A DNA stretch of 39,735 nucleotides from Caulobacteraceae bacterium (GTDB lineage Bacteria > Pseudomonadota > Alphaproteobacteria > Caulobacterales > Caulobacteraceae), in the NCBI GenBank assembly GCA_025352085.1, contig JANXUA010000064.1:1-39735 (forward strand), written 5' to 3'. The notes beneath the pieces were generated by a model. The model searched no databases, was not told the origin of the DNA, and worked only from the letters and a program-made list of their open reading frames with translations. Each line of letters begins with the position of its first letter. Within the stretch, counting starts at the first letter, position 1. Below are positions 1-39,735 of the stretch, piece by piece. The translations under genes and the position numbers were made by a program.

Positions 1-341
1 CCATCGGCGAGGTAGGCGTCAATCAATTCGGCGACGGTCAGGGCGTCGCGCGCGTCCAGCTTGGCTTGGGCGGGGTCTTCGCCGTTTGCCGCGCTGTTCA
101 AAACCTCCCGCGCCTTGTCGCGGGCTTTGCCCGCCGTCCAGGGCGAACCATGACGGCCGATGGTCAACCACCGCTGCGCGCGTCCAGTGCGGAATTTGAC
201 CGCGTAGGTCTTCGTTCCCGCCCTGGTGACGCGAAGGCAAAAACCCTTCAGTTCCGTATCCCAAATTTCGATATCGCCGGTCGCGGGCGGCTGTGCCGCG
301 TCAACCGTGCGCTTGGTCAGTTTCGCTTTGAGTCCGGCCAT
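1..341 (-). CDS. Tyrosine site-specific integrase, N-terminal part (cut by window edge)
   Basis: The gene reads leftward from ATG at 341 and runs off the left edge, so only about 113 residues are visible. The visible protein matches the N-terminal arm-binding domain (DUF4102 type) of phage and island integrases: a lysine-rich start (MAGLKAKLTKRTVDAA), then WDTELKGFCLRVTRAGTKTY, an RWLTIGRHG segment, and a DPAQAKLDAR linker leading to the core-binding domain (LTVAELIDAYL). The catalytic domain is outside the window. In known islands such integrases recombine a tRNA 3' end. Here a tRNA 3' half lies 165 bases upstream of the start codon, facing away from the element, which is the usual arrangement at an island end. 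The family is clear from the sequence; whether the complete enzyme is intact cannot be seen. Confidence 0.88.
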   Translation of the reverse strand, partial: MAGLKAKLTKRTVDAAQPPATGDIEIWDTELKGFCLRVTRAGTKTYAVKFRTGRAQRWLTIGRHGSPWTAGKARDKAREVLNSAANGEDPAQAKLDARDALTVAELIDAYLAD

Positions 342-505
342 GCCGTCCGCCTTCCCGCTACCACCCCGCTACCAAGAACGAGGAAACTAGGGGACACTAC
401 AGGCTAGACCCTCTCATTCGCAAGTCTGAAAAACCCCTTTGATTCAGAAACTTGATATCTCTCTACGATATCGTCGCTACCTTCCGGAAAGACAGAAGCC
501 CCACA

Positions 506-550
506 TTCGCAATGAGGAGGTCTGGGGTTCGATTCCCCACGGCTCCACCA
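506..550 (+). repeat. Truncated tRNA-Ala(CGC) 3' half, probable attachment-site duplicate
   Basis: The stretch reads as a tRNA from the anticodon loop onward: loop TTCGCAA (anticodon CGC), 3' anticodon strand TGAGG, variable AGGTC, T arm TGGGG-TTCGATT-CCCCA, acceptor strand CGGCTCC and ACCA. The U at position 70 of the acceptor fits the G3-U70 pair of alanine tRNAs. The matching 5' half (acceptor GGGGCCG and D arm) is absent upstream, so this is not a functional tRNA. A 3' tRNA copy beginning in the anticodon loop next to an integrase is the classic att duplicate left by an element inserted in a tRNA gene. The intact tRNA should lie at the far left end of the element. Confidence 0.8.
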
Positions 551-683
551 AGAAGCCCACCTCCCACTGGCTAACTCCCAGACCCGTGGAAAACCTCAAA
601 GATCATTGTTGGATAATTGGCGGCCCGATGCTGTGTTCGTCGGGCGATCAGTGGGCGATCTGGTCCCGGCTGACGTCCTTGGC

Positions 684-2042
684 TTATGGCGCGGATTGCA
701 CCCCTTCCAGCGAAAAGCGGAATGGCGCCACGGTGTAGCCGGTGAACCGACCCGTGACCGAGACAATGGTTCCTGACGCCGGCGGGCGGATCGCCGAGGA
801 TGTGAGCTTGACGTGGATGTCGGTCTTGTTCGCGGTCTGATTGTCATCGGTCAGCGCGCCGTCAAGCCCGTCCGGCGTGACGGCGATTACTTTAAGGGAC
901 AGTTTGATCTTGGCGCCGCCGGCCTGTGGCGCCTCGGTTGCCGCCCAGACGCGCTGGGCGGCGCTGGCGTTCGCGGCAGATGCGTCGCGCTGCTCCAATA
1001 CGAATTCCCGATCGGAAAATGACAAGGTTCTGGGATCGTTGTCAGCGACGGCCTTGACCGCGATCTCGGCCGCGGTCGGGGCGGGGGCGACGGTGAACCC
1101 GGCCGGAGGCGCGGCCTGGGTCGTCGCGGCGGCGAGCAGCTTGTCCCAGCCGTCATCTCCGCCGTGGTAGCGTCGATAACTCGCCTTACCGTAAGCAGCG
1201 ATCGAGGTTTGGGCGGCGCTGTTGCCAGCCGCGAGGGCGTAGGCCCGGGCCGCCCACCACAACCCGGCCGGATCAACCGGCTTCGACTGCAGCTGCGCGA
1301 TCGCGAGCTGATAGGCGTTGGTCAGATCGTTGGGCCCAGCTTTCAACGCCGCAAGATAATGAGGTATCGCCGCGACGTTGTCCTTGTGCGTCAGATCGCG
1401 GTAGCCGAGGGCGCCCTCGAAGATCGTCGACAGCTGATCGCGCAGCACCGCGAAATCGCCGTCGGTCATACCGTCGGGCTTGAGCCAGCCTCGCAAGGCC
1501 ACGAGGCCGCGTTCGGCGTACGCGCCCGCCTGATCGGCCAGGGCTTGAGTCGCCTGCGGGTTGGGCGCGGCGGTCGCGTGGGCGCGCGTGAGAAACGCCA
1601 TAATGCCCAGCGCGCGCGGCGCCCCGGACTGGATCGCCAGAATGCGCAACGCCACCGCTTCAACATTCGCCGCGTCGCCCGCCTGCTGATAGGCCGCCAT
1701 GGCCTGTTCCAAGGCATCGACCTTCAACCCGCTGTTTGGAAAGCTGGCGACAAAGGCGAGCATGGCGCCCGCTTTCGCGGCCGGATCGGCGGCTTTCAAC
1801 GCTTGCATATAGGCGTTGTACTCGGCCGGGTCCTGCACCACCTTGCCCGGCGCAGGCTGTGGGGTCGGCTCCGCTGGTGAGGCGGCCGGCGCCAGGGCAA
1901 GCACACCAGCGACCAGCAGGCCTCGAATGATGGCTGGCCTGGCTTGCGTGGATCGATCGACCAGGCGTCGGCGCATCGGCGATCGATCCACGGTGTTCGG
2001 CGCGGCGTCTTGGGCGGAGTTCACGTTCACTTTGATTTCCAT
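684..2042 (-). CDS. Secreted TPR-like repeat protein of unknown function
   Basis: The product is 452 residues if it starts at the ATG at 2042, which overlaps the stop of the upstream gene by 16 bases. An internal Met at residue 23 (MRRRLVDR, about 1976) would place a signal peptide (IIRGLLVAGVLALAPAASPA) nearer the N-terminus and is a credible alternative; neither start has a good ribosome site. The middle (residues about 70-290) is alanine-rich and helical with TPR-like spacing. The last 80 residues (KIKLSLKVIAVTPDG onward) are beta-rich and resemble a small OB-type domain. It is probably exported and forms an operon with the SEL1-repeat gene before it. No enzymatic motif is visible and the role is unknown. 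Confidence 0.75.
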   Translation of the reverse strand: MEIKVNVNSAQDAAPNTVDRSPMRRRLVDRSTQARPAIIRGLLVAGVLALAPAASPAEPTPQPAPGKVVQDPAEYNAYMQALKAADPAAKAGAMLAFVASFPNSGLKVDALEQAMAAYQQAGDAANVEAVALRILAIQSGAPRALGIMAFLTRAHATAAPNPQATQALADQAGAYAERGLVALRGWLKPDGMTDGDFAVLRDQLSTIFEGALGYRDLTHKDNVAAIPHYLAALKAGPNDLTNAYQLAIAQLQSKPVDPAGLWWAARAYALAAGNSAAQTSIAAYGKASYRRYHGGDDGWDKLLAAATTQAAPPAGFTVAPAPTAAEIAVKAVADNDPRTLSFSDREFVLEQRDASAANASAAQRVWAATEAPQAGGAKIKLSLKVIAVTPDGLDGALTDDNQTANKTDIHVKLTSSAIRPPASGTIVSVTGRFTGYTVAPFRFSLEGVQSAP

Positions 2043-2629
2043 TCAAGAGCCAAGCGTTGCGCCTCGGAGATCTGCGCGGGGGTCATTTTGGCGGCGACGC
2101 CAGCGCGCGACCGCGACTCATCGCTCGGGATTTCTCCTGGGGCCGTATCGCGGGCGCCCGCGAGGGTGAACCACATGTAGGCCTGCACATTGTCCTGAGG
2201 CACGCCGAACCCGTTTTCATACATTATCGCCAGGCTGCCCTGACCCAGCGCAAATCCCTGATCGGCGGATCTTCGGTACCAGAAGACAGCGCGCGTGTAG
2301 TTCTGCGGCACCCCCACGGCCAGATAGTACATATCGCCTAAGGCGTGCTGCGCCTTGGCGTATCGACCGTCGGCGGCCCGGCGATACCATTCCATGGCGC
2401 GCGCATCGCTTTGTGGTACGCCCCGGTGATCGGCATACATCACGCCCAGGTCATACTGCGCCGCGACATTGCCCCGATCGGCCAAAGTACGCCACAGCCG
2501 CATGGCGAGGCCGTAGTCGCCGTGTTCCGCGGCCAACTGTCCGTCCGTCAACGGGTCCGCCAACACCGCCTGAACTGGGCCGATGGCCAGAAACCCGGCA
2601 GCCAATGCGATTTTAAACCGAAGTCCCAC
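2027..2629 (-). CDS. Secreted SEL1-repeat protein
   Basis: Using the GTG at 2629 gives 200 residues, with GGAGGT nine bases upstream and a clean signal peptide (FKIALAAGFLAIGPVQAVLA). An earlier in-frame TTG at 2647 is possible but would lie upstream of that ribosome site. The mature protein has about four SEL1-type repeats, seen as the recurring phrases AAQYDLGVMYADHRGVPQ, AQHALGDMYYLAVGVPQ and GQGSLAIMYENGFGVPQ. SEL1 proteins are solenoid adaptors for protein-protein contact; bacterial members often act in envelope or signalling complexes. Its 3' end overlaps the following TPR-like gene, suggesting translational coupling and a shared envelope role. The specific partner is unknown. Confidence 0.85.
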   Translation of the reverse strand: MGLRFKIALAAGFLAIGPVQAVLADPLTDGQLAAEHGDYGLAMRLWRTLADRGNVAAQYDLGVMYADHRGVPQSDARAMEWYRRAADGRYAKAQHALGDMYYLAVGVPQNYTRAVFWYRRSADQGFALGQGSLAIMYENGFGVPQDNVQAYMWFTLAGARDTAPGEIPSDESRSRAGVAAKMTPAQISEAQRLALEWKSK

Positions 2630-2739
2630 CCGTCGCCGACCTCCCAAGGCCCAGTGATTGACTGACTACAGCATGCGCGGGTCGCGATCCATCCCGCGGC
2701 ATTGGTTGAATGGGGCGCGTCTGGTTTAGCGTCTCCCGC

Positions 2740-4125
2740 CTAGCCGTCCGCGGCAGGCAGCGCCGGCAGCTTGCCGTTGAGCTTAAGCCAGATCAGGATC
2801 GCGACGCCGATCGCCATCCAGGTCAGGCCGACGATCTTGGCGTGGGTTTCGGCGCTGACCAGGATATAGCCGATGATCGCCGCGCCGATGGCGGGCACGA
2901 TGAGGTGGCGCACCCACTGGCGGCTGCGTTTGCGCCAGGTGAAGTGCACGATCACCGACACGTGCAGCATCAGAAAGCCGGTCAACGCGCCAAACGTCAC
3001 CACCGTCAAAAGAAGTTCCAACTGGCTGACCAGCGAGAGGCCGAGAACCAGGGTGATCGCCGCGACCAGCAAGGCGGCGGGCACGGGAACCTGGCGCACG
3101 GGGTTCACGCGCGCCAACACCCGCGGCAACCGACCGTCCCTGGCCATGCTGTAGATCAATCGGGCGGTGGCCGCCTGGGCGACCAGGGCCCCGGCCACGC
3201 CGCCGAACAACACCCCGAAGATCGACACCACCCATTTGAAGGTTGGTCCGCCAATGAGATTGCAAATGTAGAAGAAGGCCTGATTGGTCGGATCGCCCGG
3301 CGCGAACCTTTTGATGTTCAGCACCAGCAGCGAGGCCAGATAGGTCTGGGCCACGAACAGGGTGGCCGCCAGCACCAGAGCCAGCATGGTCGCCTTGGCG
3401 ACCGCCGGCGGCCCGCCTTTGGCTTCTTCCGACATGGTCGAGATGGCGTCGAAGCCCAGAAAGCTCAGCGCCGCCACGGGCAGGGCGCCGAAGATCACCG
3501 CCGGAGACACCTGGGCCGGGTCAAACAAGGGCTTGAGGCTCAGATGCGCCCCGCCGACGCCGTGGGCCAGGGCGATCGCGGCCAACACCATGAAAGACGC
3601 CAGCAAGAGCAATTGCAGGGTCAGGAGCGCGGCGTTCATCCGCGCCGCCATCTCGACGCCGTACACATTGACGGCGGTGTTGAAGGCCAGAAAAACCACC
3701 ACCCACACCCCTTTGGGCACGTCCGGGATCACCGCCTGCACCGCCACCGCGCAAATCACATAAACCCCGGTCGGGATCAGCAGATAGTCCAGCAGCAAGG
3801 CCCAACCGGCGAGGAAACCGGCGCCGGCGCCAATGCCGCGACCCGCATAGGTGTAGACCGATCCCGCTACGGGAAAGGTGCGCGCCATGGTCATGTAACT
3901 GAGGGCGGTGAACACCATCGCCACGAAGCCGACGATGTAGACCAGCGGCACCATGCCGTGGCTGTTGTTGAAGACGATGCCGAAGGTCGGAAAGGGCGCC
4001 GTCGGCGCAATGAACACCAGGCCATAGATGAGCAGATCAAAGAGGCTGAGCGAGCGCCTCAATTCCTGCTTGTAGCCAAAGCCGGCGAGCGTTTCGCCCG
4101 CGACGGCCAGCGTCTGGTCGCTCAT
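2740..4125 (-). CDS. APC-family amino acid/polyamine permease
   Basis: A 461-residue inner-membrane transporter with about twelve hydrophobic segments. The N-terminal APC signature is clear (LRRSLSLFDLLIYGLVFIAP, then the PVAGSVYTYAGRGIG helix), as is GFDAISTMSEEAKGG in the middle, typical of the APC superfamily and close to putrescine importers of the PuuP group. The ATG at 4125 was chosen because AAAAGGGG precedes it by seven bases; an upstream in-frame ATG at 4149 lacks such a site. The gene follows a TetR regulator on the same strand (gap 94 bases) and faces an aminotransferase and TonB receptor, so its substrate may be the amine or amino acid transaminated there. Substrate assignment is inference only. 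Confidence 0.9.
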   Translation of the reverse strand: MSDQTLAVAGETLAGFGYKQELRRSLSLFDLLIYGLVFIAPTAPFPTFGIVFNNSHGMVPLVYIVGFVAMVFTALSYMTMARTFPVAGSVYTYAGRGIGAGAGFLAGWALLLDYLLIPTGVYVICAVAVQAVIPDVPKGVWVVVFLAFNTAVNVYGVEMAARMNAALLTLQLLLLASFMVLAAIALAHGVGGAHLSLKPLFDPAQVSPAVIFGALPVAALSFLGFDAISTMSEEAKGGPPAVAKATMLALVLAATLFVAQTYLASLLVLNIKRFAPGDPTNQAFFYICNLIGGPTFKWVVSIFGVLFGGVAGALVAQAATARLIYSMARDGRLPRVLARVNPVRQVPVPAALLVAAITLVLGLSLVSQLELLLTVVTFGALTGFLMLHVSVIVHFTWRKRSRQWVRHLIVPAIGAAIIGYILVSAETHAKIVGLTWMAIGVAILIWLKLNGKLPALPAADG

Positions 4126-4219
4126 TCCACACCCCTTTTCGACATCCACGTCACCCTAACGCCGATTCTGATTTTCTGGCCGCAAACGACTCCCCGTACG
4201 GGCATCGGCCACACTTCCT

Positions 4220-4852
4220 TTAAGGCGTGAGGGCATGGCGGAGGATCGCGGCGGCGTCGCGCAGGAGGTCGTCCGGCGCGATGGCGGTTTCTTCATTGAG
4301 CATCTCGTCGGTGGCGAAGCCATATTCGATGGACAGGCGCATGCGCCGCCACAGAACCTCGCGCGGGATGCGCGGCAGGTATGGCGCGTAGGCGGCGACC
4401 ATTCGATCGGTGACCAGTCGATGCGATTCGATGCGGACCCTCGCCAGGCTGGGGGTGGCGCGCAAGGCTCTGAGCGTCCAGATGGCGCCAGGTTCGCGCG
4501 CGGTGACCGCCGCCGTCGCCTGCATCAGTTCCAGTGTCGCGTCGCCAAGGGCCTGGAGTCCCAGCGGCGCATAGCGGTCGAGCCAGGCGAACAGCACCGC
4601 GTTCTGACGATCCATCAGCCGCCGCCCCAGAGCCTCGAGCACCGCATACTTGTCTTTGAAATAGCGATAGAGCGCCGGCGGCGTCATCCGCGCCCGCGCG
4701 CAGATCAGATTGGTGGATATCCGTTCGATGCCGACTTCACCCAGCAGATCGCCGGCGACGTCGAGCAGCCGCTCATAGGTGGCGATGGCCCGCTTTTGAC
4801 GCGGCGGGGGCTTCGCGCGGGGGCGGCCCTGCAGGCTCGTCGATGGCGTCAT
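4220..4852 (-). CDS. TetR-family transcriptional regulator
   Basis: A 210-residue protein. Residues about 20-70 form a TetR helix-turn-helix domain (ATYERLLDVAGDLLGEVGIERIS, then ALYRYFKDKYAVLEAL, the YRYF recognition-helix signature). The remainder is a helical ligand-binding domain with no recognisable specificity. It is divergent from the aminotransferase gene at 4955 and upstream of the APC permease on its own strand, so it is the likely local repressor of both directions. The 102-base divergent spacer is locally AT-rich and holds an imperfect inverted repeat around 4918-4943 (ATAG ... CTAT), a possible operator. The ligand is unknown. Confidence 0.9.
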   Translation of the reverse strand: MTPSTSLQGRPRAKPPPRQKRAIATYERLLDVAGDLLGEVGIERISTNLICARARMTPPALYRYFKDKYAVLEALGRRLMDRQNAVLFAWLDRYAPLGLQALGDATLELMQATAAVTAREPGAIWTLRALRATPSLARVRIESHRLVTDRMVAAYAPYLPRIPREVLWRRMRLSIEYGFATDEMLNEETAIAPDDLLRDAAAILRHALTP

Positions 4853-4954
4853 CCGGTCGTTTCAGCGGCTCGCGACTGCTCTGCAACCCTATTGACGAAG
4901 ATAGGCGTCGGTTGCAATATGATAGTCAAAGATATCGTTCTATGAGAACCGCGA

Positions 4955-6223
4955 ATGGTTCGTCCCAACAGTGAGGATCGCGCCTTACGCGCGCGCGCCG
5001 AGGCGGTGATCCCGGGGGGGATGTACGGCCACCAGTCCACGCGCCTCTTGCCCGACGACTATCCACAGTTCTTCTCCAGAGCGAAGGGCGCGCGGCTGTG
5101 GGACGCCGACGGCAATGAATTGCTGGATTTCATGTGCGCCTATGGCCCCAATTTGCTCGGGTATGGCGATGCGGCGATCGACGGCGCCTACATTCGGCAG
5201 CTCGCGGTTGGCGATACGATGACCGGCCCGACCGGCCTGATGGTCGACTTGGCCGAGGCGCTCACCGCCATGGTCACCCACGCCGATTGGGCGATGTTCT
5301 GCAAGAACGGCGCGGACGCCACGCTGATGGCCCTTGTCGCCGCCCGGGCGCACACCCGGCGCAAGACGGTGATCCTGGCCCGGGGGGCCTATCACGGCGC
5401 CGCGCCCTGGTGCGCGCTGCGGCCCGTCGGCGTGACCCCCGAGGACAAGGCCAACCAGATCTATTGCGACTATAACGATGTCGCCAGCCTGGAGGCGGCG
5501 GCGGCGATGGCGGGCGACGATCTGGCGGCGATTTTCGCCGCGCCGCTGAAACACGACGCCTTCGTGGATCAGGCCCTGCCCGACCCGGCCTACGCGCGCC
5601 GCGCGCGGTCCCTTTGCGACCAGATCGGGGCGCTGCTGGTGGTGGACGATGTCCGCGCCGGCCTGCGGATCGCCCGCGACTGCAGCTGGTCGACCGTCGG
5701 CGTGGCGCCCGATCTTTCGACCTGGGGCAAGTGCATCGCCAACGGCCACGCGATATCCGCCCTGCTGGGGAGCGACAAGGCGCGCGCCGCGGCCGCCGCG
5801 ATGTTCGCCACCGGCTCGTACTGGTATCAGGCCGCGCCGATGGCCGCGGCGTTGGAGACCCTGCGCCGGGTGCGGGAAACCGACTATCTGGAGCACATCG
5901 AGACTCTCGGCGCCCAGCTGCGCGCCGGCCTGGGCGAGCGGGCCCGCGCGCACGGACTGGATCTGCGCCAGACCGGCCCCGTCACCATGCCGCTGTTTCT
6001 GTTCGAAGACGACCGGGACCTGCGAAAAGGCTTTTGCTTCGGCAGCGAGATGCTCAAACGCGGCGTCTACGTTCACCCTTGGCACAACATGTTCCTGAAT
6101 GCGGCGATGGCCGCCGCGGACATCGATCAGGCGTTGGATGCGGCGGATGAGGCTTTCAAAGCGCTGGGGTCGCGTCTCACCACGCTTGAGCCGGTTGAAA
6201 AGATGCGTTTCCTGGCCGCTTGA
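4955..6223 (+). CDS. PLP-dependent class-III aminotransferase (GSA-aminomutase-like)
   Basis: A 422-residue cytosolic enzyme of fold-type I. The N-terminal IPGGMYGHQSTR and the ADGNELLDFMCAYGPNLLGY block are typical of the glutamate-1-semialdehyde aminomutase-like branch, which also contains amine and beta-amino-acid aminotransferases. The expected PLP lysine is Lys259 in STWGKCIANGHAISALLG; Asp231 in VVDDVRAGLR would contact the pyridine nitrogen. Most relatives have D-E-V at that site, so the second Asp here is a small deviation. The linked TonB receptor starts 53 bases downstream. It is not expected to be the heme-pathway HemL, because it sits with transport genes and a TetR regulator; the substrate cannot be told from sequence. 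Confidence 0.85.
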   Translation: MVRPNSEDRALRARAEAVIPGGMYGHQSTRLLPDDYPQFFSRAKGARLWDADGNELLDFMCAYGPNLLGYGDAAIDGAYIRQLAVGDTMTGPTGLMVDLAEALTAMVTHADWAMFCKNGADATLMALVAARAHTRRKTVILARGAYHGAAPWCALRPVGVTPEDKANQIYCDYNDVASLEAAAAMAGDDLAAIFAAPLKHDAFVDQALPDPAYARRARSLCDQIGALLVVDDVRAGLRIARDCSWSTVGVAPDLSTWGKCIANGHAISALLGSDKARAAAAAMFATGSYWYQAAPMAAALETLRRVRETDYLEHIETLGAQLRAGLGERARAHGLDLRQTGPVTMPLFLFEDDRDLRKGFCFGSEMLKRGVYVHPWHNMFLNAAMAAADIDQALDAADEAFKALGSRLTTLEPVEKMRFLAA

Positions 6224-6242
6224 GGCTGAACACGACAACCTT

Positions 6243-6256
6243 GGACAATGTTGTCC
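6243..6256. promoter_or_regulatory. Short palindrome ahead of the TonB receptor gene
   Basis: GGACAATGTTGTCC has perfect six-base arms around TG, between the aminotransferase stop and the receptor ATG and just upstream of the GGGGGA ribosome site. It could be an operator or a small mRNA hairpin that sets the ratio of the two products. No second copy was noticed in this locus, so the function is speculative. Confidence 0.35.
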
Positions 6257-6276
6257 GGAAAATAGGGGGATTGACT

Positions 6277-8634
6277 ATGCCGACCACGAAACATGGCGCC
6301 GGGCGGGCCGCGCTGGCGGCGACAACCGCGTTGGCCGGGCTCGCGTGGCTGGCCGCCGCGCCGTGGGCGAACGCCGCCCAGACCGCCGCGGCGGCGCAGG
6401 CCGCCGCCCCGGTCGAGACCCTGATCGTCACCGCCCAAAAACGCAGCGAAAACATCCAGGACGTCCCGATCTCGATCCAGGCGTTCAGCGCCAAGGACAT
6501 CAAGGTCCTTGGCATCAAGTCGTCCATCGACGTCGGCGCGGTGACGCCGAACGTCGACATCGCCCTGGTGGCGGGGCCCGGCAACCAGCCGATCATCACC
6601 ATCCGCGGCATCGGCCTCAATGACTACGACACCAACAACGCCGGCCCCAACGGCGTCTATGTCGACGAAGTCTATCTCAGCTCACCGTCATCCCAGACCT
6701 TCCAGGCCTTTGATCTCGAACGCATCGAGGTGCTCAAGGGTCCGCAGGGAACGCTGTACGGGCGCAACACCAGCGGCGGGGCGATCAACTTCGTCGCCAA
6801 CAAGCCCACCAATCAGCCTTCCCTCGACCTGCATGCCGAATATAGCTCGTTCAACACCTTCAATTTCGCGGGCGCCCTCTCCGGCCCGATCGCGCCGGGG
6901 CTCACTGGCCGCATTGCGTTCGTGAAAAACAATTCGTCCGGCTTTTTCCATAACGACCTCACCAATACGAGTGAAAACGGCACGGACAATTATGCGGTTC
7001 GTGTTCAACTACAGTATAAACCGACCAGTGATTTGACTTTATTGTTCAACGTCCACGGCGGACAGGTCGACAACAGGGTCACCGAATACCGTCACATCGG
7101 CGATTTCGTTCCCGGCACCCAGGGTTCGCCCGCGCCCACCCAGTGCAGCATCGCCGCCAGTTACGCCGGCGGCTGTGTCGATCTTTTCGGCTACGGCACG
7201 CCCAAGAATTTCTACGAGGGCTCTTTCAACCGGCGCCAGCATCTGAAGGTCAACAGCCTTGGCGCCTCGTTCCGCGCCGACTATGCGCTTGGCCCGATCA
7301 CCCTCACTTCGCTGAGCGCCTTCGAACACAACGACAAGATCCACCCGGAAGACAGCGACGCCTCGCCCAATCGCCTGCTCGAGATCAACTTCGGGGTTCG
7401 CTCCAACACCTTCACCCAGGAATTCCGCGCCTCCCATTCGTCGGCCAAGTTCAACTGGGTGGGCGGCCTCTACTATCTGCACGAAGACCTCAAGCAGAAC
7501 CAGCCGATCTTCCTCTTCCTCGACTTCGACAAATTTGGCGGCTTCGGCATTCCACCGGGTCCCGGGGCCGGCGACAACAATGGCACCGCCCTCCAGGCGT
7601 TCGACCGCAGCATCCAGATCACCAACGCCTACGCCGCCTTCGGGCAGGCCGACTATGCGTTGACCGAACGGCTGAAGCTGACCCTGGGCGGGCGCTACAC
7701 CACCGAGCGGCGCAGCTTCCACTATGACGGCTCGGTGCAGCTTCAGTCAGGCGGCACGGATCATTTCGGCCCGCTTCAGCAACTGGCGCTCACCGACGAA
7801 AGCCTGTCGAACTCGGCGTTCAACTATCGCGCGGCGCTGGACTTCAAGCTCACCCGCGACGTTCTCGCCTATGCAAGCATCGCCAGCGGCTACAAGAGCG
7901 GCGGGTTCAACGGCAGCTTTCTCAGTCTAAATCCGGCCGAGATCGCCCTGCAACTGACGCCCGTCCGGCCGGAACATGTGACCAGCTATGAGGTCGGCCT
8001 GAAATCGACGCTGTTCGAGGGCCGGCTGATCTTCGACGCGGCGGCGTTCTACAACACCTATCGCGACCTGCAGGTCTTCACCCTCGTGCAGTCGCCGCCG
8101 GGCGGCGGCGGTCTGCCGATCAACGTGCTGGACAACGCGCCCAGGGCCCATACCGAAGGTGTCGAGGCCCAGCTCGTGGCCAGACCGGTCCCGGCGCTGA
8201 CGGCGTCACTGCAGGTGGGCCTCCTCAACACCAAACTCGATCAATTCCTGCAGAGCAAGTCCACGTCGCCGCTGGATCTTTCCGGCAACCAGCTGCCGAT
8301 TTCGCCGCACTTCTCGCTGGCGGGCCTGATCGATTACAAGGTCCCCTTGGGCGGGGGCGCGCTCGATCTCCAGTTCAGCGCCTCCTACAAAAGCCATCAG
8401 TTCTTCGACACCGTTAACGATCCCTACATCACCCAGGATGGCTATTGGCTGGAGAACATCAGGGTGGCCTACGGGCCGGCGGGCGGCCGCTGGGAGGTCG
8501 CCGCCTACGTGCGCAACCTGTCGGATCGGCAGTATTATCTGGACAAATTCGACCTCACCAGCCCGTTCGGTTTCATCCAGGGCATCGTCGGCACGCCCCG
8601 GACGTTCGGCGGCGAGGTCAACTTTCACTTTTGA
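6277..8634 (+). CDS. TonB-dependent outer-membrane receptor
   Basis: The ATG at 6277 follows GGGGGA by six bases and gives 785 residues; an upstream in-frame ATG at 6220 overlaps the aminotransferase stop and lacks a ribosome site. It has an alanine-rich signal peptide (LAWLAAAPWANA), a TonB box (ETLIVTAQK), a plug domain (DVPISIQAF ... IRGIGLNDYDTNNAG ... VLKGPQGTLYGRNTSGGAIN) and a long beta-barrel ending FGGEVNFHF with the C-terminal aromatic residue needed for barrel assembly. Such receptors import bulky ligands, not only siderophores, and are abundant in Caulobacterales and sphingomonads. Linkage to the aminotransferase, TetR and permease suggests uptake of an organic amine or peptide-like ligand. 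Part of the barrel coding region around 6900-7060 is less GC-rich than its surroundings. Confidence 0.95.
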   Translation: MPTTKHGAGRAALAATTALAGLAWLAAAPWANAAQTAAAAQAAAPVETLIVTAQKRSENIQDVPISIQAFSAKDIKVLGIKSSIDVGAVTPNVDIALVAGPGNQPIITIRGIGLNDYDTNNAGPNGVYVDEVYLSSPSSQTFQAFDLERIEVLKGPQGTLYGRNTSGGAINFVANKPTNQPSLDLHAEYSSFNTFNFAGALSGPIAPGLTGRIAFVKNNSSGFFHNDLTNTSENGTDNYAVRVQLQYKPTSDLTLLFNVHGGQVDNRVTEYRHIGDFVPGTQGSPAPTQCSIAASYAGGCVDLFGYGTPKNFYEGSFNRRQHLKVNSLGASFRADYALGPITLTSLSAFEHNDKIHPEDSDASPNRLLEINFGVRSNTFTQEFRASHSSAKFNWVGGLYYLHEDLKQNQPIFLFLDFDKFGGFGIPPGPGAGDNNGTALQAFDRSIQITNAYAAFGQADYALTERLKLTLGGRYTTERRSFHYDGSVQLQSGGTDHFGPLQQLALTDESLSNSAFNYRAALDFKLTRDVLAYASIASGYKSGGFNGSFLSLNPAEIALQLTPVRPEHVTSYEVGLKSTLFEGRLIFDAAAFYNTYRDLQVFTLVQSPPGGGGLPINVLDNAPRAHTEGVEAQLVARPVPALTASLQVGLLNTKLDQFLQSKSTSPLDLSGNQLPISPHFSLAGLIDYKVPLGGGALDLQFSASYKSHQFFDTVNDPYITQDGYWLENIRVAYGPAGGRWEVAAYVRNLSDRQYYLDKFDLTSPFGFIQGIVGTPRTFGGEVNFHF

Positions 8635-8642
8635 ACCCGGAT

Positions 8643-8878
8643 CGCGGGCGAGACGCCCATAGGCGCTAGGATAAGCAAAAGACGCCCCCTCCGTTTCGCG
8701 CGAGAGGGCGCGACCCACCTCCCCCGTGAAGAGGCACGGGGGAGGAGCGACGGGACCAGCTCCTCCCCTGTGCCGTAGTGCACGGGGGAGGTGGCGCGGC
8801 GCGTTTTCTTGCGCCGTGACGGAGGGGGCGAACCGCGATTGCCGGCTTATCCTAGCGCCTACGGGCGAGACGCCCGCG
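8643..8878. mobile_element. MITE-like palindromic element (family C)
   Basis: A 236-base non-coding element fills the space between the convergent TonB-receptor and membrane-protein genes. Its ends, 8643-8676 and 8845-8878, are inverted repeats of about 34 bases; the inner 17 bases (TAGGCGCTAGGATAAGC) are perfect, and the outer part differs only in a central triplet and one further base. Inside lie more inverted pairs (GCCCCCTCCGT near 8683, ACGGAGGGGGC near 8819) and a CACCTCCCCCGTG/CACGGGGGAGGTG pair. There is no open reading frame of note and no clear target duplication. A related fragment of about 25 bases appears near 13916-13941. The structure suggests a non-autonomous mobile element or a long bidirectional terminator. 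Confidence 0.6.
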
Positions 8879-8911
8879 GTCCGGCGAATCATTGTCGAGG
8901 ACGGGTGGCGC

Positions 8912-9604
8912 TCAAACGATCGCGAACACCTTGGCGATCATCGGCGCGTCGGCGATCACGTGCGGGGCGACGGCGTGATAGCCCAGGGCATGCACCCAGG
9001 CGTTGCCGGTGCGCAGGGTGACGAAGCTCTTGAACATCCCCGGCCCCATGTAAGTCAGGAAGACGAAGATCAGCGACAGGGCCGTATCGCGTGGGCTTGC
9101 GAACACCGACCAGCCCTCCACCAGATGCATCAGCGCATAGGTCAGCCCGCCCAGCAGCACCGTGGCGGTCATCGAGCCGGTGAGCTTCAGATAGCGGGGC
9201 AGCAGGATCGCGTAAATCAGCACCATGGTCGGCAAAACGGTGCCCAGAAAAAACACCAGGAAGGAGAGCGGCGCGGTCAGCGCGAGCTGATGCGACGTCA
9301 GCTTGAAGATGCCGGGAAAGGCGGCGAGCTCGAGGGCGCTCTCCAGCGCGGCGATGACCAGGATCAGAATGAGGTCGGCCCGAGGCGCGATCGAGGTCAG
9401 GTTCAGTTGCTCGGGCGCATAGCGTCGCCGAAACCAGAGATAGGGAATGACCGCATAGACCGCAAAATTATAACCCATCCAGGTCCACACTTCGGCGGGC
9501 GAGGCCAGCTTCGAACAGCCGACCAGGGTTCCGGCAATGTGGAAGCTGAACGGCCGGAAGCCAAGCGCGGGGCCGAGCAGCCAGCCGCCGACCTGACCCA
9601 GCAT
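8912..9604 (-). CDS. Multi-pass membrane protein, weakly CPBP-like
   Basis: A 230-residue protein with about six hydrophobic segments (for example PLSFLVFFLGTVLPTMVLIYAILL and TALSLIFVFLTYMGPG). The phrase ALESALELAAFPG, a later LMHLVEGW and the C-terminal VHALGYHAVAPHV lie in the order of the glutamate and histidine motifs of CPBP (CAAX-type) intramembrane proteases, but the match is loose and the catalytic assignment is uncertain. Its ATG comes one codon after a TAG that ends the preceding ORF in the same frame, so the two may be parts of one original gene. The pair is divergent from a TetR gene that probably represses it. Confidence 0.65.
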   Translation of the reverse strand: MLGQVGGWLLGPALGFRPFSFHIAGTLVGCSKLASPAEVWTWMGYNFAVYAVIPYLWFRRRYAPEQLNLTSIAPRADLILILVIAALESALELAAFPGIFKLTSHQLALTAPLSFLVFFLGTVLPTMVLIYAILLPRYLKLTGSMTATVLLGGLTYALMHLVEGWSVFASPRDTALSLIFVFLTYMGPGMFKSFVTLRTGNAWVHALGYHAVAPHVIADAPMIAKVFAIV

Positions 9605-9607
9605 GGC

Positions 9608-9925
9608 CTAGGCCAGCAGCCCTGCGGCCTCGCGCGCCGCGACCGCCCGGGCCGGCGCCCGCGCGGCCATGTCCGGGACGACGCGGCGGCGGGTCATCCA
9701 GAAAACCACGCCCATCAGGCCGAATATCTCGACCATGCCGAGCGTGGGCGCGGCCATCTGCGCGGCGAACGGCAACCTTGCCAAGGCCGGGCGGTCGAAC
9801 GGCAGATACCCACCCGCCAGGCCGAGCGCGGCGAGATTGGCCACGACCCAGACCGCCAGCGCCAGCAGCGCCAGTCGATGGCGCCCCGCCGCCCGCGTGA
9901 AGCGCATCCCAAACCCCGTTGTCAT
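9608..9925 (-). CDS. Small membrane protein, possibly the N-terminal part of the following gene
   Basis: A 105-residue protein from the ATG at 9925, preceded by GGAG; an earlier in-frame TTG at 9940 exists. Two hydrophobic segments are visible (LALLALAVWVVANLAALGL and MVEIFGLMGVVFWMT). It ends at TAG (9610-9608), after which one codon and the next ATG follow in the same frame. Either this is a translationally coupled pair or a nonsense mutation has split one protein of about 340 residues. The promoter overlaps a strong palindrome at 9942-9957. I do not recognise the family. Confidence 0.6.
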   Translation of the reverse strand: MTTGFGMRFTRAAGRHRLALLALAVWVVANLAALGLAGGYLPFDRPALARLPFAAQMAAPTLGMVEIFGLMGVVFWMTRRRVVPDMAARAPARAVAAREAAGLLA

Positions 9926-9941
9926 AACGCGATGCTCCAAC

Positions 9942-9957
9942 GTCTCTCAGGAGAGAC
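9942..9957. promoter_or_regulatory. Probable TetR operator
   Basis: GTCTCTC-AG-GAGAGAC is a perfect palindrome with seven-base arms in the 67-base spacer between the divergent membrane-protein start (9925) and TetR start (9993). A second, weaker pair GTCTC ... GAGA with the same half-site lies at about 9972-9987. Two related sites in a divergent spacer are typical of TetR autoregulation. Confidence 0.65.
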
Positions 9958-9992
9958 TTGCACGAACCAATGTCTCCGTCCAGAGATATAAT

Positions 9993-10610
9993 ATGACGAA
10001 GGTCCCCTCTCCGCCCAAACGAGATCGTTCCCGCACCAAGGAGCGGTTATGCGAAGCGGTGGGCGCCGTGCTCGTCGCGGGCGGCTTCGGCGCCTTAACC
10101 CCCAGCGCCATCGCCCGCGCGGCCGGCGTCGACAAGATGCTGATCTATCGCTATTTCGGCGGCATGGAGGGCCTGGTCGAGGCGGTCGCCAACGGCCCGG
10201 CCTTCTTTCCCACCTTCGAGGAGGTGTGCGACGGCGACCCGGGCGCTTTGCGCGCACGGCCCGTCGGCGAGCGCGCCGCCATCGTGCTCGACAACTACGC
10301 CCGCCTGCTGATGGCCCGGCCCGTGATCCTCGAACTGATGGTCTGGGAACTGGTCGAGCGCAACGCCCTCACCGCCATTACCGAAACCGCGCGCGAAACC
10401 ATGGGTCTGCGCCTGATCGGCGAAATATTTGGCGACACGGCGGCGCCCGACCAAATCGGCGCCGTCAGCGCCCTCCTGGCGGCCGGCGTCACCTATCTGG
10501 CCCTGCGCCGGCGCAAGATCCGCTGGTTCAACGGCGTCGACCTACGCTCCGACGAGGGCTGGGCCCAGATCCGCGACGCGGTGGTGGCGTTGACCGCCGG
10601 GCTAAAGTGA
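9993..10610 (+). CDS. TetR-family transcriptional regulator
   Basis: A 205-residue protein starting at the ATG at 9993. The N-terminal helix-turn-helix is clear: RSRTKERLCEAVGAVLVAGGFGAL, SAIARAAGVDKMLIYRYFGG, with the YRYF recognition helix. The C-terminal region is an all-helical ligand pocket without a known specificity signature. It is divergent from the two membrane ORFs, and the shared spacer carries a seven-base-arm palindrome, so autorepression together with repression of the membrane genes is likely. ORFs that begin far upstream (9669) in this frame are read-through of the antisense strand of the membrane gene and are not used. Confidence 0.92.
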   Translation: MTKVPSPPKRDRSRTKERLCEAVGAVLVAGGFGALTPSAIARAAGVDKMLIYRYFGGMEGLVEAVANGPAFFPTFEEVCDGDPGALRARPVGERAAIVLDNYARLLMARPVILELMVWELVERNALTAITETARETMGLRLIGEIFGDTAAPDQIGAVSALLAAGVTYLALRRRKIRWFNGVDLRSDEGWAQIRDAVVALTAGLK

Positions 10611-10670
10611 CGACGCCCACCGGGCGCGGCGCACAAACCAAACGCCCAACGCCCAACCCCCAACCCCCAC

Positions 10671-10795
10671 CATCATCCCCGGCCGTCAGTGCCGGTGATC
10701 CATTGGGCAAGATCGCTGATTGGCCGCGCGGCCGCACGGCCACGCCCACCCGCTCGCCCAATGGATGGCCGGGACTTAACGCCCGGCCATGACGG
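10671..10795. repeat. Cloverleaf-like palindromic repeat, family B copy 1
   Basis: Lies between the convergent TetR and SDR genes. It has a degenerate outer stem (CATCAT / ATGACG), a left hairpin (CCGG ... CCGG), a central arm CCATTGGGC ... GCCCAATGG capped by a GGCCGCGCGGCC-rich hairpin, and a right hairpin GGCCGGG-acttaacg-CCCGGCC. It shares this plan with copies at 13968-14092 and 29791-29914. The left arm is the most eroded of the three copies. Confidence 0.8.
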
Positions 10796-10814
10796 AGCGG
10801 GTAAATGACGCCCC

Positions 10815-11777
10815 TCAGAACCGTTCGCCGACCATTTCCTCGCTCTTGGCCCACAGCGCCTTGGCGCGGTCGGGGTCGAGGGCGTAGGCGCGGACGCCGC
10901 CGCGGAGGGTCTCGTCTTCGACCCGTTCGGCCACGTGACAATCCTCGCAATAGAGGCCGCCGACCTCTTCGGCCGGGGCCACGACGCCGCTCCACACCGA
11001 GGTCGCCGCGCCCTGCGGGATGGTCTTGAAGGTGAAGGCCGGCGCATTGGCCGCGGCGTTGGCGGTGTTGATGTTGTCCATCAGCTGCTGCATCACCTCC
11101 GGCGTCATGTGCCGGCCAAGCTCGGTCTGGATGCCGCCCGGATGCACAGCCGTGGCCCGAACGCCGCGCGCCTTGTGCCGCCGATCGAACTCGACCGCGA
11201 ACAGGATGTTGGCGGTCTTCGAGCGGCCATAGGCGACAAATTCGCCATAGGGCGTGTGCTCGAAATTCGGATCTTCGAGGTCGACGTCCGCAAAGCGGTG
11301 CCCGGCCGAGGCCAGATTGACCAGGCGCGCGCCGCTCTTCATCAGCGCGGCGATGCGGTTCACCAACACGAAATGGCCCAGATGATTGGTGCCGAACTGG
11401 GTCTCGAAGCCATCGGCGGTCTGGCCCTTCGGGCAGGCCATGACGCCGGCGTTGGCGATGACCAGGTCGAACGGCCGGCCATCGGCTTTGAGCGTATCGG
11501 CGCAGGCGCGCACGCTGGCCAGGTTCGCCAGATCGAGCACGACCAGCTCCAGTCCGCCGCCGTTGGCCGCCTGAGCGCGGACCTCTTCCGTGGCGGCGTG
11601 GGCCTTGGCCAGATCACGCGCCGCGCCGACCACCTGCGCGCCGTGCGCCGCCAGCGCCCGCGCGGTCTCGACGCCCAGACCCGCCGAAACGCCGGTCACC
11701 AATATTCGCTTGCCGCTGAGGTCCACGCCCGCGAGCACCTCGTCGGTGGTGGATGTGGCGCCAAATGGTCCGGCCAT
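10815..11777 (-). CDS. Short-chain dehydrogenase/reductase (retinol-dehydrogenase-like)
   Basis: A 320-residue NAD(P)-dependent oxidoreductase. The cofactor motif is TGVSAGLG (residues 28-35), followed by LDLANLASV, NAGV (109-112), the catalytic Ser157 in NLASAGH, and Tyr183/Lys187 in YGRSK. The segment NHLGHFVLVN and length above 300 place it in the retinol dehydrogenase/WWOX-like subgroup rather than the classical 250-residue SDRs. The C-terminal extension contains YCEDCHVAE, common in that subgroup. The ATG at 11777 has GGAG nine bases upstream. It stands alone between a family B repeat and a gene-poor stretch, so the substrate cannot be inferred from neighbours. Confidence 0.9.
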   Translation of the reverse strand: MAGPFGATSTTDEVLAGVDLSGKRILVTGVSAGLGVETARALAAHGAQVVGAARDLAKAHAATEEVRAQAANGGGLELVVLDLANLASVRACADTLKADGRPFDLVIANAGVMACPKGQTADGFETQFGTNHLGHFVLVNRIAALMKSGARLVNLASAGHRFADVDLEDPNFEHTPYGEFVAYGRSKTANILFAVEFDRRHKARGVRATAVHPGGIQTELGRHMTPEVMQQLMDNINTANAAANAPAFTFKTIPQGAATSVWSGVVAPAEEVGGLYCEDCHVAERVEDETLRGGVRAYALDPDRAKALWAKSEEMVGERF

Positions 11778-12112
11778 GATCGTCTCCTGATGTTGGGTTT
11801 GAGTTCGAACCGTGAGCGTCCGGACGGCCTCTCGTCAAGACCGAGCGGCGAGGCCGGGGACGCGCCGGCGACATCCGCGAGGGCGTCGACCCGCCGACCT
11901 CCTGCGCGCCCGGGTCGGCTTCACCTACGGCGCCGCCGACCCGAGCTGGGAAGCGAGTACGAGACGGTTCATTGATATTTTGATGGATGGATTACCAGAT
12001 CAGCAGGAGATTCAAAGGAGATCAAAGGGACAGGAACTCCCGTCCCGCGCCCCGCTAAGGATACGAGATCCGGACGTCTTCAAAAGCTATCGACACACGC
12101 CGTTCCACCGCG
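11778..12112. other. Gene-poor spacer with AT-richer part
   Basis: No supported gene. The first half is high-GC without a convincing reading frame. The part from about 11955 to 12110 is clearly richer in A and T than its surroundings and precedes the terminase-like gene, consistent with foreign or remnant DNA. Short ORFs here lack homology that I recognise. Confidence 0.5.
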
Positions 12113-12141
12113 TTGACACTCGGTCGGAGACGTTGCAGAAT
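12113..12141 (+). promoter_or_regulatory. Sigma-70-type promoter for the terminase-like gene
   Basis: A consensus TTGACA (12113-12118) is followed after 17 bases by CAGAAT (12136-12141), which matches four of six -10 bases. The predicted start of transcription is near 12148, about 50 bases before the ATG at 12197. It is an unusually good match for this GC-rich genome. Confidence 0.55.
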
Positions 12142-12196
12142 GCAATTTTTTCCGCCCCCCCTCGTCAACCCCATCATCAGCGGTTCGAAACACTCC

Positions 12197-12562
12197 ATGC
12201 CGATTTTGCAAAACCCTCGCCAGGAAGCCTTCGCCCAGGCGCGCGCCAGGGGCGCCCTGTTGGACGACGCCTATGAGATCGCCGGCTTCGCGCCGGCGCA
12301 GCGCCACGCCAGCCGCCTGGCCCGCCAGCCCGAGGTGGCCGAGCGGATCGGCGAGCTGCTCGAGGCCAGGACCGAGGCGGGGGCCGCGGACGCCCGCACG
12401 GTGATCGGCGCCCTGCTGCGCCTGGCCGACGCCGGTCCGGCCGTCGCCAACCCCGCCGCCATTCACGAGACGCGGCTGGTGCTGCTGGACGCCTGCCGCC
12501 TGATGGGCGAGATCGAAAAGGCGCGCGAGCACGATCGCCGGCGGGTCCTCAGCGGCGAATGA
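12197..12562 (+). CDS. Small protein resembling phage terminase small subunit
   Basis: A 121-residue helical protein from the ATG at 12197. Its N-terminus, NPRQEAFAQARARGALLDDAYEIAGF, followed by RLARQPEVAERIGELLEAR, has the arrangement of small terminase subunits (RQE.F ... A...AGY ... R....V..RI.EL), whose N-terminal helix-turn-helix binds phage DNA for packaging. The rest is alanine-rich and helical. No large terminase, portal or capsid gene is nearby, so this is a lone gene, perhaps domesticated or the remains of a prophage. A plain helix-turn-helix protein of another kind is possible. The gene itself looks real because a strong promoter precedes it. Confidence 0.6.
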   Translation: MPILQNPRQEAFAQARARGALLDDAYEIAGFAPAQRHASRLARQPEVAERIGELLEARTEAGAADARTVIGALLRLADAGPAVANPAAIHETRLVLLDACRLMGEIEKAREHDRRRVLSGE

Positions 12563-12580
12563 CCCGCCCGCGAACCGCCA

Positions 12581-12610
12581 AATACCGCCCAAAACCGCCC
12601 AAAACCGCCC
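12581..12610 (+). repeat. Three tandem copies of a 10-base unit
   Basis: AATACCGCCC followed by two exact copies of AAAACCGCCC, directly after the terminase-like gene; a more degenerate unit precedes at 12571. Adjacent to the left arm of the family D inverted repeat. Confidence 0.75.
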
Positions 12611-12844
12611 TCTCTTCCCCCTCCGGGGGAAGTACCGCCCCCCGGGTCCGACCGGAGGTCGGCCCGAGGACAGGCTCCCGCGGGGATGGGGGGTTGCAGC
12701 GCGGGGTGGGGCCGGAGGAGTCAGGGCGCCCAATCTGGCGGCGCCGCGCGCGACCACTTCCCCCTCCACCGCGGAGCCTGTCCTCGGGCCGGCCTCCGGC
12801 CGGACCCGGGGGCGGTCCCCCTCCCCCAAAGAGGGGGAGGAGAG
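12610..12844. repeat. Long inverted repeat pair (family D)
   Basis: Arms at 12610-12678 and 12773-12844 are inverted copies of each other with scattered mismatches and a small length difference. The conserved core includes CCGAGGACAGGCTCC and its complement, plus GACCGGAGGTC-like sub-palindromes. They enclose about 95 bases without a gene. This fills the space between the terminase-like gene and the convergent secreted-protein gene. It may be a non-autonomous mobile element or a terminator; similar CCTCCCCC-rich inverted segments occur inside family C. Confidence 0.65.
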
Positions 12845-12877
12845 TTCGCCGCTGCGCCGGCGGGTATGACCGGTCGC

Positions 12878-13720
12878 CTACGGAAACGCCGCCGCCACGG
12901 TCAGCCGCGCCGAGGGATCGGGCGAAGGGATGAGGTGTTCGCTCACGCTCCACAGGCCGCGGGCGGGGTCGCTCAATTGCTTGAACGTCGTGGCGGCCTG
13001 TTCGGACGGCAGTTGCAGGGTGGCGGTGATCAGGCCGCTGGTATAGCGGCACGCGGCCTCGGATTCCTGTGGCGACATCGGCCCGGCCGGATTGATCGGA
13101 CGCAGATAGACGCGCAGGGCCGCGGGCACATTGTGGAGGGCTACGTCGCGGATCGCCTGCAGGACGATCGGGTTGGGCGCGCCGGCGGCGGGTTTGGCCG
13201 GAACGGTCGCGGCCTGCTTGAGCGAGGCCTGCATCAGGCCCGCGCGCCAGCCGGGTTGTTTGGCGAGCAGGGTCGCCAGGGTCGCGCGCGCCTCGGCGTT
13301 CAGGCGGCCGTCGGCGCGCATGAACTGGGCGCATTGGCCGGGCGCCTGCGCGATCACCTCGCGCAGCATGTCGCGTGAATTGGCCATGTAGTCGATGGTG
13401 TTGTCGGTGTTGTAATAGGGCGACATCCGACCCAGCAGGGCGTGCGACATACCCTCGATGGAGCCGGCGATTTCGGCGGCGCTCTGGTGGGCGCGCGCGC
13501 CGTCGTCGACCACGGCGGCGATCTGGCGGTATTCCTGCGGGTAATAGGCCTTGATGACCGGCAACGGTTGTGTCGCCATCACGGCGCGGTCGGCGGCTGG
13601 CTGGGACGGCGCTGCGTGCGCCGTCCCCCGCGCCAGGGCATGCGTGGAATGCCGAGGCTGCGCCGCCAGGGCCCCCCCTGAAACCGCCAAGACCAGAAAT
13701 GTCGCGATCGCGGTGCGCAT
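12878..13720 (-). CDS. Secreted protein of unknown function
   Basis: A 280-residue protein beginning at ATG 13720 with a clear signal peptide (MRTAIATFLVLAVSGGALAA). The mature part is helical and alanine-rich, with an early KAYYPQEYRQIAAVVDDGAR segment and a single pair of well-separated cysteines (in PGQCAQF and EAACRYT). No transmembrane segment follows the signal, so it is probably periplasmic. I do not recognise a domain. Neighbours give no hint: it converges on the family D repeat and is preceded by a family B repeat. Confidence 0.75.
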   Translation of the reverse strand: MRTAIATFLVLAVSGGALAAQPRHSTHALARGTAHAAPSQPAADRAVMATQPLPVIKAYYPQEYRQIAAVVDDGARAHQSAAEIAGSIEGMSHALLGRMSPYYNTDNTIDYMANSRDMLREVIAQAPGQCAQFMRADGRLNAEARATLATLLAKQPGWRAGLMQASLKQAATVPAKPAAGAPNPIVLQAIRDVALHNVPAALRVYLRPINPAGPMSPQESEAACRYTSGLITATLQLPSEQAATTFKQLSDPARGLWSVSEHLIPSPDPSARLTVAAAFP

Positions 13721-13967
13721 TTGCCGTCTCCGACTGAGGCTTCGACGAGACCGCCCCCGTGGCGGCGCCGACGCCTCAATTTCGCCCCCAAGGTGAACGG
13801 ATCACGCGCGGGAGCAATGCGACCAAATGTCCACCGGGCCCCTACGGGGCGGCGTTAAACATTGTTTTACCTTTAAGGCGGCGGCGCGGTGCGCGGATTC
13901 GTCGCGGTTTACCGGACGCCCCCTCCGTCACGCGCAAGAAACAAACCTTCGCCGATCCCTCCGTCCA

Positions 13968-14092
13968 CCGTCATCCCCGGGCGTAAGTCCCGGGGATCCA
14001 TTGGGCGAGATATCGCCATGGCCGTGCGCGCGCACGGCCACACAAACTCGCTCGCGCAATGGATGGCCGGGACTTACGCCCGGCCATGACGG
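13968..14092. repeat. Cloverleaf-like palindromic repeat, family B copy 2
   Basis: The best-preserved copy. Outer stem CCGTCAT / ATGACGG is perfect. The left hairpin is CCCCGGG-cgtaagt-CCCGGGG, the central arm CCATTGGGCGAG ... CTCGCGCAATGG ends in GGCCGTGC-gcgc-GCACGGCC, and the right hairpin is GGCCGGG-acttacg-CCCGGCC. Together they close a four-way junction. It lies 27 bases after the stop of the DUF4259-like gene on the minus strand. The rest of the 13721-14119 spacer holds a short family C-like fragment near 13916-13941 and nothing else recognisable. Confidence 0.85.
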
Positions 14093-14119
14093 AGAGTTGG
14101 GGATGATTGAGTATGGCGC

Positions 14120-15010
14120 CTAATCCGCCATGATGTCCCCGAGGGCGTGCACGGTGGGGATGACGCGGTTCGGTTGATAGTTGGGTTTGGGTGCGTCTTC
14201 GACCTCGAGGAAGAGCCGGTTGGCGATGGAGAGGTCGCCGACGGCGTCGGAGACGCCGGACGGACGACCCGGGAAGAGAGTGTGAAACTTCGCCGCGTCG
14301 ATGGCCAGGTTTCCGACCGCCTCGAACGCCATGCGCTGGATGTGCAGGCGGCGGACCGTGCCGGCGCGTTTCAACACCCAGTTTTGGCGGGTGATCAGGG
14401 CGGCGAAATCCGGTTTGGCGGTCGTCGCCCACGAGACCAGCGGCCGATACCAGGCGAAGAAGTCGAAGGCCCGGCCGCGTTCGGCGACGATGAACGCGCC
14501 CCAGCCGTCGTGGCGCCAGTCGGGGATGGCTTCCCTGGATTTGAAATATGGATTGATCACGTCGCCCCTCGATGTCGGAAACACGATCAAGTCGCCGACC
14601 TCGAGCAGAAAGGGTTGCGGCGCTTTCAGCACGGTTCGAGGCTTGGCGCTGGTCGGCGCGATCAGCCGCTCGCGCAGCTCCGCCAGAACCCGGCCACGCA
14701 CACTCAGGCCCGCCGGCGCCATGCCGAGGCTCGCCATCATCGCGAGGTCGGCGCCGCTATCGATCAGAGAAAGGGTCGTGTCGCGAACGCGCGGAGAGAT
14801 GATGCCGCGCTTGGCGAACTGATCAGCGAGAACCAGCCAGAAGGTCGGATGATCGGGATCGGCGGACTCGCGCGCCGCGCCGGGTTCGTAGTCGCAGAGA
14901 ATATCGACCAATCGGTCGGGTTCGAACGGCAGGCGCGCCACCGCGCTGATCACCCCGCGCAGATCGGCGGCGAAATCCCCCGCATACAGCCCCGTGCCCC
15001 ACGTCCCCAC
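14120..15010 (-). CDS. DUF4259-like protein of unknown function
   Basis: A 296-residue protein starting at GTG 15010, with GAGGTGA six bases upstream. The opening MGTWGTGLYAGDFAADL is the hallmark of DUF4259-type proteins, where it is followed by a short acidic helical domain; here that domain spans roughly the first 90 residues. The remaining 200 residues (PFLLEVGDLIVFPTSRGDVINPYF onward) look beta-rich and end with NRVIPTVHALGDIMAD. No signal peptide or catalytic motif is seen. Its start abuts the truncated sigma-factor gene on the other strand, suggesting that the region was rearranged. Confidence 0.75.
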   Translation of the reverse strand: MGTWGTGLYAGDFAADLRGVISAVARLPFEPDRLVDILCDYEPGAARESADPDHPTFWLVLADQFAKRGIISPRVRDTTLSLIDSGADLAMMASLGMAPAGLSVRGRVLAELRERLIAPTSAKPRTVLKAPQPFLLEVGDLIVFPTSRGDVINPYFKSREAIPDWRHDGWGAFIVAERGRAFDFFAWYRPLVSWATTAKPDFAALITRQNWVLKRAGTVRRLHIQRMAFEAVGNLAIDAAKFHTLFPGRPSGVSDAVGDLSIANRLFLEVEDAPKPNYQPNRVIPTVHALGDIMAD

Positions 15011-15081
15011 CGTTCACCTCAAGGTTGTCCGAAGGTGAAAGCATAATCCTGCCGCCGCACGCGCGCATCGTCTTTAGCGGC

Positions 15082-15384
15082 GGGGCGCCCGGCGCCTGGC
15101 TGATGGCGGCCGCCAAACGCCGGGCGCTGGATCATCTGCGCCGCCGCCCGATGCTGGACCGCAAACACGGCATGGTCGCGCGGGAGATGGAGGCCCAGCA
15201 GCAGGCCATGCCCGATCTGGATGCCGCCCTGGACGACGACATCGGCGATGAGCTGCTGCGGTTGATCTTCACCGCCTGCCATCCGGTCTTGTCGCGAGAG
15301 GCGCGCGCGGCCCTGGCCCTTAGAATGATCTGCGGCCTGACCACGGGCGAGATCGCCCGGGCGTTTCTCACCCCCGAGGCGACC
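15082..15384 (+). pseudogene. ECF RNA polymerase sigma factor, internal fragment
   Basis: The frame encodes about 100 residues recognisable as an ECF sigma factor of the group with a long C-terminal extension (ECF42/SigJ-like): GAPGAWLMAAAKRRALDHLRRR (end of region 2), then DDIGDELLRLIFTACHPVLSREARAALALRMICGLTTGEIARAFLTPEAT (region 4 start). The first 60 or so residues of region 2 and everything after FLTPEAT, including most of region 4.2, are missing. An upstream in-frame start (15025) adds only unrelated residues. After 15384 the frame runs antisense into the DUF2889 gene. It is therefore a remnant and should not act as a sigma factor. Confidence 0.8.
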
Positions 15385-15955
15385 AGCGGCTCGGGACGCC
15401 GATGTCCGACCCGTTGTCGCGGTTCAGGGCCGAGGACCCCGGCGCGAAGCCGGTGCAGACGCCTTCCATCGCGCCGCGCCGCGGGGCGCCCGATTGCGGG
15501 CCGGCTTTTTCCATCTGCGCGCGCCAGTCGGCGACCAACAGCGACCACACCCAGCCGGCGACCAGGCTGGCGCCGGCATAGTCGTCGAGGATCAGATAGA
15601 GCGGCGTGCCGGCCTCACGATCGGTGGCCATGATTTCGGCAAGCGCCTTGCGGCTCTGACCGCCGCCGCGCAGGCCGACCAATTGCTGGGCGGCGGGGCG
15701 GTTTGGCGACGTCTCGATGGAGAGGATCTCCCGCGCCGGCGAGGCGGTGATGGTGAAACGATCTTCGGCCAGAACCCGCGGATCGCCGCCCTCGATCGGC
15801 GTCCACACATCGCGCGCGTGGCCGCGCATCAGCATGGACCCGGTCATCCCCTCCGGCCACGAGGTATCGATGGTCGAGGTCCGCAGCACCGATCCCGGCC
15901 GCCGCACCGGCGCCGGCCCGGCCGGATTTCGCGCGAGGGGAAAGACCGGTGGCAT
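15368..15955 (-). pseudogene. DUF2889 protein truncated at its C-terminus
   Basis: A 195-residue ORF from ATG 15955. The start (RRPGSVLRTSTIDTSWPEG), the DVWTPIEGGDPRVLAE segment and GTPLYLILDDYAGASLVAGW match the N-terminal half of DUF2889 proteins, which from memory usually run to 250-300 residues with a C-terminal cysteine/histidine-containing domain. Here the sequence becomes unrelated after about residue 188 and ends with SRWSPRG, which is simply the antisense of the sigma-factor remnant. The C-terminal third is therefore lost, probably by the same deletion that removed the sigma factor's 3' end. Function of the family is unknown to me. Confidence 0.7.
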
Positions 15956-16013
15956 GGCTTAAAGACCTTGTGGGTTGGGTTGGTTCGGAAGGGGCGTCTG
16001 GCGGGACACGCCC

Positions 16014-16799
16014 TTAGCGCGCCGGCATGCGGATACCGCCGTCGAGGCGGATGGTCTGGGCGTTGAAATAGGTGTTGCGTACGAATTCGAGCACCAGGGA
16101 GGCAAATTCCTCCGGCTTGCCCAGGCGCTTGGGGAAGGGCACCGAGGCGGTCAGCACATCCAGCACCTTGGGTGGCACGCCGAGCATGGGCGGGGTGGCG
16201 AAGATGCCCGGCATGATCGAATTGATGCGGATGCCCAGATCCATCAGATCGCGGGCGATCGGCAAAACCAGGCCGTTGACCCCGGCCTTGCCCGAGCCAT
16301 AGCCGACCTGGCCGACCTGGGCGTCCATCGCCGCGACCGAGGCGGTCAGGGTGATGACGCCGCGCTCGCCGTCGTCATCCAGCGGATCAAGCGCGGCCAT
16401 GCCCAGCGCGCTCAGCGAGGCCAGGCGATAGCTGGCCACGAGAATGCCGAGGATCGAATATTGATAGTTTTCGGTGGAGAAGCGCTTGAATTCGCCGGTC
16501 TCCTTGTCGCGCGAAATGGTCTTGCCGCCCTTGGAGGTTTGCGCGCAATGGACGAGGATGCGCTCCTGGCCGTGAGCGGCGCGGGCCCTGGCGAAGCCGG
16601 CGACCACACTCTCTTCGTCGGTGACGTTGACGTTGCAGAAGATGGCGCCGATTTCCTTGGCGACCGCCTCGCCCTTTTCGGCGTTCATATCGAAGATAGC
16701 GACCTTGGCGCCGGCGGCGGCCAGCGCCGTCGCGCTCGCCCGGCCAAGTCCCGACGCCCCGCCGGTGACGACGGCGGCGGTTTGATGGGTGATCTGCAT
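16014..16799 (-). CDS. SDR, 3-hydroxyacyl-CoA dehydrogenase type-2 (HSD10) like
   Basis: A 261-residue NAD-dependent dehydrogenase from ATG 16799. TGGASGLG (12-19), TASVAA (Ser154) and YGSGK (Tyr167, Lys171) are in place, and the closing PFPKRLGKPEEFASLV ... IRLDGGIRM is diagnostic for the HSD10/2-methyl-3-hydroxybutyryl-CoA dehydrogenase group. The acidic residue after beta-strand 2 (IFDMN) indicates NAD. Unusually, the structural N-(A/C)-A-G motif after strand 4 reads HCAQ (84-87). A longer in-frame ORF to 17132 is antisense/out-of-frame sequence of the upstream gene. It follows the DUF885 gene on the same strand (gap 50 bases) and may act with the thiolase at 18854 in acyl-CoA breakdown. 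Confidence 0.88.
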   Translation of the reverse strand: MQITHQTAAVVTGGASGLGRASATALAAAGAKVAIFDMNAEKGEAVAKEIGAIFCNVNVTDEESVVAGFARARAAHGQERILVHCAQTSKGGKTISRDKETGEFKRFSTENYQYSILGILVASYRLASLSALGMAALDPLDDDGERGVITLTASVAAMDAQVGQVGYGSGKAGVNGLVLPIARDLMDLGIRINSIMPGIFATPPMLGVPPKVLDVLTASVPFPKRLGKPEEFASLVLEFVRNTYFNAQTIRLDGGIRMPAR

Positions 16800-16849
16800 G
16801 GTGGTGTCTCCTTGGGCGTGCGAGGGTGGGTGATCGGGGTCGACGATCC

Positions 16850-18661
16850 CTAAACCTTTTGCGCCGTGATCCAGGCGTCGACCACGCCGTCGAGAACATC
16901 CAGCGGCGTGCGGCCGCAGGACAGGCCCGCTTCGTGGAAATCCTTGATGTCGAAACGCGCGCCGAGCGCCTGTTTCGCGCGGGCGCGGGCGCGGATCCAG
17001 ACGGTGTGGCCGAGCTTGTAGCTGCACGCCTGGCCCGGATTGGCGCAATAGCGCTCGACCTCGCGCGCGGTGGCGCCGGGCGCATCGCCCTCTAGATCGA
17101 TGAAGTAGGCGATGGCTTTTTCCCGGCTCCAACGCAGATGATGCAGGCCGGTGTCGACCACGCAGCGGGCGGCGCGAAACAGCTGGGCGCGCAGATAGCC
17201 GATGCGGCCGAGCGGATCGTCGTCATACATGCCGATTTCGTCGGCGAGTTGCTCGGCGTAAAGCGCCCAGCCCTCGGCGTATCCGGAAAAGCCCAGGGTC
17301 TTGCGGATCAGCGGCAGCTCGGTGTTGGAAAGCGCCAGACCGCCCTCCAGCTGGTGGCCGGGCAGGCCTTCGTGAAACGTCGTGGTCGAGAGCGCCCAGC
17401 GCGGCCAGTCGGCGGTGTCGTGCAGGTTGAAATAGACCAGGCCCGGGCGCGATCCGTCCAGCGCCGGCCCCTGCGAGAAGGCCATGGCGGCGCCCGCCTC
17501 GGTGGCTGACGGCACCCGGCGCACCTCGAAGGTGTAAGGCGGCAGGCGCTTGAAACTCGCCGGCAGGCGCGGGCGGATGGCGGCGAGCCGGGCGTTGCAG
17601 AAGGCGATCGCGGCCGCCTTGCCGTCATCCGTATTGGGGAAGAGATTGGCCGGGTCCTGATAGAGCGCGCGCATGCGCTCGCCGATCGTGCCCTTGGTCA
17701 TGTTCTGCGCGGCGAGCAGGCGATCGAGCCGGCCGCCGATCTCCGCCACCTGCTCGAGACCGAGTTTGTGCACGGCGTCCGGCGACAATTTCGTGGTGGT
17801 CGTCGCCTGCAGCGCGGCGGCGTAAAAGGCCGGACCCTCCTTCAATTTCCACAAGCCCGCGTCGTGCGTCGCGCCCGCGCGCAGACGCTTCGCCTCGGCG
17901 ATCTGGCGATCCAGCGCCGGCGCGATCTTGCTCTCGTAGACGCGCGCCGCCTCGTCGCCATAACGCGGCGCCAAGCCCTTGGCCGCCGTGCGCTTCTTCA
18001 GCGACGTCACCAGCAGGCTCTGATCGGCCGGCGTGCGCAGGGCCGTCATCTGCTGAAGGGCAAGGTCGAGCAGGAAATCGGGCGGCGTCACGCCCAACCC
18101 TGCGTCATGGGCCATCTGCGCGGTGTTGTCGTCAAGCGCCATGGCGAAGGCGCTCAGCCTTGAAAGATAGGCCTGGGCGTCGGCGTCGGTCTCAATCTTG
18201 TGCTTGGTGTCGAGGAAATCGGGAACCGACTGATAGGCCCCCGTCAGCTGGCTGACCACATAGGGCGAAGGACCGTAGGAGGCGCCGCCGAAATCGAAGG
18301 CCTGGATCGCCGCGGCGCTCTGGCGGGTATAGGCGACCGTGTCGTAATCGACCTTGGCCGTGCGCGAGAGGTCGGCGCGATTGATGGCGGCCAGTCGACG
18401 TTGCTGATCGAGGGTCAGGGCCTTGGCGGCGGCGATGCCTGCGACCGAACGGTCGCTGAGGTTGGCTCTCAGATCGGCGTTGGCGCCGGTGTCGAGACCG
18501 AGCTGGGTCGCCGATTCAGGGCGTTCGCGCAAATCCTCCTGAACAAAGGTGTCGAACAGCGCCCGCAGCCGCGCGTCCGCTCCCGTCGCCTCGGCGCTTG
18601 CCCCGAGGGGCAGCGCGGCGGCGGCCGCCGTGGTGAACATGACGTCGCGGCGGTTCAGCAT
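16850..18661 (-). CDS. DUF885-family metallopeptidase-like protein, Tat-type export signal
   Basis: A 603-residue protein from ATG 18661, which has AGGAGG just upstream; the longer ORF to 18826 lacks one. The N-terminus NRRDVMFTTAAAAALPLGASA has a twin-arginine and hydrophobic core, suggesting folded export to the periplasm. DUF885 features are clear: the gluzincin-like FHEGLPGHQLE (HExxxxH-type metal ligands) and downstream EGWALYAEQLADEIG supplying further acidic residues. Members are presumed zinc peptidases or hydrolases of about 600 residues, matching this length. It is divergent from the thiolase gene and upstream of the HSD10-like SDR on its strand. The true substrate is unknown. Confidence 0.9.
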   Translation of the reverse strand: MLNRRDVMFTTAAAAALPLGASAEATGADARLRALFDTFVQEDLRERPESATQLGLDTGANADLRANLSDRSVAGIAAAKALTLDQQRRLAAINRADLSRTAKVDYDTVAYTRQSAAAIQAFDFGGASYGPSPYVVSQLTGAYQSVPDFLDTKHKIETDADAQAYLSRLSAFAMALDDNTAQMAHDAGLGVTPPDFLLDLALQQMTALRTPADQSLLVTSLKKRTAAKGLAPRYGDEAARVYESKIAPALDRQIAEAKRLRAGATHDAGLWKLKEGPAFYAAALQATTTTKLSPDAVHKLGLEQVAEIGGRLDRLLAAQNMTKGTIGERMRALYQDPANLFPNTDDGKAAAIAFCNARLAAIRPRLPASFKRLPPYTFEVRRVPSATEAGAAMAFSQGPALDGSRPGLVYFNLHDTADWPRWALSTTTFHEGLPGHQLEGGLALSNTELPLIRKTLGFSGYAEGWALYAEQLADEIGMYDDDPLGRIGYLRAQLFRAARCVVDTGLHHLRWSREKAIAYFIDLEGDAPGATAREVERYCANPGQACSYKLGHTVWIRARARAKQALGARFDIKDFHEAGLSCGRTPLDVLDGVVDAWITAQKV

Positions 18662-18853
18662 GGGGCCTCCTGGGCTTATGGCCGGATCCGAACGAAGACG
18701 CGGCGAGGGTCGCTCGAGCGATGGTGTGAACGACGGCCCCGGGAATAATGGATCGGCGCGACAACGCCAAGTTGACCCCAAGTGATGATTGATATGCGAG
18801 CGCGAGCGTGGCAAGCGAAACGCCACGCATCACGATATTCGAGGAAACGACCC

Positions 18854-20107
18854 ATGTCTGAAGCCTATATCATTGACGCCGTCCGCACGCCGCGTGGGGT
18901 TGGCAAGCCTGGCAAGGGGGCTTTGTCGCACCTGCATCCGCAGCATCTGGGCGCGACGGTGCTCAGAGCGCTGAAAGAGCGCAATAATCTCAATACGGCC
19001 GAGGTCGACGACATCGTTTTCAGCACCAGCACGCAGCGTGGCAAGCAGGGCGGCGACCTTGGCCGCATGGCCGCGCTGGCGGCGGGTTATGACATCAAGG
19101 CCAGCGGCATGACGCTGGACCGCTTCTGCGGCGGCGGCATCACCGCAGTGAACATCGCCGGCGCCCAGGTCATGTCCGGCATGGAGGATCTGGTCATCGC
19201 CGGCGGCGTCGAGATGATGTCCTATACCGCGCAACTGGGGGCCGAGGACTTCGCCGCCGGGATCACGCCCCTGGGCATGGGCTCGGGCAATGCGGCTCTG
19301 ATGAAGATGCACCCGCAGTCGCACCAGGGCGTGTGCGGCGACGCCATCGCGACGATGGAGGGGATCAGCCGCGCCGATGTCGACGCGCTCGGCCTCGAAA
19401 GCCAGCGCCGCGCCGATGTCGCCATCCGCGAGGGCCGCTTCGCCAGGAGCCTGATCACCGTGCTCAATGAAGACGGTTCGGTGGCCCTCGATCATGAGGA
19501 GTTTCCCCGCCCGCAGACTACCGCCGAGGGCCTCGCCGGCCTCAAGGCGTCGTTCGACGCCATCGCCGACGCATCAATCCAGGCCGACGGAACCACCTTC
19601 CGCCAGTTGATCAACCAGCGCTATCCGGATCTGAAATGGACCGGCGTCCATCACGCCGGCAATTCCTCGGGCGTGGTCGACGGCGCCGCGGCCCTGCTGC
19701 TCGCCTCCAAAGCCTATGCCGACAAGCACGGTCTGAAGCCGCGCGCGCGCATCGTCGCCACCGCCAATATCGGCGATTGCCCGACCCTGATGCTCAACGC
19801 TCCGGTTCCCGCCGCGCGCAAGGTGCTGGCCAAGGCCGGCCTGACCGTCGACGACATCGATCTGTGGGAGATCAACGAGGCCTTCGCCGTCGTCGCCGAG
19901 AAGTTCATCCGCGACCTCAGGCTCGACCGCGACAAGGTCAATGTGAACGGCGGCGCCTGTGCGCTCGGCCACCCGATCGGCGCGACCGGCTCGATGCTGA
20001 TCGGCACGGTTCTGGACGAGCTGGAGCGGCGCGACCTCAAGCGCGGCCTCGTCACCATGTGCGCCGCCGGCGGCATGGCGCCGGCGATCATCATCGAACG
20101 GATATAG
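18854..20107 (+). CDS. Acetyl-CoA C-acyltransferase (thiolase, FadA-like)
   Basis: A 417-residue cytosolic thiolase from ATG 18854, with GAGGAA seven bases upstream. It carries the acylation cysteine Cys92 in LDRFCGGGITAVN, the NEAF motif in LWEINEAFAV, the GGACALGHPIGATG glycine/histidine loop and the second catalytic cysteine in VTMCAAGGMAP. Thiolases cleave 3-ketoacyl-CoA with CoA; the RTPRGVGKPGKGAL start is typical of the degradative group rather than the PHB-forming PhaA found at 33863. It is divergent from the DUF885 gene. Together with the HSD10-like dehydrogenase it suggests short- or branched-chain acyl-CoA degradation. Confidence 0.93.
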   Translation: MSEAYIIDAVRTPRGVGKPGKGALSHLHPQHLGATVLRALKERNNLNTAEVDDIVFSTSTQRGKQGGDLGRMAALAAGYDIKASGMTLDRFCGGGITAVNIAGAQVMSGMEDLVIAGGVEMMSYTAQLGAEDFAAGITPLGMGSGNAALMKMHPQSHQGVCGDAIATMEGISRADVDALGLESQRRADVAIREGRFARSLITVLNEDGSVALDHEEFPRPQTTAEGLAGLKASFDAIADASIQADGTTFRQLINQRYPDLKWTGVHHAGNSSGVVDGAAALLLASKAYADKHGLKPRARIVATANIGDCPTLMLNAPVPAARKVLAKAGLTVDDIDLWEINEAFAVVAEKFIRDLRLDRDKVNVNGGACALGHPIGATGSMLIGTVLDELERRDLKRGLVTMCAAGGMAPAIIIERI

Positions 20108-20116
20108 GCCCCTGGC

Positions 20117-20228
20117 GCAGGAAGATTTTAGACGGAACCGTCCAAAATCTTAAATCCTGCTCTAGAATCAAAAGTGTAGAGCCTGATTGAAGCGTTCGCG
20201 TCTGTTCCGTGCAAACGCATCAGGCTCT
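20117..20228 (-). repeat. Two-hairpin repeat, family A copy 1
   Basis: In the convergent space after the thiolase and purU. Read on the minus strand: hairpin 1 (20228-20178) AGAGCCTGAT ... ATCAGGCTCT with inner GCGTT / AACGC and loop ACGGAACAGA; linker ACACTTTTGATTCT; hairpin 2 with arms GCAGGA / TCCTGC and inner AGATTTT / AAAATCT and GACGG / CCGTC. It is 10 bases from the thiolase stop and 13 from the purU stop. Confidence 0.88.
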
Positions 20229-20240
20229 GGCGCTCCGCGG

Positions 20241-21107
20241 TCAGGCGAACACCACGGTTTTCGAACCGTTGGCGATCACCCGGTGATCGACGCTCCAGCT
20301 GACGGCGCGGGCGAGCACCTTGCATTCCACCTCCTGGCCGAGCGCCACCATCTGCTCGGGCGTGAAGGCGTGGGTCACATGGCTGGCGTCCTGGGCGATG
20401 ATCGGACCCTCGTCCAGGTCGGTGGTGACGAAATGGGCGGTGGCGCCGATCATCTTCACCCCGCGCGCGTGAGCCTGATGATAGGGTTTGGCGCCCTTGA
20501 AGCTTGGCAGGAAGCTGTGATGGATATTAATACAGCGGCCGGCGAGATGCGCGCACAGCCGGGGCGAGAGCACCTGCATGTATCGCGCCAGGACGATCAG
20601 ATCGAGGTCGAGATCGTCGACCAGGGCCATGAATTTGGCTTCCTGTTCGTCCCGATTTGCTTGGGTGACCGGCAGGTGGTGGTAGGCAATGCCGTTCCAT
20701 TCGACGAATGAACGCATGTCGTCGTGGTTGGAGAGGACCGCCGGAATCTCGATCGGCAGCAGGCCCGAGCGCCAACGGTGCAGGAGGTCGTTGAGGCAAT
20801 GGCCGAATTTGGAGACCGCGATCAGGACGCGCGGCTTCTTGGACCGATCATGCAGGCGCCAATCCATGCCAAACCGCTCGGCCACCGGCGCGAACCCGGC
20901 CTTGATGGCCTCAAAGGCCGGCGCGCCGCCCCCGTCCGGATGGAACACCACGCGCATGAAAAATCTATCCGTCGACGGATCATTGTACTGATGGGATTCG
21001 GCGATGGTGAAATCATGGTCGGCGAGAAAGCTCGACACCGCCGCGACAATGCCCTTTCGCTCAGGACAGCGCACCACGATCACATAGTGGGTGTTTTCAG
21101 ATGTCAC
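20241..21107 (-). CDS. purU: Formyltetrahydrofolate deformylase
   Basis: Hydrolyses 10-formyl-THF to formate and THF, balancing one-carbon pools and supplying formate for purine synthesis. An N-terminal ACT domain (THYVIVVRCPERKGIVAAVSSFLADH) is followed by a formyltransferase-type catalytic domain with INIHHSFLPSF (Asn and His of the active site) and LDEGPII (catalytic Asp). No ATG is available. The GTG at 21107 gives 288 residues starting (M)TSENTHYV, the usual length and start for PurU; a TTG at 21146 would add 13 unusual residues. Its stop faces the thiolase across a family A repeat, and a tRNA-Arg lies just upstream on the same strand. Confidence 0.93.
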   Translation of the reverse strand: MTSENTHYVIVVRCPERKGIVAAVSSFLADHDFTIAESHQYNDPSTDRFFMRVVFHPDGGGAPAFEAIKAGFAPVAERFGMDWRLHDRSKKPRVLIAVSKFGHCLNDLLHRWRSGLLPIEIPAVLSNHDDMRSFVEWNGIAYHHLPVTQANRDEQEAKFMALVDDLDLDLIVLARYMQVLSPRLCAHLAGRCINIHHSFLPSFKGAKPYHQAHARGVKMIGATAHFVTTDLDEGPIIAQDASHVTHAFTPEQMVALGQEVECKVLARAVSWSVDHRVIANGSKTVVFA

Positions 21108-21157
21108 GCCGAGGGGGCCCCATTGCGAGAAAAATCGCTTTAACAAATTGGAATAGC

Positions 21158-21234
<77 letters not shown>

Positions 21235-21236
21235 CT

Positions 21237-21350
21237 AGAGCCTGATGCGGTTGCACGGAACAGATACAAATGCTTCAATCAGGCTCTAAACTTATTGAAT
21301 CTGGAGCACGATGATTTTTGATGATTCCATCAAAAATCATCGTGCTCTAG
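21237..21350 (+). repeat. Two-hairpin repeat, family A copy 2
   Basis: Hairpin 1 (21237-21287) AGAGCCTGAT ... ATCAGGCTCT, loop with ACGGAACAGA; linker AAACTTATTGAATCT; hairpin 2 (21303-21348) is a 20-base-pair perfect stem GAGCACGATGATTTTTGATG closed by ATTC. It lies between the tRNA-Arg 5' end and, 63 bases further, the stop of the ABC ATPase gene, both on the minus strand. Confidence 0.88.
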
Positions 21351-21413
21351 GGCCGCTTAGGTCGCGACGCGGGATCGTCTAGCGGAAAAGCGGCGCGGGC
21401 GCCAACCGCGCGA

Positions 21414-22373
21414 TCATGACGTGACCGAAGCTATGTCCCGCGCCGTCGAGGTCAGAGAGACGAACACATCCTCCAGATCCGGCTCCTCGGTGCGCAGATC
21501 CTTGATCTGGATGCCGGCGGCGCGGACGGCGGCGAGAACCTGTTCGACGCCGGCCTCGGCGGTCTTGAAGTCCACGGCCAGTTCGCCGCTGGGGCGCAGA
21601 CGGGCCTGAAAGGGCGAAAGATCCGGCGCCATGGCAAGGGGCTCACCGGGGGTGACGACCACCGATCGCGAATCCAGGCGGCGCAACAGCTGCGCCGTCG
21701 GTTCGCACGCCACCAGTTCACCGTGATTGATGATGGCGATGGTGTCGCACAGGGCCTCGGCCTCTTCGAGATAGTGGGTGGTCAAAACGACGGTGACGCC
21801 GCGGGCGTTGAGCGATTCGACATAGCCCCACAGCTGGCGGCGCAGCTCGACATCCACACCGGCGGTCGGCTCGTCCAGCACCAGCACCGGCGGATTGTGC
21901 ACCATGGCCTTGGCGACCATCAGGCGCCGTTTCATGCCGCCCGAAAGCTGGCGCACATAGGCGTCGGCCTTGTCGGTCAGACCCATAGCGGCGAGGAGCT
22001 CGTCGGTGCGTCGCTCGCGCTTGGGCACGCCATACAGGCCCGCCTGCACCTCCAGCGACTCGCGCGGGGTGAAGAAGACGTCGGTGGCGATTTCCTGCGG
22101 CACCACGCCGATCGCCGCCTTGGCGTCGCGGGTCTGCTCGTCAATATCGCGATCCCAGATCGACACCTTGCCGGCGGATTTGCGGGTCAAGCCCGAGAGG
22201 ATGTTGATGAAGGTCGATTTGCCGGCGCCGTTGGGGCCGAGGAGGCCGAAGATCGAGCCGCGCGGGATCTTCAGGTCGATGCCCTTGAGCGCCGCCATCG
22301 CCGGGGTGGTGCGGGTGGCCGGGTAGGTCTTGAACAGGCCGGTCGCTTCGATGGCGTAGTTAGGAAGATGCAT
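21414..22373 (-). CDS. ABC transporter ATP-binding protein
   Basis: A 319-residue ATPase with Walker [10 protein letters not shown] (46-54), Q-loop VPQE, signature LSGGM (143-147), Walker [13 protein letters not shown] (163-174) and H-loop TTHYLEEAE. The order and the C-terminal 90-residue extension ([10 protein letters not shown] onward) fit the NodI/DrrA/CcmA-like exporter group that pairs with a separate ABC-2 type permease. No permease gene is adjacent: downstream is a family A repeat and tRNA-Arg, upstream a zinc-finger gene on the other strand. It must therefore work with a permease elsewhere, or the permease has been lost. The exported substrate is unknown. Confidence 0.93.
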
Positions 22374-22457
22374 GGGACCCTTGGCGATGAGCGCGAATTG
22401 ACGGCGCGCGCCTTGGCGTCATACCTAAGCATCCAACGCTCGAAAGGCCACCCTGAC

Positions 22458-22688
22458 ATGCCCATCCCGCCATCGGCGCCGGAAATTATCGAGGTCACCA
22501 GCCACCGAGTCGCCTGCGACGGCGTCGGCGGGGCGCTCGGTCATCCGCGTGTGTGGCTGGAGCTGGGCGAGGCGGGCGTCGCCGAATGCGGCTATTGTGA
22601 TCGCCGGTTCGTCCTGGTCGCGGCGGCGGAAGTCCCCGAAAACGAGCGGTTCGCGCCGGGCGTCTACGAAGGCGCGGGCGGGCATTAG
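22458..22688 (+). CDS. Small zinc-finger protein (zf-CHCC, NDUFS6-like)
   Basis: A 76-residue protein from ATG 22458. The CHCC pattern is visible: [19 protein letters not shown] then [12 protein letters not shown], that is Cys, His and a C-x2-C pair, as in the zinc-finger domain of mitochondrial complex I subunit NDUFS6 and its alphaproteobacterial relatives. These bind one zinc and are associated with assembly of NADH dehydrogenase. It ends close to the convergent YebC gene (9 bases between stops). Confidence 0.88.
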
Positions 22689-22697
22689 GCCGAGGCG

Positions 22698-23426
22698 CTA
22701 TCCTTCCTCAACAATATCGGCGTTGGTCCACACGTTTTGCACATCGTCGTCGTCGTCGAGGGCGTCGATAAGCTTCATCAGGCCCGGAACGTCGGCGGCG
22801 ACCACCGGCACGTCGGTCTTGGCCTTCCAGATCAGATTGGTCGATTTGGCCGCTCCGAGCGCCGCTTCCAGCGCCTCGGCGACTTCGGCCAAGTCCTCGA
22901 AGGCGGTGTGGATGACGTGGCCGTCTTCGTCGCTGAGGACGTCCTGGGCGCCAGCGTCGATCGCCGCCTCCATGATCTTGTCGTCCGACCCGGCGGCGAG
23001 CGGGTAAATGATCTCGCCCAATCGATCGAACAGAAAAGCGACCGAACCGGCGTCGCCCATATTGCCGCCGTTCTTGCCAAACACGGTGCGCACATTGGCC
23101 GCGGCGCGATTGCGGTTGTCGGTGAGGACTTCGACGATCAGGCTGACGCCGCCGGGCCCGAAGCCTTCGTAGCGGATTTCCTCATAGGTGTCGGCGTCGC
23201 CGCCCTGCGCCTTCTTGATCGCCCGATCGATATTGTCCTTGGGCATGGATTCGGCCTTGGCGTTGGCGATGGCCAGGCGCAGGCGTGAATTGGCCGCCGG
23301 GTCGGGCAAGCCGGCCCGCGCCGCCAGGGTGATGTCGCGGGAAAACTTGGAAAACAGCTTCGAGCGCAGGGAATCCTGACGATCCTTGCGGAACTGGATG
23401 TTCTTGAATTTGGAGTGGCCGGCCAT
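22698..23426 (-). CDS. yebC: YebC/PmpR family translation/transcription regulator
   Basis: A 242-residue protein with the near-universal start [18 protein letters not shown] and the motifs [22 protein letters not shown] and [22 protein letters not shown] of the YebC/TACO1 family. Family members bind ribosomes or DNA; YebC proteins are linked to resolving ribosome stalling at proline stretches and some act as DNA-binding regulators. In many alphaproteobacteria it lies close to the YmdB-like phosphodiesterase and 5-FTHF cyclo-ligase genes, as here. Length is normal and no defect is visible. Confidence 0.96.
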
Positions 23427-23523
23427 GAGTCTTTAAGGTCTAAGCGTTAGCGAGGGCGAGCTTCTAGCGCCCAAGCGGTGTAAACGCCAGTTCGCGGCGC
23501 GACAGTCTGACGGGGAGTGTGGG

Positions 23524-23772
23524 ATGGCGGGCAAATCGAGGGGCGTGGCCAAGGCCGGCGTGGCGACCATCGGCGCGGCCACGGTCGGCGCGACGGCCGG
23601 CGGCGGCCTCATCGGCGGCCTGGCGGTCGGCGCCATCGCCATGGGCGTGATCGCCATCGGCGCGCTCACGATCGGGCGATTGGTGATCGGTCGCGTATCG
23701 GTCCGGAACGTGCATCTCAAACGCCTCGAGATCGACGAGCTGGTCGTTCACCGCGGCCCGGAGCAGCCGTGA
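23524..23772 (+). CDS. Small protein made of hydrophobic five-residue repeats
   Basis: An 82-residue protein from ATG 23524, with GGGGAG six bases upstream. After a short basic start it consists of five-residue blocks: GGLAV, GAIAM, GVIAI, GALTI, GRLVI, GRVSV, RNVHL, KRLEI, DELVV, each with hydrophobic third and fifth residues. The first part is glycine-rich and could be membrane-embedded; the last part is charged. The regular period suggests a small beta-solenoid like pentapeptide-repeat proteins rather than an ordinary helix. It lies between YebC and the YmdB-like gene. The role is unknown. Confidence 0.7.
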   Translation: MAGKSRGVAKAGVATIGAATVGATAGGGLIGGLAVGAIAMGVIAIGALTIGRLVIGRVSVRNVHLKRLEIDELVVHRGPEQP

Positions 23773-23799
23773 GATGACCGACGCGCCGGACCGCGCCAG

Positions 23800-24639
23800 C
23801 TAGACGAGTTCGGCCGCCGCCACGCGGGGGATGGTCGGCGACAGGCGCCCGCCGACCCGGATCGGCTCAACCCGTGTGGCCAGACCCGTGAGCGGGTCGG
23901 TTTCGAGATAGACGCCGCACACCGTCGCCGGCCCCTCGGCGGGTTTGTAGCGGCCGCCGGAAATGCGCGTGGTGAAGCGCCGCAGGGGCTCTTCCTTCTG
24001 GTTGCCGATGACGCTGTCATAGTCGGCGCAGGCGCCGGCGTCGGTCTGGTAGGCCGTGCCGCCGTTCAGAATCTGAGCGTCGGCGGTCGGCACATGGGTG
24101 TGGGTGCCGACGACCAGACTGGCGCGGCCGTCGCAGAAATGACCCATGGCCATCTTTTCCGAGGTCGCCTCGGCGTGCATGTCGATGATGATGGCGTCGG
24201 CCACTTCGCCCAGCGGACAGGCGTTCAGGGCGCCGTCGACGGCGGCGAACGGATCGTCCAGGGCGTCCATGTGCACCCGGCCCAGAAGGTTGACGACCAG
24301 AACCCGCAATCCGCGCTCGGTTTCGAACAATTGCGCGCCCCGGCCTGGCGCGGCGGCCATGGCCGAATAGTTCAGGGGGCGAATGAGACGGGATTCACGG
24401 ACGATATACGTCAGAGCCTCCTTCTGATCCCATGAATGATTGCCAAGCGTGAGGCAATCGGCGCCGGCGTTGAACAGCTCGCGCGCGGTGGCCTCGGTGA
24501 CGCCATAACCGGCCGCCGCGTTCTCGGCGTTGACGATGACGAACTCCAGGCCGAGCGCGCGGCGAAGCCCCGGCAGATGCTCGGCCAAGCCCTCCCGGCC
24601 GGCTCGCCCGACAATGTCACCGAAAAAGGCTATGCGCAT
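23800..24639 (-). CDS. YmdB-family metallophosphoesterase (2',3'-cyclic nucleotide phosphodiesterase type)
   Basis: A 279-residue enzyme of the calcineurin-like fold (TIGR00282). Metal ligands are recognisable: Asp8 in FFGDIVGRAG, Glu39/Asn40 in NAENAA, Asn67/His68 in LGNHSWD, and the later THTHVPTAD. The characterised Bacillus member YmdB hydrolyses cAMP or 2',3'-cyclic nucleotides. The ATG at 24639 overlaps the end of the cyclo-ligase gene by 10 bases, so the two are translationally coupled, a common pairing in alphaproteobacteria. Physiological substrate here is not known. Confidence 0.93.
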   Translation of the reverse strand: MRIAFFGDIVGRAGREGLAEHLPGLRRALGLEFVIVNAENAAAGYGVTEATARELFNAGADCLTLGNHSWDQKEALTYIVRESRLIRPLNYSAMAAAPGRGAQLFETERGLRVLVVNLLGRVHMDALDDPFAAVDGALNACPLGEVADAIIIDMHAEATSEKMAMGHFCDGRASLVVGTHTHVPTADAQILNGGTAYQTDAGACADYDSVIGNQKEEPLRRFTTRISGGRYKPAEGPATVCGVYLETDPLTGLATRVEPIRVGGRLSPTIPRVAAAELV

Positions 24640-25253
24640 CGATGATCCTTTCGGACCTCAATATATCCGCTTTCCGTCAAAATGGCGTCCAATGTCTGAT
24701 CGTGCCCGTCGACGGGAACGTTCTCGACCTCCTGGCCGGCGTAGGCGAGGCCGATGACGAACACCGATCCGGCCGCGCGCAGGTCCGCTAGGGTGCGATC
24801 ATAGCAACCTGCGCCCTGTCCCAGACGCCCGCCGTGGCGGTCGAAAGCGAGCACCGGCGCGATGATCAGGTCGGGAATGAGCGGCGGCGCGCTCGTCGGC
24901 GGGGCGGGAACGCCGAAGACGTCGGGCTGGAGGGCGCGGGGCGTGTCGGCAGCGCGAAAGACCAGCGGCGCGGCGCGGTTCGCCGCGACCGGCAGGGCGA
25001 AGCGGACGCCACGGGCCGTCAAACGGGGGGCCGTCAAACGGGCGATCACGGGCGCCGGATCAAGCTCGCCGCCCAGCGCGACATAGCCGCCAACGATGGT
25101 GAAGGGCGGCAGGCGATCCAGCGGCAGGGCGGCGGCGGCGCGACCGGCGGCGTCCGGAAAGGCCCGCGCCAAGGCGATCCGGGAGCGGCGCATCGTCGCT
25201 CGCAAAACCGTCTTGTCAGGTGTGGCGGGATCGCATGGCATGGCGAACCCCAT
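24630..25253 (-). CDS. 5-formyltetrahydrofolate cyclo-ligase
   Basis: A 207-residue enzyme that converts 5-formyl-THF to 5,10-methenyl-THF using ATP, recycling a stored folate. Motifs: the basic N-terminal RATMRRSR for phosphate contacts, then VLAFDRHGGRLGQGAGCYDRTL, matching the family's FD..G.RLG.G.G.YDR ATP/substrate loop. A second in-frame ATG at 25241 is an alternative start. It precedes and overlaps the YmdB-type gene. In proteobacteria this gene is often directly downstream of the 6S RNA gene, and the 460-base spacer upstream here is rich in hairpins. With purU it makes this segment a folate one-carbon neighbourhood. Confidence 0.93.
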   Translation of the reverse strand: MGFAMPCDPATPDKTVLRATMRRSRIALARAFPDAAGRAAAALPLDRLPPFTIVGGYVALGGELDPAPVIARLTAPRLTARGVRFALPVAANRAAPLVFRAADTPRALQPDVFGVPAPPTSAPPLIPDLIIAPVLAFDRHGGRLGQGAGCYDRTLADLRAAGSVFVIGLAYAGQEVENVPVDGHDQTLDAILTESGYIEVRKDHRCA

Positions 25254-25387
25254 AGCCTAAAGGTGGCGGCGCCGCGAAAACCGTGAGGGCGTTTTAAATC
25301 CCCTCGGACCTGGTCGTTCAGGTGGGCGCTGTGTGTCCAAAACCACGGTTCGGGACAGGGACAGCTCCCTAGGAGGGTATTAAGGTC

Positions 25388-25482
25388 GGTGGGATTTGGT
25401 GCCTTCGACGCGAGCCGCAGCAGACCCGCCGCGTTGTAATCTAGGGCTTCGAAGGGCGGACCTCAAGGTGCAAATCCCACCC
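25388..25482 (-). ncRNA. Candidate structured RNA in the 25254-25716 spacer (6S RNA suspected from context)
   Basis: The 463-base spacer has no supported gene but several strong hairpins. The largest, 25388-25482, has a 10-base-pair closing stem (GGTGGGATTT / AAATCCCACC), then inner CCTTCGA / TCGAAGG. Next to it, 25478-25516 pairs GGGCGT with ACGCCC around a nested ACGG / CCGT. Others lie at about 25327-25367 (GCTGT ... ACAGC, TGTCC / GGACA) and 25300-25320 (ACCTG / CAGGT). Context upstream of the cyclo-ligase gene suggests ssrS (6S RNA) on the minus strand, but I could not build the single 150-200-base hairpin with central bubble that 6S requires, so neither identity nor exact ends and strand are settled. 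Confidence 0.3.
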
Positions 25483-25716
25483 GGGCGTGTACGGGTCCGT
25501 TTTTCGACGCCCGGTGAACTCAACTGCCCCCTTGTGCTCCGCCAGAATGAGACCACAATCCCTTGTAGGGAACAAAAACTGAATCGGCGGTCAGCCGCGA
25601 TTCGGTCATGATTCGTTGCGGGCCTGTTCACGCACCGGGCAAATGCGCGTTAACCCTTTCAAACGACTCACGAATGCCGTTGCCATTGTGGGCGACGCGG
25701 CCCACATCCTGCAGGC

Positions 25717-28257
25717 ATGAGCGACCGTTCCACCGGACAGGCCCCATCGCGACTGGTCGCGGTTCTGGGTCCGACCAACACCGGCAAGACCCATCTGGCG
25801 GTGGAGCGCATGCTCGGCCACGCTTCGGGCATGCTCGGTCTGCCGCTGCGCCTGCTGGCTCGGGAAATCTACGACCGGATCGTCACACTGCGCGGCCCGC
25901 GCGCCGTCGCCCTGATCACCGGCGAGGAAAAGATCGTCCCGCCACGCGCGCACTATTTTGTCTGCACCGTCGAGGCCATGCCGCTGACCCGACAGGTGGA
26001 GTTTCTGGCCGTAGATGAGATCCAGCTCGTCGCCGATCCGGAGCGCGGGCATTTGTTCACCCATCGCCTGCTCCATGCGCGCGGGACGTTCGAGACCATG
26101 TTTCTAGGCGCCGGAACCATGGCCCCTTTGATCCGCCGGCTGTTGCCGGAGGCGCAGATCGTCACCCGCGAGCGGTTCTCCAATCTCACCTACGCCGGCG
26201 CCAGGAAGATCACCCGCCTGCCGCGCCGCAGCGCCGTGGTCGCCTTTTCGGCCGATCAGGTCTACGCCATCGCCGAGCTGATCCGTCGCCAGCGCGGCGG
26301 CGCGGCGGTGGTGATGGGCTCGCTCAGCCCGCGCACCCGCAACGCCCAGGTCGCCCTCTACCAGTCGGGCGAGGTCGATTTCCTCGTCGCCACCGACGCC
26401 ATCGGCATGGGCCTGAACATGGATGTCGACCATGTCGCCTTCGCCGGTCTCGACAAGTTCGACGGCCGCCGGTCGCGCGCGCTCTATCCACAGGAGGTCG
26501 GCCAGATCGCCGGACGCGCCGGGCGCTATCGCACCGATGGAACCTTCGGCGTCACCGGCGCCTGCCCGGATATGGACGAGGTTCTGGTGGCGGCGGTGGA
26601 AAGCCACCGGTTCGAGGCGGTCACCGCGGCGCTGTGGCGCAACGGCCGCCTGGATTTCCAGTCCTTAAGCGCCTTGCAACGCTCGCTCGCGCAACCCGCG
26701 CCGCGCGCGGGCCTGAAGGCGTCGGAAGAGGCGATGGACGAACGGGCGCTGCGCCATCTCGCCGCCGATCCCGACGTTGTCGCCCGCAGCGCCGATCGCG
26801 CGGCCCTGTTTCGGTTGTGGGAGGCCTGCCAGACTCCCGATTTTCGCAAGACCACGCCCGACGATCACTTCCGTCTGGTGCGAACCTTTTTTGACGACCT
26901 GAGCTCGCCCGCGGGGCGGATTTCCGAAGACTGGATGGCCGAACAATTGCGCCATCTCGACCGGCCGGGCGGCGACATCGACGCCCTGTCCACGCGTCTC
27001 GCCGGTGTCCGCACCGTCGCTTATGTGGCCAACCGGCCCGACTGGCTGGCGGACACCGGCCACTGGCGCGAGCGCACCCGCATGCTGGAGGACCGCCTGT
27101 CGGACGCCCTGCACGACGCTTTGATGGCGAGATTCATTGATCGGCGGACCAGCGCCCTGATGCGTGGCCTCGCCAAGCCGGACGACCTGTTGGCCGGGGT
27201 CGCCGCCGACGGCGTAGTGACGGTGGAAGGGCACTATGTCGGGCGTCTGCGCGGCCTGGCGTTCGACGCCGCCAAAGGAACCGGCGCGCTGGAGGCCAAG
27301 GCCCTGCGGGCGGCGGCCGACCGGGCGGTGGCGCCGGAGATGGCCCGGCGTCTGGGCGGGCTGGCGGCCGAACCGGACGACGCCTTCGCGCTTCTCGAAA
27401 CCGGCGAGGTGCTGTGGCGCGGCGAGGCGGCCGGCGCCCTGGCCAATGACCAGCCGTTCAGCCCCGCCGTTCGCCTGCATGGCGAGCTTGGACCGGCGCC
27501 GGCGCGCGAGCGGGCGGCGCGGCGGCTGGAAGCCTTCGTCGCCGCCGAAGCCAGCCGCCGCCTCGCGCCCCTCAAACGCCTGACCGAAGCAGTGGCGTCC
27601 GGCGCCGTCCGCGGGCTGGCGCGCGGGATGGCCTACCGGCTGATCGAGTCGGGCGGGGTGCTGGACCGCCGGACGGTCGAGGCCGATCTGACCCATCTGA
27701 GCCGCGTCGAGCGCCGGGTTCTGCGCGGTTTGGGCGTTCGTATCGGCGCCTTCTGCCTGTGGCTGCCCGGACAGATAACCGCCGACGCCCGTCCGATCGC
27801 CTGGGCCTTCGCTGCCCAGGCCGATCGCGATTGGCGACCCGCCGGCGCCGGTCCGTGGCCGGCGCCATCGCCCGCGCCGCCGCCGCGCGCGCTGGGCCTG
27901 CGTGGTTTGATGGTCGTCGGACCGCTGATCGTCGCGGCGCTCGCGCTTGATCGGCTCTCGGAGGAAATCCGCAGGCTGGGGCCGCCGCGCGACGGTTTCA
28001 GCCTATCGGACGAGGCCCTGAACAGACTGGGTTGGAACGCGACCCAGGCCGCCGCCATTCTGCGCGGGCTGGGGTTCTCTACGGTCAAGGCGCGGGAGCC
28101 GGGCACGCCAATCCTGTGGCGACGCCGCCGTCCCTTAACGCCTCGCGTCGACGACGTGAAAGCGCAGCCCGGCTCGCCGTTCGCGGCCCTGGCGGACCTC
28201 AATCCCGGTCGCGCCGCCAAACGCCGTCCGCGCCGCAAGCGCGCCACCGGTGCCTGA
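25717..28257 (+). CDS. Suv3-type DExH RNA/DNA helicase
   Basis: An 846-residue superfamily 2 helicase related to mitochondrial SUV3. Walker A GPTNTGKT is at 18-25, motif II DEIQ at 100-103, a TDAIGMGLNM segment (motif V) at about 226-235 and motif VI QIAGRAGR at 263-270. A SUV3-type helical domain follows, and the last 60 residues are arginine/lysine-rich (RAAKRRPRRKR). In mitochondria SUV3 unwinds RNA for the degradosome; the bacterial role is less clear. The GTG of the next gene overlaps its stop by 8 bases, coupling it to the S4-domain RNA-binding protein, which supports an RNA-related role. Confidence 0.93.
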   Translation: MSDRSTGQAPSRLVAVLGPTNTGKTHLAVERMLGHASGMLGLPLRLLAREIYDRIVTLRGPRAVALITGEEKIVPPRAHYFVCTVEAMPLTRQVEFLAVDEIQLVADPERGHLFTHRLLHARGTFETMFLGAGTMAPLIRRLLPEAQIVTRERFSNLTYAGARKITRLPRRSAVVAFSADQVYAIAELIRRQRGGAAVVMGSLSPRTRNAQVALYQSGEVDFLVATDAIGMGLNMDVDHVAFAGLDKFDGRRSRALYPQEVGQIAGRAGRYRTDGTFGVTGACPDMDEVLVAAVESHRFEAVTAALWRNGRLDFQSLSALQRSLAQPAPRAGLKASEEAMDERALRHLAADPDVVARSADRAALFRLWEACQTPDFRKTTPDDHFRLVRTFFDDLSSPAGRISEDWMAEQLRHLDRPGGDIDALSTRLAGVRTVAYVANRPDWLADTGHWRERTRMLEDRLSDALHDALMARFIDRRTSALMRGLAKPDDLLAGVAADGVVTVEGHYVGRLRGLAFDAAKGTGALEAKALRAAADRAVAPEMARRLGGLAAEPDDAFALLETGEVLWRGEAAGALANDQPFSPAVRLHGELGPAPARERAARRLEAFVAAEASRRLAPLKRLTEAVASGAVRGLARGMAYRLIESGGVLDRRTVEADLTHLSRVERRVLRGLGVRIGAFCLWLPGQITADARPIAWAFAAQADRDWRPAGAGPWPAPSPAPPPRALGLRGLMVVGPLIVAALALDRLSEEIRRLGPPRDGFSLSDEALNRLGWNATQAAAILRGLGFSTVKAREPGTPILWRRRRPLTPRVDDVKAQPGSPFAALADLNPGRAAKRRPRRKRATGA

Positions 28258-28567
28258 GAATGCCTGCCGAATCGACGTCTGGCTGTGGCGCGCCCGGTTC
28301 TTCAAAACCCGCGCCATGGCGGCGCGCGCGGTCGAGGACGGGCGGATCCGCCTGATGCGGCCGGGTGGATCGCAAATCCGCGTCGACAAGGCGTCCAGAC
28401 CGGTTCGCCCGGGTGATTCGCTCGTCTTCGCCCTGGGCGGACGCCTGCATGCGGTGCTCATCGAGGGGCTCGGTATACGCCGTGGACCGGCCATCGAGGC
28501 GCGCGCTCTCTATGTGACGATCACCGACGCGCCGGTCCAACCATTGACAATCGAGCCCTCGGGCTGA
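28250..28567 (+). CDS. S4-domain RNA-binding protein (Hsp15/HslR-like)
   Basis: A 105-residue protein translated from GTG 28250 inside the helicase 3' end. The S4 fold is plain: [30 protein letters not shown], then [13 protein letters not shown]. Hsp15-like proteins bind stalled 50S subunits carrying peptidyl-tRNA, while other S4 proteins bind diverse RNAs. Tight coupling with the helicase upstream, and the ferredoxin and CdnL genes downstream, matches an arrangement that I recall from Caulobacterales. No ATG start is available in this frame near the N-terminus. Confidence 0.9.
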
Positions 28568-28632
28568 CAAACACCCCGGCCCCGCGTGGGCGCCACTCCC
28601 TCGCCCAGTCCCGTTTCGCCAAGAGTTTAGCG

Positions 28633-28974
28633 TTGACCTACATCGTCACCGACGCCTGCATCAAATGTAAGTTCATGGACTGCGTGGAAGTGTGTCCGGT
28701 GGACTGCTTCTATGAGGGCGAGAACTTCCTGGTCATCAGCCCCGATGAATGCATCGACTGCGGTGTGTGCGAGCCGGAGTGTCCGGTGGACGCCATCAAG
28801 CCGGACACCGAGGACGATCCCGATGGCAAGTGGCTGAAGATCAACACCGACTTCACCAAGCTGTGGCCGAACATCACCGTCAAGGGAGAACCGCCTGCGG
28901 ACGCCGAGGCGTTCGAGCGCGAGACCGGCAAGTTCGAGAAATACTTCAGCGAAAAGCCCGGCAAGGGCTCCTGA
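28633..28974 (+). CDS. fdxA: Seven-iron ferredoxin (3Fe-4S + 4Fe-4S)
   Basis: A 113-residue ferredoxin starting at a TTG codon (28633); the resulting (M)[11 protein letters not shown] start is the canonical FdxA N-terminus, so the rare start is convincing. Cluster cysteines are Cys9, Cys17 and Cys21 in [15 protein letters not shown] with Cys50, and Cys40, Cys43, Cys46 in [13 protein letters not shown]; Cys12 and Cys25 are extra, as in the family. The acidic C-terminal half ([10 protein letters not shown] ... [11 protein letters not shown]) is typical of the long alphaproteobacterial form. It is a soluble electron carrier, in the same direction as CdnL. Confidence 0.95.
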
Positions 28975-28988
28975 ATTTCTGGCGGCCA

Positions 28989-29003
28989 GGCGGCCGGGCC
29001 GCC
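28989..29003 (+). terminator. GC-rich hairpin after fdxA
   Basis: GGCGGC-cgg-GCCGCC, 15 bases after the fdxA stop, could end transcription or stabilise the message. No U-tract follows, so intrinsic termination is uncertain. The remaining spacer up to 29259 presumably holds the cdnL promoter; I could not assign it. Confidence 0.35.
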
Positions 29004-29259
29004 CGGCGGCCGGGTCCGAATCTATCCAAGCCTTTCAAAGCACGGGATTTTGTGCTAGGGTCTTGATGTCGTTGCGATGAGCGCAAGTCATCCGCGCGAC
29101 GAAACGCCAAAGCGTCATTGGCCGGAGCCCGGGATGTTTAGACGCCCGGCGAATACGGACGGCGCCCTGGAGGGTCGTTTCAAGGTTTCAGAGCGGAGAG
29201 TCCGCAATTGAGCGGGCGCCCAGTCGTCGCTGACGACGATACACAAGGACGTTAAATTG

Positions 29260-29766
29260 ATGACCAGCAAAAGTGAGCACGAGTTCAAAATCGGCGACCA
29301 CGTCGTCTATCCCGCGCACGGCGTGGGCGTGGTGATCGGTATTGAGCAACAAGATATCGTCGGCGTTTCACTCGAACTCTATGTCATCACTTTCGATCAT
29401 GAAAAAATGACCCTGCGCGTGCCAACCAAAAAGGCCAAGACCGCGGGTCTGCGCGCCCTAGCCGAGGGCAATATTGTCTCTCAGGCCCTGACCACTCTTA
29501 AAGGCCGCGCGCGGGTCAAGCGCACAATGTGGAGCCGCCGGGCGCAGGAATACGAAGCCAAGATCAATTCCGGCGACCTGATTTCCATCGCCGAGGTCGT
29601 GCGCGACCTGCACCGCTCGGACACCCAGCCGGAACAATCCTATTCCGAGCGTCAGCTGTACGAATCGGCCCTCGACCGCATGGCCCGCGAAGTCGCCGCC
29701 ATCGAGCGCATCGACCGCGACGCCGCAATCAGCCTGCTGCATAAATCGCTGCAGAAGGCGGCGTAG
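29260..29766 (+). CDS. cdnL: CarD/CdnL-family RNA polymerase-binding regulator
   Basis: A 168-residue protein from ATG 29260 (a TTG directly before it is possible). The N-terminal RNAP-interaction domain reads FKIGDHVVYPAHGVGVVIGIEQQDI ... LYVITFDHEKMTLRVPTKKA, the Tudor-like CarD signature. The helical C-terminal domain (RAQEYEAKINSGDLISIAEVVRDL ... SERQLYESALDRMAREVAAIE) contacts the upstream edge of the promoter bubble. Family members stabilise open complexes at rRNA and growth-related promoters, and Caulobacter CdnL is required for normal growth and morphology. A family B repeat follows 24 bases after the stop. Confidence 0.94.
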   Translation: MTSKSEHEFKIGDHVVYPAHGVGVVIGIEQQDIVGVSLELYVITFDHEKMTLRVPTKKAKTAGLRALAEGNIVSQALTTLKGRARVKRTMWSRRAQEYEAKINSGDLISIAEVVRDLHRSDTQPEQSYSERQLYESALDRMAREVAAIERIDRDAAISLLHKSLQKAA

Positions 29767-29790
29767 GCTCAATCAGTCCTTATAGATGAA

Positions 29791-29914
29791 CGTCATAGCC
29801 GGGCGTAAGTCCCGGCTACCCATTCGGCGAGCGGGTGGGTGTAACCGTGCCCGCGCACGGCCATGGCGATGCCTCGCACAATGGATCCTCGGGACTTACG
29901 CCCGAGGATGACGG
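29791..29914. repeat. Cloverleaf-like palindromic repeat, family B copy 3
   Basis: Outer stem CGTCAT / ATGACG; left hairpin AGCCGGG-cgtaagt-CCCGGCT; central arm CCATTCGGCGAG ... CTCGCACAATGG with CCGTGC-ccgc-GCACGG; right hairpin TCCTCGGG-acttacg-CCCGAGGA. The side arms differ from copy 2 but stay self-complementary. It lies between the convergent cdnL and PII genes. Confidence 0.85.
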
Positions 29915-30023
29915 AGATTGGGGTGGGGTGATAACGGGCGGGACTTATGCGCAACCCTGGCTGTCATTGAGAGCGTCGTTATTGAGCCGGGCGGCCGCTT
30001 CGGAGGGCGAAATGGAATCCCGC

Positions 30024-30368
30024 CTATTCGCTGATCGCCGCGACGTCGCGCTCGCCGGTGCGGATGCGCAGGGCCGATTCCAGATCGAGCACGAACACCT
30101 TGCCGTCGCCGATCTTGCCGGTGTTGGCGCCGGCGGTGACCGCGTCGATCACCCGTTGGGCGATGTCGTCCATCACCGCGATCTCCAGCCTGACCTTGGG
30201 CAGAAGTTTCACCTCGTATTCGGCGCCGCGATAGACTTCGGTCTTGCCTTTCTGGCGGCCATAGCCGCGCACCTCGGTGACCGTCAGACCCGAGGCGCCC
30301 GCCTGGGTGACGGCTTCAAGCACCGTATCCAAACGGCTGGGCTTGATCACCGCAACGATCATCTTCAT
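30024..30368 (-). CDS. Nitrogen regulatory protein P-II (GlnB/GlnK)
   Basis: A 114-residue trimeric signal protein. Start MKMIVAVIKPSRLDTVLEAV, the T-loop RGAEYEVKLLPK with the uridylylation site Tyr51, and the C-terminal TGKIGDGKVFVLDLESALRIRTGE (B- and C-loops for ATP/ADP and 2-oxoglutarate) are all present. It reports carbon/nitrogen status to targets such as glutamine synthetase adenylyltransferase or an ammonium channel. Neither glnA nor amtB is adjacent, so GlnB versus GlnK cannot be decided. AAGGAG precedes the ATG; a family A repeat begins 20 bases upstream, where a promoter would be expected. Confidence 0.95.
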   Translation of the reverse strand: MKMIVAVIKPSRLDTVLEAVTQAGASGLTVTEVRGYGRQKGKTEVYRGAEYEVKLLPKVRLEIAVMDDIAQRVIDAVTAGANTGKIGDGKVFVLDLESALRIRTGERDVAAISE

Positions 30369-30387
30369 GGCGCGCGCTCCTTAGGCA

Positions 30388-30500
30388 AGAGCCTGATGCG
30401 TTTGCACGGAACAGATGCGGACGCTTAAATCAGGCTCTACACTTTTGATGCTAGAGCAAATTATCCCGGTTCAGACGAACCCGTCTGAGAGGGGTTTGCT
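30388..30500 (+). repeat. Two-hairpin repeat, family A copy 3
   Basis: Hairpin 1 (30388-30438) AGAGCCTGAT ... ATCAGGCTCT with inner GCGTTTG / CGGACGC and loop ACGGAACAGA; linker ACACTTTTGATGCT; hairpin 2 (30453-30500) with outer AGCAAA / TTTGCT and inner CAGACG / CGTCTG. The methyltransferase stop codon (30471-30473) lies inside hairpin 2, so its last nine or ten sense codons come from the repeat. The other end is 20 bases from the PII start codon. Confidence 0.85.
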
Positions 30501-31295
30501 ATAGGGGGCGTCCTTCATAACACGCGCCGACCCAAGTCCGTCCAGACCCCGTCCCTCCAGTCCTTGACGCGCGGGGTTGCCGCCGACCGGGGCAAGCACC
30601 CGCCGCGCCCGCGCCGGCGCCCGGGCGCCTTTGCCCCGGGGACGGACGGCGAAGGTCTGTTTCACCGCCTCCATGAGGATAACCCCCGCGAACGGGGGCC
30701 AGAGCACCGAGCCGACCTGCTCAAAGCCTTCGGCCCAGCGCGCGGCCCAGCGCACCGGCGGCGCATAAAGCGCGCGCGTCCAGCCGACTGGGGTGAGATC
30801 AACCTCGCGCACCAGATCTTCAAGCTGCCGGCGGCTGAACGGTCGGCCGTGCCCGAACGGACTGCCTTCCGCGTTGGCCCACAGACCGTGACGCGCCGTC
30901 ACCGCCAGGATCACCCGCCCGGACGGCGCCAGCACCCGGCACACCTCGCGCAGGACCGCGGCCGGGTTGTCGCACTCCTCCAGCGCGTGGACGAGGAGGA
31001 CGCGGTCGAACAGGGCGTTGGGCAGCGGCATGGCCGCGTCATCGACCAGACAGGCGCGGTTGCGTCCGCCCGCCGGCCAGGCTTCCACGCCCTGCCCCGC
31101 CGGCATGGCCGCGACCACGCGGCGCGCGCGCTCGTTGACACCGGTGATGAAGGGCGTGGCGTAGCCGAGGGCCAGAACATCGAGGCCGACGCCGTCACCC
31201 CACACTTCGGCGACCTTGCGCGACACCATCGCGCGCGCCGCCGCCCCCAGGGGCGTGGCGTAGAATTCCCGCAAATCAAGCACGCTCTGGCGCAT
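30471..31295 (-). CDS. SAM-dependent methyltransferase-like protein
   Basis: A 274-residue protein from ATG 31295, preceded by GGGAG. It has a class I methyltransferase fold: GVGLDVLALGYATPF in the SAM-binding strand-loop (glycines less regular than usual), DDAAMPLPNALFDRVLLVHALEECDNPAAVLREVCRVLAPSGRVILAV (motifs II-III). It matches the methyltransferase 11 group that is commonly divergent from glyoxalase II, as here with gloB 73 bases away. The C-terminal 60 residues are basic and low-complexity, and the final residues are encoded within a family A repeat, implying that the natural end may have been altered. Substrate unknown. Confidence 0.87.
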   Translation of the reverse strand: MRQSVLDLREFYATPLGAAARAMVSRKVAEVWGDGVGLDVLALGYATPFITGVNERARRVVAAMPAGQGVEAWPAGGRNRACLVDDAAMPLPNALFDRVLLVHALEECDNPAAVLREVCRVLAPSGRVILAVTARHGLWANAEGSPFGHGRPFSRRQLEDLVREVDLTPVGWTRALYAPPVRWAARWAEGFEQVGSVLWPPFAGVILMEAVKQTFAVRPRGKGARAPARARRVLAPVGGNPARQGLEGRGLDGLGSARVMKDAPYSKPLSDGFV

Positions 31296-31368
31296 CAAAT
31301 CTCCCGTTCACCGCGCCATTAATGTAAAGAACGATGGCGCGTCTGTCCTCATTGTCCGAAAATCGATC

Positions 31369-32121
31369 ATGACCCTGACCATCCGCCAGTTCGCCTGCCT
31401 GTCCGACAACTATGGCTTCGTGATCCGCGACGAGGCGAGCGGCCTGACCGCCTGCATCGATACGCCCGACGCCGACGCGGTGATGGCCGAGCTGGCGGCC
31501 GCAGGCTGGGGGCTCGATTTCATCTTCAACACCCACTGGCACCCCGATCACGCCGGCGGCAACGCCCAGATCAAGGCGGCGACCGGCGCGACCATTGTCG
31601 GCCCGGCCGAGGTGACGCGGATCGCGCCGCTCGACCGCACTGTCGCTGGCGGCGACGTGGTTGAGCTGGGGCAAACCCGTTTCGACGTGCTCGACACCGG
31701 CGGCCATACGCTGGGTCATATCGCCTATGTTGATCGGGTCGGCGGCGCTGCCTTTGTCGGCGACACCCTGTTCGCCCTCGGCTGCGGGCGCCTGTTTGAA
31801 GGCACGCCGCTGCAGATGTGGACCAGCCTGCAGCGGCTGGCGGCCCTGCCGGACGACACCCGCGTCTATTGCGCCCACGAATACACCGCCGCCAACGCCC
31901 GTTTCGCCCTGAGCGTCGACGCCGATCCCGCGGTGGCGGCGCGGGCGCAGGCGGTGTTCGCAGCCCGCGCGCGGGGAAAGGCGACGGTTCCGACCACCAT
32001 CGGCCAGGAGAAGGCCACCAACCCCTTCCTGCGCGCGCCGCGCATTGGCGCCTCGCCGGGGCGGACCGACGATCAGGCCTTCGCCGCGATTCGCGCGGCC
32101 AAGGACGTGTTCGCGGGGTAG
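31369..32121 (+). CDS. gloB: Hydroxyacylglutathione hydrolase (glyoxalase II)
   Basis: A 250-residue metallo-beta-lactamase-fold enzyme that hydrolyses S-lactoylglutathione to lactate and glutathione, completing methylglyoxal detoxification. Metal-binding THWHPDH is at 55-61; further ligands are in TGGHTLGHIAYV, VGDTLFALGCGR and YCAHEYTAANARF. The GRLFEG and KATNPFLR segments contact glutathione and are diagnostic of glyoxalase II. Length is normal. The TAG stop overlaps the first two bases of a family A repeat. Confidence 0.96.
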   Translation: MTLTIRQFACLSDNYGFVIRDEASGLTACIDTPDADAVMAELAAAGWGLDFIFNTHWHPDHAGGNAQIKAATGATIVGPAEVTRIAPLDRTVAGGDVVELGQTRFDVLDTGGHTLGHIAYVDRVGGAAFVGDTLFALGCGRLFEGTPLQMWTSLQRLAALPDDTRVYCAHEYTAANARFALSVDADPAVAARAQAVFAARARGKATVPTTIGQEKATNPFLRAPRIGASPGRTDDQAFAAIRAAKDVFAG

Positions 32122-32231
32122 AGCCTGACGCGTTCAGACGGAACAGATCTGAACGCTGAACCAGGCTCTACACTTTTGAATTTAGAGCGGGATTCAGATT
32201 TGGACGGTGCCGTCTAAAATTGTCCCGTTCT
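32120..32231 (+). repeat. Two-hairpin repeat, family A copy 4
   Basis: Hairpin 1 (32120-32169) AGAGCCTG ... CAGGCTCT with a fully paired inner stem GCGTTCAGA / TCTGAACGC around CGGAACAGA; linker ACACTTTTGAATTT; hairpin 2 (32184-32231) with AGA(G)CGGGA / TCCCGTTCT-type outer pairing and inner GACGG / CCGTC. Lies in the convergent space between gloB and the DUF4908-like gene, touching the gloB stop. Confidence 0.88.
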
Positions 32232-32239
32232 AGGCTCGC

Positions 32240-33031
32240 CTATTTCACGCCCAGCGTCCGGCCGATACGCGCCGAGGAAGGACGCCCGGCGAATCCCAGC
32301 GCCGGCGCGACGGTGATCGTCAGAACCCCGCCACGCTGGACCACGCCGCTCTTTAAGCCGCGATCGACCTCGACCTTGCCGATCCGCGTCAGGATCCGCC
32401 GGCCCTCGGGCCGCCCGGCGAGGCTGCTGATGGCCTCGCCGGCGACGACCGTCGCGTCGGCGATCAAGCCATCGGAAGCCGGATCGGCGTCGGGCGCCTC
32501 GAAGGCGATCAGGTGGCGCGCGGCGTGGCCGGCGCGCAGGCTGGCCTGGACAAGGCGCTGATAGAGCGCCGACGCGCCGACCGGGGTGATCCGCAGGGAC
32601 GCCGGCGCGTCCGCATCCGCCGCCGCCGCCGCGCCGCTTGGGCGCCGGGTCGTGAACACGGTTACTCCGCCCATCTGGTTGGTGCGCAACAGCGTTCGCC
32701 CAGTGTCGTCGATATAGATCAGATCGCCGCGCGGACCGCGCGCGCCGGTCAGCACCCAGACCTCGGGATTGTCATCGAACTTGAGCAACACGCGATCATT
32801 CGCATGATCCAGAACGAAGCCGCCGCCCTCGTCAATCTGATAGTGGGCCGGCTTGCGCCGCGCGGCCGCCGACTCAGCAGGGCCGTCGTGATAGCCCAGG
32901 ATGCGCGCGATCCACGCCGGCGCCGCCGGCGCCACGCCGGCCGTGACGGTCAGGGCAACCGCAGCCAGCAAGACGAGCCGCGCCCGCCGGCCGCGCCTGG
33001 ATTTGAGCCTCGCGATCATGGCGGGGAGCAT
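32240..33031 (-). CDS. Secreted DUF4908-like protein
   Basis: A 263-residue protein with a basic N-terminus and a hydrophobic signal segment (RLVLLAAVALTVTAGVAPAAPA). After a short linker come beta-rich segments with a YQIDEGGGFVLDHANDRVLLKFDDNPEVWVLTG phrase and GDLIYIDDTGRTLLRTNQMGGVTVFT, which I associate with DUF4908 proteins of Caulobacteraceae, though this is from memory. The C-terminal part (RILTRIGKVEVDRGLKSGVVQRGGVLTITVAPALGFAGRPSSARI) is also typical of that group. It is probably periplasmic. The function is unknown. An internal Met at residue 5 is an alternative start. Confidence 0.75.
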   Translation of the reverse strand: MLPAMIARLKSRRGRRARLVLLAAVALTVTAGVAPAAPAWIARILGYHDGPAESAAARRKPAHYQIDEGGGFVLDHANDRVLLKFDDNPEVWVLTGARGPRGDLIYIDDTGRTLLRTNQMGGVTVFTTRRPSGAAAAADADAPASLRITPVGASALYQRLVQASLRAGHAARHLIAFEAPDADPASDGLIADATVVAGEAISSLAGRPEGRRILTRIGKVEVDRGLKSGVVQRGGVLTITVAPALGFAGRPSSARIGRTLGVK

Positions 33032-33073
33032 AGGTCTTGATCGCGCTGCATGTGAATTCGGCGCCGGAGCCAG

Positions 33074-33796
33074 CTAGCCGACGATGTATTGCCCGCCGTT
33101 TACGCTCAAGGTCGCGCCGGTGATGAAGCCGGCGTCCTCGGCGGCCAGGAAGGCGACACAGCGGGCGATCTCATCGGCCATGCCCAGGCGTCCCACCGGA
33201 ATGCCGGCGATGATCTGGTCGAGCACGGCTTTGGGCACGGACATGACCATTTCGGTGTCGATATAGCCGGGCGCGATAGTGTTGACCGTAATGCCCTTTT
33301 TCGCATTTTCCTGTGCGAGGGCCTTGGAAAAGCCGATCATGCCGGCCTTGGCCGCGGAATAGTTCGTCTGCCCCATCTGGCCCTTCTGGCCGTTGATCGA
33401 GCTGATGTTGACGATCCGGCCATAGCCGCGCTCGCGCATGCCCTCGATGACATTGCGAGTCATGTTGAAGATCGAGGCGAGGTTGACGTGGATCACGTCG
33501 TTCCACTGCTCTTCGGTCATCTTGTGCAGGACCGCGTCGCGGGTGATGCCGGCGTTGTTAACCAGAACGTCGATCGGTCCGAACGCCGCCTCGACCTTGG
33601 CCACCGCCGCCTTGCAGTCGGCGAAACTGGAGACATTGCCCTTGACGACCAGCACGCCGAGCTCATCGGCGCAGGCCTGGGCGGCGACTTCATTGCCGGC
33701 GTAGCCCGCCGCGACGCTGTAGCCCGCCGCCTTGAGCCTAGCGGCGATCGCCCGGCCGATGCCCCGGGTCCCTCCGGTCACGAACGCGGTTCTCAT
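33074..33796 (-). CDS. phaB: Acetoacetyl-CoA reductase
   Basis: A 240-residue SDR that reduces acetoacetyl-CoA to (R)-3-hydroxybutyryl-CoA, the monomer for polyhydroxybutyrate. TGGTRGIG (7-14), NNAGITRD (80-87), Ser133 in NISSINGQKGQMGQTNY, Tyr146 and Lys150 form the catalytic site; the GQKGQMGQTNYSAAKAG stretch is diagnostic for PhaB versus FabG. The ATG at 33796 gives the standard length; longer ORFs run into the intergenic spacer. It follows phaA on the same strand (66 bases), an operon order phaA-phaB, and phaR is divergent beyond phaA. No polymerase gene phaC is in the window. Confidence 0.95.
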   Translation of the reverse strand: MRTAFVTGGTRGIGRAIAARLKAAGYSVAAGYAGNEVAAQACADELGVLVVKGNVSSFADCKAAVAKVEAAFGPIDVLVNNAGITRDAVLHKMTEEQWNDVIHVNLASIFNMTRNVIEGMRERGYGRIVNISSINGQKGQMGQTNYSAAKAGMIGFSKALAQENAKKGITVNTIAPGYIDTEMVMSVPKAVLDQIIAGIPVGRLGMADEIARCVAFLAAEDAGFITGATLSVNGGQYIVG

Positions 33797-33862
33797 GATG
33801 CAATTTCTCCCTGATGATCCGCTGCGTCTTTGGCGCACGGCGGTGATAGTTCGATGACGGGC

Positions 33863-35038
33863 CTAGACGGCCTCGACACACATGGCCACGCCCATGCCGC
33901 CGCCGACACACAAGGTGGCGAGGCCCTTTTTGGCGCCCGACCGCTTCATCTCGTGCAACAGGGTGGTCAGGATGCGCGCGCCCGAGGCGCCGATCGGGTG
34001 GCCGATGGCGATGGCCCCGCCGTTGACGTTGACCTTGGCGGCGTCGAGACCCAGTTCGCGCACCACCGAAATCGACTGGGCGGCGAAGGCCTCGTTGGAT
34101 TCGATCAGATCGAGGTCGGCGATTTTCCAGCCCGCCTTTTCCAGGGCCTTGCGGCTGGCCGGAATGGGGCCGGTGCCCATGATTTCCGGCTCGACGCCGG
34201 CGTGCGCCCACGACGCGATCCGCGCCATCGGCTTGAGACCCCGCTTGGCCGCCTCGGCGGCGGTCATCAGCACCAGGGCCGCGGCCCCGTCGTTCAGCCC
34301 GGACGCGTTGGCCGCGGTCACCGAACCGTCCTTGGTGAAGGCCGGACGCAGACCGGACATGCTCTCATAGGTGGCGCCGTGACGGATATATTCGTCCTGA
34401 TCGACAACCACGTCGCCCTTGCGACCCTTGATGGTGACCGGCGCGATTTCGCCGGCGAATTTGCCGCTTTTCTGCGCCGCCTCGGCCTTGTTCTGCGACG
34501 CGACGGCGAAGCGATCCTGATCTTCGCGGGTGATCTGCCAGCGCGCGGCGATGTTTTCCGCCGTCTGGCCCATGTGATAGCCGTGGAAGGCGTCCCACAG
34601 ACCATCCTTGATCATGGTGTCGACAAAGCCGAGGTCGCCCATCTTCTGGCCGTTGCGGATATTGGCCGCGTGCGGCGACTGGCTCATGCTTTCCTGACCG
34701 CCCGCCACGACAATCGCCGCGTCGCCGGCGGCGATCTGCTGGGCGGCCAGGGCTACGGCGCGCAGGCCCGATCCGCACAGCTGATTGAGGCTCCACGCCG
34801 GGCTCTCCACCGGCACGCCGGCGTTGACCGCCGCCTGGCGCGCAGGTCCCTGGCCGGCGCCAGCCTGCAAGACCTGGCCCATAATCACCTCATCGACATC
34901 CGACGCCGCTATGCCGGCCCGCTCGATCGCCGCCTGGATGGCGATCTTGCCCAGGTCGTGGGCCGGTACCCCCGAAAGGGCGCCGTTGAACGAGCCGACC
35001 GGTGTGCGGGCGGCGGAAACGATGACGATGTCGGACAT
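33863..35038 (-). CDS. phaA: Acetyl-CoA acetyltransferase (PHB biosynthesis)
   Basis: A 391-residue biosynthetic thiolase condensing two acetyl-CoA to acetoacetyl-CoA. Cys88 in [13 protein letters not shown] is the acylated residue; [27 protein letters not shown] (catalytic His) and [12 protein letters not shown] (second Cys) complete the site. Start [22 protein letters not shown] and length match PhaA of Zoogloea/Cupriavidus type. It is upstream of phaB and divergent from the regulator phaR across a 203-base spacer. Confidence 0.96.
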
Positions 35039-35241
35039 GGCGGGTGGGCTCCGGAATTTTATCGAAGGGCGGCTTTATCAGGATTGCAATATACCATGCC
35101 CAATTTTGCGGACAGGGTCACGCGGATATGCGAGCGGCCCGCCGCCCGCCGCGCTGGCGTAAGGCGATAGTATGAGAGATAAGGACGCCTAACGGGCCGA
35201 ATTGAACCGCAAGGCCCAAGCGAACTCCAAGGGACGTGAGA
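35039..35241. promoter_or_regulatory. Divergent phaA-phaR promoter region
   Basis: A 203-base spacer between divergent genes must carry both promoters. Its phaA-proximal part (35060-35115) is AT-richer and includes a palindromic TTGCAA and a nearby TTGCGG; PhaR proteins are reported to bind TGC-rich sites, so this is a possible operator. No further consensus element can be defended. Confidence 0.35.
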
Positions 35242-35844
35242 ATGTCGAAGGAAGCTGAATCTGGAGCGGCGCCGCGCGCGGCGGGCGAAAAGGTCGTCAT
35301 CCAGAAATACGCCAATCGCCGCCTCTACAACAAGGCGACCAGCAGCTACATCACCTTGGACGATCTCTCGCAGATGGTGAAGGACGGCGTGGATTTCGTG
35401 GTCTTCGACGCCAAGAGCGGCGAGGACATCACCCGCAAGGTGCTGACCCAGATCATTTTCGAGGAAGAAGGCCGCGGACAGAACCTGCTGCCGATTCCGT
35501 TCCTGCGCCAGCTGATCGGCTTTTACGGCGACCGCATGCAGGCCTTCCTGCCCAGTTTTCTGGAATTGTCACTCGACAGCTTCATCCGCCAGCAGGAACG
35601 CATGCGCGAGCAGTTCACCGCCGTCACGCCGCCCGGGATGGGCGTGCTTGACGAACAGATCCGGCAGAACATGATCCTGTTCGACCGGGCCATGAAGATG
35701 TTCACCCCCTTCGCCTTCCGCAGCGACGAGGTCGCGCCGCCCGCGCCCAAAGCCGCCGCCGCGAAAGACGACCCCAGCCTGGCTGAAATCAAACGCCAGA
35801 TGGCGGCCATGCAGGCTCAGATCGCCGCCCTCTCAAAGAAATAG
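35242..35844 (+). CDS. phaR: Polyhydroxyalkanoate synthesis repressor
   Basis: A 200-residue regulator from ATG 35242 (a GTG six bases earlier is possible). The N-terminal PHB/PHA DNA-binding domain is unmistakable: VVIQKYANRRLYNKATSSYITLDDLSQMVKDGVDFVVFDAKSGEDITRKVLTQIIFEEE. A middle helical segment (FLRQLIGFYGDRMQAFLPSFLELSLDSF) and a C-terminal coiled helix (LAEIKRQMAAMQAQIAALSKK) follow. PhaR binds both DNA and PHB granules, de-repressing phasin and pha genes when polymer appears. It is divergent from phaA-phaB, its probable targets. Confidence 0.95.
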   Translation: MSKEAESGAAPRAAGEKVVIQKYANRRLYNKATSSYITLDDLSQMVKDGVDFVVFDAKSGEDITRKVLTQIIFEEEGRGQNLLPIPFLRQLIGFYGDRMQAFLPSFLELSLDSFIRQQERMREQFTAVTPPGMGVLDEQIRQNMILFDRAMKMFTPFAFRSDEVAPPAPKAAAAKDDPSLAEIKRQMAAMQAQIAALSKK

Positions 35845-35958
35845 GCGGGCGGCCTCGTCCCCGACGGACGGCGCATTGCCGGTTAGGAAGCGATCGGCTA
35901 GAAGCGCGCCCTTCCATCCCGTCACTCCTCAACGCCCCAAGAGACCCTCAATTACGCC

Positions 35959-36759
35959 ATGGCCGACCCCACCCCGACCGACACCGCCCCCATCTCCGGC
36001 AATGTGCTGTTCTACTCCAAGCCCGAGCCCCTGACGCCCGAGCTGCACGGCAAGATCGGCCTGCGGCGCGTTGACGGACCGTTCGCCTTCGCCGCCGGCA
36101 GCCAGATCGCGCCGCTCACCGTGGCTGAATTTCCCATGGCGTCCTCGTCCTATCCGATCATTTTCGCCGGCGAACGGTTTCAGCCTCTGGCCGTCATGGG
36201 CGTCAGCAACGACACCAACATGTTCATTCAGGCCAACGGCCTGTTTGAGCCGGGGATGTACATCCCTGCCTACATCCGCCGCTATCCGTTCGTTCTGGCC
36301 AACGACTCGGCCAACGAGCAGCTGGTGGTGTGTATCGACCGCAACGCGACCATGGTGGGCGACCTGCCCGACCTGCCGTTCTTCGACCCTGCCGGCCAAC
36401 CGACCGACTACACCAAGAACTGCATCCAGTTCTGCAATGATTTCGAGACCGAAAACCGCCGCACCGAATCGTTCGTCGCCTTGCTGACGGAGCTCGATCT
36501 GCTCGAGACCCGCAAGCAGATGTTCACGCCGACCAATCCCGACGGCTCCCTCGGTCAGCCGCAGGAAGTCGCCGAGTATTTCGCGGTGTCCGAGGACAAG
36601 CTGAAGGCCCTGCCCGAAGCCAAGATCCGCGAGCTGATGGACAACGGCGCCCTGCCGCAGATCTACGCCCATTTGATTTCGCTCAACGGCTGGGACCGCC
36701 TGGTGAGCCTGGCCCTGATCCGCCAGTCCCTCGCGCCGACGGCGGCGAACCTGAACTAA
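35959..36759 (+). CDS. SapC-family protein
   Basis: A 266-residue protein without a signal peptide. It matches SapC: FYSKPEPLTPELHGKIGLRRVDGPFAFAA, then EFPMASSSYPIIFAG, GMYIPAYIRRYPFVLA and the acidic RRTESFVALLTELDLLETRKQ. The family is named after a gene associated with S-layer protein expression in Campylobacter and is common in Caulobacterales and sphingomonads, often near TonB receptors and tryptophan halogenases, but its biochemical role is not established. Here it stands between phaR and ggt with no such partners. Confidence 0.92.
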   Translation: MADPTPTDTAPISGNVLFYSKPEPLTPELHGKIGLRRVDGPFAFAAGSQIAPLTVAEFPMASSSYPIIFAGERFQPLAVMGVSNDTNMFIQANGLFEPGMYIPAYIRRYPFVLANDSANEQLVVCIDRNATMVGDLPDLPFFDPAGQPTDYTKNCIQFCNDFETENRRTESFVALLTELDLLETRKQMFTPTNPDGSLGQPQEVAEYFAVSEDKLKALPEAKIRELMDNGALPQIYAHLISLNGWDRLVSLALIRQSLAPTAANLN

Positions 36760-36799
36760 CCAAAAGCCGGGATCAGCCCGGACCGGACTGGAGGTCGCC

Positions 36800-38485
36800 G
36801 TGCGCCTGTTGTCGAAGTCGTGGACGGCGCCGGCCCTCCTCGCCGCCGCGCTTATCGGCCCGGTCCAGGCCGCGCCGCGTTCCGCTCCCCTGACCGCCGG
36901 CGCCGTCGCCTCGCCCGATCGCTACGGCGCTCAGGCGGCGCGCGAGGTGCTCCAAGCCGGCGGCAACGCCGTCGACGCCGCCGTGGCGACCGGTTTCGCC
37001 CTGGCCGTCACCTATCCGGACGCCGGCAACCTCGGCGGCGGCGGGTTCATGACCCTCTACGTCGACGGCAAGCCGTATTTCCTCGACTATCGCGAGACCG
37101 CGCCCGCCGCCGCCTCCGCCGGTATGTATCTGGACGCCAAGGGCGCGCCGATCGTCGAGCGTAGCCTGGTCGGACCTCTGGCCGCGGGCGTTCCGGGCAC
37201 GGTGCGCGGCCTGGCCGAGGCGCATCGTCGGTTTGGCAGGCTTTCCTGGGCGCGCGACATGGCCCCGGCGATACGGTTCGCTGAGCAAGGCTTCGTGGTC
37301 CCGCTGCAATTGGACGCCTTTCGCCAGTCGGAGCGCGGACCCTTCATCGGCGTCGCCAACTTCGACCGCTATTTTGACGCCATGCGCACGGGGCGCCTGT
37401 TTCGCCAGCCAGAGCTGGCCGCCACCCTACAGCGGATCGCCAAAGGCGGCGACGCCGAGTTCTACACCGGCAAGACCGCTGATCTGCTCGTCGCGCAAAT
37501 GGCGCGCGGGCCTCATCCCGGCCTGATAAGCAGGGCCGACCTCGCCGGCTACAAGGCCCTCTGGCGCGCGCCGTTGGTCGGCGACTGGCGCGGCTACCGC
37601 GTCATCACCGCCCCGCCGCCCAGCTCGGGCGGCATTGCCCTGATGCAGCTTTTGATCATGAAACAGGACGACGCGGCCCTGTTTCACGGCGTCGCGCTCA
37701 ATTCGCCGCAATACATCCACCTGGTTTCGGAGATTGAAAAGCGGGTGTTCGCCGACCGGGCCGAATATCTGGGCGACCCGGATTTCGTGAAGGTTCCCGG
37801 CGCCGCCCTGATCGATCCGACCTATCTGGCCAAACGCGCCGCGCAGGTCGATCCGGTGAAGCCGTCGGCCACAACGGGCGTGACGCCCGGTCTGGAAAAG
37901 CCGCAGACCACGCATTTCTCGATCGTCGACCGCTGGGGCAACGCCGTCTCCAACACCTATACCTTGAACGGCACGTTCGGGGCGGGCGTGGTGGTCGAGG
38001 GGGCGGGCTTCCTGCTCAATGACGAGATGGACGATTTTTCGGTCAAGCCCGGCGCGCCCAACCAGTTCGGCGTCGTCGGCGGCGCGGCCAACGCCATCGC
38101 CCCCTTCAAACGCCCCCTGTCGTCGATGACCCCGACCATCCTGACCCGGGACGGCCATGTCGCCATGGTGATCGGCACCCCCGGGGGATCGCGCATCTTC
38201 ACCTCGGTGTTCCAGGTGCTGGAAAACGTCTACGACTTCAACCTGCCGCTGGCCGCCGCGCTGGCCAAACCGCGCTTCCACCACCAGCTCTTTCCGGAAA
38301 ACACGGTATATTCCGAACCCTACGCGCCGTTTTCGAAGAGCCTTCAGGACGCGCTGAAACGTCGGGGCTACCGCACCGAAGCACAGGACTTCAACGGCGA
38401 TATCGCGGCGATCGAGATCAATGGGCAAACCCCGACCCCCACCGCCGACCCGCGCGGGCGGGGGGTGGGAATGGTTGTGAAGTAA
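36800..38485 (+). CDS. ggt: Gamma-glutamyltransferase (periplasmic glutathione hydrolase)
   Basis: A 561-residue N-terminal nucleophile hydrolase from GTG 36800, with GGAGG just upstream. A signal peptide (WTAPALLAAALIGPVQAA) leads to the large subunit (NAVDAAVATGFALAVTYPDAGNLGGGGFM, which includes the glutamate-binding region). Autoprocessing is expected at Gln369-Thr370 in KPQTTHFSIVD, freeing Thr370 as nucleophile of the small subunit (NTYTLNGTFGAG, PLSSMTPTI, GTPGGSRI). It cleaves gamma-glutamyl bonds of glutathione in the periplasm. Length and motifs indicate a functional enzyme. Confidence 0.95.
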   Translation: MRLLSKSWTAPALLAAALIGPVQAAPRSAPLTAGAVASPDRYGAQAAREVLQAGGNAVDAAVATGFALAVTYPDAGNLGGGGFMTLYVDGKPYFLDYRETAPAAASAGMYLDAKGAPIVERSLVGPLAAGVPGTVRGLAEAHRRFGRLSWARDMAPAIRFAEQGFVVPLQLDAFRQSERGPFIGVANFDRYFDAMRTGRLFRQPELAATLQRIAKGGDAEFYTGKTADLLVAQMARGPHPGLISRADLAGYKALWRAPLVGDWRGYRVITAPPPSSGGIALMQLLIMKQDDAALFHGVALNSPQYIHLVSEIEKRVFADRAEYLGDPDFVKVPGAALIDPTYLAKRAAQVDPVKPSATTGVTPGLEKPQTTHFSIVDRWGNAVSNTYTLNGTFGAGVVVEGAGFLLNDEMDDFSVKPGAPNQFGVVGGAANAIAPFKRPLSSMTPTILTRDGHVAMVIGTPGGSRIFTSVFQVLENVYDFNLPLAAALAKPRFHHQLFPENTVYSEPYAPFSKSLQDALKRRGYRTEAQDFNGDIAAIEINGQTPTPTADPRGRGVGMVVK

Positions 38486-38566
38486 GAGCTTCGCTGCCGC
38501 CAGGCTTTCAATCGTCTAGCTTACGTTGCACGGTGTGCTGGGATCGTGGGCCGAAGCGCAAAACCG

Positions 38567-39421
38567 ATGGTGGATCAGACAAACGCCGGGGCCGACTGGG
38601 GGGCGGACGAGCTGGATGCGATCGTCGCCGACTATTTCGCCATGCTAGACGCGGAACGGTCCGGACAATCTTACGTAAAAGCTCACCACAACAGAGCCGT
38701 GAGCCAATTGATTGGCCGCTCGCATCGTTCCATCGAATTCAAGCACATGAATATATCGGCGGTTCTGCGCAATCTGGGTATGCCGACCATAAGAGGCTAC
38801 ATGCCTGCGTCCAACTTCCAGAAAGCCATTCTCGGTGCGATCGAACGGCATCTGTCCGGTCCATCAATACTCTCGAGACTGGATCAGTTAGCCCCGACCG
38901 GGGTTGCTGACGGCAATGTTGCAGCGACTCTGTTTGTGGAAACTCCACCGATGGTCGACGTCAACCCAAATTTGAATTCAAATCGCGATGCGCTTGAACG
39001 TCTGGTCCGGAAATTTGACCCAACCGAGCGAGACGCACGTAATCGCGATTTGGGTAAAGCGGGCGAGGCCCTTGTCTTGGAGTTCGAGCGTCACCGCCTT
39101 CGACGAGAGGAACGACGGGACTTGGCCGCAAAAGTGCGCTGGGTCGCGCAGGAGGACGGTGGCGGCGCAGGCTACGACATCCTCTCTTTTGACACGTCCG
39201 GTCGGGAACGGCTGATCGAGGTCAAGACAACACGAGGCATAAGTACGACGCCGTTCTTTCTTAGCAGCAACGAGCGGTCGTTGGCCGACGAACGACCCGA
39301 GGAATTCCGAATTTTTCGCGTCTATGAATATGGCGTTGCGCCCAAGGTGTTCAAACTACATCCACCCTTGGAACAATTTGTGCGTCTTGAACCAACCACC
39401 TACCGTGCATCATTCGGATAG
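38567..39421 (+). CDS. DUF3883-domain nuclease-like protein
   Basis: A 284-residue protein if started at ATG 38567 (an in-frame GTG at 38546 is possible). Residues 10-95 form a conserved N-terminal module (ADELDAIVADYFAMLD ... HHNRAVSQLIGRS-HRSIEFKHMNISAVL) found in stand-alone restriction-endonuclease-like proteins. The C-terminal DUF3883 domain has the PD-(D/E)XK pattern: Glu167, Asp204 (AGYDILSFD) and Glu218-x-Lys220 (LIEVKTT). Such proteins occur in restriction and other defence islands. The gene is noticeably lower in GC (two 60-base lines that I counted are 48%, against 77% for a line in ggt), suggesting recent transfer. No methyltransferase or other defence gene is adjacent. Confidence 0.85.
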   Translation: MVDQTNAGADWGADELDAIVADYFAMLDAERSGQSYVKAHHNRAVSQLIGRSHRSIEFKHMNISAVLRNLGMPTIRGYMPASNFQKAILGAIERHLSGPSILSRLDQLAPTGVADGNVAATLFVETPPMVDVNPNLNSNRDALERLVRKFDPTERDARNRDLGKAGEALVLEFERHRLRREERRDLAAKVRWVAQEDGGGAGYDILSFDTSGRERLIEVKTTRGISTTPFFLSSNERSLADERPEEFRIFRVYEYGVAPKVFKLHPPLEQFVRLEPTTYRASFG

Positions 39422-39425
39422 ACCC

Positions 39426-39735
39426 CTACCGCGCGAACACGCTCCGGGTCAGGCATGAGAACACCAGCCTTCCGGCCTCGTCCAGCAGATCGTGCTGGGC
39501 GATGACGAGGCCTTTGCCGTCGCCGACCGGATCCTTGCCCATGACGGTCATGCGGCCACGCAGAAGTTCTCCGGCGGGAGGATTGCGGGCCCACCGCAGG
39601 GCGTCGACGCCGACGCGTTTGGTCTGCGGCCAGTCGGCCGAGGCGGCGGCGTCCAGGCGGCTCCACAGAGCGAAGACCATGACGTCGGGCGCGCCCTGCT
39701 CAAGGGTCCAGCCGGGCGTGAAGGCGTCGACAAAG
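39426..39735 (-). CDS. MaoC-like hot-dog hydratase/dehydratase, C-terminal part (cut by window edge)
   Basis: The frame is open to the right edge, so about 102 C-terminal residues are visible: FVDAFTPGWTLEQGAPDVM..., then KRVGVDALRWARNPPAGELLRGRMTVMGKD and GKGLVIAQHDLLDEAGRLVFSC. The pattern G-V-D-x-L-R-W ... P-x-G-E ... V-x-x-K (here GKD) ... L-L-x-x-x-G-R-L-V matches the second half of MaoC-type enoyl-CoA hydratase-like proteins. The catalytic Asp-His would be upstream, outside the window. It converges on the DUF3883 gene with a gap of four bases between stops. Confidence 0.75.
   Translation of the reverse strand, partial: FVDAFTPGWTLEQGAPDVMVFALWSRLDAAASADWPQTKRVGVDALRWARNPPAGELLRGRMTVMGKDPVGDGKGLVIAQHDLLDEAGRLVFSCLTRSVFAR

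Follow-up and report, generated by a model that had tools for sequence, protein, structure and literature searches.

A stand-alone DUF3883 nuclease-type gene in a Caulobacteraceae genome and its predicted DNA-binding module

Close to one end of a 39,735-nucleotide contig from a Caulobacteraceae bacterium (NCBI GenBank assembly GCA_025352085.1, contig JANXUA010000064.1; this whole stretch is referred to as the window) lies a gene of low GC content that raises the question of what a solitary nuclease gene does in such a genome and how it came to be there. The gene, which we call X, occupies positions 38567..39421 of the forward strand, from an ATG at 38567 to a stop codon at 39419-39421, and is predicted to encode a protein 284 aa long. 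An in-frame GTG at 38546 is an alternative start that would add seven amino acids. Pfam placed a NOV_C domain (DUF3883, PF13020) at residues 166-263 (39062..39355, forward strand; E 3.1e-21; 75.7 bits, the cut-off being 22.1). A preliminary description made from the sequence by eye had proposed a stand-alone DUF3883 nuclease gene here, and both its extent and its domain proved correct. NOV_C was the only Pfam domain on the protein at E-values up to 1, with no HNH nuclease domain, and occurs once in the host genome at E 0.001. NCBIfam profiles gave no match and PHROGs gave two weak ones. The PADLOC profile PDC-S36, in which we take PDC to stand for phage-defence candidate, matched residues 8-283 over profile positions 4-279 of 280 (E 2.9e-106). 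This full-length match places X, as a new member, in a candidate family already known, and the sequence supports its being a stand-alone nuclease-type gene within a family catalogued for possible phage defence.

Upstream of X and in the same orientation is a gamma-glutamyltranspeptidase gene recognized by Pfam (36800..38485), preceded by a gene on the same strand that we take to be SapC-like (35959..36759). Downstream is a convergent partial open reading frame of 102 codons, presumably hotdog-thioesterase-like, that runs off the contig (39426..39734, reverse strand); this frame and the SapC-like gene were recognized as conserved flanks by comparison with relatives. The contig ends 314 bases past X, so the right-hand neighbourhood is barely visible. 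No mobility gene lies beside X in the window. PADLOC at 1e-10 found no methylase among the 43 window ORFs, which take in just those 314 bases on the right side of X; at the same threshold it attached the names mad3, mad8, AriA and C3a194 to four other window ORFs, and we took these to be generic matches. At the opposite end of the window, positions 1-549 hold what is presumably an integrase-like N-terminal fragment running off the contig (3-341, reverse strand) and an adjoining stretch resembling the 3' half of a tRNA that ends at about 549; together they resemble the border of an integrated element. ARAGORN reported a tRNA-Arg at 21158 as the sole tRNA of the window and none within 1-549.

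We examined the C-terminal domain in an alignment of 78 members, made up of the window protein with 77 relatives taken from the matches listed in two scans. E167, D204 and K220 were present in 78 of 78 members and E218 in 77, and the pattern tested, E followed by D-x13-E-x-K, is conserved in the family, which bears out the earlier reading of intact PD-(D/E)XK-like residues. AlphaFold2 modelled the full protein from the 78-sequence alignment with a pLDDT of 89.8 and a pTM of 0.85. Residues 153-280 of this model aligned with a SPARDA nuclease chain (Z 9.0, rmsd 4.0 over 108), with Hjc resolvase (Z 8.1, rmsd 3.0 over 98), with NhoI (Z 7.0) and with DpnI (Z 6.2), where values below 8, or below about 13 for helical models, may reflect a common arrangement alone. 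The C-terminal half of the model also aligned with the domains of NhoI and Eco15I that were solved with methylated DNA. Foldseek returned no match to the full model below E 0.001. Comparison of the family profile with PDB sequences gave a single row, the DASH subunit SPC34 (E 6.9e-5), which we took to be a chance match of helical stretches. The C-terminal domain of X is thus predicted, on the model and the conserved residues, to have a restriction-endonuclease-like core fold of the PD-(D/E)XK type. This agrees with print, where DUF3883 has been termed a novel REase domain (PMC3710099, seen in part). The available part of PMC2292703 deals with restriction-modification (R-M) neighbourhoods in which Vsr and methylases occur, and it contains neither the term 'no vein' nor 'REase'; the domain terms for this family are absent from the available parts of PMC13092281 and PMC7461809.

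The N-terminal part of the protein forms a module of its own (residues 11-97; 38597..38857, forward strand). Ten of its residues, W11, K38, R51, E57, K59, H60, N62, A65, G77 and Q85, are the same in all 78 members, so that the conserved N-terminal module noticed at the outset is real. Modelled alone with AlphaFold2, residues 1-100 gave a mean pLDDT of 88.6 with helices at 13-31, 38-49, 53-69 and 86-97. The best VIA-align match was a homeodomain (Z 7.0, rmsd 1.9 over 58), which is below the Z trusted for helical models, and the closest superposition was with 1du0 (1.0 Å over 51, Z 6.4). Homeodomains made up most of the 50 rows obtained (Z 7.0 to 4.6); some of the others were Myb-type and spliceosome chains, and further down the list came a few unrelated ones. 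Foldseek with the N-terminal model found no match below E 0.001, leaving room for other folds, and the N-terminal profile against PDB chains gave one row (E 0.88) and no homeodomain. In the comparison with DNA-binding folds that had been suggested, the predicted model resembles homeodomains, at scores that are middling (Z 7.0 at best). We predict a homeodomain/Myb-like three-helix fold followed by a fourth helix. In several engrailed rows the ends of model and chain differed by 11 residues each time (67/56, 69/58 and 70/59); with helix 3 aligned free of gaps, N62 would fall at position 51 of the homeodomain. Asn51 of homeodomains is a base-contacting residue. Helix 53-69, which carries N62 (38723..38773, forward strand), is thus a putative recognition helix on the grounds of model and conservation. 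No description of the module was found in the literature searched.

Is this module confined to NOV_C proteins? Scans with the module are biased to the query's own class, and a sample of the phylum gives the fairer count. Matches occurred in 35 of 398 sampled genomes, and in the 30 loci of these 35 that were opened the module ended in NOV_C 23 times (the window's copy included) and in HNH seven times, four by Pfam and three by motif, with no other ending. Among viruses, Vibrio phage L9-1 has the module joined to an HNH domain, and this HNH domain matched residues 152-278 of EcoKMcrA (E 1.8e-33). Nine viral loci (L191-L199) encode relatives of the L9-1 protein, three of them checked by Pfam and PADLOC, and two more (L214-L215) have the module with HNH_2 by Pfam. 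One open frame (L242:1087-2373) contains a UDG-superfamily domain, the module and a McrA-like HNH domain, and is possibly, to judge by these domains, a base-excising, DNA-cutting fusion. A six-frame count over all loci gave 178 module ORFs, a number in which near-copies, and genes drawn twice from different collections, are counted; 153 had NOV_C and 25 did not, four of the latter being truncated or unexplained (L086, L106, L108 and L109). Nine residues (N62, W11, E15, Y23, K38, R51, I63, S64 and G77) are invariant in all 18 sequences compared, five from NOV_C and 13 from HNH versions. An extra N-terminal head was present on seven of the 153 module ORFs with NOV_C, both enterobacterial plasmid copies opened being among these seven, and on one of the 25 without. 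This head matched residues 10-90 of ScoMcrA (E 2.4e-4), whose own head domain is of unknown function according to the available part of PMC6224610. By these sequence comparisons, the module appears portable between NOV_C and HNH nucleases.

The base composition of X differs sharply from that of its surroundings, as had been remarked for its two neighbours. Simple gene calling gave 33 ORFs of more than 400 bp in the window, X included, and X ranks lowest of them for both GC (55.7%; mean 66.3%, sd 3.8, z -2.8) and GC3 (60.0%; mean 81.4%, sd 6.7, z -3.2). GC3 is 84.9% in the upstream and 85.4% in the downstream neighbour. Five other copies in the genus also have GC below that of their own fetched loci, the window copy being among the most extreme.

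Presence and absence in close relatives, which the preliminary description had named as a check, proved patchy. Five of 15 other genomes of the same genus had a match, 62-71% identical (in G004 over residues 126-283 alone), and eight of the 60 genomes searched had one, the window's own included. No match was found in the remaining ten of the 15, two of which are under 90% complete. In a flank survey of 12 relatives (G012, G014 and G015 lie outside it), the SapC-like and hotdog-like genes adjoin, without X, in seven (G001, G002, G005, G008, G009, G010 and G011). Between them G003 has a cupin-like gene and G007 a beta-lactamase-like gene, both named from translation, and G004 has gamma-glutamyltranspeptidase and a truncated X that lacks the N-terminal module, an arrangement like that of the window genome (G000); in G006 and G013 the SapC-like gene is not on the piece fetched. 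The interval between the two flanks (36760-39428 in the window; L045, L052-L062) is a variable site. We infer from these sequences that gamma-glutamyltranspeptidase and X were inserted between genes that are adjacent in the seven relatives. The copies of X in G000 and G004 are 72% identical over 151 aa, and the G004 fragment is 68-71% identical to other genus copies; the flanks common to the two genomes are 79-90% identical, closer than the copies of X. The shared site may reflect one insertion or a later replacement. The other copies in the genus are elsewhere, beside PIN in G008, NamZ in G007 and LepA in G006, and in G015 the neighbours are again different ORFs without clear family.

In a rapidly built tree of 78 members of the family, rooted at the midpoint and with SH-aLRT values as its sole support, the window protein grouped with L110 and L111 (SH-aLRT 97) among Caulobacteraceae copies. 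Its end branch is 0.49 against 0.12 for its sister, which may indicate relaxed constraint. Pairs of X gave dN/dS of 0.05-0.21 with dS of 1.05-2.7, and one pair was not computable; because dS is near saturation we make no claim of selection on X. Elsewhere in the tree, an acidobacterial group of 17 with one proteobacterial MAG (98) is nested inside a mixed alphaproteobacterial-acidobacterial set (99), which suggests transfer between phyla. The idea that X had been acquired by transfer thus stands in part: the patchiness and the adjacency of the flanks in seven relatives favour it, whereas a recent arrival from a distant donor was rejected in view of the grouping with Caulobacteraceae copies and the lower GC common to the five other genus copies. 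On those two grounds X looks more like part of a long-resident, mobile gene pool. Vertical inheritance in the whole clade with ordinary composition, the case that had been set against transfer, was rejected as well, with ten of 15 genomes lacking a match, an unusual GC content and copies at differing sites.

What, then, does X do? We think it probable that X is a stand-alone restriction-type DNA endonuclease, in which a homeodomain-like module would direct a PD-(D/E)XK nuclease to incoming DNA. The module would be the part that binds DNA, with helix 53-69 probably seated in the major groove, while cutting near the bound site would fall to the NOV_C domain; the module would act as a portable reader, borne by relatives on McrA-type HNH nucleases. 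Computation shows the domains, the conserved catalytic residues, the swapping of the module, the patchiness and the R-M genes near some relatives; DNA binding, cleavage, choice of target and defence are all things that we infer for X. Its most likely role would be the cleavage of phage or plasmid DNA entering the cell. The cell's own DNA would be spared either if the target mark or site is missing from the host genome, as in a type IV-like, modification-dependent enzyme, or if it is masked by a methylase encoded elsewhere. Judging from sequence, a role in defence of the restriction type is likely. Dependence on modification is plausible by analogy, and is favoured by the parts held in common with McrA-type enzymes. 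No functional study of the PDC-S36 family or of X was found in the literature searched.

The genes around other family members bear on these readings. Ten seeds (C5 methylase, Vsr, HsdM, two HsdS, Z1, HNH, DUF4928, BrxC/D and AIPR), all of them derived from the very loci under study, were sought in flanks of up to 4 kb. R-M or related seeds were found in 19 of 80 family loci (the best 80 of at least 484) and in none of the other 61; without BrxC/D (L172) and AIPR (L138), whose labels are our own assignment, the count is 18 of the same best 80 of at least 484. None occurred in 42 viral loci or in 13 control loci, the latter being a weak control of 112,385 bases against 578,000 bases in the 80 family loci, with simple ORF calls. 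The control loci were drawn from relatives in the genus, and one of them (L064) is on the contig carrying the G015 copy.

An alternative that we regard as unlikely, though it is the strongest of those considered, is that X serves as the sequence-specific restriction subunit in a conventional Type II R-M system whose cognate methylase is elsewhere or lost. The R-M operons of some family members favour such a Type II-like role: in one locus (L118) a C5 methylase end, DUF4928, Vsr and Z1 lie directly ahead of the family member, and in another (L154) HsdM and a specificity-type gene do. The host genome keeps a single C5 methylase, on a different contig from X, and DUF3883 is presumed Type IIR in the available part of PMC10609329. 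Against this, the window has no methylase, the 61 of the best 80 loci (of at least 484) have no seed, and four plasmid stretches that were opened had no annotated methylase in a gene table that is incomplete.

Less probable still is an accessory or abortive-infection role for X, as a nuclease that would act with partner systems or on the host and recognize no specific mark. In sphingomonads a gene annotated as HEPN (annotation in L010) lies directly upstream of the family member (L010:5293-5985, L166:3303-3992, L185:3303-3986) and is 68% identical between L010 and L166, one on a plasmid and the other on a chromosome, so that the pair is possibly a two-gene variant. In L116 and L134 an HNH gene overlaps the family member by 4 bases, and partners in general are varied. 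No fixed partner gene was found across the 80 loci (the best 80 of at least 484), however, and the window copy has none at all.

Many relatives of X are found on phages and plasmids. Of 43 viral loci fetched, an X-family frame begins at the first base of the contig in 14; with L109 left out, a serine recombinase lies within the fetched stretch in 32 of 42 loci and a DUF2924 gene in 24 of 42. A Vibrio phage gene with DUF3427 and NOV_C (L066:3020-4396) lies between a CI repressor and an integrase, two genes from CI, and in the phage with the module and HNH the gene adjoins CI. Matches occur in 1204 of 72,556 plasmid records; 1115 of these cover 80% or more of the query, and 882 of the full 1204 are typed as conjugative. 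The plasmid form, which is 40.6% identical to X, is present over at least 80% of its length in 581 of 5426 complete E. coli genomes, at 626 places altogether, 545 of them on plasmids. On the two enterobacterial plasmids opened (L011 and L065; CP088806.1 and MH430882.1) the X relative lies near blaTEM-1, and on one of them also near pieces of aac(3)-IId. The recombinases of the viral loci, the conjugative plasmids, the loss of the module in G004 and the long end branch might be taken to mean that X is a mobility-linked nuclease, a prophage or plasmid cargo excluding rivals that brings little benefit to the host chromosome and is decaying in the window, but X is full length with all its catalytic residues and has no adjoining mobility gene, and we consider this very improbable.

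We return to X as a probable restriction-type endonuclease. Taken by itself, X adds one protein to a candidate family that is already catalogued, and the REase reading of DUF3883 is in print. The point of interest is the portable module: a small predicted DNA-binding module on NOV_C, McrA-like HNH and HNH_2-type nucleases is a testable reading with named residues. A bolder proposal, which we put forward tentatively and with more doubt than conviction, is that the module is an undescribed homeodomain-fold DNA reader, interchangeable between PD-(D/E)XK (NOV_C) and HNH nucleases, with N62 in the base-reading role of homeodomain Asn51. It would mark out a widely distributed class of restriction enzymes, each encoded by one gene and probably dependent on modification, that occurs in Alphaproteobacteria and Acidobacteriota, at the margins of prophages and on numerous resistance plasmids of enterobacteria. 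Given how widespread the plasmid form is in E. coli, a defence or exclusion function, if real, could bear on plasmid spread and phage sensitivity.

Among known systems, the closest to X is the single-protein model PDC-S36 of PADLOC, which it matches over its full length with no difference seen; no test of this anti-phage candidate was found in the literature searched. The E. coli phage-defence protein PD-T4-1 is similar to the C-terminal part of X (residues 149-259 on profile positions 237-351 of 383, E 2e-16), the remaining profile being unmatched; as a whole word the name occurs nowhere in the available main text of its source paper (PMC9519451). The Type IV HNH enzymes EcoKMcrA and ScoMcrA compare at the level of parts: relatives of X carry the same module on a McrA-type HNH domain, and a ScoMcrA-type head is found on some of the longer NOV_C members, whereas X itself has no HNH domain and NOV_C as its sole Pfam domain. 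In EcoKMcrA the specificity domain NEco stands ahead of the HNH part and is built on a six-stranded beta-sheet, as given in the available part of PMC7145662, whereas the module of X is predicted to be all helical. With the homeodomain/Myb fold the modelled module would share the three-helix arrangement and, in a gap-free alignment, the position of N62; it differs in having no sequence-level match and in its extra fourth helix.
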